Assembly: GCA_018240405.1 (NCBI GenBank)
Contig: JAFEFW010000617.1
Coordinates: 1 to 64,000, forward strand
Source: Pseudomonadota bacterium
GTDB taxonomy: Bacteria > Pseudomonadota > Alphaproteobacteria > Acetobacterales > Acetobacteraceae
Reading direction: 5' to 3'
DNA: 64,000 nt
Positions 1 through 64,000 of the stretch are shown here, one piece after another; the first letter of the stretch is position 1; every line of letters begins with the position of its first letter. Below the pieces are notes generated by a model, which was not told where the DNA came from, ran no database searches, and worked only from the letters and a program-made list of their open reading frames with translations. Position numbers and translations under genes: made by a program.

Positions 1-583
1 CATTGCGACGGGCGTAGACCGCCTCATCCGCCCGGCGCAGCAGATCCTCGCGTGCCTCCGCCTCCAGCGCCTTGGCGGTGTCGGGTCTTGGCTTCACCGC
101 CAGCAGCGACAGGCCGAGGATCTCGATGCCAAGGGCATCCAGCGCGGCATTGCTGCGAAGCGCGGTGGCAGCACGGGCGGCGAGTGTCTGGCCGTTCGCG
201 AGCGCGTCGCGCAGGCGGGCAGCCTGCACCTCGGTGCTCATTGCCACCTGTACCTGGTCGATGATCCGCTGCGACAACTTCTGCGGATCCTCAGCCGCGT
301 AAGCGCCCTTGCGGGTGACGGTGAAGTTCAGCAGCGCGGCGGTGCGGCGGGGATCGGCCACGCGCCATGTCACCTGGCCCTGCACCGTCACCTCCTGGAA
401 GTCGGCCGTGACCTCCGGGAAGATGAACGGTTCGTCGACGCTGGCGGTGGGCACGACAACGATGGTCGCGGTTGGGGCGAAATACCAGAAGCCGAGGCCT
501 GCGCCTTCCCGCCTTGGGCGGCCGTTGCGGAACAGCATGACGTACTGGGTGGGCTGGGTCTTGAGGAAACGGAAGCCAAACAT
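1..583 (-). CDS. SPFH/band-7 (stomatin-prohibitin-like) protein, 3' end cut by window
   Basis: The reverse strand reads open from an ATG at 583 to the window edge, giving about 194 residues with no stop, so the C-terminus is missing. The start is preceded by GGGAG seven bases upstream. The product opens with MFGFRFLKTQPTQYVMLFRN, followed by a beta-rich segment (VVVPTASVDEPFIFPEVTAD, then FQEVTVQGQVTWRVADP). It ends in an Ala/Glu/Arg-rich helix (KALEAEAREDLLRRADEAVY), which is the usual SPFH layout of beta domain plus coiled coil. SPFH proteins form oligomeric scaffolds at membranes. There is no clear N-terminal membrane helix here, so membrane association is uncertain. It diverges from the NrtR-like gene at 699 and shares its palindromic control region. 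Family assignment is fairly secure; the role is unknown. Confidence 0.8.
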   Translation of the reverse strand, partial: MFGFRFLKTQPTQYVMLFRNGRPRREGAGLGFWYFAPTATIVVVPTASVDEPFIFPEVTADFQEVTVQGQVTWRVADPRRTAALLNFTVTRKGAYAAEDPQKLSQRIIDQVQVAMSTEVQAARLRDALANGQTLAARAATALRSNAALDALGIEILGLSLLAVKPRPDTAKALEAEAREDLLRRADEAVYARRN

Positions 584-630
584 CGATGTCTCCCTCTGGC
601 TGTCTGTGCACTGGCGGCAGCAGATCACAG

Positions 631-673
631 TTAGTGTGTAATAGCTACTAAGTTAGTTGATACTTCACACTAA
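631..673. promoter_or_regulatory. 43-bp palindromic operator candidate between SPFH and NrtR-like genes
   Basis: The outer arms TTAGTGTG (631-638) and CACACTAA (666-673) and the core ACTAAGTTAGT (647-657) share one symmetry centre at position 652. Of the 21 base pairs around the centre, 17 are complementary. It lies in the 115-bp gap between two divergent genes. NrtR proteins bind palindromes near genes they control and often near themselves, so autoregulation plus control of the SPFH gene is the simple inference. Confidence 0.6.
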
Positions 674-698
674 GCCTGGCATGCGCTAAACGCAGGCT

Positions 699-1391
699 AT
701 GGAGCCGACCGACGAAAACGCGCTGAAGCCGATCGCCTCAGTGGACCTCGTGGTCCTGGCGCTGTCGGAGCACGGGTTACAGGTGCTGCTGATACGGCGG
801 CAGGCCGATCCGTTCCGCGGCGCCTGGGCGCTGCCGGGCGGCTGGATTCACACGGACGAAGACCCGGACCTTGACGCCGCCGCCGCTCGGGTCTCCCGCG
901 AGAAGACCGGCGTGGAAACGCCCTATCTGGAGCAGCTTGCCACCTTCGGCAGCGCCGGCCGCGACCCGCGCGGCTGGAGTGTCAGCGTCGGCTACGTCGC
1001 GCTGCTGCCAGCCGACGAGGTGGCAGGCCGGGCGGCGGAGAGCACCGACACCGCATGGCATGCGGTAACGGGGGACGGCGTGGCGGTTCCCTTGGCCTTC
1101 GACCACGCGTCCATTCTGCGTGCAGGGCTGATCCGCCTGCGCGCCAAGGTCGAGTATACCAGCCTGCCGGTACACCTGCTGCCGGCCGGTTTCACACTGG
1201 GGGAACTGCAGGCGGTGTATGAGCGTATCCTGGGGCGGCGGCTGGACAAGTCCGCGTTCCGCAAGCGCATCGCCGAAGTGGATTTTGTCGAACCAGTACC
1301 GAGTGCGATGCGCCGTGGCAGCAATCGGCCGGCGCAGATCTACCGGGTGAAGCCCGGGCTGGGGACGGCGTTCTTCGATCGCACGATCTGA
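699..1391 (+). CDS. NrtR-like regulator: Nudix-related domain plus C-terminal winged helix
   Basis: The product has 230 residues. Residues 10-140 are a Nudix fold containing [11 protein letters not shown]. The Nudix box is degraded: where hydrolases have REUxEE this protein reads RVSREKTGV, which suggests ligand sensing rather than catalysis. Residues 150-225 resemble the NrtR DNA-binding domain ([20 protein letters not shown], then [10 protein letters not shown]). Members of this family repress NAD-salvage or sugar genes and respond to ADP-ribose or related nucleotides; which ligand applies here cannot be told. It diverges from the SPFH gene across a 43-bp palindrome. A catalytically active Nudix enzyme is the alternative, but the winged-helix tail and degraded box argue against it. 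Confidence 0.8.
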
Positions 1392-1417
1392 TCCGGGCTG
1401 CGCCACGCAAACTGCCC

Positions 1418-1446
1418 TTGACTTCGCCGGATGGCGCGGCCATTAA
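1418..1446 (+). promoter_or_regulatory. Sigma-70-type promoter of tRNA-Ala
   Basis: TTGACT (1418-1423) and CATTAA (1441-1446) are separated by 17 bases. This places a start site near 1453, about 15 bases before the mature tRNA. Confidence 0.5.
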
Positions 1447-1468
1447 CCGCGCCTCGCTGGTCGGGGAT

Positions 1469-1544
1469 GGGGCTGTAGCTCAGTTGGGAGAGCGCCTCGT
1501 TCGCAATGAGGAGGTCAGGGGTTCGATTCCCCTCAGCTCCACCA
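1469..1544 (+). tRNA. tRNA-Ala (anticodon CGC)
   Basis: A 76-nt cloverleaf with CCA encoded. The acceptor arm begins GGGGCTG and ends CAGCTCC-ACCA. The D arm contains AGCTCAGTTGGGAGAGC and the T loop is TTCGATT. The anticodon loop is TTCGCAA, giving CGC at positions 34-36, which reads the alanine codon GCG. The anticodon stem CCTCG/TGAGG closes with one G-T pair. Confidence 0.95.
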
Positions 1545-2278
1545 TCCCGCGTTCCGGACCGCAGTTCCTCCAGATGCACCAGCTCCGCAAGGCGCGCGCA
1601 CGGCAGCGCACCGATTTGCCGGGCTGGCCTACTGGCCGTCGGGCCTCACCGGAGATGCTTCCACGACACACCGCCGTCTGGTTCGATGATGTTTCGGCCG
1701 ACATTGAAATAGACGGCTTGGGAGCCGCCCGAAGCCGCATCACATGTAGTTGAGGATGTCGAAGCTGCACCCGCGGATCATCGCCAGTGCTGTCTTTGCC
1801 GCTGCAACCCCGGAGTTTGTAGCACTTGATACTCAATCATGTATGACCCTACCACCGACGACGAAAGCTATGGCCGGTGATACGCGAAACCGGACCTCCT
1901 GGACCGTCTGGCCAGCGAGTTGGCGGGCGGTGATGATATGACAATCTGTCCGCTTTCCGTTTCTGATCCTTGCTTGAGAAGTCGCAGGTCCAGCCGCCTG
2001 GGCAGCCTGTGTTCCCAGAGGATGCCCTCGACCACGAAAGCCGTCTCGCGCGCCCGACCGTCGCCCGATGCAAGAGCCCAATTATCCATTTGCTCAGCAA
2101 ACGCCTGTTGTGCAGCCTGCTGATCCGCCGTCAGTTGTATTGCCCGAAGTATCTTCTTCGTCGTCGCACCAAGATGGGGTCCGCTGGTGGCATTGACCCT
2201 GACAACCATTGCAATGGCCGCGCCTGATGACCCTGCGTCCGCGCTCTTTGCCGATGCTGCTGCAGGCCAGCGGAGGCG
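1545..2278. other. 734-bp gap after tRNA-Ala, poorly coding
   Basis: No gene is convincing. The only stretch with protein-like composition is on the reverse strand, from an ATG at 2209 to 1868 (113 codons, including TADQQAAQQAFAEQMDNWAL). Near its end a neighbouring frame continues more sensibly (ARQLAGQTVQEVRFRVSPAI) to 1833, so it may be a decayed, frameshifted gene. No integrase, direct repeat of the tRNA end or inverted repeats were seen. Confidence 0.4.
1833..2209 (-). pseudogene. Possible decayed hypothetical gene (frameshifted)
   Basis: From the ATG at 2209, about 85 codons look coding (Ala/Gln-rich helix, then ARETAFVVEGILWEHRLPRR). Around 1950 the frame turns arginine/serine-rich, while the neighbouring frame yields a plausible beta-rich tail ending at 1833. 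One indel would join the two. No family was recognised and no good ribosome binding site is present. It could equally be chance open reading frame in G+C-rich DNA. Confidence 0.25.
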
Positions 2279-2911
2279 CTAACCCTTAGCCCGCTTCGCA
2301 CACGCAATGAACCTGCGAATCAGCGCCGGGTCCTTCCGGCCCTTCTCCCGTTCAACGCCCGAGGACACATCCACCGCCGTCGCCCCGGTCATCCGGATCG
2401 CCTCGGCGACGTTGTCGGGCGTCAGCCCGCCGGCCAACATCCACGGGCACGGCGCCGTCCAGCCGCGCAGCATCGACCAGTCGAATGAAACCGCATTGCC
2501 GCCGGGCCGTGTCGCATCCGCCGGCGGCTTCGCCTCCAGCAGTAATGCGTCGGCATCCTGGCTGGACACCGGCAGGTCCGCTGGCGCGGCGATCCCGACC
2601 GGACGCCACACCGGCAGGCCGAAGCGCGCCCGCAACCGCGCGGGCGAGACGTCACGGCCATAGACCTGCAGCGCGCTCAGCGGCACCGCGGCCAGCACAG
2701 AAGCGATCAGGTCGTCCGTCGGGTCGACGAACAGGCCGACGCGCGGCGGGCCACCCTCAAGCCGCCGGGAGAGCGCCGCCGCCTGCGCCGCCGTCACGGC
2801 ACGTGGCGATGGCGGAAAGAACACAAGGCCAAGCCAGTCCGCACCGGCCTCGACCGCCGTATCGAATGCGGCAGGATCATTGATCCCACAGATCTTGACG
2901 CGCACGATCAT
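2279..2911 (-). CDS. trpF: Phosphoribosylanthranilate isomerase
   Basis: This 210-residue TIM barrel catalyses the Amadori rearrangement of phosphoribosylanthranilate in tryptophan synthesis. It opens with VRVKICGI, whose Cys is the catalytic base of the family. It has the GLVFFPPSPR strand after the first helices and the phosphate-binding loops LAGGLTPDNV and VDVSSGVE near the C-terminus. Length is normal. The ATG overlaps the pyrF stop (ATGA), so the two are translationally coupled. The other trp genes in this window, trpBA, lie 11 kb away on the opposite strand, so the common trpFBA arrangement is broken here. Confidence 0.97.
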   Translation of the reverse strand: MIVRVKICGINDPAAFDTAVEAGADWLGLVFFPPSPRAVTAAQAAALSRRLEGGPPRVGLFVDPTDDLIASVLAAVPLSALQVYGRDVSPARLRARFGLPVWRPVGIAAPADLPVSSQDADALLLEAKPPADATRPGGNAVSFDWSMLRGWTAPCPWMLAGGLTPDNVAEAIRMTGATAVDVSSGVEREKGRKDPALIRRFIACAKRAKG

Positions 2912-3600
2912 CGGATGCTGGCGGCAATCGCCGCGGCCGCGGCGCCTGGATCGGCAGCCTGGGTGATCGGGCGTCCGACGACGATCCAGTCGGCGCCGGC
3001 GGCCACAGCCTCGTGCGGCGTCATCACCCGCGCCTGGTCACCAGTGTCGGCTCCCGCCGGGCGGATGCCGGGCACCACCAGCTTAACCTGCGCCCCCAGC
3101 GCCTGGCGCAGCATCGCCACCTCCTGCGGGCTGCACACCAGGCCATCGGCACCGGCTTCGACCGCGAGGCGGCCAAGCCGCAGCACCTGCTCCACGGGTG
3201 ACGCCTGCACACCGATTGCCGCCAATGCCGCGGCATCCAGGCTGGTCAGCACGGTGACCGCCAGGATGATCGGCCGCACGGTCCCGGCTGTCTCGGCGGC
3301 CTGCCGGGCAGCCTGGATCATGGCGGCGCCACCGGCGGCATGGATCGTCAACATCCGTGGCTGCAGCGGAAGTACCGCGCGCACGGCACCGGCAACTGTG
3401 TTCGGAATGTCGTGCAGCTTCAGGTCGAGGAAAATGGGTGCGCCAGTCACCTGCCGATAGCCGGTCGGCCCGTTGGCGGCGAAAAACTCCAGGCCGAGCT
3501 TGAGCAGGCCGGCGTGGGCGCCAACGGCCTGGGCCCAGGATTGCGCCTGAACGGGGTCGACGGTGTCGAGGGCGACGATAAGGCGTTTAGGCGCGGTCAT
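2908..3600 (-). CDS. pyrF: Orotidine 5'-phosphate decarboxylase
   Basis: The last step of UMP synthesis. The 230-residue barrel carries the group signature with the catalytic Lys-Asp network (IFLDLKLHDIPNTV), the N-terminal LIVALDTVD strand and the C-terminal phosphate-gripper region (VVPGIRPAGADTGDQAR, then DWIVVGRPI). Length is normal for the bacterial family. It sits 82 bp downstream of the LapA-like gene and overlaps trpF by four bases, within a leftward cluster beginning at rpsA. Confidence 0.97.
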   Translation of the reverse strand: MTAPKRLIVALDTVDPVQAQSWAQAVGAHAGLLKLGLEFFAANGPTGYRQVTGAPIFLDLKLHDIPNTVAGAVRAVLPLQPRMLTIHAAGGAAMIQAARQAAETAGTVRPIILAVTVLTSLDAAALAAIGVQASPVEQVLRLGRLAVEAGADGLVCSPQEVAMLRQALGAQVKLVVPGIRPAGADTGDQARVMTPHEAVAAGADWIVVGRPITQAADPGAAAAAIAASIR

Positions 3601-3682
3601 GGACGAGGCGCCGGCAGCCGCTCGTCATCGCGAAAGCGGCAGTCGTGGGGATTGTCGGTAGGCTCTGCCCTAACGCAGCCCA

Positions 3683-4009
3683 TCACCGCGCAGACGGCAG
3701 CGCCAGCGTCGCCGGGCCGCTGCTCACCGGGGCGCTCGGCCGAGCCTGCAGCGCATCGACCTGGGACTGCAGCACACGCACGGTGCGCTCCGCCCGGCGG
3801 GCCCGGCGCCGCTGGCCGAGTTCAGCCACCCAGACCATCAGCCCGCCCAGCAGGATGCCCAGCGCCATGCCGGTCAGGATCGCCAGCGAGATCGGCACAT
3901 CGATCACGTAGTCAGTCGGCCAGAGGCCCAACCGCACCATCTCCATGTTGGACAGCGCGAAGATCGCAAACGGTACGCAAACAATGATCGTGATGATCAG
4001 GAAAATCAT
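3683..4009 (-). CDS. LapA-domain (DUF1049) small membrane protein
   Basis: A 108-residue protein with two hydrophobic helices, residues 2-20 ([20 protein letters not shown]) and about 40-63 ([20 protein letters not shown]). An Arg-rich cytoplasmic coiled-coil tail ([20 protein letters not shown]) follows. This is the LapA/YciS layout; the E. coli homologue works with LapB in lipopolysaccharide assembly control. No lapB is adjacent. Its start overlaps the ihfB stop by four bases, as is common in alphaproteobacteria. Confidence 0.8.
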
Positions 4010-4335
4010 GGCTCTGGCCTTGTCTGCCGCTCTGCTCTTGGCGCGCGCGGAATGGCCCCCGCGTTCACCCGCAGCCTAAGTTCCTTGCCGGCCTTGAAGA
4101 ACGGGACCGACTTTTCGCTCACGGCAACGGATGCACCGGTTCTTGGGTTTCGTCCAGTGCGTGCGTCACGATGTTTCACCGTAAAGGCACCGAAACCGCG
4201 CAGTTCAACGCGCTCGCCCCGCGCCAGTGCGTAGGTGATTTCCTCAAAGATCGTTGCCACGATGGTTTCTACGTCATGGCCCCGCAGATGCGGGTTGGCC
4301 GCAGCCAGCTCTGCGATCAGCTCCGACTTTGTCAC
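4006..4335 (-). CDS. ihfB: Integration host factor beta subunit
   Basis: An HU/IHF-fold DNA-bending protein. I chose the GTG at 4335 ([10 protein letters not shown]) with GGGGA upstream, because it matches the family N-terminus; an ATG at 4383 would add 16 atypical residues. This gives 109 residues. The arm region reads [20 protein letters not shown] and includes the RNPRTG signature and its Pro, followed by [13 protein letters not shown]. The C-terminal tail (about 15 residues, Arg/Pro-rich) is longer than in E. coli. It lies 17 bp after sppA and overlaps the LapA-like gene. Confidence 0.93.
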
Positions 4336-4352
4336 AGCGCTTCCCCGGAGAC

Positions 4353-5276
4353 TCAGTTCCCAGGACGCTGCCAGATCGCCCAAGGAGCGTCAAGACTAAG
4401 GCTTTGGGAAATCACACTTTTCCATAAACCATCCACAAGCGGGGCCAACTGGCCACCGATTGTCCACTTGCTCAGGTCGTTGGGCGACACGTCGTCCACT
4501 GGCAGAGTGGTGGCGATGCCCTTCTCCTTGTCCAACCAAGCGCGCGCCTCCCGCTCGCCGCCGATGGCATCGACAAGCCCAAGGGCGAGCGCCTGGCGGC
4601 CGGTATAGGGACGCCCGTCAGCCAATTCCCGCACCTTCTCCGGGTCCAGCTTGCGGCCGCGGGCAACAATCTGCACGAATTGGTCATACATATCGTCGAC
4701 CAGCCCTTGCAGCATTTTCTTCGCGTCCGCCGGCAGCGGCGTGAAAAAGTTTGGCTCATCCTTCAACGGGCCCGACTTGATCACCTGGGTGGAGATGCCG
4801 ACCTTGCTTAGCAGGTTGGAGGCTTCGCCGGTCTGCAGCAGCACCCCGATCGAGCCGGTCAGGGTCGATTCCCGAGCGAAGATGCGGGTCGTGGGAGCCG
4901 AGATCATGTAACCGGCAGACGCAGCAAGCCCGCCCATGACGGTCACCACCGGCTTTTTTTCATTCACCCGCTGGATCGCCGCGTGCAGGCTCTCGCCGCC
5001 TTCCACGCTGCCACCGGGGCTATCCACCGCCAGGATAACGGCCTTGACATTGTCGTCGTCGGCCAGCTTGTCGAGCGCTTCGGTGACCTTCCGGTCCTCG
5101 GTAATGAGCCCCTTCACCGTGACCCGTGCGACACGGCCACCGCCGGGTTTCAGCCCTGCGGCGTGCAGGGCGACGATCATGGCGACGACCACGGCCAGCA
5201 CCGCCAGCACGCGCCAAAAGATAAGGCGGCGCTTGAGGCGCCGCCTGTCGAGAAGCAAGTCGACTTCGAGTGACAT
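4353..5276 (-). CDS. sppA: Signal peptide peptidase SppA (short form)
   Basis: A 307-residue membrane-anchored serine/lysine protease of family S49. One transmembrane helix (about 19-38) follows a basic N-terminus. The nucleophile is Ser120 in [10 protein letters not shown] and the general base is Lys172 in GPLKDEPN. Their 52-residue spacing matches the B. subtilis enzyme (Ser147/Lys199). The [12 protein letters not shown] motif is also present. This is the short single-domain type, which assembles as an octamer. It begins nine bases after rpsA ends, so it is almost certainly co-transcribed with it. Confidence 0.95.
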
Positions 5277-5285
5277 CGATTGGTG

Positions 5286-7025
5286 TTAGCTGTTGTCCTG
5301 CGCCAACTGGTTGCGGCGACGGATCGCCGCGCCGAGGATGTCGCCCAGCGACGCGCCGGAGTCCGAAGACCCGTATTCGGCCATCGCCTGCTTCTCTTCC
5401 TCGATCTCCTTGCCCTTGATGGTCAGGGTCAGCTTGCGGGCGGCACGATCGATCGCGGTGATGCGGGCATCGACCTTCTCACCGACGGCGAAGCGTTCCG
5501 GCCGCTGATCGGCCTTGTCGCGTGCCAGTTCGGCCCGGCGGATGAAGCCGGTCAGCACGTCGTTGACCTTCACCTCGACGCCGTTGGCCTGAACCGCCGA
5601 GACGATGCAGGTCACGATGTCGCCCTTGTGGACGTTGCCCAGGACGGTAGCGGCCGGGTCATCGCGCAGCTGCTTGATGCCGAGGCTGATGCGCTCCTTC
5701 TCGACATCGACGTCGAGCACCTTGGCCTTGACGGTCTGGCCCTTCTCATAGCCAGCCATCGCAGCCTCGCCGGACTCGTCCCAGGACAGGTCGGACATGT
5801 GCACCATGCCGTCGATGTCCGCAGACAGGCCGATGAACAGGCCGAACTCGGTGATGTTGCGGATTTCGCCCTCGACTTCGGTGCCGATCGGGTGATCCTC
5901 GACGAACTGCTCCCACGGATTGCGCTGCACCTGCTTCAGGCCCAGCGAGATACGGCGCTTGGAGCTGTCGACGTCCAGCACCATGACGTCCACTTCCTGC
6001 GAGGTAGAGACGATCTTGCCAGGGTGGACGTTCTTCTTGGTCCAGGACATTTCGGATACGTGCACCAGGCCCTCGACCCCCGGCTCCAGCTCCACGAAGG
6101 CGCCGTAGTCGGTGATGTTGGTGACGCGGCCGGTGTAGCGAGCGCCCGGCGGGTATTTCGCCGCCACGCCTTCCCACGGATCGGTCTCGAGCTGCTTCAT
6201 GCCCAGGCTGATGCGCTGGGTGTCCGAATTGAAGCGGATCACCTGCACCTTGACCTGCTGGCCGATGGTCAGCGCTTCGGACGGGTGGTTGATGCGGCGC
6301 CACGCGATATCCGTGACGTGCAGCAGGCCGTCGACGCCGCCCAGGTCCACGAACGCGCCGTAGTCGGTGATGTTCTTCACCACGCCGTCCAGGATCATGC
6401 CTTCCTTCAGGCCCTGGATCAGTTCGCTGCGCTGTTCCGCGCGAGTCTCTTCCAGCACGGCGCGGCGGGACACGACGATGTTGCCGCGAGCGCGGTCCAT
6501 CTTCAGGATCTGAAACGGCTGCGGCGTGCCCATCAGCGGCGCGACGTCGCGCACCGGACGGATGTCCACCTGGCTGCCCGGCAGGAACGCCACGGCGCCG
6601 CCGAGGTCGACGGTGAAGCCGCCCTTGACGCGGCCGTAGATCGTGCCGTCGACGCGCTCCTTCTGGTCGAACGCCTTCTCCAGGTTGGTCCAGGCTTCCT
6701 CGCGGCGCGCCTTCTCCCGCGACAGGATGATGGCGCCGTCGCGATCCTCATACCGCTCGACATAGAGTTCGACCAGGTCGCCGGGCTTCACTTCCGGCTT
6801 GGCACCGGGCGGACCGAATTCCTTCAGGGCGACGCGGCCCTCGGACTTCAAGCCGACATCGACGACGGCGAATTCATCGGTGAGGCGCACAACACGGCCC
6901 GTGACGACGGAGCCGTCGAAGCCGGTGTCTGTGCCGAGTGTTTCCTCAAGGAGAGAGGCGAAGTCTTCGCCTTTGAAGTGGTCTTGCGCAGGCTCATGCG
7001 CGCGCGCGGCGGCTTGTAATGCCAT
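5286..7025 (-). CDS. rpsA: 30S ribosomal protein S1
   Basis: Binds mRNA during translation initiation. I chose the ATG at 7025 (MALQAAARAHEPAQ), giving 579 residues; longer in-frame readings to 7211 have non-coding composition. Six S1/OB repeats are visible. The last four share a clear pattern such as GVVKNITDYGAFVDLGGVDG, GRVTNITDYGAFVELEPGVE and GEIRNITEFGLFIGLSADID. The first two are more divergent, as in other S1 proteins. The C-terminus is acidic and Ser-rich. It heads the cluster with sppA, ihfB, the LapA-like gene, pyrF and trpF; cmk, often upstream, is absent. Confidence 0.97.
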   Translation of the reverse strand: MALQAAARAHEPAQDHFKGEDFASLLEETLGTDTGFDGSVVTGRVVRLTDEFAVVDVGLKSEGRVALKEFGPPGAKPEVKPGDLVELYVERYEDRDGAIILSREKARREEAWTNLEKAFDQKERVDGTIYGRVKGGFTVDLGGAVAFLPGSQVDIRPVRDVAPLMGTPQPFQILKMDRARGNIVVSRRAVLEETRAEQRSELIQGLKEGMILDGVVKNITDYGAFVDLGGVDGLLHVTDIAWRRINHPSEALTIGQQVKVQVIRFNSDTQRISLGMKQLETDPWEGVAAKYPPGARYTGRVTNITDYGAFVELEPGVEGLVHVSEMSWTKKNVHPGKIVSTSQEVDVMVLDVDSSKRRISLGLKQVQRNPWEQFVEDHPIGTEVEGEIRNITEFGLFIGLSADIDGMVHMSDLSWDESGEAAMAGYEKGQTVKAKVLDVDVEKERISLGIKQLRDDPAATVLGNVHKGDIVTCIVSAVQANGVEVKVNDVLTGFIRRAELARDKADQRPERFAVGEKVDARITAIDRAARKLTLTIKGKEIEEEKQAMAEYGSSDSGASLGDILGAAIRRRNQLAQDNS

Positions 7026-7183
7026 GTGGTTGGTATGTTCCGTTACGGGTGCGCCGGGCAGCAGGCCCGGCTGGTTGCCGTGGTATGCGCGTCTCCGAAT
7101 GCGGAAACACGGCTTGCCCGCGTCGCACAGGGCGCGGGCCGGGTTGGGGATGCGGCGCCAAATATGGGTAGCGTCGAGTCGGG

Positions 7184-7211
7184 GAGATAGAGGATTCGGT
7201 TGGCGAGTCAA
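7184..7211 (-). promoter_or_regulatory. Sigma-70-type promoter of the rpsA cluster
   Basis: Read leftward, TTGACT (7211-7206) and TATCTC (7189-7184) are separated by 16 bases. Transcription would begin near 7177, leaving a leader of about 150 nt before the rpsA ATG. Such a leader is long enough for autoregulation by S1, as known in enterobacteria; that is inference here. Confidence 0.5.
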
Positions 7212-10100
<2,889 letters not shown>

Positions 10101-10204
10101 CTGGCGCTCTCTCTACGCAGGGATCCAACGGAAGGCCTTGAGGCCGGCGGGACCCTGACCTCGGCCCGGAGTCTTCGGTGAGCGGACCCTGTGATTTTGC
10201 TTCC

Positions 10205-10238
10205 AAAGGCCTGCGCTGCCATGCGCGGGCCTTTTCTT
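10205..10238 (+). terminator. Rho-independent terminator after katG
   Basis: The stem AAAGGCCTGCGC pairs with GCGCGGGCCTTT (one G-T pair) around the loop TGCCAT and is followed by TTCTT. It lies 105 bp after the katG stop. Confidence 0.75.
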
Positions 10239-10380
10239 CATGAGGATCGCAGCGACACATCCGCCGCGGCGCGCGGGAAGCCGCCACGATCACAACGCCG
10301 TGTGACCGTTACATTTCGGGACACTATGGCACGGAACTTCCTGTTCAAGATGAGGCATCCACAGACTGCTTCATAACGAT

Positions 10381-11622
10381 ATGGCTTGCATCAAACGCTT
10401 CATTCACGCTGCGTGGTTCGAAGGCCGCCTTTGGGTCAGCGGCTGCACGCTTCGCAAATCGGCACCCGCGCTGATCCCATTGCTGGTCGCTGTTGGTTAC
10501 GTTGCCGGCCCCTGGGATTTCATCCCGGACCACATACCTTATGTCGGCCATGCTGATGAGGCCGGAATCGCCACGCTGGGTGTGCTGACGGCAAGGATGC
10601 TGCTGCCGCCTGAAGCTTTTGCCGGCCTACTGGAACAGATGCGGGACGGTTCACAACCATTCCAGCCAACATCGTTGCAATTGTTGACATGGCTGGTCTG
10701 GCACCGGCGCCTGCGGCGAACGCGCGCCCATGCCGCGACCCGCCTTCGCCGTCTGCGGTCGCGGCCACACCGCAACGCTCGCGCCGCCGACAGGCTGTTC
10801 GATACGGTGGGCTATCGGCGCTGGTGGCAGCTCCGGTCAATCGCGGCGCCACGCGTTTCGGCGCTGTCAGGCCTTGTCGTTGTCGGCGGCTCACCCCGCA
10901 GCGGCACTACCCTGCTGCGAACACTGCTCAGCCGCCATTCGATGATCGCCGCTGGTCCCGAAACGACAGTGTTTCTGAACCGCATCAGCTCTCCCGAGGA
11001 CATCGCTACCCGCCTGGGATGGCAGGCCGCCGAGATCAGGCAATGGCAGCGCGACAGCCGCTCCCAGGCCGAGTTCATCGGGCGCTTCCATGCCGCGGTC
11101 GTGCAGCGGTTCGGCAAGCCTGTCTGGCTGGAGAAAACCCCGCGCAATGTTGGGCGGTTCCGCTTTGTGCGCCGCCACTTTCCCAATGCCAAGCTCGTCC
11201 ACATCGTCCGCGACGGGCGCGACGTGGTCTGCTCGCTCCGGCGTACACCGTTTGCTCGGCTGGACCACGCGGCACCCGATAGCACGGCAGCGGCAATCCG
11301 CTGCGCTGTACAATGGCGCAAACTTGTGGAGGCTGGGATCAAATGGCGTCATGACCCGAACTATTACGAGCTGTCATACGAAGCTCTGGTCAGGGCGCCA
11401 GAGGAGCAGTTGCGCGCATTGCTGACCTTCCTCGACCTGCCCTGGGAGCCACAGATCCTGCAGCCGGCGGACGATGAGGCGCCGGACATCTTTGAATCGA
11501 AGGCGACACGGGCCATCTTCGACTCCTCGCCCGGCCGCTGGCGGCATGAACTCTCGCCGGCCGACCAACGGGCGCTGGACGTGCTGCTTGGCCCAACGCT
11601 GGCGAAGGTCGGCTACGCCTGA
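10381..11622 (+). CDS. DUF1232 (YkvA-like) domain fused to a PAPS-dependent-type sulfotransferase
   Basis: The product has 413 residues. Residues 20-75 are a DUF1232/YkvA segment: a hydrophobic helix (ALIPLLVAVGYVAGPWDFIP), then DHIPYVGHADE, the family's PxDxIPD..P..G..D pattern. A basic linker (about 105-140) follows. Residues 163-405 are a sulfotransferase-fold domain. Its P-loop GGSPRSGTTLLR (169-180) binds the 5'-phosphosulfate, and KLVHIVRDGRDVVCS matches the 3'-phosphate site. Bacterial members sulfate glycans, lipids or unknown acceptors. The DUF1232 part should anchor it in the membrane. A 280-bp gap separates it from katG, so it probably has its own promoter. Substrate unknown. Confidence 0.75.
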   Translation: MACIKRFIHAAWFEGRLWVSGCTLRKSAPALIPLLVAVGYVAGPWDFIPDHIPYVGHADEAGIATLGVLTARMLLPPEAFAGLLEQMRDGSQPFQPTSLQLLTWLVWHRRLRRTRAHAATRLRRLRSRPHRNARAADRLFDTVGYRRWWQLRSIAAPRVSALSGLVVVGGSPRSGTTLLRTLLSRHSMIAAGPETTVFLNRISSPEDIATRLGWQAAEIRQWQRDSRSQAEFIGRFHAAVVQRFGKPVWLEKTPRNVGRFRFVRRHFPNAKLVHIVRDGRDVVCSLRRTPFARLDHAAPDSTAAAIRCAVQWRKLVEAGIKWRHDPNYYELSYEALVRAPEEQLRALLTFLDLPWEPQILQPADDEAPDIFESKATRAIFDSSPGRWRHELSPADQRALDVLLGPTLAKVGYA

Positions 11623-11699
11623 CGAAGCCGGCCAAGTCGCCCCCCGGCCACTCCGCGCCTCGCTTGCGCGGTAGCGCCGGGCGCGTCACTTTCCGGGGC

Positions 11700-13739
11700 A
11701 TGAACTATACGATTGGCATCGACGTCGGCGGCACCTTCACCGACATTGTGGTCGCGGACCAAAGCGGCACGACCATCATCGCCAAGGCGGCCAGCACACC
11801 GGCGGACCAGTCGAGTGGCGTGCTCGACGGCATCGCGCTGGCTGCCGAACGGCTCGGCCTGTCCGCTGCCGCGCTGCTGAGGGCCACGACACGCATCGTC
11901 CACGGTACCACCGTCGCCACCAACGCGCTGCTGGAGGGCAAGACCGCGCGCGTCGGCCTGCTGACCACGGAAGGCCACCGCGACGTCATCGAGATGCGCG
12001 AGGGGCTTAAGCCTGACCGTTACAATCTGCGCATGGCACCGCCTGACCCACTGGTGCAGCGCCGCCTGCGCCTCGGCGTGACGGAGCGGATGCGCGCCGA
12101 CGGGACGGTGGAAACGCCCCTGAACCAAGCCTCGTTGACGACGGCGATCGACACGCTGGCTCAGGCGGGCGTGCAGTCGGTCGCCGTCTGCTTCCTGCAC
12201 GCGTGGCGCAACCCGGCGCACGAGAATCAAGCCGCGGACGCCGTCCGCGCTCGGCTGCCGGACGCCTATGTCACCACCTCCTTCGACGTGCTGCCGCAGA
12301 TCAAGGAGTTCGAGCGCTTCTCCACCACCGTTGCCAATGCCGCGGTCGGGCCGGTGATCCAGAACTACCTCGGCCGCCTGCAGGGCCGTCTTCGCGAGGC
12401 TGGTTATAGTGGCGAACTCCTGGTCATCCTGTCGCATGGCGGCGTTGCGTCCGTGGCCGAGGCCACGCGGCTGGCCGCCGGCACCGCGCTGTCCGGCCCG
12501 GCCGGGGGAGTAGCGGCGTGTGTGGCGTTGAGCCGCGCGGGAATGGCGGCGAACGTCATCGGCTTCGATATGGGCGGGACATCGACCGATATCGCCGTGG
12601 TGCGCGGCGGGCAGCCGCTGCTCGCCGGCGACAAGGCGGTCGGCACCGCGCGAATCGCACTGCCGAGCCTGGATATCGTGACACTGGGGGCGGGCGGCGG
12701 CTCGATCGGGAAGCTGGACCGGTCGGGACTGCTGGCCGTCGGACCGGAGAGTGCCGGCGCTGTCCCCGGTCCAGCCTGTTACGGCCAGGGCGGCACGTCA
12801 GCGACAGTGACGGATGCAAATCTGGTGCTGGGGTTCCTCGACCCGGCGAATTTCCTCGGCGGCCGGCGGTTGCTGGACCTGGATGCGGCGACGGCTGCCG
12901 TGGCGCGGCTGGCGGCGGATCTGGGTGTCTCGGTGCCCGAGGCCGCAGGCGGCATCCACCGTGTGGTCAACAGTCGCATGGCGGACGCCGTGCGGGTCGC
13001 GACGGTGCGACGTGGCGTCGATCCACGGCAGTTTACGTTGCTGGCGTTTGGCGGCGCGGCCGGCCTGCACGTGGCGGCGGTGGCCGCGGAACTTGGCATC
13101 GGCCGGGTGGCGGTGCCGGAGGCAGCGTCGGTGCTGTCCGCGTGGGGCATGCTGAACACGGACCTGCGGGTGGAGCTCAGCCGTAGCCTCGGCCAGGCGG
13201 GCGCCATCGACGCCGCCGCGCTGCAGGCCGCCTTCGCTGCCATGGAGGCGGAAGGCCGCGAGCGGCTCGCCTGGTTCGACGGCGAGGTCGCGCTGCGCCG
13301 CGCGGCCGACATGCGTTATGGCGAGCAGGTTTTCGAAATTGCCGTGCCGCTGGACGATGTGGATTGGTCGGCGCCGGACCTCGCCGCGCTCCTGGCGGAG
13401 CGGTTCCACCAGGCCCATGAGGCGCTGTACACGTATGCGCTGCGCGACCAGGAAGTTGTCATCGTCAACGCGCGCCTGTCCGCGATCGGGCGGCTGCGGC
13501 CGGTCGAGCCGGCCGGTGCGGCTGGCCGGACGACGCCGGTGGCGGCAAAGGGCGAGCGCCGCGTCTTTCTTGGCGACTGGCGGATGGTGCCGGTGTTTGA
13601 TTTTGGCGAACTGGCGGTGGATCAGGTCGTTGCCGGCCCGGCGGTGATCGAGTCCGACACCACGACAGTGCTTCTGCGCGCCGGGGACTCCGCGCGGTTC
13701 GATGTGCGGGGTTGGCTGGATATCGGCGTAGCGGGCTGA
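11700..13739 (+). CDS. Hydantoinase/oxoprolinase family protein, HyuA-type subunit
   Basis: An ATP-dependent amidohydrolase subunit of 679 residues in the ASKHA fold. I chose the ATG at 11700, which gives the family's N-terminal nucleotide loop immediately (YTIGIDVGGTFTDIVV). The central GFDMGGTSTDIAVVRGG phosphate loop and TLGAGGGSIGKLD follow, with a C-terminal beta domain (RYGEQVFEIAVPLDDVDW). Relatives hydrolyse N-methylhydantoin, 5-oxoproline or carboxylate acetone or acetophenone, normally with a HyuB subunit from a neighbouring gene. No hyuB is present on either side here, so the substrate cannot be inferred and the partner, if any, lies elsewhere. Confidence 0.85.
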   Translation: MNYTIGIDVGGTFTDIVVADQSGTTIIAKAASTPADQSSGVLDGIALAAERLGLSAAALLRATTRIVHGTTVATNALLEGKTARVGLLTTEGHRDVIEMREGLKPDRYNLRMAPPDPLVQRRLRLGVTERMRADGTVETPLNQASLTTAIDTLAQAGVQSVAVCFLHAWRNPAHENQAADAVRARLPDAYVTTSFDVLPQIKEFERFSTTVANAAVGPVIQNYLGRLQGRLREAGYSGELLVILSHGGVASVAEATRLAAGTALSGPAGGVAACVALSRAGMAANVIGFDMGGTSTDIAVVRGGQPLLAGDKAVGTARIALPSLDIVTLGAGGGSIGKLDRSGLLAVGPESAGAVPGPACYGQGGTSATVTDANLVLGFLDPANFLGGRRLLDLDAATAAVARLAADLGVSVPEAAGGIHRVVNSRMADAVRVATVRRGVDPRQFTLLAFGGAAGLHVAAVAAELGIGRVAVPEAASVLSAWGMLNTDLRVELSRSLGQAGAIDAAALQAAFAAMEAEGRERLAWFDGEVALRRAADMRYGEQVFEIAVPLDDVDWSAPDLAALLAERFHQAHEALYTYALRDQEVVIVNARLSAIGRLRPVEPAGAAGRTTPVAAKGERRVFLGDWRMVPVFDFGELAVDQVVAGPAVIESDTTTVLLRAGDSARFDVRGWLDIGVAG

Positions 13740-13818
13740 TCCCAGCCGGCCATTGAGTCGTCTGTTCGACCCATATGCGGCCACGTCGTGGCGCGGCCTG
13801 GCCGAACGACTCCAATCC

Positions 13819-13846
13819 TTGACCTGCCCCCGCCATGCTCTAGAAG
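13819..13846 (+). promoter_or_regulatory. Promoter of trpBA
   Basis: TTGACC (13819-13824) and TAGAAG (13841-13846) are 16 bases apart. A start near 13853 would leave only about 18 bases before the TTG start codon, just enough for the AAGGAGGG ribosome binding site at 13857-13864. No leader peptide or attenuator fits. Confidence 0.45.
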
Positions 13847-13870
13847 CGCAGCCTGCAAGGAGGGTCCGTC

Positions 13871-15091
13871 TTGAACAGTGTTCCTGGAATCAACAGCCTG
13901 CGCACCGGTCCCAACGACCGCGGACGCTTTGGCGATTATGGCGGCCGCTTCGTCGCGGAAACCCTCATGCCGCTGATCCTCGAGGTTGAGCGCGCCTATT
14001 ATGAGGCGAAGGACGATCCGGCGTTCCAGGCCGACCTGCAGCACCACCTGACGCATTATGTCGGCCGCCCGAGCCCGCTGTGGTTCGCGGAGCGGCTGAC
14101 CCAGCACCTCGGCGGCGCGAAAATCTACTTCAAGCGCGACGAACTGAACCACACCGGCAGCCACAAGGCGAACAACTGCATGGGCCAGATCCTACTGGCC
14201 CGCCGCATGGGCAAGACCCGGATCATTGCCGAAACCGGCGCCGGCCAGCATGGCGTCGCCACGGCGACGATGTGCGCGCTGTTTGGCCTACCCTGCACCG
14301 TTTACATGGGCGCCACAGACGTCGAGCGGCAGGCGCCAAATGTATTCCGCATGAAGCTGCTGGGCGCCGAGGTGAAGCCGGTGACTTCGGGCGCCGGCAC
14401 GCTGAAGGATGCCATGAATGAGGCGATGCGCGACTGGGTCGCCAACGTGCAGGACACCTACTACCTGATCGGCACCGTCGCAGGCCCGCACCCCTATCCG
14501 GCCATGGTGCGCGACTTCCAGTCGGTGATCGGCGAGGAAGCCAAGCAGCAGATCATGCAGGCCGAGGGCCGCCTGCCCGACGCTGCCGTCGCCTGCATCG
14601 GTGGCGGCTCCAACGCGATGGGACTGTTTCATCCGTTCCTCGACGACAGCAGCGTGCGGCTGATCGGTGTCGAGGCCGGCGGGCATGGCATCGACACCGG
14701 CCAGCACGCGGCGTCGCTGACCGGCGGCCGGCCCGGTGTGCTGCACGGCAACCGCACCTACCTGCTGCAGGACGATGACGGCCAGATCATCGAGGCGCAC
14801 AGCATCAGCGCCGGACTCGACTATCCGGGCATCGGGCCGGAGCACTCCTGGCTGCATGACATCAAGCGGGTGGAGTATGTCTCGGCCACCGATCGGGAGG
14901 CGCTGGAGGCCTTCCAGCTTTGCACGAGGACCGAGGGGATCATCCCGGCGCTGGAGCCGGCGCATGCGCTGGCGCATGTGATCAAGCTGGCGCCGACGCT
15001 GGCGGCGGACCAGATCATCGTGATGAACCTGTGCGGCCGGGGCGACAAGGATATCTTCGCCGTCGCGCAGCATCTGGGCGTGAAGCTATGA
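13871..15091 (+). CDS. trpB: Tryptophan synthase beta chain
   Basis: Condenses indole and serine using pyridoxal phosphate; 406 residues. The start is a TTG six bases after a near-perfect AAGGAGGG, giving [20 protein letters not shown]. The PLP lysine lies in [11 protein letters not shown], the phosphate-binding loop is [11 protein letters not shown], and the [10 protein letters not shown] motif near the N-terminus is typical of TrpB1. The stop overlaps the trpA start (ATGA). No trpF or other trp gene precedes it. Confidence 0.97.
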
Positions 15092-15903
15092 GTCGGATCG
15101 CTGCGAAATTTGCCGCCTTGAAGGCAGAGCGCCGCGGCGCACTGATCCCGTTCATCGAGGCCTGGGACCCGGACAAGGACACCTCGATGGCGCTGCTGCG
15201 CGGTATGCCCGGCGCGGGGGCGGATCTGATCGAGATCGGCATGCCGTTCACCGATCCGATGGCCGACGGTCCGATCATCCAGGCTGCCGGCAAGCGCGCG
15301 CTCGCCGCCGGCATCAAGGTGCGCGACGTGCTGGCGATGGTGCAGGCGTTCCGGCAGGACGACCAGACGACTCCCATCGTGCTGATGGGGTATCTGAATC
15401 CAATCCTGTCGTATGGGCCGGAGCGGTTCTGCGTCGATGCGGCCGCGGCCGGCGTGGATGGGCTGATCATCGTCGATCTGCCGACCGAGGAAGCCGACCT
15501 GCTGCTGCCGTTCAGCGACGCCAATGCGCTGGACTTCATCCGCCTGGTGGCACCGACAACGGATGACGCTCGGCTACCGCATGTTCTGACCGGCAGTTCC
15601 GGCTTTGTCTATTACGTCAGCATCACCGGCATCACCGGCACGCGCACGGCTACCGCGCAGCAACTGGAGCAGGCGATCCCACGCATCCGCAAGGTGTCGG
15701 ATCTGCCGATCGCTGTGGGCTTTGGCGTCCGCACGCCGGAGCAGGCGGCGAATGCGGCGCGAATTGCCGATGGCGCCGTCGTGGCGTCGGCGCTGATCGA
15801 TACGCTGGCGGCCAATCTGGATGGCGACGGCAAGGCGCTGCCGGGCACGGTGGATAAGGTGCTGGATCAGGTCCGGACACTGGCCGCCGCGGTACGGGGA
15901 TGA
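15088..15903 (+). CDS. trpA: Tryptophan synthase alpha chain
   Basis: Releases indole from indole-3-glycerol phosphate; 271 residues, TIM barrel. The catalytic Glu is in [20 protein letters not shown] and the second acid (Asp) follows in the same motif. The phosphate-binding end reads [10 protein letters not shown]. The start chosen (15088, ATGAGTCGG) overlaps the trpB stop. The usual next gene, accD, is not present; a 444-bp gap follows. Confidence 0.97.
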
Positions 15904-16347
15904 GGCTGGGCAGCCGGTCAGAACCTCGGCGTTAACGCGCCGTCCGCGTGGTTCGCCCTGGTGCGGCTTGTCCGGGCCCGCAGAAGCGGGACGCGGCGGC
16001 GCCAGAAGGACAGTGGCTTACCAGCACTCAACACCCGTCATCCCGCCGCGCGCCGGTTCGTCGAGGTTCAGCGTCCATCGTTGCGGCCAATGTTTCTGCC
16101 GCGTTGCGCGCGCGATGGCGTCGCGCCCGGCTGATGGACATCGGTGGCCCCCCGATCACCTGTAGCGGTTCGTTCAGCCGATCCACCGCGCGGCTATGAC
16201 CCGTACCCCCATTGGATCCTTGCCCCCATGGGCGCGATAGAAGCCGGTAGGCACATCACGTGGCGTGCATCGTGTGCCTCGGACTAAGATGACGTATAGC
16301 TTTGAGACCGCCGCACGACCGGCGGCAATGCTTGGGAGGCAGGGTCT
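15904..16347. other. 444-bp intergenic region, nothing recognised
   Basis: Lies between trpA and the dienelactone-hydrolase-family gene. No open frame with coding character, no terminator hairpin with a T run and no promoter matching consensus could be supported. Confidence 0.5.
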
Positions 16348-17088
16348 GTGATCGAAGAAATTCGCGACATCCAGACGCGCGCTGGCGCAATGGAGACATT
16401 CATAGTCCATCCGGAACGGAACGGCCCGCACCCGCCCGTGCTGATGCTGATGGACGCGCCCGGTATCCGCGAGGAACTGTACGACATGGCGCGCCGCCTT
16501 GCCTCGGTCGGTTTCTACGTTCTGCTGCCCAACCTGTACTACCGCGCCGGCCGCGATACGAAATACGGCCCCGACGTGCTGGTGAAGGGCAGTGCAGAGC
16601 AGGCGCGGATGCGATCGGTGCGGACGAAGATGACGATCCCACCCGTGATGGAGGATATCGGCGATATGCTGGCTTTCCTCGATACGCAACGACCGGCGAA
16701 GGCAGGGCCGGTCGGGACGCATGGCTATTGCATGAGTGGTCCGTATTCGCTTGCCGCAGCCGCCCGTTATCCGGATCGCATCGCTGCTGCTGCCTCCTTC
16801 TACGGTACCTGGCTGGTCAGCGACGCCGAGGAAAGCCCGCATCTGACGTTGGCCAAGGCGAAGGGGGAACTGTACATCGCCTGTGCGGAGCATGACGAAC
16901 TGGCGCCGCTGCCGATGGTGGCGGAGCTGAAGGGATTGTTCGAGAAATCCGGCAATGGTGGCGAGCTGGAAATGTATCCACATGTGCACCACGGCTTCGC
17001 CTTCCCGCAGCGCTGGTGCTACGACAAGCCGGCTGCGGAACGGCACTGGGAGCGGTTGATTGCACTGTACCGGCGCCGCCTGGGATAG
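16348..17088 (+). CDS. Dienelactone hydrolase family protein
   Basis: A 246-residue alpha/beta hydrolase starting at a GTG nine bases after GGGAGG. The nucleophile elbow is GTHGYCMSGPYS with Cys128, as in dienelactone hydrolases, where serine hydrolases have GxSxG. The C-terminal HVHHGFAFP carries the catalytic His and CAEHDELAP the Asp. Family members open lactone rings in aromatic-compound breakdown, but many act on other esters. It is the first of four tightly spaced genes; the next starts six bases after its stop. This suggests one degradative operon. Confidence 0.88.
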   Translation: MIEEIRDIQTRAGAMETFIVHPERNGPHPPVLMLMDAPGIREELYDMARRLASVGFYVLLPNLYYRAGRDTKYGPDVLVKGSAEQARMRSVRTKMTIPPVMEDIGDMLAFLDTQRPAKAGPVGTHGYCMSGPYSLAAAARYPDRIAAAASFYGTWLVSDAEESPHLTLAKAKGELYIACAEHDELAPLPMVAELKGLFEKSGNGGELEMYPHVHHGFAFPQRWCYDKPAAERHWERLIALYRRRLG

Positions 17089-17094
17089 TCGCGT

Positions 17095-18270
17095 ATGGAA
17101 CTATGGAACCACTGCGAATGCCCGTACCCGTTCGTTCCGGCCGAAGTGCTGGACGCCGCGGACTCGGTGCGAGCCAGCCTGCCCAACCGCTACTGCGATC
17201 CGAAGATCGTCGCCCAGCTCTACGATGAGGTCTTCGAGGAATACCAGCTCTGCGACGATATCGGCCTGCACATCGTCACAAACGAGCACCACTCGGGCAT
17301 CAATAACCTCTGGGCTGCGAGCCCGGTCATCACCGGCGTTGTCGCCCGCATCACGCGTAAGGTCCGTATCCTCACACTCGGGACGCTGATCACCGTGCGG
17401 CCGGACCCGGTACGTGTGGCGACGGAATACGCGACGCTGGACGTGCTGTCGCGCGGGCGGCTCGACATCGGCTTTGTGAAGTCCGGCGCCACCGAAATGA
17501 CCTCGGGTGATGCCAACCCGATGCGCATCCGCGAACGCGAATGGGAGGCGATCGACCTGATCGAAAAGGCGCTGACCAGCCCTGATGGTCCATTCAGTTG
17601 GGAGGGCAAGTTCTTCACCCACGCTCATGTGAATGTCTGGCCGCGCCCCTACCAGTCGCCGCGGCCGGAATTCTGGGCCGCCACCAGCGACCTGCCGACC
17701 TGCGCCGAGCTCGGCCGGCGTGGCTACATCAACACGCTGCTGTTCGGCGGCTATGACCGCACCAGGCTCGCCTTCGACACGTACCGGCAGGCGCGCACTG
17801 CCGCCGGGCTGCCCACGCCGGGTGAGGACCGCTTCTCCTACATGGCGTTCTGCTATGTCGGCGATACGGATGAGGAGGCGTTCCGCATCGGCCAGAAGAT
17901 TCCCTGGTTCCTGACCGTCAGTATCAAGAGCGCGCCGCAGATGTCGAAATTCCAGCCTGGCGCGGTAGCGCCCGACATGGCGCCGGCGGCCTGGCGTGGC
18001 GCCTCCAAGCGGCCCACCAACCTGTCGGTCGAAAGCCTGATCGCGCAGGGCCAGATGTTCTGCGGCAATCCCGACACGGTCGTGAAGCAGATCAAGACGT
18101 TCCGGGAGCGTGTCGGCGGCGTCGGCCGCATCATCATGATGACCCGCCAGGGCCTGGTGACGCACGCCGAGGCCATGAAGAGCTTCTCGCTCGCCGCCAA
18201 GGAGGTGTTGCCGCAATTGCAGGACCTGCCGCCGGTCGAAGCGCGCGCGCTGTCCTCCGTTGCGGAATGA
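17095..18270 (+). CDS. Luciferase-like (LLM class) flavin-dependent monooxygenase
   Basis: A 391-residue TIM-barrel protein of the bacterial luciferase family. It contains EYATLDVLSRGRLDIGFVKS, the strand-helix junction typical of the flavin site, plus TNEHHSGINN near the N-terminus and a C-terminal GNPDTVVKQIKTF, where these proteins end their barrel. They use reduced FMN (from a separate reductase) and oxygen to attack aldehydes, ketones, sulfonates or polyaromatics. No flavin reductase gene is adjacent. It sits between a dienelactone hydrolase and an alpha/beta hydrolase, fitting oxygenation followed by ester or lactone cleavage. Substrate unknown. Confidence 0.88.
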   Translation: MELWNHCECPYPFVPAEVLDAADSVRASLPNRYCDPKIVAQLYDEVFEEYQLCDDIGLHIVTNEHHSGINNLWAASPVITGVVARITRKVRILTLGTLITVRPDPVRVATEYATLDVLSRGRLDIGFVKSGATEMTSGDANPMRIREREWEAIDLIEKALTSPDGPFSWEGKFFTHAHVNVWPRPYQSPRPEFWAATSDLPTCAELGRRGYINTLLFGGYDRTRLAFDTYRQARTAAGLPTPGEDRFSYMAFCYVGDTDEEAFRIGQKIPWFLTVSIKSAPQMSKFQPGAVAPDMAPAAWRGASKRPTNLSVESLIAQGQMFCGNPDTVVKQIKTFRERVGGVGRIIMMTRQGLVTHAEAMKSFSLAAKEVLPQLQDLPPVEARALSSVAE

Positions 18271-19064
18271 TGCAGATTGGGCCGCACGCGCTGGAGGTTC
18301 TGGAACGTGGGCCAGCCGACGCTCCGCTGCTGCTGCTGATCCACGGCATCAACCCGATCAGCCCGTCGGCGCCGTTCCTCAACGATCTGGCTCGCACCCA
18401 CCGGGTGGTTGGGCCGTCGCATCCCGGCTTCGGCGCCTCGCCGCTTCCGGCCGATTTCGACACGATGTACGACCTGACACGTCTTTACCTCGGCGTCCTC
18501 GATTCACTGCCAAACAGGAAAATCAGCGTCATCGGCTTCAGCTTCGGCGGCTGGATCGCCGCTGAACTCGCCGTCGCCGGCCACCCAAAACTTGATCGCC
18601 TGATCCTCGTCGACCCCGTCGGCATCAAGCTCGGAGGCCGCGAGGAGCGCGACATCGCGCACTTCTTTAATACGCATCCGGACACGCTGAACCGCCTGGC
18701 GTGGCGCGATCCGACTCGGCGGCCTGCCGGCAGCTACGGTGTCGGCTGGCAGGCCACGATTAACGACAGCATGAGCGACGCCGAGATGGTGGCGCTGGCG
18801 CGCAACTGGGATTCATTGTGCCTGTTTGCCTGGACACCGCACATGTTCAATCCACAGCTCAAGAGGTGGCTGCACCGGATCAAAGCGCCAACCCTGGTGC
18901 TATGGGGCGAGCACGATGGCATTGTCGTGCCGGAGTATGGTCGAGGCTACGCCGGTCTGATCCCGAACGCGAAGTTCGCAATCATTGCCGATGCAGGTCA
19001 CCATCCGGAGCTGGAACAGCCTGCCGCGTTCGTAGCGCAGGTGGCCAGGTTTCTGCAGTCATGA
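18267..19064 (+). CDS. Alpha/beta hydrolase
   Basis: A 265-residue serine hydrolase. The nucleophile elbow is GFSFGGW with Ser92, the oxyanion region is LLIHGINP, the acid is in LVLWGEHDG and the catalytic His in ADAGHHPELEQP. It resembles the C-C-bond hydrolases and esterases of aromatic catabolism, though the exact reaction cannot be assigned. The ATG overlaps the stop of the luciferase-like gene, and its own stop overlaps the next gene's ATG, so the operon is translationally coupled. Confidence 0.88.
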   Translation: MMQIGPHALEVLERGPADAPLLLLIHGINPISPSAPFLNDLARTHRVVGPSHPGFGASPLPADFDTMYDLTRLYLGVLDSLPNRKISVIGFSFGGWIAAELAVAGHPKLDRLILVDPVGIKLGGREERDIAHFFNTHPDTLNRLAWRDPTRRPAGSYGVGWQATINDSMSDAEMVALARNWDSLCLFAWTPHMFNPQLKRWLHRIKAPTLVLWGEHDGIVVPEYGRGYAGLIPNAKFAIIADAGHHPELEQPAAFVAQVARFLQS

Positions 19065-19405
19065 TGTTCATCATCCGCGCCGAGGGCGGTCGCGTCCCCA
19101 ACCTGACCGTGAAGCTACGCCGCAACACGCCGCCAATCCTCCCCGACAGCGCTGGTAAGATCGACTACTTCTGTCTTGGTGATCCTGACGCCGCCCGGGC
19201 CGCTGGCTGGACCGTCGTATGCTTGCATGATGGTTGGTATGCCGACGACACAGGAGGAGGAGTCGCGATCTGGGGCGAGGGGCAGTTCTGGGAGATCAGA
19301 GCCACGCCATTTCGCGTCATCGAGGCGGCGGCACCGGCGGACCTGACCCCAGGCGTTTCGGACAAAGCACCGGTCGACGTCCGCAAGGCTGTGTTTGGCG
19401 CCTAA
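19061..19405 (+). CDS. Hypothetical protein at the end of the catabolic operon
   Basis: A 114-residue protein starting at tandem ATGs that overlap the preceding stop. No family was recognised. It is mostly beta-like (RVPNLTVKLRRNTPP, GKIDYFCLGDPDAARAAGW, GGGVAIWGEGQFWEIRATPF) with no signal peptide or membrane helix. Its position as the fourth coupled gene after dienelactone hydrolase, monooxygenase and hydrolase suggests a part in the same pathway. The stop overlaps that of the convergent dehydrogenase by four bases. Confidence 0.7.
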   Translation: MMFIIRAEGGRVPNLTVKLRRNTPPILPDSAGKIDYFCLGDPDAARAAGWTVVCLHDGWYADDTGGGVAIWGEGQFWEIRATPFRVIEAAAPADLTPGVSDKAPVDVRKAVFGA

Positions 19406-20406
19406 TGTCCGCCGGCGATCAGCCCGGACGCCATCATCTTCTCCCGCGACCCCTGCATCGACCGCGCCACGTCCAGTGCGGCTGCCAGCGCACGCCGGCC
19501 TACCGTGGCATCGACCAGCACCGGCGCGCCATCCAGGATCGAGGCGGCGAAGGCAGCATGCTCCGCCGCCAGCGAATCATGGTCCTCCCACGACACATCC
19601 TCCATGGCGAAGCCGGCCACGCCCGGAACCGGCATGGAGTCGCCGGTGTCGTCCGACGTTCCGCTGCGATGGATCACTGTCAGCTTCCGAGCGGCAAAAT
19701 CGGCGGCGAGGTAGCGATCCTGCGCAAAAATGCGCATGCGCCGTTCGATCCGTGGCGAAATCCGTGACGCCGTGATGCTCGCCACGGCGCCGTTGCGAAA
19801 CCGCAGGCGGGCATTGGCGATGTCCTCATGCTGGCTGGCCACCGCGCCGCCCACCGCATCAACGCTTTCAATCTCGCTGTCCACCAGGGCCAGGACGAGG
19901 TCCAGATCATGGATCATCAGGTCCAGGATCACCGATACATCGGTACCGCGCGGCTTGAATGGCGCGATACGCGTCGCCTCGATGTAGAGCGGGTTGACCA
20001 CCTTGCCCTCCAGCGCCCTGAAGGCAGCGGAATAACGCTCCAGATGGCCGACCTGCAGCACCAGGCCGTTCGTCTGCGCCAGCGCGCCAAGTTCCTCGGC
20101 TTCCGCCAGCGTCGCCGCCATTGGCTTTTCCACCAGCACGTGCTTGCCGGCGCGCAGCGCGGCGGCTGCCAGCGCATGGTGGGTGTCCGCCGGGGAGGCG
20201 ATGATGACAGCGTCGCTCACCGCCAGCAGCGCGTCGAATGTCCGGTCCGGTGCGCCTGCCTCCCAGCCCAAGGTCTTGGCCCGTTCCGTGTCGACATCGG
20301 CGACGCCACTCAGCGCGGTCCGCGGGGACGCAACAACCTTCAGCGCGTGGTAGCGGCCGAAATGTCCCGCCCCGACAACGCCGATACGGAGAGAGCGACT
20401 TGACAT
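19402..20406 (-). CDS. Gfo/Idh/MocA family NAD(P)-dependent dehydrogenase
   Basis: The product has 334 residues. I chose the ATG at 20406 (MSSRSLRIGVVGAG), preceded by GGAAAGG; the frame is open further upstream but looks non-coding. The Rossmann loop is GVVGAGHFGRYH, and the family's catalytic motif HVLVEKPMA contains the conserved Glu-Lys-Pro. The substrate-domain signature is LDLMIHDLDLVL. The family oxidises sugars, often nucleotide sugars. Divergence from UDP-glucose dehydrogenase and nearby glycosyltransferases hint at a UDP-sugar substrate (for example GnnA/WlbA-like), but this is inference. Confidence 0.88.
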   Translation of the reverse strand: MSSRSLRIGVVGAGHFGRYHALKVVASPRTALSGVADVDTERAKTLGWEAGAPDRTFDALLAVSDAVIIASPADTHHALAAAALRAGKHVLVEKPMAATLAEAEELGALAQTNGLVLQVGHLERYSAAFRALEGKVVNPLYIEATRIAPFKPRGTDVSVILDLMIHDLDLVLALVDSEIESVDAVGGAVASQHEDIANARLRFRNGAVASITASRISPRIERRMRIFAQDRYLAADFAARKLTVIHRSGTSDDTGDSMPVPGVAGFAMEDVSWEDHDSLAAEHAAFAASILDGAPVLVDATVGRRALAAALDVARSMQGSREKMMASGLIAGGH

Positions 20407-20584
20407 GACCTTTCCAATCGGTTGGCGGGCTGCGAACCAGTCCACACACCCTGCCGCCCCGGGCGGTGTCAAGCCCAGATGACAAATTACACTGGTATGA
20501 CATTCGTTGCCCGATACCAATTTAGTGGAAAGCGGGCGTGTGCTGTGCTGAATCGCGGCTGCATAGATTTGAGGAATCCAGCCT

Positions 20585-21904
20585 GTGCGCATTGCAATGA
20601 TTGGCGGCGGCTACGTCGGACTTGTCTCCGGGGCCTGCCTGGCCGAGTTCGGTACCGAAGTGACGGTCGTCGAGGCCGATGCCGACAAGCTCGCCGCTTT
20701 GAATGAAGGACGTATGCCAATCTATGAACCCGGCCTGGAAAAGCTGGTGCAGGAGAATGTGGCAGCCGGCCGCCTGACCTTTACCAACGACCTGACGACC
20801 GGCGTCGCCGGCGCCGAAGCCGTCTTCATCGCCGTCGGCACGCCGACCCGGCGCGGCGACGGCCATGCCGATCTGAAATACGTCTATGCGGCCGCGGAGC
20901 AGGTGGCGCGGGCCCTCACCGGCTACGCCGTGATCGTGACGAAATCCACCGTACCGGTCGGCACCAGCCGCCAGATCCAACAGATCGCGCAGTCCGTCCG
21001 TCCGGATCTGGAATTCGATGTCGCCTCCAATCCAGAATTCCTGCGGGAAGGCAACGCCATCGGCGACTTCATGCGTCCCGACCGCGTCGTCATCGGTGCC
21101 GAGTCGGATCGCGCTCGGGAAATCCTGCGCCGGCTGTACCGGCCGCTGTACCTGATCGAGGCGCCGATCGTGTTCACCTCGATTGAAACGGCGGAACTGA
21201 CGAAATACGCCGCCAATGCGTTTCTGGCGATGAAGGTCACGTTCATCAACGAAATGGCGGACCTGTGCGAGAAGGTCGGGGCCGACGTGCATGACGTTGC
21301 TCGCGGCATCGGCCTCGACGGCCGCATCGGCCGCAAGTTCCTGCACCCCGGACCGGGCTATGGCGGCTCCTGCTTTCCAAAGGATACGCTGGCTCTGGTG
21401 CGTACCGCGCAGGATTACGGCGCCCCGTCGCGTCTGGTAGAGGCGACCGTCGCCGTCAACGACGCCCGCAAGTCCAGCATGGCGGTCCGCGTCGTCAACG
21501 CCTGCGGCGGGTCCGTCCGCGGCAAGACGATCGGCGTCCTGGGCCTGACCTTCAAGCCCGAGACTGATGACATGCGCGATTCCCCGTCGATCTCCATACT
21601 GTCTCGCCTCGCCGGCGATGGCGCGACAATCCGGGCGTTCGACCCTGAGGGCATGGAGCAGGCGAAGCCGCTGCTGCCGGAAGGCGTCATCTACTGCAAG
21701 GACGCCTTGGACGCGGCGTCCGGCGCTGACGTGCTGGTGCTGATCACCGAGTGGAATGAATTTCGCGCCCTGGCGCCAACGCGTATTGCCGCGGCCATGC
21801 GCGGCCGCGTGGTCGTTGACCTGCGCAATGTCTACGACCCGGCGGCCATGCGCGAGGCTGGATTTGACTACCACGGGGTTGGGCGGCCACACCTGCGTCC
21901 CTGA
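20585..21904 (+). CDS. UDP-glucose 6-dehydrogenase
   Basis: A 439-residue enzyme converting UDP-glucose to UDP-glucuronate with two NAD. The start is a GTG (VRIAMIGGGYVGLVSG), placing the NAD loop at the N-terminus. The catalytic Cys263 is in GPGYGGSCFPKDTLAL and the central-helix lysine in ELTKYAANAFLAMK. Length fits the Ugd/TuaD group. It ends TGATG, sharing one base with rsmB, so the two are coupled. The product would feed capsule, exopolysaccharide or LPS assembly, consistent with glycan genes downstream. Confidence 0.95.
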   Translation: MRIAMIGGGYVGLVSGACLAEFGTEVTVVEADADKLAALNEGRMPIYEPGLEKLVQENVAAGRLTFTNDLTTGVAGAEAVFIAVGTPTRRGDGHADLKYVYAAAEQVARALTGYAVIVTKSTVPVGTSRQIQQIAQSVRPDLEFDVASNPEFLREGNAIGDFMRPDRVVIGAESDRAREILRRLYRPLYLIEAPIVFTSIETAELTKYAANAFLAMKVTFINEMADLCEKVGADVHDVARGIGLDGRIGRKFLHPGPGYGGSCFPKDTLALVRTAQDYGAPSRLVEATVAVNDARKSSMAVRVVNACGGSVRGKTIGVLGLTFKPETDDMRDSPSISILSRLAGDGATIRAFDPEGMEQAKPLLPEGVIYCKDALDAASGADVLVLITEWNEFRALAPTRIAAAMRGRVVVDLRNVYDPAAMREAGFDYHGVGRPHLRP

Positions 21905-23142
21905 TGGCCGATCCGACCCGGGACTCCGCGTTTGACCTCCTGACCGCCGTGCTGGAGCGGCGCCGCCCGTTGGAGGAGGCGCTGGACTCCCTGCCGAAGG
22001 TCGACGCGCGCGACAAGGCGGCGGCGCATCGTATCGCCGCCGCCGTGCTTCGGCGGATGGGCACGCTGGACGCGGTACTGGAACCGCATCTGCGCCGGAA
22101 GCCGCCCGATCCGGTTCGTGTCATCCTGCATATCGGCGCCGCCGGCCTGTTGCTGCTGGATACGCCGGTCCATGCGGCTGTCGGAACTGCCGTCGCGCTG
22201 GCTCGGACCAAGCGGCTGACACCGTTCGCGGGCCTGGTGAACGCCGTGCTCCGAAAGGTCGCCACCGCCGGGCGGGCGGTGCTGGCCGACCTGGATTCGC
22301 CGCGCCTGGATACGCCGGCTTGGCTTTGGTCGTCCTGGGGTGCGGACGCGCGCGCCATCGCGCTGGCGCATCAGCACGAGGCACCGCTCGACCTGACGCG
22401 CCAGCCCGGCGTCGCAGTGCCGGAAGGGGGCGTTGAACTGCCGACCGGTTCGGTGCGGTTTCCGGCCGGCACAGCTGTCGCGTCGATCCCTGGCTTCGAG
22501 GAGGGACGCCTTTGGGTGCAGGATGCCGCGGCGGCGCTGCCCGCGCGCCTGCTGGCGGTGCGGCCGGGGGAGCGCGTGGCTGATCTATGCGCCGCGCCTG
22601 GCGGCAAGACCGGACAGCTTGCTGCCGCCGGCGCAGCCGTAATCGCGGTGGATCGCGACAAACAGCGCGTGCAGCGCCTGACCGAGAATTTGCGGCGCTG
22701 GGACCTGCAGGCAGATGTCATTACCGCTGATGCGACCCAGTGGCGCCCGACGCAGCTATTGGACGCTGTGTTGCTGGACGCGCCGTGCAGCGCCACCGGG
22801 ACGATTCGACGCCATCCCGATGTCGCGCATCTGAAGCGGCCACGCGATCCGCAGACCTTAGCCGAGACACAGGATGCGCTGCTGGAGGCGGCAGCCGCCA
22901 TGCTTCGTCCGGGCGGCAGGTTGGTTTATGCCGTATGCTCACTGCAACCGGAGGAAGGGCAGCCTCGTATTGCTGCTGCCGTGGCGCGTGGCGGACTGCG
23001 GCATGATCCCTTTACCGCTGAGGAATTGCAGGCGGTGCCCGAGGCGCTGACACCCGAGGGATTTCTCCGCACTCACCCCGGCCTTTGGGCGGAACGCGGT
23101 GGAATGGACGGATTCTTTGCGGCACGGTTGGTTCGGCTCTGA
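21904..23142 (+). CDS. rsmB: 16S rRNA (cytosine-967-C5) methyltransferase
   Basis: A 412-residue protein with an N-terminal NusB-like RNA-binding domain (about 5-135) and a C-terminal SAM domain. The SAM-binding motif is ADLCAAPGGKTGQL. The two catalytic cysteines of the RsmB family are in LLDAPCSATGTIRRHPD and VYAVCSLQPEEG. The start overlaps the ugd stop. Order rsmB, heparinase-like gene, purH is shared with other alphaproteobacteria (family-level knowledge). Confidence 0.95.
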   Translation: MADPTRDSAFDLLTAVLERRRPLEEALDSLPKVDARDKAAAHRIAAAVLRRMGTLDAVLEPHLRRKPPDPVRVILHIGAAGLLLLDTPVHAAVGTAVALARTKRLTPFAGLVNAVLRKVATAGRAVLADLDSPRLDTPAWLWSSWGADARAIALAHQHEAPLDLTRQPGVAVPEGGVELPTGSVRFPAGTAVASIPGFEEGRLWVQDAAAALPARLLAVRPGERVADLCAAPGGKTGQLAAAGAAVIAVDRDKQRVQRLTENLRRWDLQADVITADATQWRPTQLLDAVLLDAPCSATGTIRRHPDVAHLKRPRDPQTLAETQDALLEAAAAMLRPGGRLVYAVCSLQPEEGQPRIAAAVARGGLRHDPFTAEELQAVPEALTPEGFLRTHPGLWAERGGMDGFFAARLVRL

Positions 23143-23275
23143 TGCATGCCTTGTGCCCGATCCATGGCACTGTCTAGAAACGCTGCATGTCGTCTGATGT
23201 CCGCTTGATCGCGTGCGAGTCGCGAAACGATCGATCTGGCTTTCCCACCATCGCATCCATCATCCGAGGGTGTGA

Positions 23276-24889
23276 ATGAACGCCGGTGCGGCTCCCGGTA
23301 AATGGCTGCGCGGTGCGCGGCGGGCAATGGCGCGGCTGCCCAATCTGCGGATGGGACGGATCCCGGACGCGCCGGCACTGTCGGTCCGTGATCCGTGGCC
23401 CGGCGACGGGGACCGCGGCGCGCGGCTGATCAAGGGCGAACTGGAGTTTGGCGGCGCGGTACAACCACTGCAGCCCGGCGGCTGGCACGCATCGGGCGGC
23501 TCACCTGACCTGCGCGCCGCTGCGCATAGTTTCAGCTGGCTGCGCGACCTGCGCGCCCTTGGCACGGATGCCGCCCGTCTGAAGGCGCGCGCGCTGGTGG
23601 TCGACTGGATCGCCAATCCGCCTTCGGATCCGGTGGCGCACAGGTCCGACGTCGTCGGCGCCCGGATCACCGCCTGGCTGGGACATTACGATTTCTTTGC
23701 GGCGACGGCGGACGATGCATTCCGCCAGCGATTGATGGCGCGGCTGGTTGCCGACGCGCGCAGCCTGTCGGCCGCCCTGCCGGCGGAAGAGCTGGATGCG
23801 CGGGCACTGACGGCATTGAAGGGGCTGGTCGCCGCGGCGGTCGCGCTGCGGGAACAGAGTGGCTTTCTGGCCCGGGCGCTGCGGTTTTTGCCGCAGGAGA
23901 TCACGCGACAGATTCTGCCGGACGGTTGCCACGCCGAACGCAGTCCCGCGGCGCAGTTGGCGGCGCTACAGGATTTAACGGAAATTCGCGCCCTCTTGCA
24001 GAGCGCGCAGACCGCGCCGCCGCCAGCGCTGACCGGTGCGATCGACCGCATGGCGCCGGCGCTGCGGCTGATGCGCCACGGTGATGGCGGCCTGGCGCTG
24101 TTCAACGGCAGCAAGGAGGAAAGCGACTCGCTGATCACCCTGGTGCTGAACCAGGCCGGACGTGGTGGCCGCAGCCCGGCGTCGCTCAGCGAGGGCGGCT
24201 TCCACCGCATGCAGGCCGGGCGGACGGTGCTGATCGTCGATTGCGGCGCACCGCCGCCGGCGGGCGTCGACCGGCGCTCGCATGCCGGCACGCTGTCGAT
24301 GGAGATGTCGGTCGGGCGCGACCGGCTGATCGTGAACTGTGGCGCCTTCCCGGCCGGCCCGCCGGAGTGGCGGGACGCCTCGCGCGCAACGGCGGCGCAC
24401 TCGACGCTGGTCATCGCCGACACCAACAGCAGCGAACTGAAGCCCGAGGGGCTGGGGCGCCGGCCACAGAATGTTGAGGCGCAGCGACAGGAAGCCGCCG
24501 GTGCACACTGGCTGGACGCATCGCATGATGGCTGGCGCAAGCCGTTTGGCGCGATCTACCGCCGACGCCTGTACATGGCGGAGAGCGGCGAGGACGTTCG
24601 CGGCGAGGACCTGATTGAGGCACCCGAACCGCAGCCCTTTACCCTGCGGTTTCATCTGCACCCGGACGTGCAGGCCAATCTGCAACAGGATGGCGCGACG
24701 GTGCTGCTGAGGCTGCGCTCCGGCAGTTTCTGGCGGTTGCGCGCCGATGGGGCGCGGCTGAGCCTGGAAGAGAGCATCTACCTCGGTGGCCTGGAGCCAC
24801 GGCGCAGTGAGCAGGTGGTGCTGACCGGATTTGCTGACGAATCGCAGCAGGTGAAATGGGCGCTGAGCAAGGTTGAGCGGGCGGGGTGA
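23276..24889 (+). CDS. Heparinase II/III family protein
   Basis: A 537-residue protein. The N-terminal two thirds form an alpha-helical toroid (repeated Leu/Ala/Arg helices; RLIKGELEFGGAVQPL near the front). The C-terminal part is beta-sandwich-like, with the family block HAGTLSMEMSVGRDRLIVNC and DASRATAAHSTLVIAD. No cleavable signal peptide is visible, unlike many secreted polysaccharide lyases, so a cytoplasmic or membrane-side role in glycan turnover is possible. It lies between rsmB and purH, an arrangement recurring in alphaproteobacteria without a known reason. Lyase activity is not proven by sequence alone. Confidence 0.85.
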   Translation: MNAGAAPGKWLRGARRAMARLPNLRMGRIPDAPALSVRDPWPGDGDRGARLIKGELEFGGAVQPLQPGGWHASGGSPDLRAAAHSFSWLRDLRALGTDAARLKARALVVDWIANPPSDPVAHRSDVVGARITAWLGHYDFFAATADDAFRQRLMARLVADARSLSAALPAEELDARALTALKGLVAAAVALREQSGFLARALRFLPQEITRQILPDGCHAERSPAAQLAALQDLTEIRALLQSAQTAPPPALTGAIDRMAPALRLMRHGDGGLALFNGSKEESDSLITLVLNQAGRGGRSPASLSEGGFHRMQAGRTVLIVDCGAPPPAGVDRRSHAGTLSMEMSVGRDRLIVNCGAFPAGPPEWRDASRATAAHSTLVIADTNSSELKPEGLGRRPQNVEAQRQEAAGAHWLDASHDGWRKPFGAIYRRRLYMAESGEDVRGEDLIEAPEPQPFTLRFHLHPDVQANLQQDGATVLLRLRSGSFWRLRADGARLSLEESIYLGGLEPRRSEQVVLTGFADESQQVKWALSKVERAG

Positions 24890-25232
24890 ACAGGCACCGA
24901 GGGGCTATGCGTCTGCTGGTCGGTTCCACCTGAGGCGCTACGATGTCATCTCCACGTCACAGCGCGTGGCAGCCCCTGCGCGCCGAGCTGAGCACCATGC
25001 CCTGCGCGTTTCTATCGTGGGCTGACGGGCCCGGCCTACTTGGCGTGACGTGCCGCGGCCGGCGAGAGCACCCTCGGGACAGACCCGCTGGCGTGCTTTG
25101 CCGGGCCGTGCGGTGGTGGCAACTGCGGTGCGCCCCCCTTAAGATTAGCGGCGGTGAGCCAGCGCCCGCCATAGCGGTCGGGGCAAGAACCCGGCGCCTG
25201 TACAGTGAGGGTGCGGCCCAACTGCACGCCTG
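24890..25232. other. 343-bp gap before the GT4 gene, nothing recognised
   Basis: Open frames here are short and have no coding character. No terminator or consensus promoter was identified. Confidence 0.4.
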
Positions 25233-26384
25233 ATGAAAATTCTCGAAATCACCAACGTCGACTTCTCGCTGCGGCACTTCCTGTTGCCGCTGATGCGGGC
25301 GATCCGCAGTGCGGGGCATGAGACGGTAGGCGGCTGCGCCGAGGGACCATTGCTGGACGGCGTCCGCGCCGAAGGCTTCCGGGTCATTGCCTTCCCATTC
25401 GTACGTCGAGCATCGCCTTTGGCACACCTTCGGGCATTTCGTGCGTTGGTAGCGATCCTGCGCGCTGAGAAGCCCGACGTCGTGCACGCGCACATGCCAA
25501 TCAGCGGATTCCTAACGCGGATGGCCGCGTGGTGGGCCGGCGTGCCGACGATCGCCTATACCTGCCACGGCTTCGTTTTCAACTACCGGGACGAAAAGCT
25601 GACGTCGCGGCTGATTTCATTCCTGCTGGAGTGGACTGCAGCGCGCGTTACCGACGTGTTCCTGACCGTATCGGAAGCCGAGGCCGCCGACGCCCGGCGG
25701 CTGTGGATTGCCCGCAACGCCGTGGCGGTACGCAATGGCCGTGACCCGTCGATATTCCGCCCCAACCCGGATGCGCGCGCCGCTACGCGCGCCGCTCTCG
25801 GCGTGCCGGAGGACCGCGTCGTCGTGATCGCGGTTTCCCGGTTGGTCTGGCACAAGGGATACCCTGAACTGGCAGAAGCCATGGCTACGCTGCCGGAGCT
25901 GGAACTCTGGGTGGTTGGCGAGCGGCTGGCGTCTGATCGCGGCGCCGACATGGTGGCCGTGCTGCAAGCGGCTGGCCTCGGCGACCGCCTGCGCCTGTTG
26001 GGCTACCGCGAGGACATTCCGGACCTGATGGCCGCAGCCGACATCTTCACCCTGCCCTCCCGATTTGAGGGACTGCCAATGTCGGTAATCGAGGCGATGC
26101 TGACCGGCCTTCCCGTCGTCGCCACCCGTGTCCGCGGTCCGGACGAACAGGTGGTGCAGGACGTCACCGGCCTGAAGGTGCCCGCCGGCGACGGCTCCGC
26201 CCTTGGCGCCGCGCTCGGCCGCCTCGCTGCGGACAAGGCGCTGCGGCAGCGCATGGGCGAGGCTGGGCGGGCACGGGCCCTTGAACTGTACGACGAGGCA
26301 AAGGTGCTGGCGCGGACGCTGGACCTGCTGGGCCTGGCGGTTTATCCCGCCGGCCTTGAAGAGGCTCAGGATCCGCCGCCATGA
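25233..26384 (+). CDS. Family 4-type glycosyltransferase
   Basis: A 383-residue GT-B enzyme. The N-terminal domain carries [20 protein letters not shown] and the acceptor-side ending [13 protein letters not shown]. The C-terminal domain has the donor motif: [20 protein letters not shown] holds the E-x7-E pair that grips the nucleotide sugar, preceded by [15 protein letters not shown]. It resembles transferases of exopolysaccharide and O-antigen clusters. The stop overlaps the purH start by four bases, an odd coupling of glycan and purine genes. Specificity unknown. Confidence 0.9.
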
Positions 26385-27955
26385 CAGACATCGTCCCCAT
26401 CCGCCGCGCACTGATCTCGGTTTCCGACAAGGCGGGGCTGGTGTCCTTCGCGAACGCGCTGGCCGACAAGGGCGTCGAGATCCTGTCCACCGGCGGATCC
26501 GCCCGCGCGCTCCGCGAGGCGGGCGTGCCGGTGAAGGAGGTCTCCGACCATACCGGGTTTCCGGAGATTCTCGACGGGCGGGTGAAGACGCTGGTGCCGC
26601 AGATCCATGGCGGCATCCTTGGCCGGCGCGATCTGCCGGAGCACGTGGCGCAGATGCAGCAACATGCGATCGCACCGATCGACCTGGTCGTGGTGAACCT
26701 CTACCCGTTCGAGGCAACGGTGGCGAAGGGCGCTCCGTACGACGACTGCGTGGAGAACATCGATATTGGCGGTCCGGCGCTGATCCGTGCGGCAGCGAAG
26801 AACCACGATTTTGTTGCCGTGCTGACCGATCCGGCGCAGTACCAGGCGGTTTTGGGTGAGTTCGGAGCATCCGGCGGCACGTCGCTGGCGCTGCGGCGGA
26901 CGCTGGCCGGGCAGGCATATGCCCGTACGGCGGCTTATGACGCAGCCATCTCCGCGTGGTTTGCGCAACAGCAGGCGCTGACCTTCCCGCAGCGCCTGAC
27001 CATCGCCGGCAGCCTGAAGCAGACACTGCGGTATGGCGAGAACCCGCACCAGGCGGCCGCTTTCTATACCGCTGGTGATCGCCCCGGCGTCGCAACGGCG
27101 ATGCAGGTGCAGGGCAAGGAACTTTCCTACAATAACTTCAACGACACGGACGCTGCCTTTGAGTGTGTGGCCGAGTTCGACGGGCCGACCATCGCCATCA
27201 TCAAGCATGCCACGCCCTGCGGTGTGGCCTCAGCGGCGAAGCTGGCTGATGCCTGGGATGCGGCGTTTCGCTGTGACCCAATCTCTCCCTATGGCGGCAT
27301 CGTCGCGGTGAATCGGACACTGGATGCAGCAGCAGCGGAGAAAATCGCCGCCATCTTCACCGAGGTGATCATTGCCCCGGACGCTGATGACGACGCCAAG
27401 GCGATTGTCGGCCGCAAGAAGAACCTGAGGCTGCTGCTGACCGGCGGGATGCCCGACCCGGCGTCCGGGGGACTGGCCTATCGTGGCCTCGCCGGCGGCT
27501 TTCTCGCCCAGACGCGCGACAATGGCCGGGTAAGCGCCGCCGATTTGAAAGTGGTTACCAAGCGCGCGCCGACCGAGGCGGAATTAGCCGACATGCTGTT
27601 CGCCTTCCGGGTCTGCAAGCACGTGAAGTCGAACGCCATCGTCTACGCCAAGGGCGGCGCCACGGTCGGCATCGGCGGTGGCCAGCCCAACCGTGCCGAC
27701 TCCGCCCGGATTGCCGCATGGAAGGCCGAGGAGGCGGCGAAAGCGGCGGGCTTGGCGGAGCGCCTGACGCAGGGCAGCGTGGTCGCGTCGGATGCTTTCT
27801 TCCCCTTTGCCGATGGTCTGGAAATCGCGATAGCCGCAGGGGCGACAGCGGTGATCCAGCCGGGCGGGTCAATCCGGGATGCCGAGGTCATCGCGGCGGC
27901 CGACGCGGCCGGCGTGGCCATGGTGTTCACGGGGATGCGCCATTTTCGGCACTGA
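26381..27955 (+). CDS. purH: Bifunctional AICAR formyltransferase / IMP cyclohydrolase
   Basis: The last two steps of IMP synthesis in one 524-residue protein. The N-terminal cyclohydrolase opens [20 protein letters not shown] and contains [13 protein letters not shown] and [16 protein letters not shown]. The formyltransferase part has [13 protein letters not shown], the catalytic [11 protein letters not shown] (Lys-His) and [20 protein letters not shown]. Length is normal. It is coupled to the GT4 gene upstream and convergent with greB. Confidence 0.97.
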
Positions 27956-28049
27956 TGGCATTCCGCAAGCATAGGCGCGAGCAGATACCGGAGCGTCGCT
28001 GCCCTGCCCGCCGCTGGCTTGGCACCGCTGTCCTCTCTGGTAGGGGGTC

Positions 28050-28568
28050 CTACTCCATCGGATAGGTGATCTCGAGCACCTCCAGCACATCAAACCCGCG
28101 CGGCGTTCTCACCCGTACCTCGTCGCCCTGCTTTGCCTTCAGCAGGGCCAGCGCGACAGGCGAACCAATACTGATCTTGCCGGCCTCCATGTCCGCCTCA
28201 TCCACACCGACAATTGTGACAGTTACCTCGGCATCCCGCTCCGTGGCATAATAGGTCACTGTCGCACCAAAGAAGACGCGGTCCCGTTGCGGTTGCTGTG
28301 TCGGGTCCACGACCTCGGCATGTGCCAGACGGTTAGTCAGGAAGCGCAGGCGGCGGTCGATCTCGCGCAGGCGGCGCTTCCCCTCCTTGTAGTCGGCATT
28401 CTCGCTTCGATCCCCGTTCCCCGCCGCCCACGCGACGATGTCCACCACGCGGTGCCGCTCCATCTTTTGTGCCGCCAGCTCCGTGCGCAGCCGCGCATGC
28501 CCTTGGGGCGTCATGTAGAACTTGCCGCCCGGCAGCCGGGGCGGACCGTCATCCTCGTCGTCATCCAT
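28050..28568 (-). CDS. greB: Transcription elongation factor GreB
   Basis: Rescues backtracked RNA polymerase by stimulating transcript cleavage. I chose the ATG at 28568 ([20 protein letters not shown]), giving 172 residues. The N-terminal coiled coil carries the acidic tip in [20 protein letters not shown]; its Asp and Glu coordinate the catalytic magnesium. The [20 protein letters not shown] pattern is GreB rather than GreA. The C-terminal FKBP-like domain ends [20 protein letters not shown]. Single gene, divergent from the flavoprotein at 28661. Confidence 0.93.
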
Positions 28569-28660
28569 CGGGAGGTTTTCCGACAGGGGCTGTCCGCGAC
28601 GCAAGCGGCACGGATTGCTTTTTGCACTGCAGCACAAATCTCTGCCGATACCCAAGTGAC

Positions 28661-30001
28661 ATGGACGACCCGATGGCAACCATAGCGAACCCCGAACCAC
28701 ACCGGATTGTCGTTGCCGGCGGCGGTGCCGGCGGGCTTGAGCTTGTCACCCGGCTGGGTGACACGCTGGGCAAGCAGGGTAAGGCGACGATTACCCTGGT
28801 CGAGAAATCACGCACCCATCTGTGGAAACCGCTGCTGCACTCGGTCGCGGCAGGCAGCCTGCGCCGTTCACAGCATGAGCTGAACTACCTGGCCCAGGCG
28901 CACTGGCACAATTTCACCTACCGTTACGGCGAGGTTGTCGGCATTGACCGCGGTGCCAGGCAGCTGAAGCTGGGAGCCATGCTGGACGAGGACGGTCGCG
29001 AAATCACGCCGCCGACCTCGATACCCTATGACACGCTGGTGATGGCCATCGGCAGTGTCACCAACGATTTTGGTACACCCGGCGCCGCGCACTATGCGGT
29101 GCCGCTGGAGAATCCCGAGCAAGCCAGCCGCTTCAACCGTCGCATGGTGAACGCCTGCCTCCGCGCCAATGCACAGAATGAACCGATCCGGCCGGGCCAA
29201 CTGCACGTAGCCATCATCGGCGCCGGTGCTACGGGAACAGAACTCGCCGCCGAACTCCACCGCACCGTTCGCCAGGTGCTGGCCTACGGCATGACCCGCA
29301 TCGATCCGATGCGCGACGTCCACATTGTACTGATCGAAGCGGCGGAGCGCATCCTGCCGGCGCTGCCGGAACGCATCTCCAACGCCACGCTGGATCTGCT
29401 GAAATCAATTGGTGTCGAGGTTCGGACCGGCGCTCGCGTCGCCGAAGTGCAAGCCGGCGGTGTGGTGCTGGCCAGCGGCGAATTCATTCCGTCGGAGCTG
29501 GTGGTATGGTCGGCCGGCGTGAAGGCACCTGACGTGCTGAAGAACTTCGACGGCCTGGACGTGAACCGGATCAATCAGTTGCAAGTGAAGCCGACGCTGC
29601 AGACGACGCTGGATCCCGATATCTTCGCGATCGGGGACTGCGCATCGTGCCCGCGCGAGGGGGCCACGACGCCGGTGCCGCCCCGTGCGCAGGCAGCGCA
29701 TCAGATGGCCTCGCATATGGTGAAGCAGATCAACCTGCGCCTCGCCGGCCAGGCGCCGGTGCCTTACGTCTACCGTGACTTTGGCTCACTTGTGTCGCTG
29801 GGCCGATACAGCACAGTCGGCAGCCTGATGGGTTTCCTGGTCGGGCGCAGCATGTTCATTGAGGGCATGTTCGCTCGACTGATGTATCGTTCCCTGTACA
29901 AGATGCATGAGGCGGCGCTGCACGGTGGCCCCTCAGTTGTCTGGCGCACGATTGTCAACGCGCTGGCGACCCGTCCAACCCCGACTGTGAAGCTGCACTG
30001 A
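28661..30001 (+). CDS. NDH-2-like NAD(P)/FAD-dependent oxidoreductase
   Basis: A 446-residue two-dinucleotide-binding-domain flavoprotein. The FAD loop is RIVVAGGGAGGLELVTRLGD, the NAD(P)H loop VAIIGAGATGTELAAEL, and the second FAD motif DIFAIGDCAS. The C-terminal region is amphipathic with RDFGSLVSLGRYSTVGSLMG, as in type II NADH:quinone dehydrogenases, which bind the membrane monotopically and pass electrons to quinone without pumping protons. The start could also be the ATG at 28673. It lies 92 bp from divergent greB and is followed three bases later by the fucosyltransferase-like gene. Sulfide:quinone reductase is less likely, as the paired catalytic cysteines are not evident. Confidence 0.85.
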   Translation: MDDPMATIANPEPHRIVVAGGGAGGLELVTRLGDTLGKQGKATITLVEKSRTHLWKPLLHSVAAGSLRRSQHELNYLAQAHWHNFTYRYGEVVGIDRGARQLKLGAMLDEDGREITPPTSIPYDTLVMAIGSVTNDFGTPGAAHYAVPLENPEQASRFNRRMVNACLRANAQNEPIRPGQLHVAIIGAGATGTELAAELHRTVRQVLAYGMTRIDPMRDVHIVLIEAAERILPALPERISNATLDLLKSIGVEVRTGARVAEVQAGGVVLASGEFIPSELVVWSAGVKAPDVLKNFDGLDVNRINQLQVKPTLQTTLDPDIFAIGDCASCPREGATTPVPPRAQAAHQMASHMVKQINLRLAGQAPVPYVYRDFGSLVSLGRYSTVGSLMGFLVGRSMFIEGMFARLMYRSLYKMHEAALHGGPSVVWRTIVNALATRPTPTVKLH

Positions 30002-30004
30002 CGC

Positions 30005-31009
30005 ATGGCCTACGCGATGTTTCCGGCCGCCGAGGCGGCGTTTCAGCCTGAGCGTCCGGACATCGCGAGCTATCTGTTCAACCACGGCGGCCTCAGCAAT
30101 CAAAAGATGGCTTTGGCCGGCTTGCTGCTGGCCGGCGTCACCAGCCATGGCCGCATCAACCTGCCTTACATCCACATCAGGAACCAGCGCGATCAGGTCG
30201 AGTGGCTGGCACGGTTTGAGGATGTGTTCGAGCTCGGCCCAGTCCAGAACTACGCGCGGCGGTATGGTTTCCCGGTGGAATGGACATTGCCGAGCGGCGA
30301 ACGAGGCGGGTGGCCGTATTTCAGGACGTTCAGCGAATATGTAACGCATGCGCACGAGCCCGATACAGTGCGAGCGTTGCTAAACGCCCTCGCAGCCCTG
30401 CGGCCGCGGCTCGCCGCTACCGCCTTTTTCTCGCGCCTCGTCGATCGTGTTTTCTCGCTCGGCTTACACGCGGTCATTCAGATGCGTATTGAGGCAGACT
30501 GGATGGGACACGCGCAAAGCCTGCTGCCACGCGTGGAGGGCAAGGACGATATCGCGATTGGGTACGAGGAAATCCTGCGTCGCACAGCGAATACCTTCCC
30601 GGACCTGCGCCGAGCCTACATAACCTGCGACGAGCCATCGTTACCGGTGTCCAAGGAGGTGATTCGCCAATTCGCGCAACAGCGTTTCGGGATCGGCCTG
30701 CTGTGGAAGAGTGACCTGATCGAGCCCGCACAGTTCAATCCGCTGGACCTGTCGATCATTGACTTTGAAGTTGCGCGGCGGGCCCCGCGTTTCATTGGCA
30801 TGTCATTATCCACCTTCGCCAACCTGTTGTGCATGGAAGCCTTCACTGCCCAGCGCCGCCACGTAACTGGCCATTTCGTCTACAACCATCCAGGCGATAC
30901 GGTGCGGGAGCGGCATGATAACGGCCTATGCCTGGCGTCGGCCGAAGCTGTCCTGCCGAACTGGACGAACCGGTTGTGGGAGGAAGAAGTCCTGGCTCAG
31001 CGCACGTAG
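30005..31009 (+). CDS. O-fucosyltransferase-like protein (putative)
   Basis: A 334-residue protein with no membrane helix. The N-terminus SYLFNHGGLSNQKMALAGLL matches the GG(L/F)xNQ opening of GDP-fucose O-fucosyltransferases. The C-terminal half has ARRAPRFIGMSLSTFANLLC, resembling the FxGxxxSTFxxxxxxxR donor-site block, and a closing RERHDNGLC. If right, it transfers fucose or a related deoxysugar from a GDP donor to a glycan or protein. It begins three bases after the NDH-2-like stop and faces, tail to tail, a glycosyltransferase bearing a fucolectin-like domain, which supports a fucose theme. A GT-B enzyme with another donor is the main alternative. Confidence 0.55.
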   Translation: MAYAMFPAAEAAFQPERPDIASYLFNHGGLSNQKMALAGLLLAGVTSHGRINLPYIHIRNQRDQVEWLARFEDVFELGPVQNYARRYGFPVEWTLPSGERGGWPYFRTFSEYVTHAHEPDTVRALLNALAALRPRLAATAFFSRLVDRVFSLGLHAVIQMRIEADWMGHAQSLLPRVEGKDDIAIGYEEILRRTANTFPDLRRAYITCDEPSLPVSKEVIRQFAQQRFGIGLLWKSDLIEPAQFNPLDLSIIDFEVARRAPRFIGMSLSTFANLLCMEAFTAQRRHVTGHFVYNHPGDTVRERHDNGLCLASAEAVLPNWTNRLWEEEVLAQRT

Positions 31010-31136
31010 CAGGGTCGGCGTCTGGAGGCAGTGATGGCTCTCCTGCGCTCTGCGCCCGCTCCGGCTCCGGCGCGCACCTGAACAGAGCTGATCAACCCGA
31101 CCCGGGATGACATAAAGAATTCGCACTGGCCTCATT

Positions 31137-31178
31137 GATATACTGCGGTGATCTCGGCGTTCGATTGATATCAATCAA
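31137..31178 (-). promoter_or_regulatory. FNR/FixK-type promoter reading leftward
   Basis: A perfect TTGAT-N4-ATCAA box lies at 31165-31178 (centre 31171.5). Reading leftward, TATATC at 31142-31137 fits a -10 element, putting +1 at 31130 and the box centre at exactly -41.5, the class II activator position. No coding gene starts downstream; the transcript would run antisense into the 3' end of the fucosyltransferase-like gene. Activity is inferred. Confidence 0.45.
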
Positions 31179-31223
31179 CACGAAGAACGCCCGCATAAGC
31201 CGGACCAACGCGCTGATGCGAGA

Positions 31224-32651
31224 TCAATCCTCGACCTGCATTCCCTCCATCGGTAATGCTGTGCCGACCAATGGCAGTCCGCGGTTGCTTCGGCCCCCGT
31301 AAATCTCCACCTCATCAAGGTGAAGGTGCCCCGCGCCCCGGAGCCGTATCATAACGAATCGGACGACGTCGCCGCCCTTGGACGGCACAATCAACGGCGT
31401 TCCGTCCGTCCCAAACGGGCCTGTGACATGCGAATACAGGATCGTCCATCCCGCGCCGTCGCCGCTGCCAAGGATGTCGAGTTCGGCCGCCCGGGCGGCT
31501 AGGTCAGGATTGTCGGCCCGGTTGTAGATGCGGATTTCCGCAAGCTCATAGGACGCCAGCAGATCGACGATCCACCACGGCCCGTTCTCCATGCGCGTGT
31601 GGAACCCGTACAGGCCGGACCGGAGGCCATTATTGCCGCCGCCCGCCGTGCGGCTACCGGGTGGTTCGGCACTATCCGGCTCGTAAACCGAACTTTGCCA
31701 GGACGGCTTATTCAGCGCCACATTCTCGTGCCCCAACGCCGTGTTGGACGGGCTCGGGCTGAGTCGCAGACCCGCGGCGGTGTAGTGGTGCCAGTACTCC
31801 GCGAGGTAGCTGTCGTAGACTGCATTCGTCCCGGCCAGGATCTCCCGGTAATAGCCGGAATTGTAGGCGTGCCGCCACATGTCGCCATTGGCGAAGCCAC
31901 CGCGGCGCCAGCGACGCAGGAAGTCTTCCTCTGACTTGAACTGAAAGTGCGCGATGAAGGCCTTTGTAAGAAGTGCCTCGGCCAGCCCCGGCCGATTGAC
32001 GAACGGGTAGGTCGATTCCGGAAATCCATAGGAATAGCCTTCCATCGACTGATGCAGTACATCGCGGCAGCGCACGCCAGGCAGCCGGAAATTGTCGAGG
32101 AAATGCCAAAATGCGCCCAGGCCTGCCTGATAGCCTTGCTTCACCATACCGGGCTCAATAGCGGCGGAACGGCACAACATCTTGGTATGGATGTCGACGC
32201 CGCGTGACCTGCGGAGGTAGGACGTCAATACGGGCCCCTGCGCCCTCTGCACGTGGCCACTGTTGCCATAAACCAACCATTGAAAATACAGGCAATCCGT
32301 ATTGTGACTATATTCAGTCATGAACGCATGTATATTGTTGATACCAGTCAATATGAAGAATTCGTCAATGTCGAGGAAGCTGAACCACTCGGTCTCCTGC
32401 TTAAAGTTTTCCAGGAAGTGGAAGTAGATCGCGGCCTGCTCGCCCGCCTTCGGCCAGTGGCGGAACGTGACGTAGGGACGCGGGCCATGAACATACGCCG
32501 CAACCGCCCGGTAGAGCGCCGCTGGGTCATCGTCGTTGGAGTACAGGTAGATGTGATCGAAGCCAATGGATCGGTGATATTCGACCCACTCCTGGATCTG
32601 CGTCTCTTCCCAGCGCGCACAGGCAACGAGTGAATAGCGGTAGCGAGGCAT
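31224..32651 (-). CDS. GT92/DUF23-like glycosyltransferase with C-terminal F-type-lectin-like domain
   Basis: The product has 475 residues. Residues 1-290 are a GT-A-like transferase of the DUF23/GT92 type: RYSLVACARWEETQIQEWVE, then IGFDHIYLYSND and the metal-binding FLDIDEFFIL. Residues about 310-455 form a jelly-roll domain: NVALNKPSWQSSVYEPDSA, then FHTRMENGPWWIVDLL and IRIYNRADN. The fucolectin motif HX26RXD is present exactly; the last basic residue is two positions later than in the eel lectin (X6 instead of X4 before Arg). A general F5/8C carbohydrate-binding module is the fallback. There is no signal peptide. It converges with the fucosyltransferase-like gene. Confidence 0.75.
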   Translation of the reverse strand: MPRYRYSLVACARWEETQIQEWVEYHRSIGFDHIYLYSNDDDPAALYRAVAAYVHGPRPYVTFRHWPKAGEQAAIYFHFLENFKQETEWFSFLDIDEFFILTGINNIHAFMTEYSHNTDCLYFQWLVYGNSGHVQRAQGPVLTSYLRRSRGVDIHTKMLCRSAAIEPGMVKQGYQAGLGAFWHFLDNFRLPGVRCRDVLHQSMEGYSYGFPESTYPFVNRPGLAEALLTKAFIAHFQFKSEEDFLRRWRRGGFANGDMWRHAYNSGYYREILAGTNAVYDSYLAEYWHHYTAAGLRLSPSPSNTALGHENVALNKPSWQSSVYEPDSAEPPGSRTAGGGNNGLRSGLYGFHTRMENGPWWIVDLLASYELAEIRIYNRADNPDLAARAAELDILGSGDGAGWTILYSHVTGPFGTDGTPLIVPSKGGDVVRFVMIRLRGAGHLHLDEVEIYGGRSNRGLPLVGTALPMEGMQVED

Positions 32652-32702
32652 GGTCGGTCCGCAGCAAACACTGCGCGGATGTAGCCCGCCGCAGGATCGG
32701 AG

Positions 32703-34682
32703 TCACTCGGCTTCGGCAGGTCCGTCCGGTGCGTCCGTCTGCAACCGGGCGCGCACCCGGGCGGCCAGTTCCTCCAGCGGGAACGGCTTGCGGATCACCT
32801 CCATGCCCGCCGGGAGCGCGGCGTTATCCAGTGCGCGGCCGGCATAACCCGTGATCAGCAGCACTGGCAGGCCCGGCCGTATGGCGCGTGCGGCTTCTGC
32901 CAGTTGCCTGCCGTTGATGCCGGGCAGGCCCACATCCGTGATCAACAGGTTCAGCCGGATGCCGGACTGCACAATGCGCATTCCGGACGGACCATCCGCC
33001 GCCTGAATGATCCGGCACCCAAGGTCGCGCAGCGCCTCGACAGCAAGATTACGGACCCCGTCTTCGTCTTCAACGACAAGAATGGTGGCCCCGGCGACGG
33101 CGCCGTCGGCCGGGTTGGCAGGGCTGCTCGCCGACCCGGGCGATGCCTGCTCCTCAATGCGCTCGTGCCGCGGCAGAAACAGATGCATGGTGGTGCCGAC
33201 GCCGACGCTACTTTCCAGGCGAACAAACCCGCCGGATTGTTGCACAAAGCCGTAGATCTGCGACAGACCCAGACCGGTCCCTTCACCGATCGGCTTGGTG
33301 GTGAAGAACGGCTCGAAGGCGCGCTCCAGCACGTCCGGCGGCATGCCAGTGCCGGTATCTGCGACGGTAATCTGCACCCAACCGCCCACCTCCGGCATGC
33401 CGTCTTCGCGCGCGTCGTCCTCGGACACCTCACGATCGACCGTGGTAATGGTCAGGGTGCCGCCGTCTGGCATGGCGTCGCGGGCATTGATGGCAAGGTT
33501 CAACAGCGCGCTTTCCAGTTGGTTTGGATCGCACAGCGCCGACCAGGTGCCGTCGTGCAGTTGCAGCTCCAGCCGGATTTCAGGTCCAAGAGTGCGGCGG
33601 ATCAGTTCTTCCATACCGCGAATCAGCGAGTCCGGCTCGACCGGGCGCGGCTGCAGCGCCTGCCGCCGGGCGAAGGCCAGCATGCGATGGGTAAGGCGGG
33701 CCGCACGTTCGACGGCCTGGCGGGCGCCAGCGATGTGCCGGGTGAGATCCTCTGTTCGGCCCTGGCTGATCCGACGCTCCATCAGCTCAAGGCCACCGCC
33801 GATGCCCTGCAGCATGTTATTGAAGTCGTGGGCAATGCCGCCGGTCAGCTGTCCCACCGCTTCCATTTTCTGCGCCTGGTGGAGGCGTTCCTCGCTGGCG
33901 CGCAACGCGGCCTCGGCGCGACGGCGGGCGGTGACGTCGGTAAGGGCGGAGAGTACCCAGGCGCGGTCGCCCCGGCGCTCCAGCCGGGCCGATACCTGGC
34001 CTTCAATAATCGCGCCGTCACGCGCGATAAAACGCCGCTCCACATCGTGCAGCGCACCGCGCGTCAGCAATTCCGTACGCTCCGCGTCCAGCGCGCGACG
34101 ATCGCCTGGCACCAGAAAATCGCTGACCGGGCGGCCAACGACCTCATCGCGTCGGTAGCCGAGGAGGGATAGCCACGAATCGGAGACGCCGGTGATGACG
34201 TCGCCGTTGTCGAGCGTGTAGAGCGGCACCGGTGAATATTCAAAGCGTGCGCGATGGTGCGATTCGCTCTCCCGCAAGGCAGCGTTCGTTGCCTCCCATT
34301 GGGCGGGCGACGGTAGCGCCAGTGCGGCTGGCATCAGCCACCAGAGGGCTATGGCAGTGGTTAGAGACGCAAGTGCAGTGAGCGCCTTTATCATTGCCTG
34401 GATGCCGTAAGCCGGCTGCCAGAGGGTGATGACGTCGAGGATATGGGTCGCGCCGCACAGCAGGATGAATGCAGCGAACAGCAGGAAGACCGGGGGGAAG
34501 GCAAGGTCGCGCCGGCGGCGTGCAAACACCAGCAGGAAGATCGGTATGGTGAAATAGGCAATGCCGATGGCCAGGTCGGACGCCGCGTAAGTCCGGATCA
34601 GCCAGGGGCTCCAGAGCAGGCAGAACCCATGCGGCGTAAGGCCGTCCGAAGCGAACAGCCAGGAGGCAAGTTTCTCGAACAT
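32703..34682 (-). CDS. Hybrid histidine kinase with ethylene-receptor-like membrane domain
   Basis: I chose the ATG at 34682, giving 659 residues. Residues 20-120 hold three membrane helices strikingly like the ETR1 ethylene-binding domain. The copper ligands of ETR1, Cys65 and His69, correspond to Cys76 and His80 in LLCGATHILD; ETR1 Asp25, Tyr32, Ile35, Pro36 and Ile62 correspond to Asp36, Tyr43, Ile46, Pro47 and Ile73, all with the same offset of 11. A PAS domain follows (about 142-255), then a HisKA domain with phospho-His285 (GGIAHDFNNML), an HATPase domain (LNLAINARDAMPDGG, TGTGMPPDV, GEGTGLGLSQ) and a C-terminal receiver (LLITDVGLPG). Ligand and output are unknown; no response regulator gene is adjacent. 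Confidence 0.9.
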   Translation of the reverse strand: MFEKLASWLFASDGLTPHGFCLLWSPWLIRTYAASDLAIGIAYFTIPIFLLVFARRRRDLAFPPVFLLFAAFILLCGATHILDVITLWQPAYGIQAMIKALTALASLTTAIALWWLMPAALALPSPAQWEATNAALRESESHHRARFEYSPVPLYTLDNGDVITGVSDSWLSLLGYRRDEVVGRPVSDFLVPGDRRALDAERTELLTRGALHDVERRFIARDGAIIEGQVSARLERRGDRAWVLSALTDVTARRRAEAALRASEERLHQAQKMEAVGQLTGGIAHDFNNMLQGIGGGLELMERRISQGRTEDLTRHIAGARQAVERAARLTHRMLAFARRQALQPRPVEPDSLIRGMEELIRRTLGPEIRLELQLHDGTWSALCDPNQLESALLNLAINARDAMPDGGTLTITTVDREVSEDDAREDGMPEVGGWVQITVADTGTGMPPDVLERAFEPFFTTKPIGEGTGLGLSQIYGFVQQSGGFVRLESSVGVGTTMHLFLPRHERIEEQASPGSASSPANPADGAVAGATILVVEDEDGVRNLAVEALRDLGCRIIQAADGPSGMRIVQSGIRLNLLITDVGLPGINGRQLAEAARAIRPGLPVLLITGYAGRALDNAALPAGMEVIRKPFPLEELAARVRARLQTDAPDGPAEAE

Positions 34683-34948
34683 TTTGCTCCGGCACGGGCA
34701 AATGCCGCGCGGCTCAGGCAGGCCCGGGCGCGGACGGCGATCATTTAGGAGATGTAATCCAAGGCGCCGGAGCTGTGGCAGCCTCAATGTTCAAACAGTA
34801 GTGAGTGACGCAGCCGTGTTGGATCCGGTTGTAACCGCCTTAGAGCAAGGCCTCCGGACGCAGGCCCTGTTACAGGGAGCCGAATAGGACTTGCATCCTG
34901 TCGCCTTTCGGCGTATGAACAAACACAGAACAGATTTGCGGAACGGGC

Positions 34949-35326
34949 ATGAATTCGGTCACAACGGCTGCGGAGCAACTTATGGAGCAGGAGCGTCTGA
35001 CGCTGCGGGCAGTGATTGTGCCGACTGGCGTCGACCCGCGCCCCTATTTGTTGCAGGCAGGCATTGTCAGCCCCGTCGTGGTGCCGATTGCCCAAGCACC
35101 GCATGATGCGGCCGGTGGCGCTCCTGACGGCTGGCTCTCGGCGGTGCCAGCAAAGTTGACGCTGGATCGTTCGGCAACGGTTCAGAATGAGCCGGCAATG
35201 GCCTCAACGGCAACTATTGAGGAGGATGTGGCCGGACCGGACCAGGCTGATCCGGAGCGGCGGACGGTCAATCTGCCCGACGCCTTTGGCATGCGGCCGC
35301 TTGCGCCAGTCTGGCGTCAGACTTGA
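34949..35326 (+). CDS. Hypothetical protein
   Basis: A 125-residue reading frame from an ATG with GGAACGGG just upstream. No family was recognised. The N-terminal half is plausible globular sequence (LRAVIVPTGVDPRPYLLQAG); the rest is Ala/Asp/Pro-rich and probably disordered (TIEEDVAGPDQADPERRTVN). There is no signal peptide or membrane helix. It lies between the divergent sensor kinase and dapA. Composition is consistent with coding, but an accidental frame cannot be excluded. Confidence 0.45.
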   Translation: MNSVTTAAEQLMEQERLTLRAVIVPTGVDPRPYLLQAGIVSPVVVPIAQAPHDAAGGAPDGWLSAVPAKLTLDRSATVQNEPAMASTATIEEDVAGPDQADPERRTVNLPDAFGMRPLAPVWRQT

Positions 35327-35441
35327 GCATGTGAAAATGTCGGGCCGGTCGTTCTGCCAGTTCGATCAACTGCCGAAGGTAGTTTGGGGCAAAGGTCGTA
35401 TGGCGGTTGACCAACCGGCCGCCTCCGCATAACGTTGCCGA

Positions 35442-35573
35442 ATGGACACGGTACGCGCCATTGTCGCTTCGAAAAAACCCGCCCCCATCCTGGGGACCGG
35501 AGATTGTTGCGCGCGCTAAGCCATACGACTTCGCACACGATCCCAAACCCCGCCGGTCCGACGGGGTTTTTTC
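35442..35573 (+). promoter_or_regulatory. Possible attenuator/leader upstream of dapA
   Basis: An ATG at 35442 opens a 25-codon peptide (stop 35517-35519) that includes a Lys-Lys pair. A small hairpin CCCCA-TCC-TGGGG (35483-35495) lies inside it. Beyond the stop comes a terminator: AAACCCCG (35545-35552) pairs with CGGGGTTT, followed by a T run to 35572. The GGGG of the first hairpin could alternatively pair with the CCCC of the terminator. It ends 42 bp before dapA. No good ribosome binding site precedes the peptide, so it may instead be a plain terminator of upstream transcription. Confidence 0.4.
35545..35573 (+). terminator. Intrinsic terminator 42 bp before dapA
   Basis: Stem AAACCCCG / CGGGGTTT with a 9-nt loop, followed by more T residues. 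It either ends transcription from the hypothetical gene at 34949 or serves as an attenuator for dapA. Confidence 0.7.
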
Positions 35574-35614
35574 ATGTCCATGCCCTGTCTCCGGCACCAT
35601 ACGGAGTACAACGC

Positions 35615-36511
35615 ATGACGCACACATCGCCCACAGGCATCTGGCTTCCGCTCGTAACGCCCTTCACTGAGGGCGTGCTGGACGAGGCGTCAGTCCGTCG
35701 CCTTGTCGCCCACTACGCTTCAACATCCATAGACGGGCTGATTTTGGCGGCCACAACGGGAGAGGGTCTGACGCTGGACGAGGATGAGACGACCCGTCTT
35801 ATCGCCATTGCCCGGGACAGCCTCGCGCGCGTGTCCGGGCCGCAGATGCCGGTATGGCTTGGGCTGTGCGGCAGCGACACGGCAAGAATGGTTAAGGACC
35901 TGCGCCGCGCGGATCAGCAGCCTGTCGACGGATACCTGATCGCATGTCCGTACTACACGCGACCAGCGCAGGAGGGGCTCTACGAGCATTTTGCCGCGCT
36001 GGCGGGGAGCACCGACAGGCCTATTATGATTTACAACATTCCCTACCGCACGGGGGTGAACCTTGGTAACGAAACGATGCTGAGGCTTGCGGCGCTACCG
36101 AATATCGTCGGCGTGAAGGATTGTTGCGCAAATCCTGACCAGTCGTTTGACCTGACGCGGGGCCGACCCCCAGGCTTTTCGGTGCTGACCGGTGAGGATC
36201 CTTTCTTTCATGCGGCGCTCGGACAGGGGGCGGATGGCGGCATCCTGGCGTCGGCGCACGCCGCGCCTCAGGCCTTCGCGTCCGTGCGGGCTCTGTTCCT
36301 GGCGGGTGAGCGTGAGGCGGCGCTGACGGCTTGGCGCACATTGGTGGAGGTTCCACGGCTGTTGTTTGCCGAACCAAGCCCAGGCCCGGTGAAGCATTGG
36401 CTTTGGCGGGCCGGTTTGATTGGTAGCCCCGAGGTGCGACTGCCGATGACGCGGCCGAGCGCGGCGCTGGCAGCGCGGATCGATTCGGCGGTGCGTCGTG
36501 CGGTGCACTAA
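35615..36511 (+). CDS. dapA: 4-hydroxy-tetrahydrodipicolinate synthase-like aldolase
   Basis: A 298-residue class I aldolase. The start chosen (MTHTSPTGIWLPLVTPF) matches family length. The pyruvate-binding ATTGEG loop, the YYTRPAQEG segment, the catalytic Tyr in IYNIPYRTGVN and the Schiff-base Lys in NIVGVKDCCANPD are all present, so it should be active. The natural assignment is the first committed step of lysine and diaminopimelate synthesis. N-acetylneuraminate lyase-type or other pyruvate aldolases are possible, since no other lysine gene is adjacent. smpB, a frequent neighbour of dapA, is absent. Confidence 0.82.
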   Translation: MTHTSPTGIWLPLVTPFTEGVLDEASVRRLVAHYASTSIDGLILAATTGEGLTLDEDETTRLIAIARDSLARVSGPQMPVWLGLCGSDTARMVKDLRRADQQPVDGYLIACPYYTRPAQEGLYEHFAALAGSTDRPIMIYNIPYRTGVNLGNETMLRLAALPNIVGVKDCCANPDQSFDLTRGRPPGFSVLTGEDPFFHAALGQGADGGILASAHAAPQAFASVRALFLAGEREAALTAWRTLVEVPRLLFAEPSPGPVKHWLWRAGLIGSPEVRLPMTRPSAALAARIDSAVRRAVH

Positions 36512-36710
36512 CATCCACCTGTCATGAACCGTTGCGCGCCCTCGCGCCTGACCTGACGCACGGACGCCGGGTGATGGCGGGGCCATGCCATGGGTCACGT
36601 ATAGCAATGTGAGGTGGGCTGCTGACCCGGCCGGCCAGTAAGCGCGTGCTTCCCACGCGCCCTGTCGCCGCGAAGCGAAGGCACTCCAGCCAGAGTCCTC
36701 TAGCGGGTAC

Positions 36711-36750
36711 AAAAAATCCCGCCATCCGGCGGCATGCCGGATGGCGGGTC
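36711..36750 (-). terminator. Rho-independent terminator of the DegP-like gene
   Basis: A perfect 13-bp stem (CCCGCCATCCGGC at 36718-36730 with GCCGGATGGCGGG at 36736-36748), loop of five. On the reverse strand it is followed by six T residues. It lies 20 bp after the protease stop. Confidence 0.9.
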
Positions 36751-36769
36751 AAAATCGTCGGCTGGGGGT

Positions 36770-38290
36770 CTAACCCTGGTTGCTCTGGTCCAGGTTTACG
36801 CCGACGAAGGCAGCCTGGCCGTTGCGGTAAATCCGCAGGGCCACGGCCTTGTTGTCACCGCTCATCGCGCCTTTCAGCGCCTTCACGGCCTCGCTCGGCG
36901 ACGTCACCGACTGGGTGTTCACGCCGACAATCACGTCACCCGGTTGCAGGCCGGCCGCTTCGGCCGGGGAGCCCGGACGGACCCGCTCCACCACCGCACC
37001 CTTGGTGCCTTCCGGCAGGTCAAGCTGGCTGCGGATCTCCGGCGAAAGCTGCGCCAGTGCCACGCCAAGCTGGCCACGCGACGGGCTTTCGGCGCCGGTC
37101 TCGTTGCTCGCGACCTTCTGGTCCGGCATCGACCCGACCTTGACCGTCATGTCCTTCTGTGCGCCGTCACGCAGCACTGTCAGATTTGCGTCCTGGCCCG
37201 GCTGGATCGCAGCGACGTTCAGCGCCAGGTCACGCGGGTTGGACACCTTCGTGCCGTTCACCGCCTGGATGACATCGCCCGGCTGCAGTCCGGCTTTCGC
37301 GGCCGGGCTGTCAGCCGACACGCCCGCCAGCAAGGCGCCGCCATTCTCCGGCAGCTTCAGCGCCTTGGCCGTGGCTGCGGTTACCGGCTGCGTCTCCACG
37401 CCCATGTAGCCGCGGGTCACGTGCCCACTCTTCTCCAGCTGCGCCGTCACGGTGCGGATCATGTCCGAGGGAACGGCGAAACCGATGCCGACCGACCCGC
37501 CGGTGGGCGAGAGGATGGCGGTGTTCATGCCAATGACCTTGCCGTCCTGGGTGAACAGCGGGCCGCCGGAGTTGCCCTGGTTGATCGGCGCATCGATCTG
37601 GATGAACTGGTCGTAGGGGCCGGAACCGATGTCACGGCTGACCGCCGAGACGATGCCCGCCGTCACAGTGCCACCGAGGCCAAACGGATTGCCCATGGCC
37701 ACGACCCACTCACCTGGCTTCACGTCGCGGGAATTGCCGAGCTGGATGTACGGCAGCGGCTTGTCGGACTTCACCTTCAGCACCGCGATATCGGTACGCG
37801 GGTCGGTGCCGATGACCTTCGCCGGCAGTTCGGTGCCGTCATCCAGGGTGACCGTCACGCTGGTGGCGCCCTTCACGACATGGTTGTTGGTGACCACTGT
37901 GCCGGCGGCGTCAATGATGAAACCCGAGCCGCGGGCCTCAGCCGAACGCTTCTGCGGCGCGCCGCCGTGCGGAACCATCTGGCCGAAGGGGAACGGGAGT
38001 TGCGGACCCATGCCGCGGCCCGGCATCGGATTGCCGTCCTCATCCTGCATGGCCGCCGGGGTAGCCTTCATTTTCGTCGTGATGGAAACCACTGCCGGCT
38101 TCACCTGCGCAACCAGGCCGGAGAAATCCGCCAGGGCATGCGCCGGCGCAGGGGTTGCGGTCGACGGATTGACGGGCGCCGGGTTATCAGCCCAGGCCAT
38201 CGGACCCAGGGCAAAACCGCCCAGGCTGGTGCCCGCCAGCAGGGCGGCGGCCAGAGCAGCGCGGCGCCAGGGACGGTATTGCTTGTTCAT
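36770..38290 (-). CDS. Do-family periplasmic serine protease (DegP-like)
   Basis: A 506-residue HtrA protease/chaperone. A signal peptide (about 1-34, ending MAWADN) directs it to the periplasm. The triad is His137 (VVTNNHVVKG), Asp167 (DPRTDIAVLKV) and Ser241 (INQGNSGGPLF). Two PDZ domains follow (about 285-375 and 415-500), each with a LQPGDVI motif. A Met/Pro/Gly-rich LA-loop-like insert lies before the protease domain. It handles misfolded envelope proteins and is usually induced by envelope stress, but no convincing sigma-E-type or two-component site was found upstream. It has its own strong terminator. Confidence 0.94.
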   Translation of the reverse strand: MNKQYRPWRRAALAAALLAGTSLGGFALGPMAWADNPAPVNPSTATPAPAHALADFSGLVAQVKPAVVSITTKMKATPAAMQDEDGNPMPGRGMGPQLPFPFGQMVPHGGAPQKRSAEARGSGFIIDAAGTVVTNNHVVKGATSVTVTLDDGTELPAKVIGTDPRTDIAVLKVKSDKPLPYIQLGNSRDVKPGEWVVAMGNPFGLGGTVTAGIVSAVSRDIGSGPYDQFIQIDAPINQGNSGGPLFTQDGKVIGMNTAILSPTGGSVGIGFAVPSDMIRTVTAQLEKSGHVTRGYMGVETQPVTAATAKALKLPENGGALLAGVSADSPAAKAGLQPGDVIQAVNGTKVSNPRDLALNVAAIQPGQDANLTVLRDGAQKDMTVKVGSMPDQKVASNETGAESPSRGQLGVALAQLSPEIRSQLDLPEGTKGAVVERVRPGSPAEAAGLQPGDVIVGVNTQSVTSPSEAVKALKGAMSGDNKAVALRIYRNGQAAFVGVNLDQSNQG

Positions 38291-38763
38291 CTACTTGGTC
38301 TCCGTTGTCTCGGGAAAATGTGTTGCGACAACGGAGGAAATAGACGGCGGTTGTTAACCGTTCCTTGGTCAGAGCGATTAAACCGTCGTCATGTGCGTTA
38401 CGATTGCGTAAGTTCGCGGTTAGGAACCGGCGGGATCGCGTGCTGGCCAACCCGCCTGCAAGACTTGCTTAACGGCCCCTCGCGGCAATTTCACTGCGAC
38501 CGGCCCGTTTACCAGCAAGGCCATTCATGCCGATATAGAAACGGAATTACAAGCTACCTCGGCAATGGCCGCATGGCTTGCGACGCGGGGTCAGGAACTG
38601 CGACCTACGCGGCAAGGCGCGGATGTTGGCAGATTGATCCTGCGTCAGCGGCCTTCCGCGGCGACCGGATGCCGTTGCGTCACAGCGGCCAGCGCCGCTT
38701 CAACACGCAGTGTGCGCTGCCGGATTGCGGGCATGGGCAAGACTTCGCTATATCGGTGCCGAC
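38291..38763. other. Region between the protease gene and tRNA-Thr
   Basis: Holds the leftward promoter region of the DegP-like gene and, at its right end, the tRNA promoter. No protein-coding sequence is supported. Confidence 0.5.
38725..38754 (+). promoter_or_regulatory. Promoter of tRNA-Thr
   Basis: TTGCGG (38725-38730) and TATATC (38749-38754) are 18 bases apart. Transcription would start about three bases before the mature 5' end. Confidence 0.4.
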
Positions 38764-38838
38764 GCCGGGTTAGCACAGCGGTAGTGCAGCGGTTTTGTAA
38801 ACCGAAGGTCGGGGGTTCAAATCCCTCACCCGGCACCA
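38764..38838 (+). tRNA. tRNA-Thr (anticodon TGT)
   Basis: A 75-nt cloverleaf with CCA encoded. The acceptor stem GCCGGGT/ACCCGGC is perfect, the D arm is GCACAGCGGTAGTGC, and the T arm contains GGGGGTTCAAATCCCTC. The anticodon loop TTTGTAA gives TGT, reading ACA threonine codons. The outermost anticodon-stem pair is a G-A mismatch. Confidence 0.95.
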
Positions 38839-39102
38839 GCCTTGCCTTCTGTAGAGCGCCGCTTTTTCCGTGGGTTCCAGGCGAATGGCGTCGGCACCCT
38901 GTAATGCCACGTCGACGACAACGGAAAGAACGGGCGCCGCCGGATCACGCGGTTCAACTTCAGCAGGCCTGCGACGACACCCGTCTAATGACAGTAGCAC
39001 AGCGACACAGGCGGCGGCGCCAGAGCCAGCGCAAAAGGCTGACCAGCCCGGCCCAAGCGCTATCCTCAATCTGCGTCCGCCGCACTTATTGATTGAACCC
39101 GT

Positions 39103-39408
39103 ATGATTGCAAATGGTACATTACAACCCATGCGAGATGATGTGGCGCGTGACGTACACTCCGTCGGGCAGAAATTTGCCCTGGCGCAGATCGGCCGACG
39201 TCTGGAAACTCTGTGTGGTACGGTCGAAGCGCGGACGGCTGCCGCTATTATGAACGACGCCGCCGTGCGGCTCGGCTTCCGACCGAAGTTGCTACCGACC
39301 ATCCCCGATACCGATGTCCGTGAAGCCTTGCGCGCATGGTGTATCGCGCTGGAAATCGACGTGTGCGACGCCAGCGTCGCCGATGATACGCTCCGCATCT
39401 CAGGCTGA
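39103..39408 (+). CDS. Hypothetical protein
   Basis: A 101-residue frame with balanced, folded-looking composition: a helical first half (DVARDVHSVGQKFALAQIGR) and VREALRAWCIALEIDVCDAS near the end. A second in-frame ATG lies at 39130. No clear ribosome binding site and no known family. No membrane or secretion signal is present. It stands alone after tRNA-Thr. Confidence 0.45.
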   Translation: MIANGTLQPMRDDVARDVHSVGQKFALAQIGRRLETLCGTVEARTAAAIMNDAAVRLGFRPKLLPTIPDTDVREALRAWCIALEIDVCDASVADDTLRISG

Positions 39409-39573
39409 CGGAGCCGCTCGACGGTTGGCGGAGCATGTTGCTCTCGCGGTTGGGCGAGGCGCCATAGGCAGCCCTACTCGCTGCAAGCGCGCTATCTGGC
39501 AAACGGGCCTTTGTACACGCGTAGAGGAGCGCGCGCCGAGACCGCGCTTGCGGACCTGCTGGCGACAGCCCCG

Positions 39574-39825
39574 TTACCTGCGATTCGGCGGAGCCGCAGG
39601 GCGCCACGACGCACCCGCGTCCTTTCGCGCTGTATAGGACGAACATTCAGGGTTACGCAGAAGGCGGTCCACACGCATCAGGAGCGCCTGGCTTTCAAGA
39701 ATCAAGCCTGTCGTTGACGCAACAAGCGCGTCATTTTCCGAAATTATCCCTCGGACCTGACCGACATAGGCATTCTGGGCGTGTCCTGTCGGTCGGAAAG
39801 AGTTCTTGTTGTGCATGAACGGCAT
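39574..39825 (-). CDS. Small hypothetical protein
   Basis: An 83-residue frame from the ATG at 39825, which is preceded by GGGAG at ideal spacing. It begins MPFMHNKNSFRPTGHAQNAY and continues with a helical segment (LVASTTGLILESQALLMRVD); the tail is basic. No family was recognised. The ribosome binding site is the main reason to believe it. It is leftward, like the membrane protein 280 bp upstream, but the spacing argues against an operon. Confidence 0.4.
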   Translation of the reverse strand: MPFMHNKNSFRPTGHAQNAYVGQVRGIISENDALVASTTGLILESQALLMRVDRLLRNPECSSYTARKDAGASWRPAAPPNRR

Positions 39826-40108
39826 TGCGAGCTCCCGCTGAATATGGGCGGGAGCACTGGCCGCTCTCAGCCGCTGACGCCCAGGGATCGGCCCTCTGCC
39901 AGCGATCTGATATAGTAGGGGAGTGACCTGCACCGGCGCAACACCGCCTCCTGAAAGGCCAAGCCGTCGCCATTCCGCGCCTCGGCGCTGAGTTACTGGA
40001 GCCGCCGTCTTGCCGGATGGTACAAGCACAAATGAGAGTATCTTCCCGCCGGTGCATGCGCGCAGCGTCCTGACACGCGGGAACAGGCGTCGCGGACCAC
40101 CCCTGCGA

Positions 40109-40588
40109 TCACCAGCGTCCTGATCGGCGCACCGTCCCAGCGACCAGGCACAGAAAGGCTGCGGCGGTCAGCGCCGCACTTGCTGCGTGGGAGAACTCCC
40201 ACTGCCAGCGAGCCGAGTCGAACATTGCCGGCATCACCGTCCAGTTCCGCGTTTCAACGTTCATCGGGTAGGTGAACATCCAGAACACAATCTGCGTCGC
40301 GGCCAGGCACAAGAACGCTGCAAACGACAGCCCCCTGTCCACCCCGTCCCGCCACGCCAGCGCCGCCTGCACCAGCGTGATCAGCAACGCCGCGGCGATG
40401 AAGACCCCGAACAGCGCCCAGCCCGCGTAAATCTGCTGCACGATCATGTACTGATCCGGCGGTAGCGCGAGCTTAGCCGCGAGTTCCGCCACGTGCGCGC
40501 CGACCGGCACAAGATAGAGCGCCACGCTGATCAGCGCTGCCGCCCGCAGCACCCGTCCGGCCGCCGTTCCTGCCAGCCTTCCTGCCAT
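40109..40588 (-). CDS. Four-helix integral membrane protein, function unknown
   Basis: I prefer the ATG at 40588 (MAGRLAGTAAGRVLRAAALI; 159 residues); a GTG at 40675 would add a low-complexity leader. Four hydrophobic helices are visible, around 14-34, 56-80, 91-111 and 134-155. The segment MFTYPMNVETRNWTVMP between helices three and four, then QWEFSHAASAALTAAAF, recurs in small uncharacterised membrane proteins (DUF1772-like in appearance), but I cannot name the family with confidence. No operon partner. Confidence 0.6.
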   Translation of the reverse strand: MAGRLAGTAAGRVLRAAALISVALYLVPVGAHVAELAAKLALPPDQYMIVQQIYAGWALFGVFIAAALLITLVQAALAWRDGVDRGLSFAAFLCLAATQIVFWMFTYPMNVETRNWTVMPAMFDSARWQWEFSHAASAALTAAAFLCLVAGTVRRSGRW

Positions 40589-41255
40589 GCCGCCGAAAAC
40601 GCCGCTACCGCTGAACCGTTTCGCCGCCACGGCACGTGCTCCGGCAGACGCTTGCTGCTGTGACCTGGGAGACACGCATGACCAATGCCATGGCCCTCAC
40701 GGCGCAAGAGTTGAGGCGCGAAGCGCAGTGGCAGCTTTCCCCAGACGAACGGCTCCCAATAGGATCGTTTACGCCTGACGCCGATACGCTGGACGCGGCG
40801 CGCACCGCCGGGTGGCACGACCGGACCCAGCATCGCAGCCTGCCACCCAGTTGCTGCCGACATCCGGCCGTGGAAGCCGCATCCGGCCGGCCGGCCGCAG
40901 GGTGCGTGCCTGGCGACGGCCCATGTCCGTAGAGACCTGATCCCACGCGACGGCTTCGTGCTGGAAGCGGGAGTGATCTGCACCGGCCGCTGTTGTCGAT
41001 CGGCGGGATCGGACGAACCTGTCCAGCGGCGCCGCGTTCACCACACAGCGCACTGTCGATGTCACGACGTTCGTCGGGCTGGAGCCAACGCCGCGTCCAG
41101 TAGGCACATGGCGCCTTTCCCCACGTCGTGACTGCCAGTGCAAGGCTGCAGCGGGCACAGCCTCGCCGGTTGCTCAGACAACCCCTTGCGCGGCAGTAGA
41201 CGCTATGCTCATACATATATAGCGACGCCACCGGCCATAGCAGAGGACTGCAGGA
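40589..41255. other. 667-bp intergenic region, nothing firm
   Basis: A rightward frame starting at 40678 (ATG, GGGAG upstream) to 40932 has a reasonable first 40 codons (ALTAQELRREAQWQLSPDER), then degenerates into Pro/Arg/Cys-rich sequence, so it may be a decayed small gene. The last 40 bp before the dehydrogenase are A+T-rich and probably hold its promoter. Nothing else is supported. Confidence 0.35.
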
Positions 41256-42689
41256 ATGTATCAGGATGTAGCATTATTTATCGACGGCGCCTGGACCGCA
41301 GCCAGCGGCAATCGGACCATTGACGTGGTCAACCCCGCGACCGGTGAAGCCATCGGCAAGGTGGCGCACGCCGACCGCGGTGACCTCGACAGAGCGCTGG
41401 AGGCGGCGGATCGCGGCTTCCGCCAGTGGCGGAAGGTATCGGCGTTCGACCGCTCGAAGCTCATGCGTAAGGCTGCCGACATCCTGCGCAGCCGCGCCGA
41501 CGCGATCGCCACGCTGCTGACAATGGAGCAGGGCAAGCCGCTGGTCGAGGCAAAGGGCGAGGTCCTGGCCGGCGCCGACGTCATCGACTGGTTCGCCGAG
41601 GAAGCGCGCCGCGCCTACGGCCGCGTTATCCCGGCACGCGCCGAGGGCGTCTACCAGCTCGTCGTTAAGGAGCCTGTCGGTCCGGTTGCCGCCTTCACGC
41701 CCTGGAACTTCCCGATCAACCAGGTGGTGCGCAAGCTGTCAGCGGCGCTGGCGGCCGGCTGCTCGATCATCGTGAAAGCGCCGGAGGAGACACCCGCATC
41801 TCCGGCCGAACTGATCAGAGCTTTCGCGGACGCCGGCGTGCCGGCAGGCGTGATCAACCTTGTCTACGGCGTGCCGGCGGAGATTTCCGAGTACCTGATC
41901 CCGCACCCCGTGATCCGCAAGATGTCGTTCACCGGCTCGACCGCTGTCGGCAAGCAACTGGCCGCCATCGCCGGCGCGCATATGAAGCGCGTGACAATGG
42001 AACTCGGCGGTCATGCACCGGCCATCGTGTTTGACGACGCCGACGTGGCGCAGGCTTCGAAGCTGCTCGCCGGCTTCAAGTATCGCAATGCCGGCCAGGT
42101 CTGCATCTCGCCGACGCGCATGCTGGTGCAGGAGAAGGTCTATGATCAGTTCGTCGAGGGCTTCCTGGAGCAGACGAAGCGAGTGAAAGTCGGTGACGGG
42201 CTGGAGTCCGGCACGTCAATGGGCCCACTGGCCAACACACGCCGCATCGCCGCCATGGAGGGCTTCATCGGCGACGCCCAGCAGAAGGGCGCCAGGATTC
42301 AGACCGGCGGCAACCGTATCGGCAACAAGGGCAACTTCTTCGAGCCGACGGTGCTGACGGACGTACCCATGGATGCGCGTGTGATGCACGAGGAACCGTT
42401 CGGCCCGCTGGCGATCATCTCCCGCTTCAGCGGGTTCGACGACGTGGTCGCCGAGGCAAATCGGCTTCCCTACGGCCTGGCGTCCTATGCCTTCACCCGC
42501 TCCGCGAAGACGGCGAACGCCATCGCCAATCAGGTGGAGGCCGGCATGATGACGATCAACCACATCGGACTGGCGCTGCCCGAGGTCCCCTTCGGCGGCG
42601 TTAAGGATTCCGGCTATGGGTCCGAGGGCGGGTCGGAGGCGATCGAGGCCTATCTGAATACAAAGTTCGTTACTCAGGCCGGGTTGTAG
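41256..42689 (+). CDS. NAD(P)-dependent aldehyde dehydrogenase, succinate-semialdehyde type
   Basis: A 477-residue ALDH-fold enzyme. The catalytic Cys283 is in [11 protein letters not shown] and the general base Glu249 in TMELGGHAP. The cofactor loop is FTGSTAVGK and the oxyanion Asn lies in TPWNFPINQ. Overall it is closest to GabD-type succinate semialdehyde dehydrogenases ([17 protein letters not shown]), but the family is broad and related 2,5-dioxovalerate or vanillin-type enzymes look similar. No gabT or transporter is adjacent. Confidence 0.85.
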
Positions 42690-42730
42690 CCACCTTCCGC
42701 TGCTCCCTCCGCGCCGTGGCCTCCGAGGCG

Positions 42731-42768
42731 CGGACCATCGAAGGCAACGTGCCGCTTTTGATGGTCCG
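42731..42768. repeat. Stem-loop downstream of the aldehyde dehydrogenase gene
   Basis: CGGACCATC (42731-42739) is perfectly complementary to GATGGTCCG (42760-42768), and the loop contains a smaller GGC/GCC hairpin. There is no T run, so it may be a processing or weak terminator structure. Confidence 0.4.
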
Positions 42769-42947
42769 GGCTGACGCTATATCATGGCCGCGGAGGGTCA
42801 GGTGCGACGGCCCGGCCGCACAAGAAGTCGTTGCCGATCGGTGAATTTGGCCACCCGAAGTACGGCTCGGGGAAATCGGGAGACGGTCACGCGCTACGAT
42901 CGATGAACGGCCGCCTTGAACCGGCTGGCTTGCTATCGCACCGGCGC

Positions 42948-43904
42948 TTATGCGGCCGGTTCGCGCCCCATCGCCAGGAATTTCTCCCGCCGCCGGGCGC
43001 GTAGTGTAACCGGATCCACACCACTCAGCGCCGCCAGTGCCGCCTGCACCGCCTCGTCCACCGCCTTCAGCGTCGCCGCTTTATCGCGTTGCGCGCCGCC
43101 AAGCGGTTCGGGAATGACCTGGTCGACGAGCTTCAACTTGACCAGGTCCTCGGCGGTCAGCTTCAGTGCCTCGGCAGCCACCGGCGCTTGCGCCGCGTCA
43201 CGCCACAGGATCGACGCGCACCCCTCGGGCGAAATCACCGAATAGATCGCGTATTCCAACATCAGGACATGATCGCCGGTCGCCAGTGCGATGGCGCCGC
43301 CCGAACCTCCCTCACCAATGATGGTGGCCACCAGCGGCACAGGTGCTTCCAGGCAGGCTTCGATCGAGCGCGCGATCGCCTCGGCCTGCCCGCGCGCTTC
43401 GGCGTCGATGCCGGGAAACGCGCCGGAGGTGTCGACAAAAGTCAGAATCGGCAGGTTGAACCGACCAGCCAGTTCCATGAGCCGGCGCGCCTTCCGGTAG
43501 CCTTCGGGCCGAGCCATGCCGAAATTGTGGCGGACGCGACTTTCGGTATCAGAGCCTTTCTCAGTGCCGATCACCACGACGGACCGGCCGTGGAAGCGGC
43601 CCAGGCCACCCAGGACGGCGGCGTCATCGGCGAAAGCGCGGTCGCCGGCGAGCGGCGTGAATTCGGTGATCAGCCCACTGATGTAATCACAGGCCTTCGG
43701 CCGGTCCGGGTGACGAGCAACCTGGGTTTTCTGCCACGGCGTCAGCTTGCTGTACAGAGTGCGAAGCTGCTTGTCGGCAACGGCTGTCAGGCGGGCGATT
43801 TCGTCGGCGATGTTGAGCCCTTCCGGCTCCGACATCCGCCGGAGTTCCTCGATCTTGCCTTCCAGTTCCGCGATTGGTTTTTCGAAGTCGAGGAAGTGTC
43901 GCAT
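42948..43904 (-). CDS. accA: Acetyl-CoA carboxylase carboxyltransferase subunit alpha
   Basis: Transfers carboxyl from biotin to acetyl-CoA at the start of fatty acid synthesis, together with AccD (not in this window). The 318 residues begin [20 protein letters not shown] and include [20 protein letters not shown], the oxyanion-hole region [20 protein letters not shown] and [14 protein letters not shown], all family signatures. Length is normal. It is divergent from the mntH remnant to its right and stands alone. Confidence 0.97.
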
Positions 43905-43969
43905 GGGGCGCGGTGTCTACCACACTTCACGGTCCAGGGAAGTGCGGCCGTGTCCGCGCGCCTGGAGAA

Positions 43970-44363
43970 GAGGGACAGCGCCGCGTGTTGCGCAACTCGA
44001 ACATTGTGATCGCGCTAGGCATCGCCGGCCTCATTAGTATCGCCATGATTGCGATAGCGGCCACCATGTTCCATCTGGGACACGCAGATGTCGCCCCGCC
44101 TGACGACGCTAGCGCCAAGCTTGATCATCGCCGGGTCCCGACCGAGGTGATGGTGATTAGCCAGGTCGTCCTCAGCCTGGTGCTGCCGGCCAACGATTTC
44201 CCTGCTGCTGCTGATCCGCCGCGCCGATATGCGAGGCCAGTTCGCCATCGTGCGTACGACACAGGTGGTGGTGGGCATCGCCGCGGTGATCGTGCCCAGC
44301 CTGAAGGTTAATCTGCTCTTGCAAACCGCCGGATTTTCCCCCGACCTGTTCCTCGGGAACTGA
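43970..44363 (+). pseudogene. Degenerate Nramp-type manganese transporter (mntH remnant)
   Basis: Two pieces of an Nramp protein in different frames. The first frame (from about 43970) reads QRRVLRNSNIVIALGIAGLI, then AMIAIAATMFHLGHADVA, the Nramp segment around helices 7-8. It jumps directly to ISQVVLSLVLP, missing some 60 residues including a helix. The second frame (about 44196 to the TGA at 44361) continues ISLLLLIRRADMRGQ and VVVGIAAVIVPSLKVNLLLQ, the last helices. There is no start region. An internal deletion and a frameshift make it non-functional. The intact mntR-like gene follows 17 bp later. Confidence 0.8.
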
Positions 44364-44380
44364 TCGATACCGTTGGGAAT

Positions 44381-44836
44381 ATGGCGGACACACCGATTCG
44401 CCCTGCTGCGCCGGGCGCGCTGCCGGCTGAACCGACTCAGGCCAGCCGCTTCGGCAAGGCGCGCGTCGCTCAGTCAGGGGCATTGCTGGAGGACTATGTC
44501 GAGCTGATCTCCGATTTGCTGAGCGATGGCGGTGAGGCGCGGCCAACCGACATCGCCCGCCGCCTGGGCGTTTCGCACGCGACTGCGATCAAGACTATCG
44601 GCCGGCTGAAGCGCGAGGGTCTGGCGGTGGCAAAGCCCTACCGCGGCGTTTTTCTCACTGAGGCCGGCGAAATCCTTGCCGCTCGGGTACGCGCCCGGCA
44701 CCGTGTGGTGGTGGACCTGCTGCTGGCCGTGGGGGTACCGCTGGAAGCAGCCGAGTCCGACGCCGAAGGGATCGAGCACCATGTGTCGGATGCAACACTG
44801 GCAGCATTCGCGGCATTTCTGAAGCAGGCGAGATAG
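44381..44836 (+). CDS. MntR-like manganese-responsive regulator
   Basis: A 151-residue DtxR/MntR-family protein. A disordered Pro/Ala N-terminus is followed by a winged helix (DYVELISDLLSDGGEARPTD, then RLGVSHATAIKTIGRLKREG) and a helical dimer domain with RARHRVVVDLLLAVGVP and DAEGIEHHVSDATL, where His and Glu residues bind metal in this family. It would repress manganese import when Mn is plentiful. Its usual neighbour mntH is reduced to a remnant just upstream, so it may control a distant importer or be in decay itself, though its own frame is intact. Confidence 0.85.
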   Translation: MADTPIRPAAPGALPAEPTQASRFGKARVAQSGALLEDYVELISDLLSDGGEARPTDIARRLGVSHATAIKTIGRLKREGLAVAKPYRGVFLTEAGEILAARVRARHRVVVDLLLAVGVPLEAAESDAEGIEHHVSDATLAAFAAFLKQAR

Positions 44837-45009
44837 AGCGGCTGTGCCGCTCGCATCACCGCCACAAGCTGGAGCCATGGCGCAAACAGAGGCCAGGCAG
44901 CTTGCCGGATTTGGTGACGTCCTGCGCCAGGCGTCACTCCACCAAATCGTCATCCCCGCCGAAGCCTGCCCTCGGTTTTGTTCCCAGGGTGCGGCTTCGA
45001 CACATCGGG

Positions 45010-47472
45010 TCACCGCAGCATTGCCCCCGTCGCCTTCGCCACCGCGGCGACAACCTTCTGGCTGGCCGCCTCGATCTCAGCATCGGTCAGCGTGCGTTCG
45101 CGCGGTTGGAAAGTAACCTCGATGGCGAGCGACTTCTTGCCCTCGGCCATCTTCTCGCCCTCGTAGACGTCGAACAACGACACCGCCGTGATCAGCGTGC
45201 GCTCAGCCCCACGTGCCGCGCGAATAACGGCATCAGCGGCGACACCACTGTCCACCACGAAGGCGAAGTCGCGCCGCAGCGGCTGGAACGCCGGCAGGTC
45301 GGGCGCACCCTTTTTCCGCCGCTTCGGATCGGCGACGGCATCGAGGTTCAATTCGAACGCGACCATCGGCGCCGGCAGATCGAGCGCCGCCAGCAGCCGT
45401 GGATGCAGTTCGCCGAACCAGCCCAGCGTCTGCTTGGGTCCCTGGCGCACCGTGGCGGAGCGACCGGGGTGCAGGAAGGACGGCGCGTCCGCCGTCACCA
45501 TCAGCGCGTCCATCGGGACGCCAATGGCGGCGAGCATGGCCCACAGATCCGCCTTCACGTCCATTGCGTCGAACGGCCGCGACGGCGCCAGCCAACTCCG
45601 CGGCGTCGAACCGGCGCGCAGACCAGCGGCGACCAGTCTCTGCCCATCCGGCGCGTCGACGGCAAAGGCCGGACCGATCTCGAACAGCGCTACGTCGCCA
45701 TAGCCGCGGGCGGCGTTGCGCTTCGCCGACAGTGCCAGCGTCGCCACCGGCGTCGGCCGCAACTGATCGAGGTCCGCGGCGATCGGGTTGGTCAGCCGCA
45801 GTGCATCGGGCACGGCGCCGAAATGCGCCGCTTCATCGCGCGCCATGAAGCTGAAGGTCACACACTCCACCAGCCCGGCCGCGGCCAAGGTGCGCCGCGC
45901 CACCGCCGTCCGCTGCTGCCGCGGCGTCAGCGTCGCCGGTGGCACCGGGCCAGAGCGGGGCAGTGACACCGGCGGCACCGCATCGAGGCCACGCAAGCGC
46001 AGCACTTCCTCGATCAGGTCGTTCTCGCCCTCGACCGCGGCACAACCGTCCGCTGCCTTCGCTGCCTTGGCCCTGTCCAGCGTGGCCGGTTGATCCAGCA
46101 GGATCGGTGCTGCCACATCGTTGCGCCAGGACGGCACCGACACGGTGACCTTCTCCGCGTCGCGGTGGCGGATGGCAAAGCCGAGGCGCTCAAGCGATAG
46201 AGCCGCGTCGTCGGCACCGATATCAGACCCGCCAAAGTCGCGGATGCGGGCATAGCGCATCGTTGCCTCCCGCTGCCACTTCGGTTCGGCGCCGGCGGCC
46301 GTCACAGTGCCTGGTTCGCCACCGCACAAATCAAGAATCAGCGCCGTCGCTGCCTCGACCGCCGCCGGCATCAACGCCGGGTCCAGCCCGCGTTCAAACC
46401 GCTGGCGGGCATCCGAAATGATCTGGTGGCGTCGTCCGGTCAGGGCGATGCGCACCGGATCGAACAGCGCGCATTCGATGAACACCTCGGTCGTGCCCTC
46501 ATCGCAGCCCGTCGGCTCGCCGCCGATCACGCCGGCGATCGACTGGACGCCAGCGTCGTCACAGATCGCGCAGTCCTCCGGCGACAGCACGTAGTCCTTG
46601 CCGTTCAACGCCCGCATCGTCTCGCCGGCGCCGCGGCGCAGCGTCAGCACGCTGCCTTTCAGCTTGGCCACATCGAACACGTGCAGCGGGCGGCCGAGGT
46701 CGAAGGTGAAGAAATTCGTCACATCGACCAGCGCATTGATCGGCCGCAGCCCGATCGACGTCAGCCGATCCTGCAGCCATTTCGGGCTCGGCGAATTCTT
46801 CACGCCCCGGACGGTACGGCCGATGATCCACGGACACGCTTCGGGGAAATCGATCCGCCAGGTCGGGCCGCCGTCGAATTTCGGCGGGATGACCTCCGGC
46901 GCGAACGGCTTCAACGTGCCGATGCCGGCGGCTGCCAGATCCCGCGCGATGCCACGGACCGAGAAGCAGTCGCCGCGGTTTGGCGTCACGCTGACCTCGA
47001 TCACCGGGTCATCCATTCCGGAATAGACCGCGTAGGACTGTCCCACCGGCGCACTCGCCGGCAGTTCGATAATGCCCGAATGGTCCTCGCCCAACCCCAT
47101 CTCGCGCGGCGACAGCAACATACCGGCGCTCTGCACGCCGCGAATCTCGCCCACCTTCAGCGTCATGTCGGTGCCGGGGATGTAGCTGCCGGGCGGCGCG
47201 AACACCGCCTTGATGCCGGACCGCGCGTTCGGCGCGCCGCAGACGACGGAGACGATGCCGGAGCCGGTGTCGACCTTGCAGGCGCGGAGCCGGTCGGCGT
47301 TCGGGTGCGGCAGTGCCTCAACGACATGCGCCACAACGAACGACGCCAGCGGCGCGCCGCGGTCCTCTACGCCTTCCAGTTCCAGCCCGATCTGCGTCAG
47401 CGTTTCAGTGATTGTGTCCAATGAGGCATCCGTGTCGAGATGCGTCTTCAGCCAGGAGAGGGTGAATTTCAT
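45010..47472 (-). CDS. pheT: Phenylalanyl-tRNA synthetase beta subunit
   Basis: An 820-residue protein, full length for the bacterial type. It has the N-terminal MKFTLSWLKTHLDT, the tRNA-binding OB domain (VVAHVVEALPHPNADRLRAC), the B3/B4 editing module (ITPNRGDC-like VTPNRGDCFSVRGIARD), the B5 domains, and the C-terminal anticodon-binding ferredoxin-like domain (RDFAFVVDSGVAADAVIRAA). The alpha2beta2 enzyme charges tRNA-Phe. It starts three bases after pheS ends. Confidence 0.97.
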   Translation of the reverse strand: MKFTLSWLKTHLDTDASLDTITETLTQIGLELEGVEDRGAPLASFVVAHVVEALPHPNADRLRACKVDTGSGIVSVVCGAPNARSGIKAVFAPPGSYIPGTDMTLKVGEIRGVQSAGMLLSPREMGLGEDHSGIIELPASAPVGQSYAVYSGMDDPVIEVSVTPNRGDCFSVRGIARDLAAAGIGTLKPFAPEVIPPKFDGGPTWRIDFPEACPWIIGRTVRGVKNSPSPKWLQDRLTSIGLRPINALVDVTNFFTFDLGRPLHVFDVAKLKGSVLTLRRGAGETMRALNGKDYVLSPEDCAICDDAGVQSIAGVIGGEPTGCDEGTTEVFIECALFDPVRIALTGRRHQIISDARQRFERGLDPALMPAAVEAATALILDLCGGEPGTVTAAGAEPKWQREATMRYARIRDFGGSDIGADDAALSLERLGFAIRHRDAEKVTVSVPSWRNDVAAPILLDQPATLDRAKAAKAADGCAAVEGENDLIEEVLRLRGLDAVPPVSLPRSGPVPPATLTPRQQRTAVARRTLAAAGLVECVTFSFMARDEAAHFGAVPDALRLTNPIAADLDQLRPTPVATLALSAKRNAARGYGDVALFEIGPAFAVDAPDGQRLVAAGLRAGSTPRSWLAPSRPFDAMDVKADLWAMLAAIGVPMDALMVTADAPSFLHPGRSATVRQGPKQTLGWFGELHPRLLAALDLPAPMVAFELNLDAVADPKRRKKGAPDLPAFQPLRRDFAFVVDSGVAADAVIRAARGAERTLITAVSLFDVYEGEKMAEGKKSLAIEVTFQPRERTLTDAEIEAASQKVVAAVAKATGAMLR

Positions 47473-47475
47473 CGC

Positions 47476-48543
47476 TCAAACCCCCTCATGCAGCATGGTC
47501 GGCGCCAGCGGGTTAAAGCCGTAATGGCGCAGCCAGCGGATGTCGGACTCGTAGAACGGGCGGAGGTCGGCCATGCCGTGCTTCAGCATGGTGATGCGCT
47601 CGACGCCCATGCCGAAGGCGAAGCCCTGCCACTCGCGCGGGTCAATACCGCAATTGGCGAGCACGCGGGGGTGAACCATGCCGCTGCCCAGGATCTCCAG
47701 CCAGTCGCCACCGCCGCCGAGTTCGCCGGTGCGGCGGTTCCAGCCGATATCCACCTCCATCGACGGTTCCGTGAACGGGAAATACGACGCCCGGAAGCGG
47801 ACCGGCAGATCGGAGATGGCGAAGAAGGTGCGCAGGAAGTCGATCAGGCAGCCCTTCAAGTGGCCCAGGGTGATGTTGCGGTCGATCACCAGCCCCTCGC
47901 ACTGGTGGAACATCGGCGAGTGCGTGGCGTCGTGATCGGCGCGATAGGTGCGGCCGGTGACGATGACGCGAATCGGCGGTTCCTGCGCCAGCATGGTGCG
48001 GATCTGGCCTGGCGAGGTGTGGGTACGCAGTACCGGCGGCGCCCCGCCGTCGCGCGGCGGCAGGTAGAACGTGTCGTGGTCGGCGCGGGCCGGGTGGTGC
48101 GAGGGGATATTCAGCGCGCCGAAATTGTACCAGTCGGACTCGACGTCCGGCCCGTCCACCACGGTGCAGCCCATGGCGCCAAAGATCGCTGCGATCTCCT
48201 CCATAGTGCGGGCAATCGGGTGGATCAGGCCGGCCTCGCGCAGGCGCGGCGGCAGTGTCGGGTCCATCCGTTCGGTGGCGACGCGGGCGTCCAGTTCGGC
48301 CGCCTCAAGCTGGGCCTTGCGTGCCTCGATCGCCGTTGTCAGCGCATCCTTCAGCCGGTTCAGCGCTGCCCCGCGTTCGCGCTTCTGCTCCGCGGGCACC
48401 TTGCCGAGGTCCTTCAGCATGCCGGTCAGCGTGCCGTTGCGGCCGAGCACGGCGATGCGTACGGCATCCCAGGCTCGCAGATCGGCCGCGGCGGCCAGGG
48501 CGGCGTCGGTCTCTGTCTTCAGCGCTTCAAGATCGTCGTTCAT
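47476..48543 (-). CDS. pheS: Phenylalanyl-tRNA synthetase alpha subunit
   Basis: The catalytic subunit, 355 residues from the ATG at 48543 (MNDDLEALKTE); an ATG six codons upstream is possible but would lie inside the leader hairpin region. It has an N-terminal coiled coil and class II motifs: HPARADHDTFYL, motif 2 region LRTHTSPGQIRTM and MFHQCEGLVIDRN, and motif 3 GFAFGMGVERITMLKHGM. It is fourth of the rpmI-rplT-pheS-pheT run. Confidence 0.97.
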   Translation of the reverse strand: MNDDLEALKTETDAALAAAADLRAWDAVRIAVLGRNGTLTGMLKDLGKVPAEQKRERGAALNRLKDALTTAIEARKAQLEAAELDARVATERMDPTLPPRLREAGLIHPIARTMEEIAAIFGAMGCTVVDGPDVESDWYNFGALNIPSHHPARADHDTFYLPPRDGGAPPVLRTHTSPGQIRTMLAQEPPIRVIVTGRTYRADHDATHSPMFHQCEGLVIDRNITLGHLKGCLIDFLRTFFAISDLPVRFRASYFPFTEPSMEVDIGWNRRTGELGGGGDWLEILGSGMVHPRVLANCGIDPREWQGFAFGMGVERITMLKHGMADLRPFYESDIRWLRHYGFNPLAPTMLHEGV

Positions 48544-48557
48544 GATGTCCCGCATAC

Positions 48558-48590
48558 GCAAAGGGCCGCCCCTGCAGAGGCGGCCCTTCG
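48558..48590 (-). promoter_or_regulatory. Leader hairpin between rplT and pheS
   Basis: AAGGGCCGCC and GGCGGCCCTT (48588-48579 and 48570-48561 read leftward) form a perfect 10-bp stem with an 8-nt loop and only TTT after it. It lies about 15 bases before the pheS start. It may be a partial terminator that lowers pheST output relative to the ribosomal genes, or an attenuator. Confidence 0.5.
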
Positions 48591-48623
48591 TTTAGATGTG
48601 GCAGTCGCTGGTGTTAACAGCAA

Positions 48624-48980
48624 TCAGCCGAGGGCAGCCTGCGCCTTCTGCACGATGGCGGCAAACGACTGCGGATCGTCATAGGCGATGGCGGCGAGAA
48701 CCTTGCGGTCCATCTCGATACCCGCCTTCTTCAGCCCGTCGATGAACTTGCTGTAGCTCAGGCCGTGCTCGCGCACTGCCGCGTTGATGCGCTGGATCCA
48801 CAGGCCACGGAACTCACGCTTCTTCACCCGGCGGTCGCGGTAGGCGTACTGCAGCGACTTCTCCAGGCGCTGCCGGGCGGCACGGATCGTCGTGCCGGTG
48901 CGGCCATAGAAGCCCTTCGACGCCTTCAGGACCTTCTTGTGCTTGGCGTGGGAGGTCGTACCCCGTTTGACGCGTGCCAT
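48624..48980 (-). CDS. rplT: 50S ribosomal protein L20
   Basis: A 118-residue, highly basic protein binding 23S rRNA early in assembly. It has the family opening [20 protein letters not shown] and the core [20 protein letters not shown], then [20 protein letters not shown]. Length is exact for the family. It starts 12 bases after rpmI ends. Confidence 0.98.
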
Positions 48981-48992
48981 CTGCGATCCTCC

Positions 48993-49196
48993 TCAGGCGA
49001 TGCCGTAGGGCGCCCACTGCTTGACGGTCAGGCCGTCAGCATGGGTCAAGGTCTGGCTGCCGCGGTTCTGCCGCTTCATCTTTTGTGACCGGTTGATCAG
49101 TCCGTGACGCTTGTTGCCGGGGCCGGCAAGGACCTTGCCGGTCGCGGTGATCTTGAACCGCTTCTTGACCGACGACTTGGTCTTCATTTTGGGCAT
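48993..49196 (-). CDS. rpmI: 50S ribosomal protein L35
   Basis: A 67-residue basic protein. I chose the ATG at 49196 ([20 protein letters not shown]) because it matches the family start and has AGAAGGAGA just upstream; the longer open frame is non-coding leader. It contains [20 protein letters not shown]. infC, which precedes rpmI in many bacteria, is absent, as is common in alphaproteobacteria. Confidence 0.97.
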
Positions 49197-49302
49197 TTTG
49201 GTCTCCTTCTGCTGGTGCCGGCCATCACGCGCCCTGATGGGCATAGGCCAGCGGTCGCGGCCGGGCATGCCCTTCCAGGCCCGGCGCGCAAACGAGAGCG
49301 GG

Positions 49303-49331
49303 CGTATAGCGGCGGCGGACCCTGTAGGCAA
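49303..49331 (-). promoter_or_regulatory. Sigma-70 promoter of rpmI-rplT-pheST
   Basis: Read leftward, TTGCCT (49331-49326), a 17-base spacer and TATACG (49308-49303). The start would be near 49296, leaving a leader of about 100 nt, long enough for the L20-mediated control known in other bacteria. Confidence 0.6.
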
Positions 49332-49406
49332 GCAGAGTTCGTGGTGATGCTGGGCAACCGCTTGAATGCCCGCGCCGGTCCTGATGATCTTCGCCGATCG
49401 TGGCCG

Positions 49407-50711
49407 CTACAGGCGAAGTGCCGGCATCACCACGCCGCGGCATTCGCCGAAGCCGATCGGCACCGCGCCTGGCGCTTCGCACCTTGCGCTGAAGATGACC
49501 TCATCGCCGTCCTGCAGATAGGTGCGCATCTCGCCATTCGGCAGCGTGATCGGGTTGCGGCCGCCACGGGTCATCTCCAGCAGGCAGCCTTCACTGCCTG
49601 GTTGGGTGCCGGACACGGTGCCGCTGCCCAGGAGGTCCCCGGGTAGCAGGTTGCAGCCATTCGAGGTGTGGTGCGCGATCATCTGCGCCACCGTCCAGTA
49701 CAACATCGACGCGTGACTGACCGACAGGCGATGCGGTGCCTCGCTGGCTTCGCGCATTGCGGGAGTCAGCAGCGAGACGTGGAATTCGATCGCGAAGCCG
49801 CCTTGTGCCTGGTCGTGGTCATCCAGCAGGTGCGGGAGTGGCGCTGGATCGCCGGCAGGGCGCGGCGGCTGTGCGATGCGGAACGGTTCGAGAGCCTCGG
49901 CGGTGACAATCCACGGTGAGACGGAGGTCATCAGGCTCTTCGCCAGGAACGGGCCCAGGGGAGCGGATTCCCAAGATTGGATATCGCGCGCCGACCAGTC
50001 GTTCAGCAGGCACAATCCGGCGATGTGCCTGCCCGCGGACCCGATCGGGATTGGCATGCCAAGGTCGTTGCCTTCTCCGATCCAGACGCCGAGCTCCATT
50101 TCATAATCGAGCGCCCTGCTGGGTCCGAAGTCCGGCGCCGCCTGGTCCGGCGGCTTGCGTTGTCCGTTGGGCCGTCGCACGGCTGTCCCCGAGGCGCGGA
50201 CCGACGATGCCCTGCTGTGATAGGCCACCGGCACGTATTTATAATTCGGCATGAGCGGATTGTCCGGCCGGTTGATCATTCCGCCCGTAGTGGCGTGGTG
50301 AATGCCGGCAAAGAAATCGCTGAAATTATGCACGTCGAGCGGAAGGTGCATTTGGCACGACTCTGCTCCGTGCAACATGCGGGGCGCAAGCGGCGCATAG
50401 GCCGGATCGGACAGGATTTGCGAGACACGGCGACGCAAGGCGTTGCGTGCTGCCGGTCCAGCCGCGAGTAACTGATTCAGTGTCGGCCCAGCTGCCAGCT
50501 CGGCGGCCACGCGTGCCTCGCCATCGAATAGTCCGGCGGCGCGTGCGGCGCTGATATCCAGAACGCGTTCGCCGATGGCGATGCCACCGCGCGGCGCGTC
50601 GCCTGGCGTACTGAAAATGCCGAGCGGCAGGTTCTGGATCGGGAATTCGAGGTGACCATCCGCGCCCGCCACCCAGCACTTACGCTGTGCGTCATGTGTC
50701 TCATCGACCAT
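49407..50711 (-). CDS. fahA: Fumarylacetoacetase
   Basis: The last enzyme of tyrosine/homogentisate breakdown, splitting fumarylacetoacetate into fumarate and acetoacetate. I chose the ATG at 50711 (MVDETHDAQRKCWV), giving 434 residues. It has an SH3-like N-terminal domain and the catalytic jelly roll: DFFAGIHHATTGGMI (active-site His), YHSRASSVRASGT, the calcium ligands in LDYEMELGVWIGEGN, then LLNDWSARDIQSWE and the C-terminal LLGSGTVSGT. hmgA and hpd are not adjacent. A MarR regulator diverges upstream. Confidence 0.95.
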   Translation of the reverse strand: MVDETHDAQRKCWVAGADGHLEFPIQNLPLGIFSTPGDAPRGGIAIGERVLDISAARAAGLFDGEARVAAELAAGPTLNQLLAAGPAARNALRRRVSQILSDPAYAPLAPRMLHGAESCQMHLPLDVHNFSDFFAGIHHATTGGMINRPDNPLMPNYKYVPVAYHSRASSVRASGTAVRRPNGQRKPPDQAAPDFGPSRALDYEMELGVWIGEGNDLGMPIPIGSAGRHIAGLCLLNDWSARDIQSWESAPLGPFLAKSLMTSVSPWIVTAEALEPFRIAQPPRPAGDPAPLPHLLDDHDQAQGGFAIEFHVSLLTPAMREASEAPHRLSVSHASMLYWTVAQMIAHHTSNGCNLLPGDLLGSGTVSGTQPGSEGCLLEMTRGGRNPITLPNGEMRTYLQDGDEVIFSARCEAPGAVPIGFGECRGVVMPALRL

Positions 50712-51169
50712 TGAAGGTGGCTTCCTCTCTACTGACGTCGTTGGGCAGGTTATGCCGACCGTCAGTTTCCACCCGGGCCGCCCGGCGGTCCAGGGGGCAG
50801 TGAGCGGTACGGCCTGATCACAGCGCCCGGCAGCCGGGCTCTGATAGGACCAGCAAAGAAACAAGGCAAATTTATCAAGAACCGACTCGCATACCGGCCC
50901 CCTGATTGCGAATCGTAATATTTAGCATGTCATACGCGGCGAGACGTGGGCGAGGAGGCAAGCATCAACCTTTATAGTGTCAGATCAGCACTGATAGTTC
51001 GTGGAACGCGCGTACAGGCACCACATAAGCACGCAGTGGTTGCGACATTGGTCGCAAAAAAACAGCGCCCTGGTCCGGTGCCGGCAAAACTGGCTATTGT
51101 TGAATTCAAATATCGGCGGCATACTGGGCTTTGAGAATCGGGTCGTTACAAGCGAAAGAACTCGGAAAA
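50712..51169. other. Divergent control region between fahA and the MarR gene
   Basis: 458 bp with no supported gene and lower G+C than its surroundings. A perfect 10-bp palindrome TTGAATTCAA lies at 51100-51109, 60 bp before the MarR start. Confidence 0.5.
51100..51109. promoter_or_regulatory. Candidate MarR operator TTGAATTCAA
   Basis: A perfect palindrome of the size and A+T character MarR proteins bind, in the divergent fahA/MarR region. It could mediate autoregulation; distance to fahA is about 390 bp. Confidence 0.3.
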
Positions 51170-51643
51170 ATGTCGGGAACTGGCGGCAATGGGGAGTTTC
51201 GGCTCGAAGATTTCTTGCCGTACCGGTTATCGGTCGCGTCGGAAAACGTCTCGCGAATCATGGCGCGGCACTACCTTGATGGTCTTGGCCTCGGCATGCC
51301 GGAATGGCGTCTGCTTGCAGCGGTGGGACGGCACGGCGTGTTGTCACCGACCGCCGCTGGCGAATACACGTCCATGGACAAGGTTAAGGTCAGCCGCGCC
51401 GCGGCCAGCCTCGCCGCCCGCGGGCTGCTGAAGCAATCGCAGGATCCCAATGACGGCCGTGGCCGTCTGTTGCGGCTGACGCGCAAGGGCACGACGATCT
51501 TTACCGGGCTCCCGACTGCGGCCGGACAGATGGAGCAGACAATCCTGGGTGGGCTCACTGCCACAGAGGCATCGAATTTGCAGAAAATCCTGCTCAAGCT
51601 GATCGACCACACACGTGGCACACTGAGTTCCGACAGCGAGTAA
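51170..51643 (+). CDS. MarR family transcriptional regulator
   Basis: The product has 157 residues. The start is taken at the ATG 51170 (MSGTGGNGEFRLEDFLPYRL); a TTG at 51131 would add 13. The winged helix reads EWRLLAAVGRHGVLSPTAAG, then DKVKVSRAAASLAARGLLKQ and DPNDGRGRLLRLTRKG, with the conserved D-x-R-x wing. It diverges from fahA, and MarR or IclR proteins often control homogentisate genes, so it is a likely regulator of tyrosine catabolism. Its ligand is not evident. Confidence 0.9.
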   Translation: MSGTGGNGEFRLEDFLPYRLSVASENVSRIMARHYLDGLGLGMPEWRLLAAVGRHGVLSPTAAGEYTSMDKVKVSRAAASLAARGLLKQSQDPNDGRGRLLRLTRKGTTIFTGLPTAAGQMEQTILGGLTATEASNLQKILLKLIDHTRGTLSSDSE

Positions 51644-51817
51644 ACGGCCGCGGCCGTCAGCGCGACGCGCCCTTGCCCCAGGCGAGGAACGATCAACGGA
51701 GCGCCGGTGGCGGGTCCAGGCGCGCAGCCACCTGACCTGACCTGACGCGCTCTATCCAGATACGACGAACGGTTTCATGCTGTGGGTCCGCCAAGACCGA
51801 AGATGGGACCGGACGAC

Positions 51818-52522
51818 ATGACGATTGAATCAGGCATCCGCGACGCGCTGTCCCGCGTCTCCACCGCGACGATCACCACAGTGCTACTGAAGAAGGGGCT
51901 GCGGAACGTGTGGATGCGGGGTACCCGCCCGATCCGCCCAGGCCAGCCAAAGATTGTCGGCCGCGCGTTTACATTGCGGTTCGTGCCGGCTCGCGAGGAT
52001 CTGGCCACGCCGGCGTCCTGGTCATCGCCGATTTCCACACGTGCCGCCATTGAAGCCATGCCGGAGCAGTGCATTGCGGTTGTCGATGCAATGGGAGTCA
52101 CCGACGCTGGCATCTTTGGCGACATCCTATGCGCACGCATGGCGAAACGAGGCGTCGCCGGACTTGTGACAGATGGCGTGGTCCGCGACCTCGCCGGCGT
52201 GCTGGGCACCGGGTTGCCGGTTTGGTGCCAAGGCGCCGCGGCGCCAGCCTCGGTAGCCGGCCTGACATTCGTTGCCTGGCAACAGCCGATCGGCTGCGGC
52301 GGAGTGGCCGTGTTCCCGGATGATATCGTCGTCGTGGACGACGACGGGGCGGTACTCATCCCACAGGCGCTGGCTGCGGATGTGGCGGCCGAGGCGGTCG
52401 AGCAGGAGCGCCTGGAAGAGTGGATCATGAATGAGGTGAGCGCCGGCGCGTCGCTGCCCGGGCTGTATCCGCCAAATGCCGACAACCTCGCACGGTACAA
52501 GGCGTGGACGGCGAAGGGATGA
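51818..52522 (+). CDS. RraA-like / HMG-aldolase family protein
   Basis: A 234-residue protein of the RraA / 4-hydroxy-4-methyl-2-oxoglutarate aldolase fold. The start is taken at the ATG 51818 (MTIESGIRDALSRVSTATIT); an ATG at 51803 and a GTG at 51782 are also in frame. The central GDILCARMAKRGVAGLVTDG with the conserved GxxxAxxAxxxGxxGxVxDG...RD signature (VVRDLAGV) contains the metal/oxaloacetate site residues of the aldolases. Enzymatic members cleave protocatechuate-pathway intermediates; others inhibit RNase E. Which applies here is open. Confidence 0.85.
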   Translation: MTIESGIRDALSRVSTATITTVLLKKGLRNVWMRGTRPIRPGQPKIVGRAFTLRFVPAREDLATPASWSSPISTRAAIEAMPEQCIAVVDAMGVTDAGIFGDILCARMAKRGVAGLVTDGVVRDLAGVLGTGLPVWCQGAAAPASVAGLTFVAWQQPIGCGGVAVFPDDIVVVDDDGAVLIPQALAADVAAEAVEQERLEEWIMNEVSAGASLPGLYPPNADNLARYKAWTAKG

Positions 52523-52655
52523 CTGCCAGCGGCGGACCGCGACGTCGGTCCGCCCACCGAAACCGGCACGTCATCCCATACGAGCGTCCTGCCTGGCCCA
52601 TCGTTCCAGTGGCACCGGAAGCGGTGTCGCCAACGAAACGGGCGTGTCCGTCATG

Positions 52656-54425
52656 CTAGCCAATCGGAACGCAGGCCTGGTGTAGCCAGGCCCTGTCCGC
52701 TCCGGAAAGATGTGGGGCAACCGTTTTCGCAACGCGGGCATGATAGGCGTTGAGCCAGGCAATCTCAGCCGCCGTCATCAACGACGTTTGCAGCAGTCTT
52801 GTGTCGAACGGCGCCAGCGTCAGCGTCTCGAACCGAAGGAATGGCTTGCTTGCGCCGGGAAGCTCGGCCGGCTGCACCAGCAACAGGTTCTCCAGCCGAA
52901 TGCCGTAATGACCCGGCAGGTAATATCCCGGCTCGTTGGAAAGGATCATACCGGCGGCAATCGGTACCGGCTTGGCCAGGCGCGAGATGCTGACCGGTCC
53001 CTCATGCACCGACAGATAGCTGCCGACGCCATGGCCGGTCCCGTGGTCATAATCAAGGCCGGCCGCCCAAAGCGCCCTGCGGGCCAGCGCGTCGAGATGC
53101 GCGCCCCCCACACCTTGCGGGAATACCGTTGTCGCAAGGGCGATATGCCCCTGCATGACACGCGTCACCCGCTCGCACAGGTCTGCTGGCGGCTCGCCCG
53201 GTCCTGTCCAGACGGTCCGGGTAATGTCGGTCGTTCCTTCAGCATACTGAGCCCCTGAATCGATCAGGTAGACCTCATTGGCCCGGATCGGCCGGTTCGA
53301 CTCGGTGGTGACCCGATAGTGAATGATAGCCCCATGCTCACCAGCCCCAGAAATTGCCGGAAAGCACTCGCCTCGGAAACCTTGCAGCTGCTGCCGGAAT
53401 GACAGCAGCGTTTCGGCCGCGGACATTTCTGTTTCCCGACCGGTCGGTCCATGCTGGTGCAACCAGTGCAGGAACCGGCAGACCGCTATAGCATCACGCT
53501 CATGCGCCTCGCGGGCGCCTTTCTGTTCGACAGCATTCTTACAGGCTTTCGGCAGCAGGCACGGATCCGGATCAGCAACCACAGTCGCGCCGGCCGCACC
53601 AAGCCGTTGCGCAAACCAAACCGGTGACCCGGCGGCATCGACCCGCACCGTCTTCCCGCCCAGCCGGTCCAGCGCCGATCCTAACGCCGTGCGGGAGGCG
53701 ATTGACACGGTATTGCCGAGCCAGGCCCGCGTATCGGCGGACAGTTTGACCGGATCGATGAACAATTCCGTCGCGCCGTCAGCGTGCACGATGGCGAAGC
53801 CAAGGGCGAATGGCGTGAAGGGCACGTCGCCGCCCCGGATGTTGAGCAGCCATGCAATGGACGCGGGATCGGTTAGCACCGCGGCGTCCTGCTTCGCCGC
53901 CCGCAGCACAGCCGCGATATCGCTGCGCTTATCGTCGGCACTGCGTCCGGCATAGGTAAGCGGGTGCGGGATGGCCGGCGCGGTGGGCGGTGGTGGCCGG
54001 TCCTGCCAGGCAGCATCCACCGGATTGTCGTTAACCGGTACCATGGCCAAACCGGCCTCGGTATAGCGGCCGAGGCCCTCAGCGCTGATCAGCAGCGGAT
54101 CATAGCCGATGCGCGCGCCGGCCGCCGCCTGCTGCGCCAGCCAGCGCGGCGGCGGCTGCTCTATAATATGCAAACGTTGCCATTGGACCGGGTCGGTCTG
54201 CTCTGCCAGTTGCAGGACATAGCGGCCGTCCGTGAACACACCGGCAATATTCGGCAGTACAACCGCAAGTCCAGCGCTGCCGGTGAACCCGGTCAGCCAG
54301 GCGAGCCGCTCTGCCGAGGCTGGAACGTATTCGCCTAGATGTTCATCGCTGCGTGGTACGATGAAGCCGTCGAGGCCACGGCGGGCGATCTCCTGGCGCA
54401 CGGCGTCCAGTGGCGTGACTGTCAT
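52656..54425 (-). CDS. Xaa-Pro aminopeptidase (aminopeptidase P family)
   Basis: A 589-residue M24B metallopeptidase of the long, three-domain type. Two creatinase-like N-terminal domains (GFIVPRSDEHLGEYVPASAE and GRYVLQLAEQ) precede the pita-bread catalytic domain. Metal ligands are the two Asp of DSGAQYAEGTTDITRT, His in GTGHGVGSYLSVHEGP and Glu in LSNEPGYYLPG, then IRLENLLLV. It removes N-terminal residues ahead of proline, probably in the cytoplasm because no signal peptide is present. It is a single gene converging on the RraA-like gene. Confidence 0.95.
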   Translation of the reverse strand: MTVTPLDAVRQEIARRGLDGFIVPRSDEHLGEYVPASAERLAWLTGFTGSAGLAVVLPNIAGVFTDGRYVLQLAEQTDPVQWQRLHIIEQPPPRWLAQQAAAGARIGYDPLLISAEGLGRYTEAGLAMVPVNDNPVDAAWQDRPPPPTAPAIPHPLTYAGRSADDKRSDIAAVLRAAKQDAAVLTDPASIAWLLNIRGGDVPFTPFALGFAIVHADGATELFIDPVKLSADTRAWLGNTVSIASRTALGSALDRLGGKTVRVDAAGSPVWFAQRLGAAGATVVADPDPCLLPKACKNAVEQKGAREAHERDAIAVCRFLHWLHQHGPTGRETEMSAAETLLSFRQQLQGFRGECFPAISGAGEHGAIIHYRVTTESNRPIRANEVYLIDSGAQYAEGTTDITRTVWTGPGEPPADLCERVTRVMQGHIALATTVFPQGVGGAHLDALARRALWAAGLDYDHGTGHGVGSYLSVHEGPVSISRLAKPVPIAAGMILSNEPGYYLPGHYGIRLENLLLVQPAELPGASKPFLRFETLTLAPFDTRLLQTSLMTAAEIAWLNAYHARVAKTVAPHLSGADRAWLHQACVPIG

Positions 54426-54555
54426 TGTATGTCCCTGATTAGCGATAGATTTTCGAATTTAGCGTCAGCCCTCTTCGCATGCGCAACATGCATGGCAGTC
54501 TGGCTGAATTCCCACTTAACTTGGCGGTAATACGCCTTATGTTGCAGTGCATCAT

Positions 54556-54604
54556 AACCCGGGGGCGCCCCGCCACCCCGACGTCGCGTTGGTCCCGGGT
54601 TTTG
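54556..54604 (+). promoter_or_regulatory. Terminator-like stem-loop in the leader of the DUF1127 gene
   Basis: AACCCGGG (54556-54563) pairs with CCCGGGTT (54594-54601), followed by TTG after a run of four T. It sits 15 bases before the DUF1127 start codon and may act as an attenuator or mark the end of a short leader RNA. Confidence 0.45.
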
Positions 54605-54618
54605 TATGGATATTTGTC

Positions 54619-54927
54619 ATGAGCGCACACACCGCTAATAATAACTTTGACTTTCACCTGCCTAGCTTGAGCTATGTTGATGCCAAGTGGGAAGAGCCCA
54701 ACCTGCGCGCTCAGGCGCAAACCGCCAATTTCGCCCCAAAGGCTAATTTTTTCGCTCGGATGATGGCGGGTTACCGCGACTGGCGCCGGAACCGGCAGGC
54801 AATGGTAGAATTCGCCGGTATGACGGATTACGAACTTGCCGATATCGGCCTGAGCCGTTCAGATGTGTACCGCGTTTTCGATCCGGCATTGAGCGAGGAT
54901 TTGCAGTTTCGCGGCCGGAGTGTCTGA
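54619..54927 (+). CDS. DUF1127 small protein
   Basis: A 102-residue protein from the ATG at 54619 (MSAHTANNNFDFHLPSLSYV). The C-terminal half is a DUF1127 domain: ARMMAGYRDWRRNRQAMVEF, then GMTDYELADIGLSRSDVYRV. The Arg-rich helix and the LxDIGL(S/T)RxD signature are typical. Small DUF1127 proteins bind RNA and affect sRNA turnover and stress or phosphate responses in other alphaproteobacteria. This one has a longer N-terminal extension than the ~50-aa minimal forms. It lies behind a terminator-like leader hairpin. Confidence 0.85.
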   Translation: MSAHTANNNFDFHLPSLSYVDAKWEEPNLRAQAQTANFAPKANFFARMMAGYRDWRRNRQAMVEFAGMTDYELADIGLSRSDVYRVFDPALSEDLQFRGRSV

Positions 54928-55158
54928 TCGCAGCTTTCGCCTGAATTGGGGCCGGCGGGCCTGCCGCTGGCCCATATTCTGCGCCCGATGGTAGAACGCG
55001 CCGGCGTTGACTGATAGGACAGCATAGCCCGTTGAGGGCGTAGCCGGCGAGATTCCTAAACCGGTACGATCGTCCGGTATCCCAGGGCGAAACAACGGTA
55101 CAATGGTCGCGCTAGGCGCTTGCCATGGTGCTCGTAGGGTGACGATGCCGTGGCGGCT

Positions 55159-55308
55159 TCAGTGAAAAACGCTGGCCTTAAACGCCGCTAACATGCCGGG
55201 CAACATTTGCCATTCAGCAAGCACCCAATAGGCTGCTATCAGCAAGAACACCCACAGAAGAGGCAGCATAAAGCTTCTGCCGCTAGGGATTGTCTTGCGC
55301 ATCGCCAT
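55159..55308 (-). CDS. 49-residue single-pass membrane protein
   Basis: The ATG at 55308 follows GGAGG at five bases, a very strong site. The product MAMRKTIPSGRSFMLPLLWV continues with a hydrophobic helix (LLWVFLLIAAYWVLAEWQML) and a short tail. Positive charges before the helix predict an N-in orientation. No family is recognised. It is too short for most gene finders but has every sign of being real. Confidence 0.65.
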   Translation of the reverse strand: MAMRKTIPSGRSFMLPLLWVFLLIAAYWVLAEWQMLPGMLAAFKASVFH

Positions 55309-55514
55309 CCTGTCCTCCAGCTCGCCGTACGGCGCCGAGCAACAGTAAGGCGCCCTGTGGTGACGTATCGTCACCGAATGCGGCAATTTTTAGAGGCGTT
55401 ACAGGTATTTGTGCTACCCGAGAGATGGCTGCCTCCCGCGTGGCGCATAGGTAATGCCGCACGTATGCCGGCATACTTGTGAACCGCCGCTCCCTGTCGG
55501 AACAGGAAACGCCC

Positions 55515-56783
55515 GTGAGTGAGAATGTCATGAAGCAGCCCGCCGTCGGCGTGGCCGCAAGCGCTCCTTTGTCCACCGCCCCAGCTTTGGGGACGGCGAG
55601 CGGCAGTAACACCACCTTTGCGATCCTGATCTCGCTCAGCGTCTGTCACCTGCTCAACGACATGAACCAGTCGCTGGTGCCCGCGCTGTATCCGATTTTG
55701 AAAGACAACTATGCGCTGGATTTCGGCCAGATCGGCCTGATCACGCTGGCCTTTCAGCTCACCGCCTCGCTGCTGCAGCCAGTTGTCGGGATCGTGACCG
55801 ACAAGCGGCCGCAGCCCTATTCGCTGCCGATCGCCATGGGCAGCAGCCTGGCGGGACTGTTGCTGCTGTCGGTCGCCAACACCTATGCGCTTATTCTGTT
55901 GGCCGCCGCCCTGGTTGGTATCGGCTCATCGGTCTTCCACCCGGAGTCCTCACGCGTTGCCCGTATGGCGTCGGGTGGGCGTTACGGCTTCGCGCAGTCG
56001 CTGTTCCAGCTTGGCGGCTCAACGGGATCATCAATCGGGCCGCTGCTCGCGGCCTTTATCGTCGTGCCACGCGGTCAGGGCAGCATTGCCTGGTTCTCGG
56101 CCGCGGCGCTGCTGGCGATCCTGATTCTGGCCAATGTCAGCATGTGGTATGCGCGCCACCCCGCCATGGCGGCTCGGCGCAACAAGAAAGTAGCGGCGCC
56201 GATCGCCGCATCGCCCCTGCCCCGGGCGACGGTGATCTTCGCCTTTTCCATCCTGCTGGTGCTGCTGTTCTCGAAGAATGTGTATACATCGAGCCTTAGC
56301 TCGTACTACACCTTCTATCTGATCCAGAAATTCGGCGTGTCGGTGCAAAGCGCACAGCTCCACCTGTTCGCCTTCCTCGGTGCCGTCGCGGCCGGCACTT
56401 TCATCGGCGGACCGATCGGCGATCGGGTCGGGCGCAAACCGGTGATCTGGTTCTCGATCCTCGGCGCCTTCCCGTTCGCGCTGATGCTGCCCTATGCCAG
56501 CCTGATGTGGACCGGCGTCCTGAGCGTGCTGATCGGCTTGATCCTCGCCTCCGCCTTCTCGGCCATCGTTGTCTATGCGCAGGAATTGCTGCCAGGCCGG
56601 GTGGGCATGGTCGCCGGCATGGTGTTCGGCTTCTCGTTTGGGCTGGGTGGCCTGGGGGCCGCCGCGCTGGGCGAGATCGCCGACGCCACCAGTATCGAAA
56701 CGGTCTACAAGGTCTGCTCCTTCCTCCCGCTGATCGGGCTGCTCACGGCGCTGCTGCCCGACATCGAAAAGCGGCGAGGCTGA
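55515..56783 (+). CDS. MFS transporter, fosmidomycin-resistance (Fsr) type
   Basis: I favour the GTG at 55515, which has AGGAAA at good spacing (422 residues); a GTG at 55479 and an ATG at 55530 are alternatives. Twelve membrane helices are visible. The Fsr-like opening SVCHLLNDMNQSLVPALYPI, GSSVFHPESSRVARMASGGR in the first half and GPIGDRVGRKPVIWFS in the second are characteristic. Such proteins export fosmidomycin or other small molecules by proton exchange; the natural substrate is unknown. The stop runs directly into the vWA gene. Confidence 0.9.
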   Translation: MSENVMKQPAVGVAASAPLSTAPALGTASGSNTTFAILISLSVCHLLNDMNQSLVPALYPILKDNYALDFGQIGLITLAFQLTASLLQPVVGIVTDKRPQPYSLPIAMGSSLAGLLLLSVANTYALILLAAALVGIGSSVFHPESSRVARMASGGRYGFAQSLFQLGGSTGSSIGPLLAAFIVVPRGQGSIAWFSAAALLAILILANVSMWYARHPAMAARRNKKVAAPIAASPLPRATVIFAFSILLVLLFSKNVYTSSLSSYYTFYLIQKFGVSVQSAQLHLFAFLGAVAAGTFIGGPIGDRVGRKPVIWFSILGAFPFALMLPYASLMWTGVLSVLIGLILASAFSAIVVYAQELLPGRVGMVAGMVFGFSFGLGGLGAAALGEIADATSIETVYKVCSFLPLIGLLTALLPDIEKRRG

Positions 56784-56784
56784 C

Positions 56785-57393
56785 ACGAGCGACGGCGTCG
56801 ATCTCGCTCTGGTACTGGCGGTCGACGCGTCCGCCAGCGTCACCTATGACGAGTTCGGCCTGATTGCCGGCGGCATGGCGGCCGCGTTGCGCGACCCGAC
56901 AGTCGCCGCCGGCCTGACCGGAACCAGCATCCTGACGCTGCTCCTGTGGTCTGGCGCTGGTCAGCAGGAGGTGATCACGCCGTGGACCCGCATTGCGACG
57001 GCTGACGATCTGCGGGCATTCACCGACAGCGTCGACAACATGCCGCGCATCGTAAAGGCCGGCGCGACGGCCATTGGTGAGGCGCTGCTGGCGGCACTGA
57101 CGTTGCTGTCGAACGTCCCGGTGACGCCGAAGCGCAATGTCGTGGACGTCGTTGGCGATGGGCGCTCGAACGAAGGGACGCCGCCGGGCCCGATCCGCGA
57201 CCGGATGGCCGCGGCCGGGATCACCATCAACGGCCTGTGCATCCTGCACGAGGAGCCGGATTTGTTGAATTCCTATACCGAAGAGGTGATCGGCGGTCCC
57301 GGCGCCTTCGCTGTAACCTGCCGGTCCTATACGGACTTTACCGAGGCCATGCGGCAGAAGCTGACACGGGAGATCAACGGCCCAGTGGTTTGA
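56785..57393 (+). CDS. DUF1194 / vWA-like protein lacking a recognisable start
   Basis: The coding-like stretch begins right after the MFS stop and gives about 202 residues with a von Willebrand A fold: the MIDAS motif DASAS in LALVLAVDASASVTYDEFGL, then GGMAAALRDPTVAAG, KRNVVDVVGDGRSNEGTPPG and a C-terminal FTEAMRQKLTREI. Relatives are secreted and start with a signal peptide, absent here. In this frame the preceding stop is at 56731 and no ATG, GTG or TTG occurs before 56875, which lies beyond the MIDAS motif. It is either N-terminally truncated, made by frameshifting from the MFS gene, or started at a CTG. Family call fairly firm, functionality doubtful. Confidence 0.6.
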   Translation, partial: TSDGVDLALVLAVDASASVTYDEFGLIAGGMAAALRDPTVAAGLTGTSILTLLLWSGAGQQEVITPWTRIATADDLRAFTDSVDNMPRIVKAGATAIGEALLAALTLLSNVPVTPKRNVVDVVGDGRSNEGTPPGPIRDRMAAAGITINGLCILHEEPDLLNSYTEEVIGGPGAFAVTCRSYTDFTEAMRQKLTREINGPVV

Positions 57394-57459
57394 GGTGCGG
57401 GTTCGCAACAAATTGCTGAAGGCCGCCCGCACATCGCTCCTTGAGTGGCGGAAAAGGGG

Positions 57460-58566
57460 ATGACCGACCACTCCGAAACGCCTGGCCAAGCAGCCGAAGG
57501 GCCCGCGGCGGATGACATGCCGTTGCCGACCAATCCGCAGACGATCTTCCTGGGCGGCCTGTTCACGCTCGCTGTGCTGGCGGCGCTCTACGTCACAGCC
57601 GAGGTCGTGCTGCCCGTCATCCTCGCCATCATCCTGAAGCTGTTGCTGCAGCCGTTCGTCCGCCTGCTGGAGCGGTGTTATATCCCCCGCCTGGTGGGTG
57701 CGATCCTTAGTGTGCTGCTTGTCCTTGGCATTGTTGCTGGGACGGTCAGCCTGCTCGCCGGACCGGCGACGACTTGGGCGGCCAGGCTGCCGGACGCCAT
57801 TCCGCAGTTGCGCGATCAGCTTTCCTTTCTGCGGCGCCCGATTGAGATGACGCAGGCTCTATCGCGGCAGGTGGAGGGGATTGGCGGCGGCGAGGTTCAG
57901 GTGGCGCCGCCCGGTGCGGCACTCCGGCCAGAGGGCCTGGTGACCAAGATCTTTTCCAGCACAGCGACAGCGACGTCAGGTCTGTTCACGACGCTGCTTG
58001 TGCTGTTCTACCTGTTGATGTCCGGCGAAACATTTCTCCGTCGCCTGGTGGAAATCCTGCCGCGGTTCCACGACAAGCGCGCGGCGGTCGAACTCTCGGC
58101 GCATGTCGAGAGGGACGTGTCGGTCTATCTACTGACGGTATCCTGCATCAACGTCCTTGTCGGCGCCGCCACCGCGGGCGTGATGTGGCTGTGCGGCATG
58201 CCGACCCCCTTGCTGTGGGGGGCGATCGCCTTTGCGCTGAATTTCATGCCGATTCTGGGCCCGATGGTTGGCGTGGTGATTTTCCTGATGGCAGGAATTC
58301 TGTCGCTGGGCGTTACATGGTGGGCCGTGTTGCCGGCAGCGCTGTATCTGGGAATCCATATCGCCGAGGGCGAAGTCGCCACGCCGATGCTGCTGTCGCG
58401 GCGATTCACCATCAATCCGGTGGCGATGATCCTGGCGCTGATTTTCTGCTACTGGATGTGGGGTGTGGTGGGCGCGGTTCTGGCCATGCCGCTTCTGGCC
58501 ATCACCAAGATCGTCTGCGACGATCTGCGCCCGCTGCGCGCGGTCGGCCACCTGCTGGAGGGCTGA
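57460..58566 (+). CDS. AI-2E family (PerM/TqsA-like) membrane transporter
   Basis: A 368-residue protein from the ATG at 57460 (MTDHSETPGQAAEGP), preceded by AAAAGGGG; a GTG at 57445 is possible. Eight hydrophobic helices and the family's C-terminal blocks are present: LNFMPILGPMVGVVIFLMAG, EGEVATPMLLSRRFTINPVA and FCYWMWGVVGAVLAMPLLAI. Members export autoinducer-2 or exchange ions; which applies here cannot be told. It lies 66 bp after the vWA gene and converges with the ACP gene. Confidence 0.9.
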   Translation: MTDHSETPGQAAEGPAADDMPLPTNPQTIFLGGLFTLAVLAALYVTAEVVLPVILAIILKLLLQPFVRLLERCYIPRLVGAILSVLLVLGIVAGTVSLLAGPATTWAARLPDAIPQLRDQLSFLRRPIEMTQALSRQVEGIGGGEVQVAPPGAALRPEGLVTKIFSSTATATSGLFTTLLVLFYLLMSGETFLRRLVEILPRFHDKRAAVELSAHVERDVSVYLLTVSCINVLVGAATAGVMWLCGMPTPLLWGAIAFALNFMPILGPMVGVVIFLMAGILSLGVTWWAVLPAALYLGIHIAEGEVATPMLLSRRFTINPVAMILALIFCYWMWGVVGAVLAMPLLAITKIVCDDLRPLRAVGHLLEG

Positions 58567-58584
58567 CCGGGCAGGAGGCCGACG

Positions 58585-58830
58585 TCAGGCTGTCTTGGCA
58601 GCGATCAGCCCGACGAGGTCGCCTACAGAGCGAAGGCTGTCGAGTTCACGGGTGTTGAACTTGATGCCCCACTTTTCCTCGCTCGCCATGATGATTTCGA
58701 TCTGTTTGAAACTATCCCAGCCTTGCACCTGCTTGGCGGTCAGGTCGGCGGTCAGTTTGATATCATCCCGCATGAACACGTCGTGGAAGATTTCGGTCAG
58801 CGCGGTGTAGATATCCGCTTCGGTCGCCAT
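58585..58830 (-). CDS. Acyl carrier protein, FkbH-associated
   Basis: An 81-residue helical, acidic protein. The phosphopantetheine site is Ser in GWDSFKQIEIIM; most ACPs have DSL, and DSF is seen in stand-alone carriers next to FkbH-type enzymes. Helix II (FKQIEIIMASEEKWGIKF) is typical. It begins five bases after the fkbH-like gene ends, so it is almost certainly the carrier loaded by that enzyme. It is not the fatty-acid ACP, which normally sits with fabG and fabF. Confidence 0.88.
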   Translation of the reverse strand: MATEADIYTALTEIFHDVFMRDDIKLTADLTAKQVQGWDSFKQIEIIMASEEKWGIKFNTRELDSLRSVGDLVGLIAAKTA

Positions 58831-58835
58831 TCTTG

Positions 58836-60722
58836 TCAGCCCTCAACGACGTGGATGAATGTATCGGCGGGCGTGAAGCTCGCCAGATCGAGCATGGCGC
58901 GGTTGCCGCCTTCCGGGCCGGTTTCCAGCACTACGAACCCCAGTTTGGCGTAGTGGTCCTTGACCATGCCGTTCTTCTTGGTCGGGATGTACTCGCCGAT
59001 CAGCCGCTTCGCACCCAACTTGTGTGCTTCCTGCGCAATCAGGTTCAGCGTGGTTGGTTCAACCTGACGGCCAAGCACGCGGCAGCTCATCAGCCAGGTG
59101 TCGATCAGCAGGTCCTTGTTCTCCTGCAGCCGGCCGATGATGATGGCGATGATGCCATTGTCGCCGAAACGGTCGGTCAGCCGCAGCTGCAGTCCGAAGG
59201 CGTCGGGGTCGGCCATGACGGCGATGACGTCGTCCTCGGTATAGCGGCGGGTTGTCAGGTTGAACTGGTTCGACTTGTTGATCAGCTGGGTGATGCGCTG
59301 CAGCCCGATCTTGTCGAAACGCTTCCAGATCAGCTGCATCTCCAGCCCGCGCAGATAGGCTGGAAGGTCGGTGACCGATGCCTTCAGCGCTTCACGTGCC
59401 TTGTTGCCCTGATACTGCGACGTCCGTTCCCGGTCCTCATCGGTGATCGCCAGGCCTTCAAAGTATCCGGCATCCGCCAGCGCCACAGGATAGCCGGTCG
59501 GATCGTCGGACACTTCCGGAACGGCAACCATCGGCAGCTCCTGCCGTACCAGGTTGCGCTCGAACGGGTTGTCGTCGATGAACACCAGCGAATCGATCCC
59601 GATATTCAGTTCGGCGGCGATCGCTCGGATATTGTCCGCCTTGTTCGACCAGTTGGCGACGAAGCTGGCGATGTCGCCGCGCTTCAGCACCATGTCCGGG
59701 TGCTTCTCAAACGGTTCGAGGGCGTTGGCCTCATCGTTCTTCGAGCAGACCGCCAGGATGACGCCGCGGCGGCTAAGTTCCCGGGCATAATCCTGAAAGG
59801 CGACATAGGCTTCGCCCAGCGGGCTACCCTGGCCCAGCGCGATCCCCTCCAGCCCGTCATCGCCGATCACCCCGCCCCACAGCGTGTTGTCGAGGTCCAT
59901 GACCAGGCATTTGAACGACCGTCCCTGCTTGGCAGCCAGCCAGCGGCCGACGAGGTCACCGTACATTGGGCCTGCCGTCGGCGCGACTTCCTGCTTCGAG
60001 CGATGCCAAAGCCCGGCATCATGCCACTTGCCGATGCCATCGCGCGCGGCGCGTTCATCAACGGCAAGGATGTCGACGCCATCCTCCTCCGCCATCGTCC
60101 GGATCGCCTGGTTCAGTCGCGCGACGAAATGCGCCCGCGAGCCGGGCAGCCGGTGTTCATTGTTGCCCAGCAGCGTCAGGTGCACGGGCAGGACCGCCTG
60201 CTGAATGATTGGACAACGAAACGTATCCCGCGCCAGCTTCCATGTCTCGCGCAGGTGGGACTGCATTTCTTCCAGCGCCGCATCGGCGCCTTCGGCATCC
60301 AGCGCGGCGGTGACGCCCGCGGTCAGATGGTAGGCATCCAATGCAAGCAGGATGGCGGTCGGCTTGAACGCGTGCAGCGCCGAGTCGGGGTCCGACAGTT
60401 CCTGCAGATATTGGCCATAGTCATTTTCATAGGTCTCGACCCAGATGCCGCGGCGAAGGCCGGCAACCCGGATGGCCGGCAGCAGATGCGTCAATGTCGA
60501 AGAGCCCAATACCGCAAGACGCACTTTCTTTGTCGACAGCGTTTCGGGGCCAGTGGGCAGCGTGCGCCGGACCATCTCATCCAGCGCGTTGGTCAGGACG
60601 AAGTTGAGCCTTGCGTTGGCAAGGAAAGTCGCCTTGTCCCAGGCGGCCGCCACATTCTCCGGCAGCGCTTTCAGGCCTTGCCGCCAATCCGGGATTACTG
60701 GAAGCCAGTGCAGGTCGGTCAC
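58836..60722 (-). CDS. FkbH-like HAD-IIIC phosphatase/acyltransferase (glyceryl-ACP forming)
   Basis: The product has 628 residues. I chose the GTG at 60722 because GGAGG lies five bases before it; the next in-frame ATG upstream, at 60767, has none. Domains: an N-terminal SGNH-like region (about 60-270, VRLAVLGSSTLTHLLPAIRV), a HAD-IIIC domain with the DxDxT nucleophile in LVMDLDNTLWGGVIGDDG and SLVFIDDNPFERNLVRQE, and a C-terminal GNAT-like domain ending in GMVKDHYAKLGFV. FkbH enzymes take 1,3-bisphosphoglycerate, dephosphorylate it and load D-glyceryl onto an ACP. The ACP is the next gene; no polyketide synthase is present. Confidence 0.9.
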   Translation of the reverse strand: MTDLHWLPVIPDWRQGLKALPENVAAAWDKATFLANARLNFVLTNALDEMVRRTLPTGPETLSTKKVRLAVLGSSTLTHLLPAIRVAGLRRGIWVETYENDYGQYLQELSDPDSALHAFKPTAILLALDAYHLTAGVTAALDAEGADAALEEMQSHLRETWKLARDTFRCPIIQQAVLPVHLTLLGNNEHRLPGSRAHFVARLNQAIRTMAEEDGVDILAVDERAARDGIGKWHDAGLWHRSKQEVAPTAGPMYGDLVGRWLAAKQGRSFKCLVMDLDNTLWGGVIGDDGLEGIALGQGSPLGEAYVAFQDYARELSRRGVILAVCSKNDEANALEPFEKHPDMVLKRGDIASFVANWSNKADNIRAIAAELNIGIDSLVFIDDNPFERNLVRQELPMVAVPEVSDDPTGYPVALADAGYFEGLAITDEDRERTSQYQGNKAREALKASVTDLPAYLRGLEMQLIWKRFDKIGLQRITQLINKSNQFNLTTRRYTEDDVIAVMADPDAFGLQLRLTDRFGDNGIIAIIIGRLQENKDLLIDTWLMSCRVLGRQVEPTTLNLIAQEAHKLGAKRLIGEYIPTKKNGMVKDHYAKLGFVVLETGPEGGNRAMLDLASFTPADTFIHVVEG

Positions 60723-60802
60723 GGATCCTCCATCAAGCGCACGGGCTTGCGGAATGGTGCATTGCAAAGTCGAGTATCATCCGTTGTTGGCGCCGTTCAA
60801 CC

Positions 60803-62248
60803 CTAAAGCGAACCGAGGGACGAAGGCGTTGTGTCGGCTGGAATACGGGGTGAAACCGGCCGCAACCGCACCCCTGTCGCATCGAAGGCCTTGAACAGCG
60901 CCGCTCGGTCCGGCGGCGGCAGCGGCCGCAGCGGCGGGCGCATCCGTAACCAAGTGGCGTTCTCGCTGTGACGCGCCAGCAATGCCTTGACGCTTGCTAA
61001 AGGTGGGCGGTTGCCTAGCGCCTTAGCGACAGCGTCGATGCTGCGCTGCGCCTGCAGCGTTGCGGCCGGGCCCGGGGCGGTCAGCGTCTGACGGACAAGC
61101 CGGCCGAGAAGATTTGTTGTGCCTCCGATCACGCCAGCGCCGCCAAGTTGAACCAGCCGGGCGACGATCCGGTCATCCGCCGCATAGATTTCGAAACGGA
61201 CGTCCGGGTACCGCCGCAGGAGCTGCAGGCCAAGCGTACAGCCGGGCGACTCATCCCGCAGGCCGCGCAGCCGCCCCGGTAGTCGGGTCATCAGCATGTC
61301 CAGCGCGGCGAGACAGGCACGCTGTGTCGGCGCTGTCGGCGCCACCGATATATACAGATGTAGCCCGCTGCCGATGCGTTGCAGCAGGTCGACCAGCGCG
61401 GGCGACACCAGATCGGCTGGCGTGGCGCGGGCGGGCACCGGCATTGCCGCAATCAAACCGCGGATGCCGCGCTCCTCGGCACAGGCGGCGATGCGCTGCG
61501 CGTCCTCGACGGAGGCAGGACCGATGCCGGTCACGATCTTCGAAGCAGGAACTCCGCGCCCGACAAGTCCCTTCAGCACGGCGATCCGCTCCGCGATGGC
61601 CAGGCTGGCCACCTCGCCGGTGCCATCCAGTACGGCCACGCCATGGCAACCATTGGCCAGGAGCCAGAAGCAATGCTCCGCCATCAGCCCGAGGTCCGGG
61701 CGCCCATCCTGGCCGAACGGTGTTGGCACCGACGCGTTGATCCCGCCGAACATGGCCGTCGTCCAGAACAGGTCAGGCCGGTCGGTTGGGTCCTGGAACG
61801 GCCAGTCGACCGTGTGGTCCTCGGGTGCGCAGGCGAGCCGAGGCGCAATGAAACGGCCGACGACGGAGATGCCTGCCTTCTGCACCGTCGCGGGGTCGCC
61901 CGACACCAGCGGGTGCCACCAGGCCAGCTTTTCCCGGCGCAGCACCCGGCGATAGCCGCAGGTCGGCGGGAGCCACTGCGCGTCGGCGACCACGGCCGGG
62001 GTCAGCTTGAAGCACTTGTCCTCACGTGCGAGACGGTTGGGGTAGTCGCAACAACCGCCGGTTTGCGGGTCGAGCAGTTTGCAGCCGATATCGGAGCCGT
62101 ACAGGTCCGGACCATCATCCGCCTGGTACTTCTCCAGGCAGCAACGTCCACAGCCGTCGCATAGCGACTCCCACTCGCGGTCCGTCATTTCGGCGAGGGT
62201 TTTGCGCTCCCAGAACGGACGTGCGTCATCAGCGTCGCGGTCGGTCAT
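60803..62248 (-). CDS. YcgN (UPF0260) cysteine-cluster domain fused to a DapA-superfamily barrel
   Basis: A 481-residue protein from the ATG at 62248 (MTDRDADDARPFWERKTLAE). Residues 10-150 are a complete YcgN protein: FWERKTLAEMTDREWESLCD, the cluster CDGCGRCCLEKY, then CKLLDPQTGGCCDY and WWHPLVSGDPATVQKAGISV, ending EDHTVDWPF. Residues about 167-455 form a DHDPS/NAL-like barrel (GGINASVPTPFGQDGRPDLG, VLDGTGEVASL). The Schiff-base lysine is replaced: GLRDES stands where active enzymes have GVKD/E (Arg331). Tyr299 is kept. It is first of an operon with fkbH (80 bp on) and acp. Lysine loss argues against classical aldolase chemistry. Function unknown. Confidence 0.8.
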   Translation of the reverse strand: MTDRDADDARPFWERKTLAEMTDREWESLCDGCGRCCLEKYQADDGPDLYGSDIGCKLLDPQTGGCCDYPNRLAREDKCFKLTPAVVADAQWLPPTCGYRRVLRREKLAWWHPLVSGDPATVQKAGISVVGRFIAPRLACAPEDHTVDWPFQDPTDRPDLFWTTAMFGGINASVPTPFGQDGRPDLGLMAEHCFWLLANGCHGVAVLDGTGEVASLAIAERIAVLKGLVGRGVPASKIVTGIGPASVEDAQRIAACAEERGIRGLIAAMPVPARATPADLVSPALVDLLQRIGSGLHLYISVAPTAPTQRACLAALDMLMTRLPGRLRGLRDESPGCTLGLQLLRRYPDVRFEIYAADDRIVARLVQLGGAGVIGGTTNLLGRLVRQTLTAPGPAATLQAQRSIDAVAKALGNRPPLASVKALLARHSENATWLRMRPPLRPLPPPDRAALFKAFDATGVRLRPVSPRIPADTTPSSLGSL

Positions 62249-62322
62249 GGTCAACGTCCCGCCAGGAGTGAGATGCCACTGCGACGCTGGTTACCGTCAT
62301 TCGATCGTTGGTGTCGACAACA

Positions 62323-62358
62323 GAAAGGCCGGAGACGCGTCGGCGTCTCCGGCCTTTC
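62323..62358 (-). terminator. Strong hairpin terminator after the Hint-domain gene
   Basis: A perfect 16-bp stem (GAAAGGCCGGAGACGC with GCGTCTCCGGCCTTTC) around a 4-nt loop, followed leftward by TGTTGT. It isolates the Hint gene from the YcgN::DapA operon. Confidence 0.75.
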
Positions 62359-62376
62359 AGGGGTGCGGGCGGCGTA

Positions 62377-63426
62377 TCAGGCGACCCGCCGCGTCTCCTG
62401 CTCTGCCGCCGGATAGGCGTCGAGCGGCGTGCAATCGATGGTTATGATCAACGCCTCTGTTCCGCGGGTCACGGGAATAACGCCTGCGCCGTCGGTCCAA
62501 CGCCACATGCGGCTGTCATCGCGTTCGACATCGTGCCAGCCGTCCGCCAGACGCGGGTCGTCAGCCGCCAGGACCACCTCGGTAGCGCCGGTGCGAATTG
62601 CGATCGAGTCGACACGAACGCCCAGGCGCCGCGTGTCACGCTCACGGGCAACGAACTTGTCCGCCGGGATGCAGAAACGGGACAGCAGCGCAACCGAACT
62701 GGCGCCCGCCGGGACCATGAAGACATAGCGTGTTCCGCTGTGCGATGCTGGTCGTATGGCCCGTCCATCCACGCGCAAATGGATGTCTGCATCGCCGGTG
62801 TAGGTCAACTGTGGAATCGGGTATCCGATTGTCTGTGATCGAGCGGCCAACCGCGCCCAGATTGGTTCGACCTGATCGGCGATGCGAGCGAGCGGCGCAC
62901 AGGCATCCGTCGCCCATCGCGCTGAACCCGAATCGAGGGTGAACCGGGGATGCAGCTGTCGCGGTCCCTCGGCATTGTCGAACACAGACCGATTGCCGGT
63001 ATCCAGGTAGCTTTCGGTCTCGGCATCCTCAGCGTAGAGAACGCCGTGATTCTCGAGCTCCAAATGGTAGTAGGTGAACGGCGCGTGTTGGTATTCCGTC
63101 AGGATCGAGCCGCCGTTTACCAGCAGCTTGGCCGGGACGCAGAGGCCGTCGATGACCATGCAGTGTTCTGGCGAGACCAACAGGTCGCGCGCCGGCTGGT
63201 TGTCGGTGATGGCGCCCGCCCGGATACGGATTGGGGCAATGTCTTCTGGGTGGGCGTGCCGGGCGATGTCGACCTGTGTATAGCCGATCCACTTCACCGG
63301 CTCGAAGGTCTGGGCGCCGTTGCGGAGCACTGCGACGGCGTCGCCTGGGGAGAGATCCTGGACCGGAACCTCACCGCGAGCGGCGCGAATCCTGGAGCCG
63401 CTGACGAAACACGCACCTCTGCCCAT
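62377..63426 (-). CDS. Hint (hedgehog/intein-type) domain protein without N-terminal extein
   Basis: A 349-residue protein. The Hint domain begins almost at once: GRGACFVSGSRIRAARGEVP, with the nucleophile Cys at residue 6, then VQDLSPGDAVAVL and the block-B-like motif LLVSPEHCMVIDGLCVPAKL (about 82-101) with His. In most Acetobacteraceae Hint proteins a long beta-roll or adhesin precedes this Cys; here only five residues do. The C-terminal half (about 170-349) is a beta-rich region of unknown type (GTRYVFMVPAGASSVALLSR, RRLGVRVDSIAIRTG). Self-cleavage cannot be predicted. Single gene with its own terminator. Confidence 0.8.
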   Translation of the reverse strand: MGRGACFVSGSRIRAARGEVPVQDLSPGDAVAVLRNGAQTFEPVKWIGYTQVDIARHAHPEDIAPIRIRAGAITDNQPARDLLVSPEHCMVIDGLCVPAKLLVNGGSILTEYQHAPFTYYHLELENHGVLYAEDAETESYLDTGNRSVFDNAEGPRQLHPRFTLDSGSARWATDACAPLARIADQVEPIWARLAARSQTIGYPIPQLTYTGDADIHLRVDGRAIRPASHSGTRYVFMVPAGASSVALLSRFCIPADKFVARERDTRRLGVRVDSIAIRTGATEVVLAADDPRLADGWHDVERDDSRMWRWTDGAGVIPVTRGTEALIITIDCTPLDAYPAAEQETRRVA

Positions 63427-63834
63427 CGGTCACCTCGCTTGGCGTCAACACCTTAAAATACAATCGTGGGCTGACGCGCCATTCATTAACTTATGGCGAT
63501 TATTTGGCCACAGCGAGACCGAGCGGGTCAAGGCGAAATACTCTGTGTCTTGAAATGTAGCAGGTGAAGGGTGAGAAACGCCGACTGATCGCGGCGGGGC
63601 GGTGCCGCATGCCGGTTGCGAGGTATGGCATGAAGCCTCGCGAAAAGGCACAGCCTGCCGCGGCTCGCTGCACAGCTTGGCGCTGGCGCCGCGCTGGAGA
63701 GTGTCGGGATTCTTTACACTCCGCCGTCACGGCCCTGCAGAGCAATCTTCAACAGTTTGATTCGGAAGGGACTTTATTTCTGGCATATCATTTGCTACAA
63801 GCAACCCGGATAATCGCTTTTGAGGTCGATTGAC
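63427..63834. other. 408-bp divergent intergenic region
   Basis: Promoter region for the leftward Hint gene and the rightward secreted-protein gene. The last 120 bp are comparatively A+T-rich. No gene or named operator is supported. Confidence 0.5.
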
Positions 63835-64000
63835 ATGAGACTGCGCGCGCTGGCGTTTGCCGCACTAATTCTCTTCGCAGCGCCTCAGGCGCGTGCCCAT
63901 ATTTTATACGATTCGACCAGCCCGTTCATCGGCGGCTCTGATGGCAACGGCACGCAGGTTATCGCCATGGCGTCGTCATTTCAGGCAACCAGCGGCACGT
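63835..64000 (+). CDS. Secreted protein, start only (cut by window)
   Basis: The ATG at 63835 opens a signal peptide: basic MRLR, hydrophobic ALAFAALILFAAP, cleavage after QARA. The mature part begins HILYDSTSPFIGGSDGNGTQ, then MASSFQATSGT, and runs off the window after 55 residues. The short opening resembles the N-terminal repeat of PEP-CTERM/choice-of-anchor proteins (displayed or secreted with exopolysaccharide), but the sorting motif would lie beyond the window, so this is only a guess. Confidence 0.7.
   Translation, partial: MRLRALAFAALILFAAPQARAHILYDSTSPFIGGSDGNGTQVIAMASSFQATSGT

Follow-up and report, generated by a model that had tools for sequence, protein, structure and literature searches.

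Domains of the ethylene-binding type were described in a 2020 review as occurring in many proteobacteria and cyanobacteria, where the outputs that they feed vary widely (PMC7700396), and the structure of the corresponding domain of plant ETR1 is stated to have been elucidated (PMC10452086). AzoEtr1 of Azospirillum brasilense, an alphaproteobacterium, has been studied directly: residues 1-130 of the protein bind 14C-ethylene, disruption of the gene abolishes ethylene binding by the cells, and neither the D35A nor the C75A version of AzoEtr1 restores biofilm formation to the disruptant, as reported in PMC11819568. The initial annotation of the locus described here, which mentioned homologues in cyanobacteria, regarded a proteobacterial one joined to its own receiver as worth testing; a proteobacterial ethylene receptor is not new, as AzoEtr1 already binds ethylene (PMC11819568). 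The protein encoded at the locus is an ordinary member of a family that is already known in proteobacteria and of which one member has been shown to bind ethylene.

The window, by which is meant the whole stretch of 64,000 nucleotides that was analysed, carries an open reading frame for an ethylene-receptor-like hybrid histidine kinase (Table 1). The frame starts with an ATG at 34682, and GGAG is located four bases upstream. The domains follow one another in the order ETR1_N, PAS, HisKA, HATPase_c and Response_reg, each scoring above its Pfam cut-off, and the succession of PAS, kinase and receiver domains that had been read from the sequence initially is thus confirmed by the Pfam matches and by the H-box at His285. 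The ETR1_N match has an E value of 4.1e-34 and 117.2 bits compared to a Pfam cut-off of 27, and the same domain scores 122 bits in a whole-genome profile search which detected a single ETR1_N protein, that of the window, in its own genome. When other membrane sensor families were sought with HMMs, ETR1_N was the sole Pfam family over residues 28-123 at E <= 0.1, which rules out assignment of the domain to a different family. The motifs of the kinase and receiver are intact: His285, the N, G1 and G2 boxes, the acidic cluster, Asp583, the Thr residue and Lys632. The NCBIfam CckA models match the kinase-receiver part of the protein only, and as they score 320.6 and 300.6 bits where 1000 is required, a CckA orthologue is ruled out. 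Judged from its sequence, the gene most likely encodes a bacterial membrane ethylene receptor of the ETR1/SynEtr1/AzoEtr1 kind that possesses its own phosphorelay.

Table 1. Features of the putative ethylene receptor gene and of the gene downstream; coordinates are window positions.
Feature	Coordinates	Strand	Basis
Hybrid histidine kinase gene, ethylene-receptor-like, 659 aa	32703..34682	-	ORF translation
ETR1_N ethylene-binding domain (predicted), aa 28-123	34314..34601	-	Pfam PF25487
Asp36 codon (= ETR1 Asp25)	34575..34577	-	Alignment
Cys76 codon (= ETR1 Cys65, copper ligand by homology)	34455..34457	-	Alignment; role as given in PMC11819568
His80 codon (= ETR1 His69, copper ligand by homology)	34443..34445	-	Alignment; role as given in PMC11819568
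Lys99 codon (= ETR1 Lys91, helix 3, receptor output)	34386..34388	-	Alignment; role as given in PMC11819568
PAS domain, aa 144-255 (approx.)	33918..34253	-	PF00989, PF13426, PF08448 and PF08447 above cut-off
HisKA, aa 277-342, phosphoacceptor His285	33657..33854	-	PF00512, 30.2 bits (cut-off 26.9); H-box HDFNN at 285
HATPase_c, aa 385-505	33168..33530	-	PF02518, 72.7 bits; N, G1 and G2 boxes intact
Receiver (Response_reg), aa 534-644, phosphoacceptor Asp583, Lys632	32751..33083	-	PF00072, 57.9 bits; motifs
Glycosyltransferase (GT2_4/GT92) with F5/8 type C carbohydrate-binding domain	31224..32651	-	Pfam; downstream of kinase, 51-base gap

The seven residues that are involved in ethylene binding by ETR1 are all present in the window protein, as initially claimed, at D36, Y43, I46, P47, I73, C76 and H80, among which Y43, I46, P47 and I73 are the counterparts of Tyr32, Ile35, Pro36 and Ile62 in the ETR1 numbering of the initial annotation. 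Nothing is thus missing from the membrane site, which had first been described as near-complete. The helix-3 lysine that is tied to receptor output in ETR1 (K91) is also present, as K99. The constant offset of 11 between the two proteins that had been noted agrees with the published correspondences of D25, C65 and H69 in ETR1 with D35, C75 and H79 in AzoEtr1 (PMC11819568), but the helix-3 lysine departs from it with an offset of 8. AzoEtr1 was read from the A. brasilense Sp7 plasmid record NZ_CP012915.1 (L052) as 525 residues from a chosen Met; this frame contains D35, C75, H79 and K98, matching the published positions, and these residues align with D36, C76, H80 and K99 of the window protein. 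The proposal that the likeness exceeds the general resemblance of three-helix sensor domains is upheld by the strength of the ETR1_N match and by the loss of one or more of the seven residues in 13 of 58 relatives of the same Pfam family. The seven-residue site is informative because of these losses, although its completeness in the window copy is, as judged by comparison of the domains, the normal state of the family.

The relatives comprise 58 other ETR1_N domains obtained from genome searches, contig profile searches and plasmids, a set of best matches that is biased towards conserved residues. The window copy (L001) and the two pieces of one split gene (L019 and L020) were left out before counting, and five places in the class survey without a locus and eight of the 18 plasmid records also lie outside the conservation rows. 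All seven residues are kept in 45 of the 58 domains, both the Cys and His copper ligands in 52, and the helix-3 lysine in 50; 11 of the 14 rows from the same genus have all seven residues. The 13 departing rows (L013, L014, L017, L018, L031, L035, L045, L046, L047, L048, L049, L051 and L054) are mostly among the weaker matches and include L045, the match to which starts late, so that no residue is aligned with the Asp and Val stands in place of the Tyr. However, the Cys residue is absent from L051 (114.2 bits) and the Asp residue from L054 (103.3 bits). Thus, a high HMM score is no guarantee of the site. In a tree of 55 ETR1_N domains, built additionally without L014, L047, L048 and L049, 33 of the 52 inner branches were open with bootstrap not settled, and the window copy was unplaced.

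Certain copies of the domain have unusual forms. Genome G010 of the same genus encodes a hybrid kinase (L069:9938-12184(+), the same copy as L018) in which both copper ligands are lost and the seven sites read DWVAILR, and has a complete ETR1_N copy (L010/L068) too. Four short proteins consist of ETR1_N alone (L078:3093-3566(+), L079:1051-1689(+), L076:1978-2361(-) and the L014 match at 1501-1749(+)); the Cys and His residues are kept in each and Asp is replaced by Asn or Gly. Two of the four are located on contigs filed as viral, and L079 is near helicase- and DNA-methyltransferase-like genes identified with PHROGs. The sensor and kinase are split into two genes in the Bacteroidota genome of Maribacter sedimenticola (L024), where a stand-alone ETR1_N domain at 5953-6447(+) in a 165-codon frame is followed directly by a separate PAS-HisKA-HATPase gene at 6451-7956(+). 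Both Bacteroidota rows have Arg at the position of the helix-3 lysine.

A survey of 385 genomes of the class detected the ETR1_N domain in 28, and 14 of 60 relatives' genomes also have it, with the window's own genome counted in each case. Its occurrence in the genus is patchy, at 10 of the 33 other genomes. A profile search of 14 control genomes detected none. The 18 plasmid records with the domain include ones from Azospirillum, Rhodovastum, Novosphingobium, Blastomonas, Rhizobium, Eleftheria, Acaryochloris, Kovacikia and Pseudanabaena, and contig profile searches revealed genome carriers in Bdellovibrio, Duganella, Flammeovirgaceae and Maribacter. The attached receiver, to which the initial annotation drew attention, is common among relatives: ETR1_N, kinase and fused receiver are combined in seven of 15 same-genus loci, as determined by Pfam for L062, L063, L064, L068 and L069 and by BLAST alone for L065 and L066. 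In the other eight loci the kinase has an adjoining receiver gene (L070, L073 and L074) or no receiver was detected (L071 and L075), L067 encodes an ETR1_N-PAS-GGDEF-EAL protein, L076 is a stand-alone domain of 128 residues, and L077 is a split, frame-broken gene. Fused receivers also are found in Rhodovastum (L053 and L054), Duganella (L022) and, by BLAST, Eleftheria (L057). The broken hybrid kinase gene L077:5757-7797(-) of genome G030 is interrupted in several frames, which could reflect decay or an assembly error, and the same genome has the intact copies L063 and L064. On plasmid p2 of Novosphingobium sp. ES2-1, which is typed as conjugative, an ETR1_N kinase gene with an adjacent response regulator gene (L056:13-5462) lies beside a type II Cas9 gene.

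An AlphaFold2 model of the window protein, generated without copper from a shallow alignment of five sequences and of moderate confidence (mean pLDDT 73.2, pTM 0.46), has three long helices at residues 26-56, 63-87 and 90-122, followed by a fourth helix at residues 126-149. In hydropathy analysis helices 1 and 2 are clear peaks, and helix 3 is weak (best value 1.61). A structure search with the ETR1_N domain provided no useful match, returning one chain at an E value of 9.6.

As the window protein shares its site residues with AzoEtr1 and has intact kinase motifs, it most likely is an ethylene receptor that depends on copper and passes phosphate to its own receiver. In the three transmembrane helices, presumably in a dimer as in plants, Cys76 and His80 would be the ligands of the copper, and Asp36 would position His80. 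Binding of ethylene to the copper would shift the helices, and this movement may be relayed to the kinase by Lys99, the following helix at residues 126-149 and the PAS domain. The kinase would phosphorylate His285, from which phosphate would pass to Asp583 of the fused receiver and then, through a phosphotransfer protein, perhaps the ChpT-like protein of the genome, to a response regulator. Ethylene probably turns the kinase off, by likeness to ETR1, SynEtr1 and AzoEtr1; the Discussion of PMC11819568 proposes that ethylene is an inhibitor (inverse agonist) of bacterial receptor kinases.

The ChpT-type protein (PF10090, 32.5 bits against a cut-off of 22.9) is a possible next step in the phosphorelay. 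Its gene is on a different contig from the kinase gene and nothing ties the two; among the 14 control genomes, Caulobacter alone has a ChpT-type match. A search of the window's genome for 16S gave none, and its assignment to the Alphaproteobacteria is drawn from this ChpT-type protein, the CckA-like kinase and the full-length relative in Rhodovastum. A separate protein of the same genus (L067:6876-9641(+), the same copy as L016, in genome G021) has the arrangement ETR1_N-PAS-GGDEF-EAL by Pfam with all seven residues, and possibly links ethylene directly to cyclic di-GMP. Such a link would be notable in view of the reported fall in cyclic di-GMP that ethylene causes in A. brasilense (PMC11819568, Discussion). 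That ethylene might, given the fused receiver and the likeness of the kinase-receiver half to CckA, act through a ChpT-type phosphorelay on the cell cycle or motility, while L067 reads the gas into cyclic di-GMP, such that one sensor serves different outputs within one genus, is a speculative scenario to which we give little chance.

The genes around the kinase were also considered. The glycosyltransferase gene downstream is a possible but unproven operon partner, and a conserved operon of the two is unsupported as no such neighbour is present in 30 related loci, some of which span only 3-5 kb. Eight proteins encoded by neighbouring genes in the window had no matches at E <= 1e-4 among the open reading frames of at least 90 codons in these 30 loci. 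Other neighbours in the window include a DHDPS-family gene and a gene for a DegP-like protease, and none is tied to ethylene, copper or plant association by Pfam or in the 30 related loci. An ACC-deaminase-like match in the window's own genome (G000:C24:2705-3685(-)), in what presumably is a protein of the kind named D-cysteine-desulfhydrase-like, scores 268 bits against an NCBI cut-off of 392 and thus does not support a lifestyle connected with plant ethylene.

Most family members retain the seven residues irrespective of the ecology of the host, so that these residues alone do not prove ethylene to be the natural ligand. The copper site might be retained for another signal, such as copper(I), oxygen or redox state, or another small olefin or gas including acetylene and carbon monoxide, with ethylene binding being incidental. 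The occurrence of ETR1_N in Bdellovibrio, Bacteroidota and cyanobacteria, beyond plant-associated bacteria, fits with such a role, although ethylene can reach cyanobacteria and soil bacteria too. Redox could be sensed by the PAS domain of the protein, and the effects of AzoEtr1 deletion exceed those of ethylene, for which the authors allow that the protein may have roles beyond ethylene (PMC11819568, Discussion). Nevertheless, AzoEtr1 has the same residues, binds ethylene and is present in cells that respond to the gas (PMC11819568), and we consider it unlikely that the window protein is primarily a receptor for something else.

It also can be envisaged that the protein is one of many paralogous kinases that senses through its PAS domain, with ETR1_N a vestige that merely holds it in the membrane. 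The kinase part matches 26 other places in its own genome at E <= 2.3e-64 with 37-60% identity, and this large paralogous set points to fusion of the sensor domain with a type of kinase that is common locally. The patchy occurrence of ETR1_N in the genus and the retention of kinase and receiver in the same-genus protein without either copper ligand (L018/L069) also are compatible with an anchor. However, the seven residues and the lysine have all been retained in the window copy, as would not be expected of a mere anchor, and most same-genus rows likewise keep the full set. A purely anchoring role thus is very improbable. Ethylene binding by the window protein, as predicted from its sequence, is likely.

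Among known proteins, NBY65_RS31115 of Rhodovastum atsumiense (WP_150045232.1, L053) has the same ETR1_N-PAS-HisKA-HATPase-receiver arrangement and all seven residues, with 42.1% identity to the window protein over 98% of the query. It differs in its location on plasmid RHOApc with integrase and transposase genes on either side, and its annotation reads simply 'PAS domain S-box protein'. Arabidopsis ETR1, which was compared by residue positions and not by sequence, shares the ethylene-binding residues and, like the window protein, has a kinase followed by a receiver. In place of PAS, ETR1 has a GAF domain (in part from PMC5285503), and plants signal mainly via a Ser/Thr kinase and not via a histidine kinase (PMC11819568, Discussion). 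SynEtr1 of Synechocystis is, by description, similarly a bacterial ethylene receptor with phosphotransfer to a response regulator, but its target is the separate regulator slr1213 (PMC11819568). AzoEtr1 shares with the window protein the seven residues and the lysine in a three-helix domain, identical at 55 of 114 aligned ETR1_N positions, that is followed by PAS, HisKA and HATPase. AzoEtr1 is described as a protein of 525 residues that has no receiver, the end of its gene being overlapped by a separate gene for one (PMC11819568), whereas the receiver of the window protein is fused. The window protein does not represent a new kind of system as bacterial ethylene receptors already were established by AzoEtr1 and SynEtr1. 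If it binds ethylene, it would add one more lineage to the bacteria that sense this gaseous plant hormone, in this case with sensor and receiver in one chain, and would offer a simple single-protein system in which to ask whether ethylene switches a bacterial receptor kinase off.
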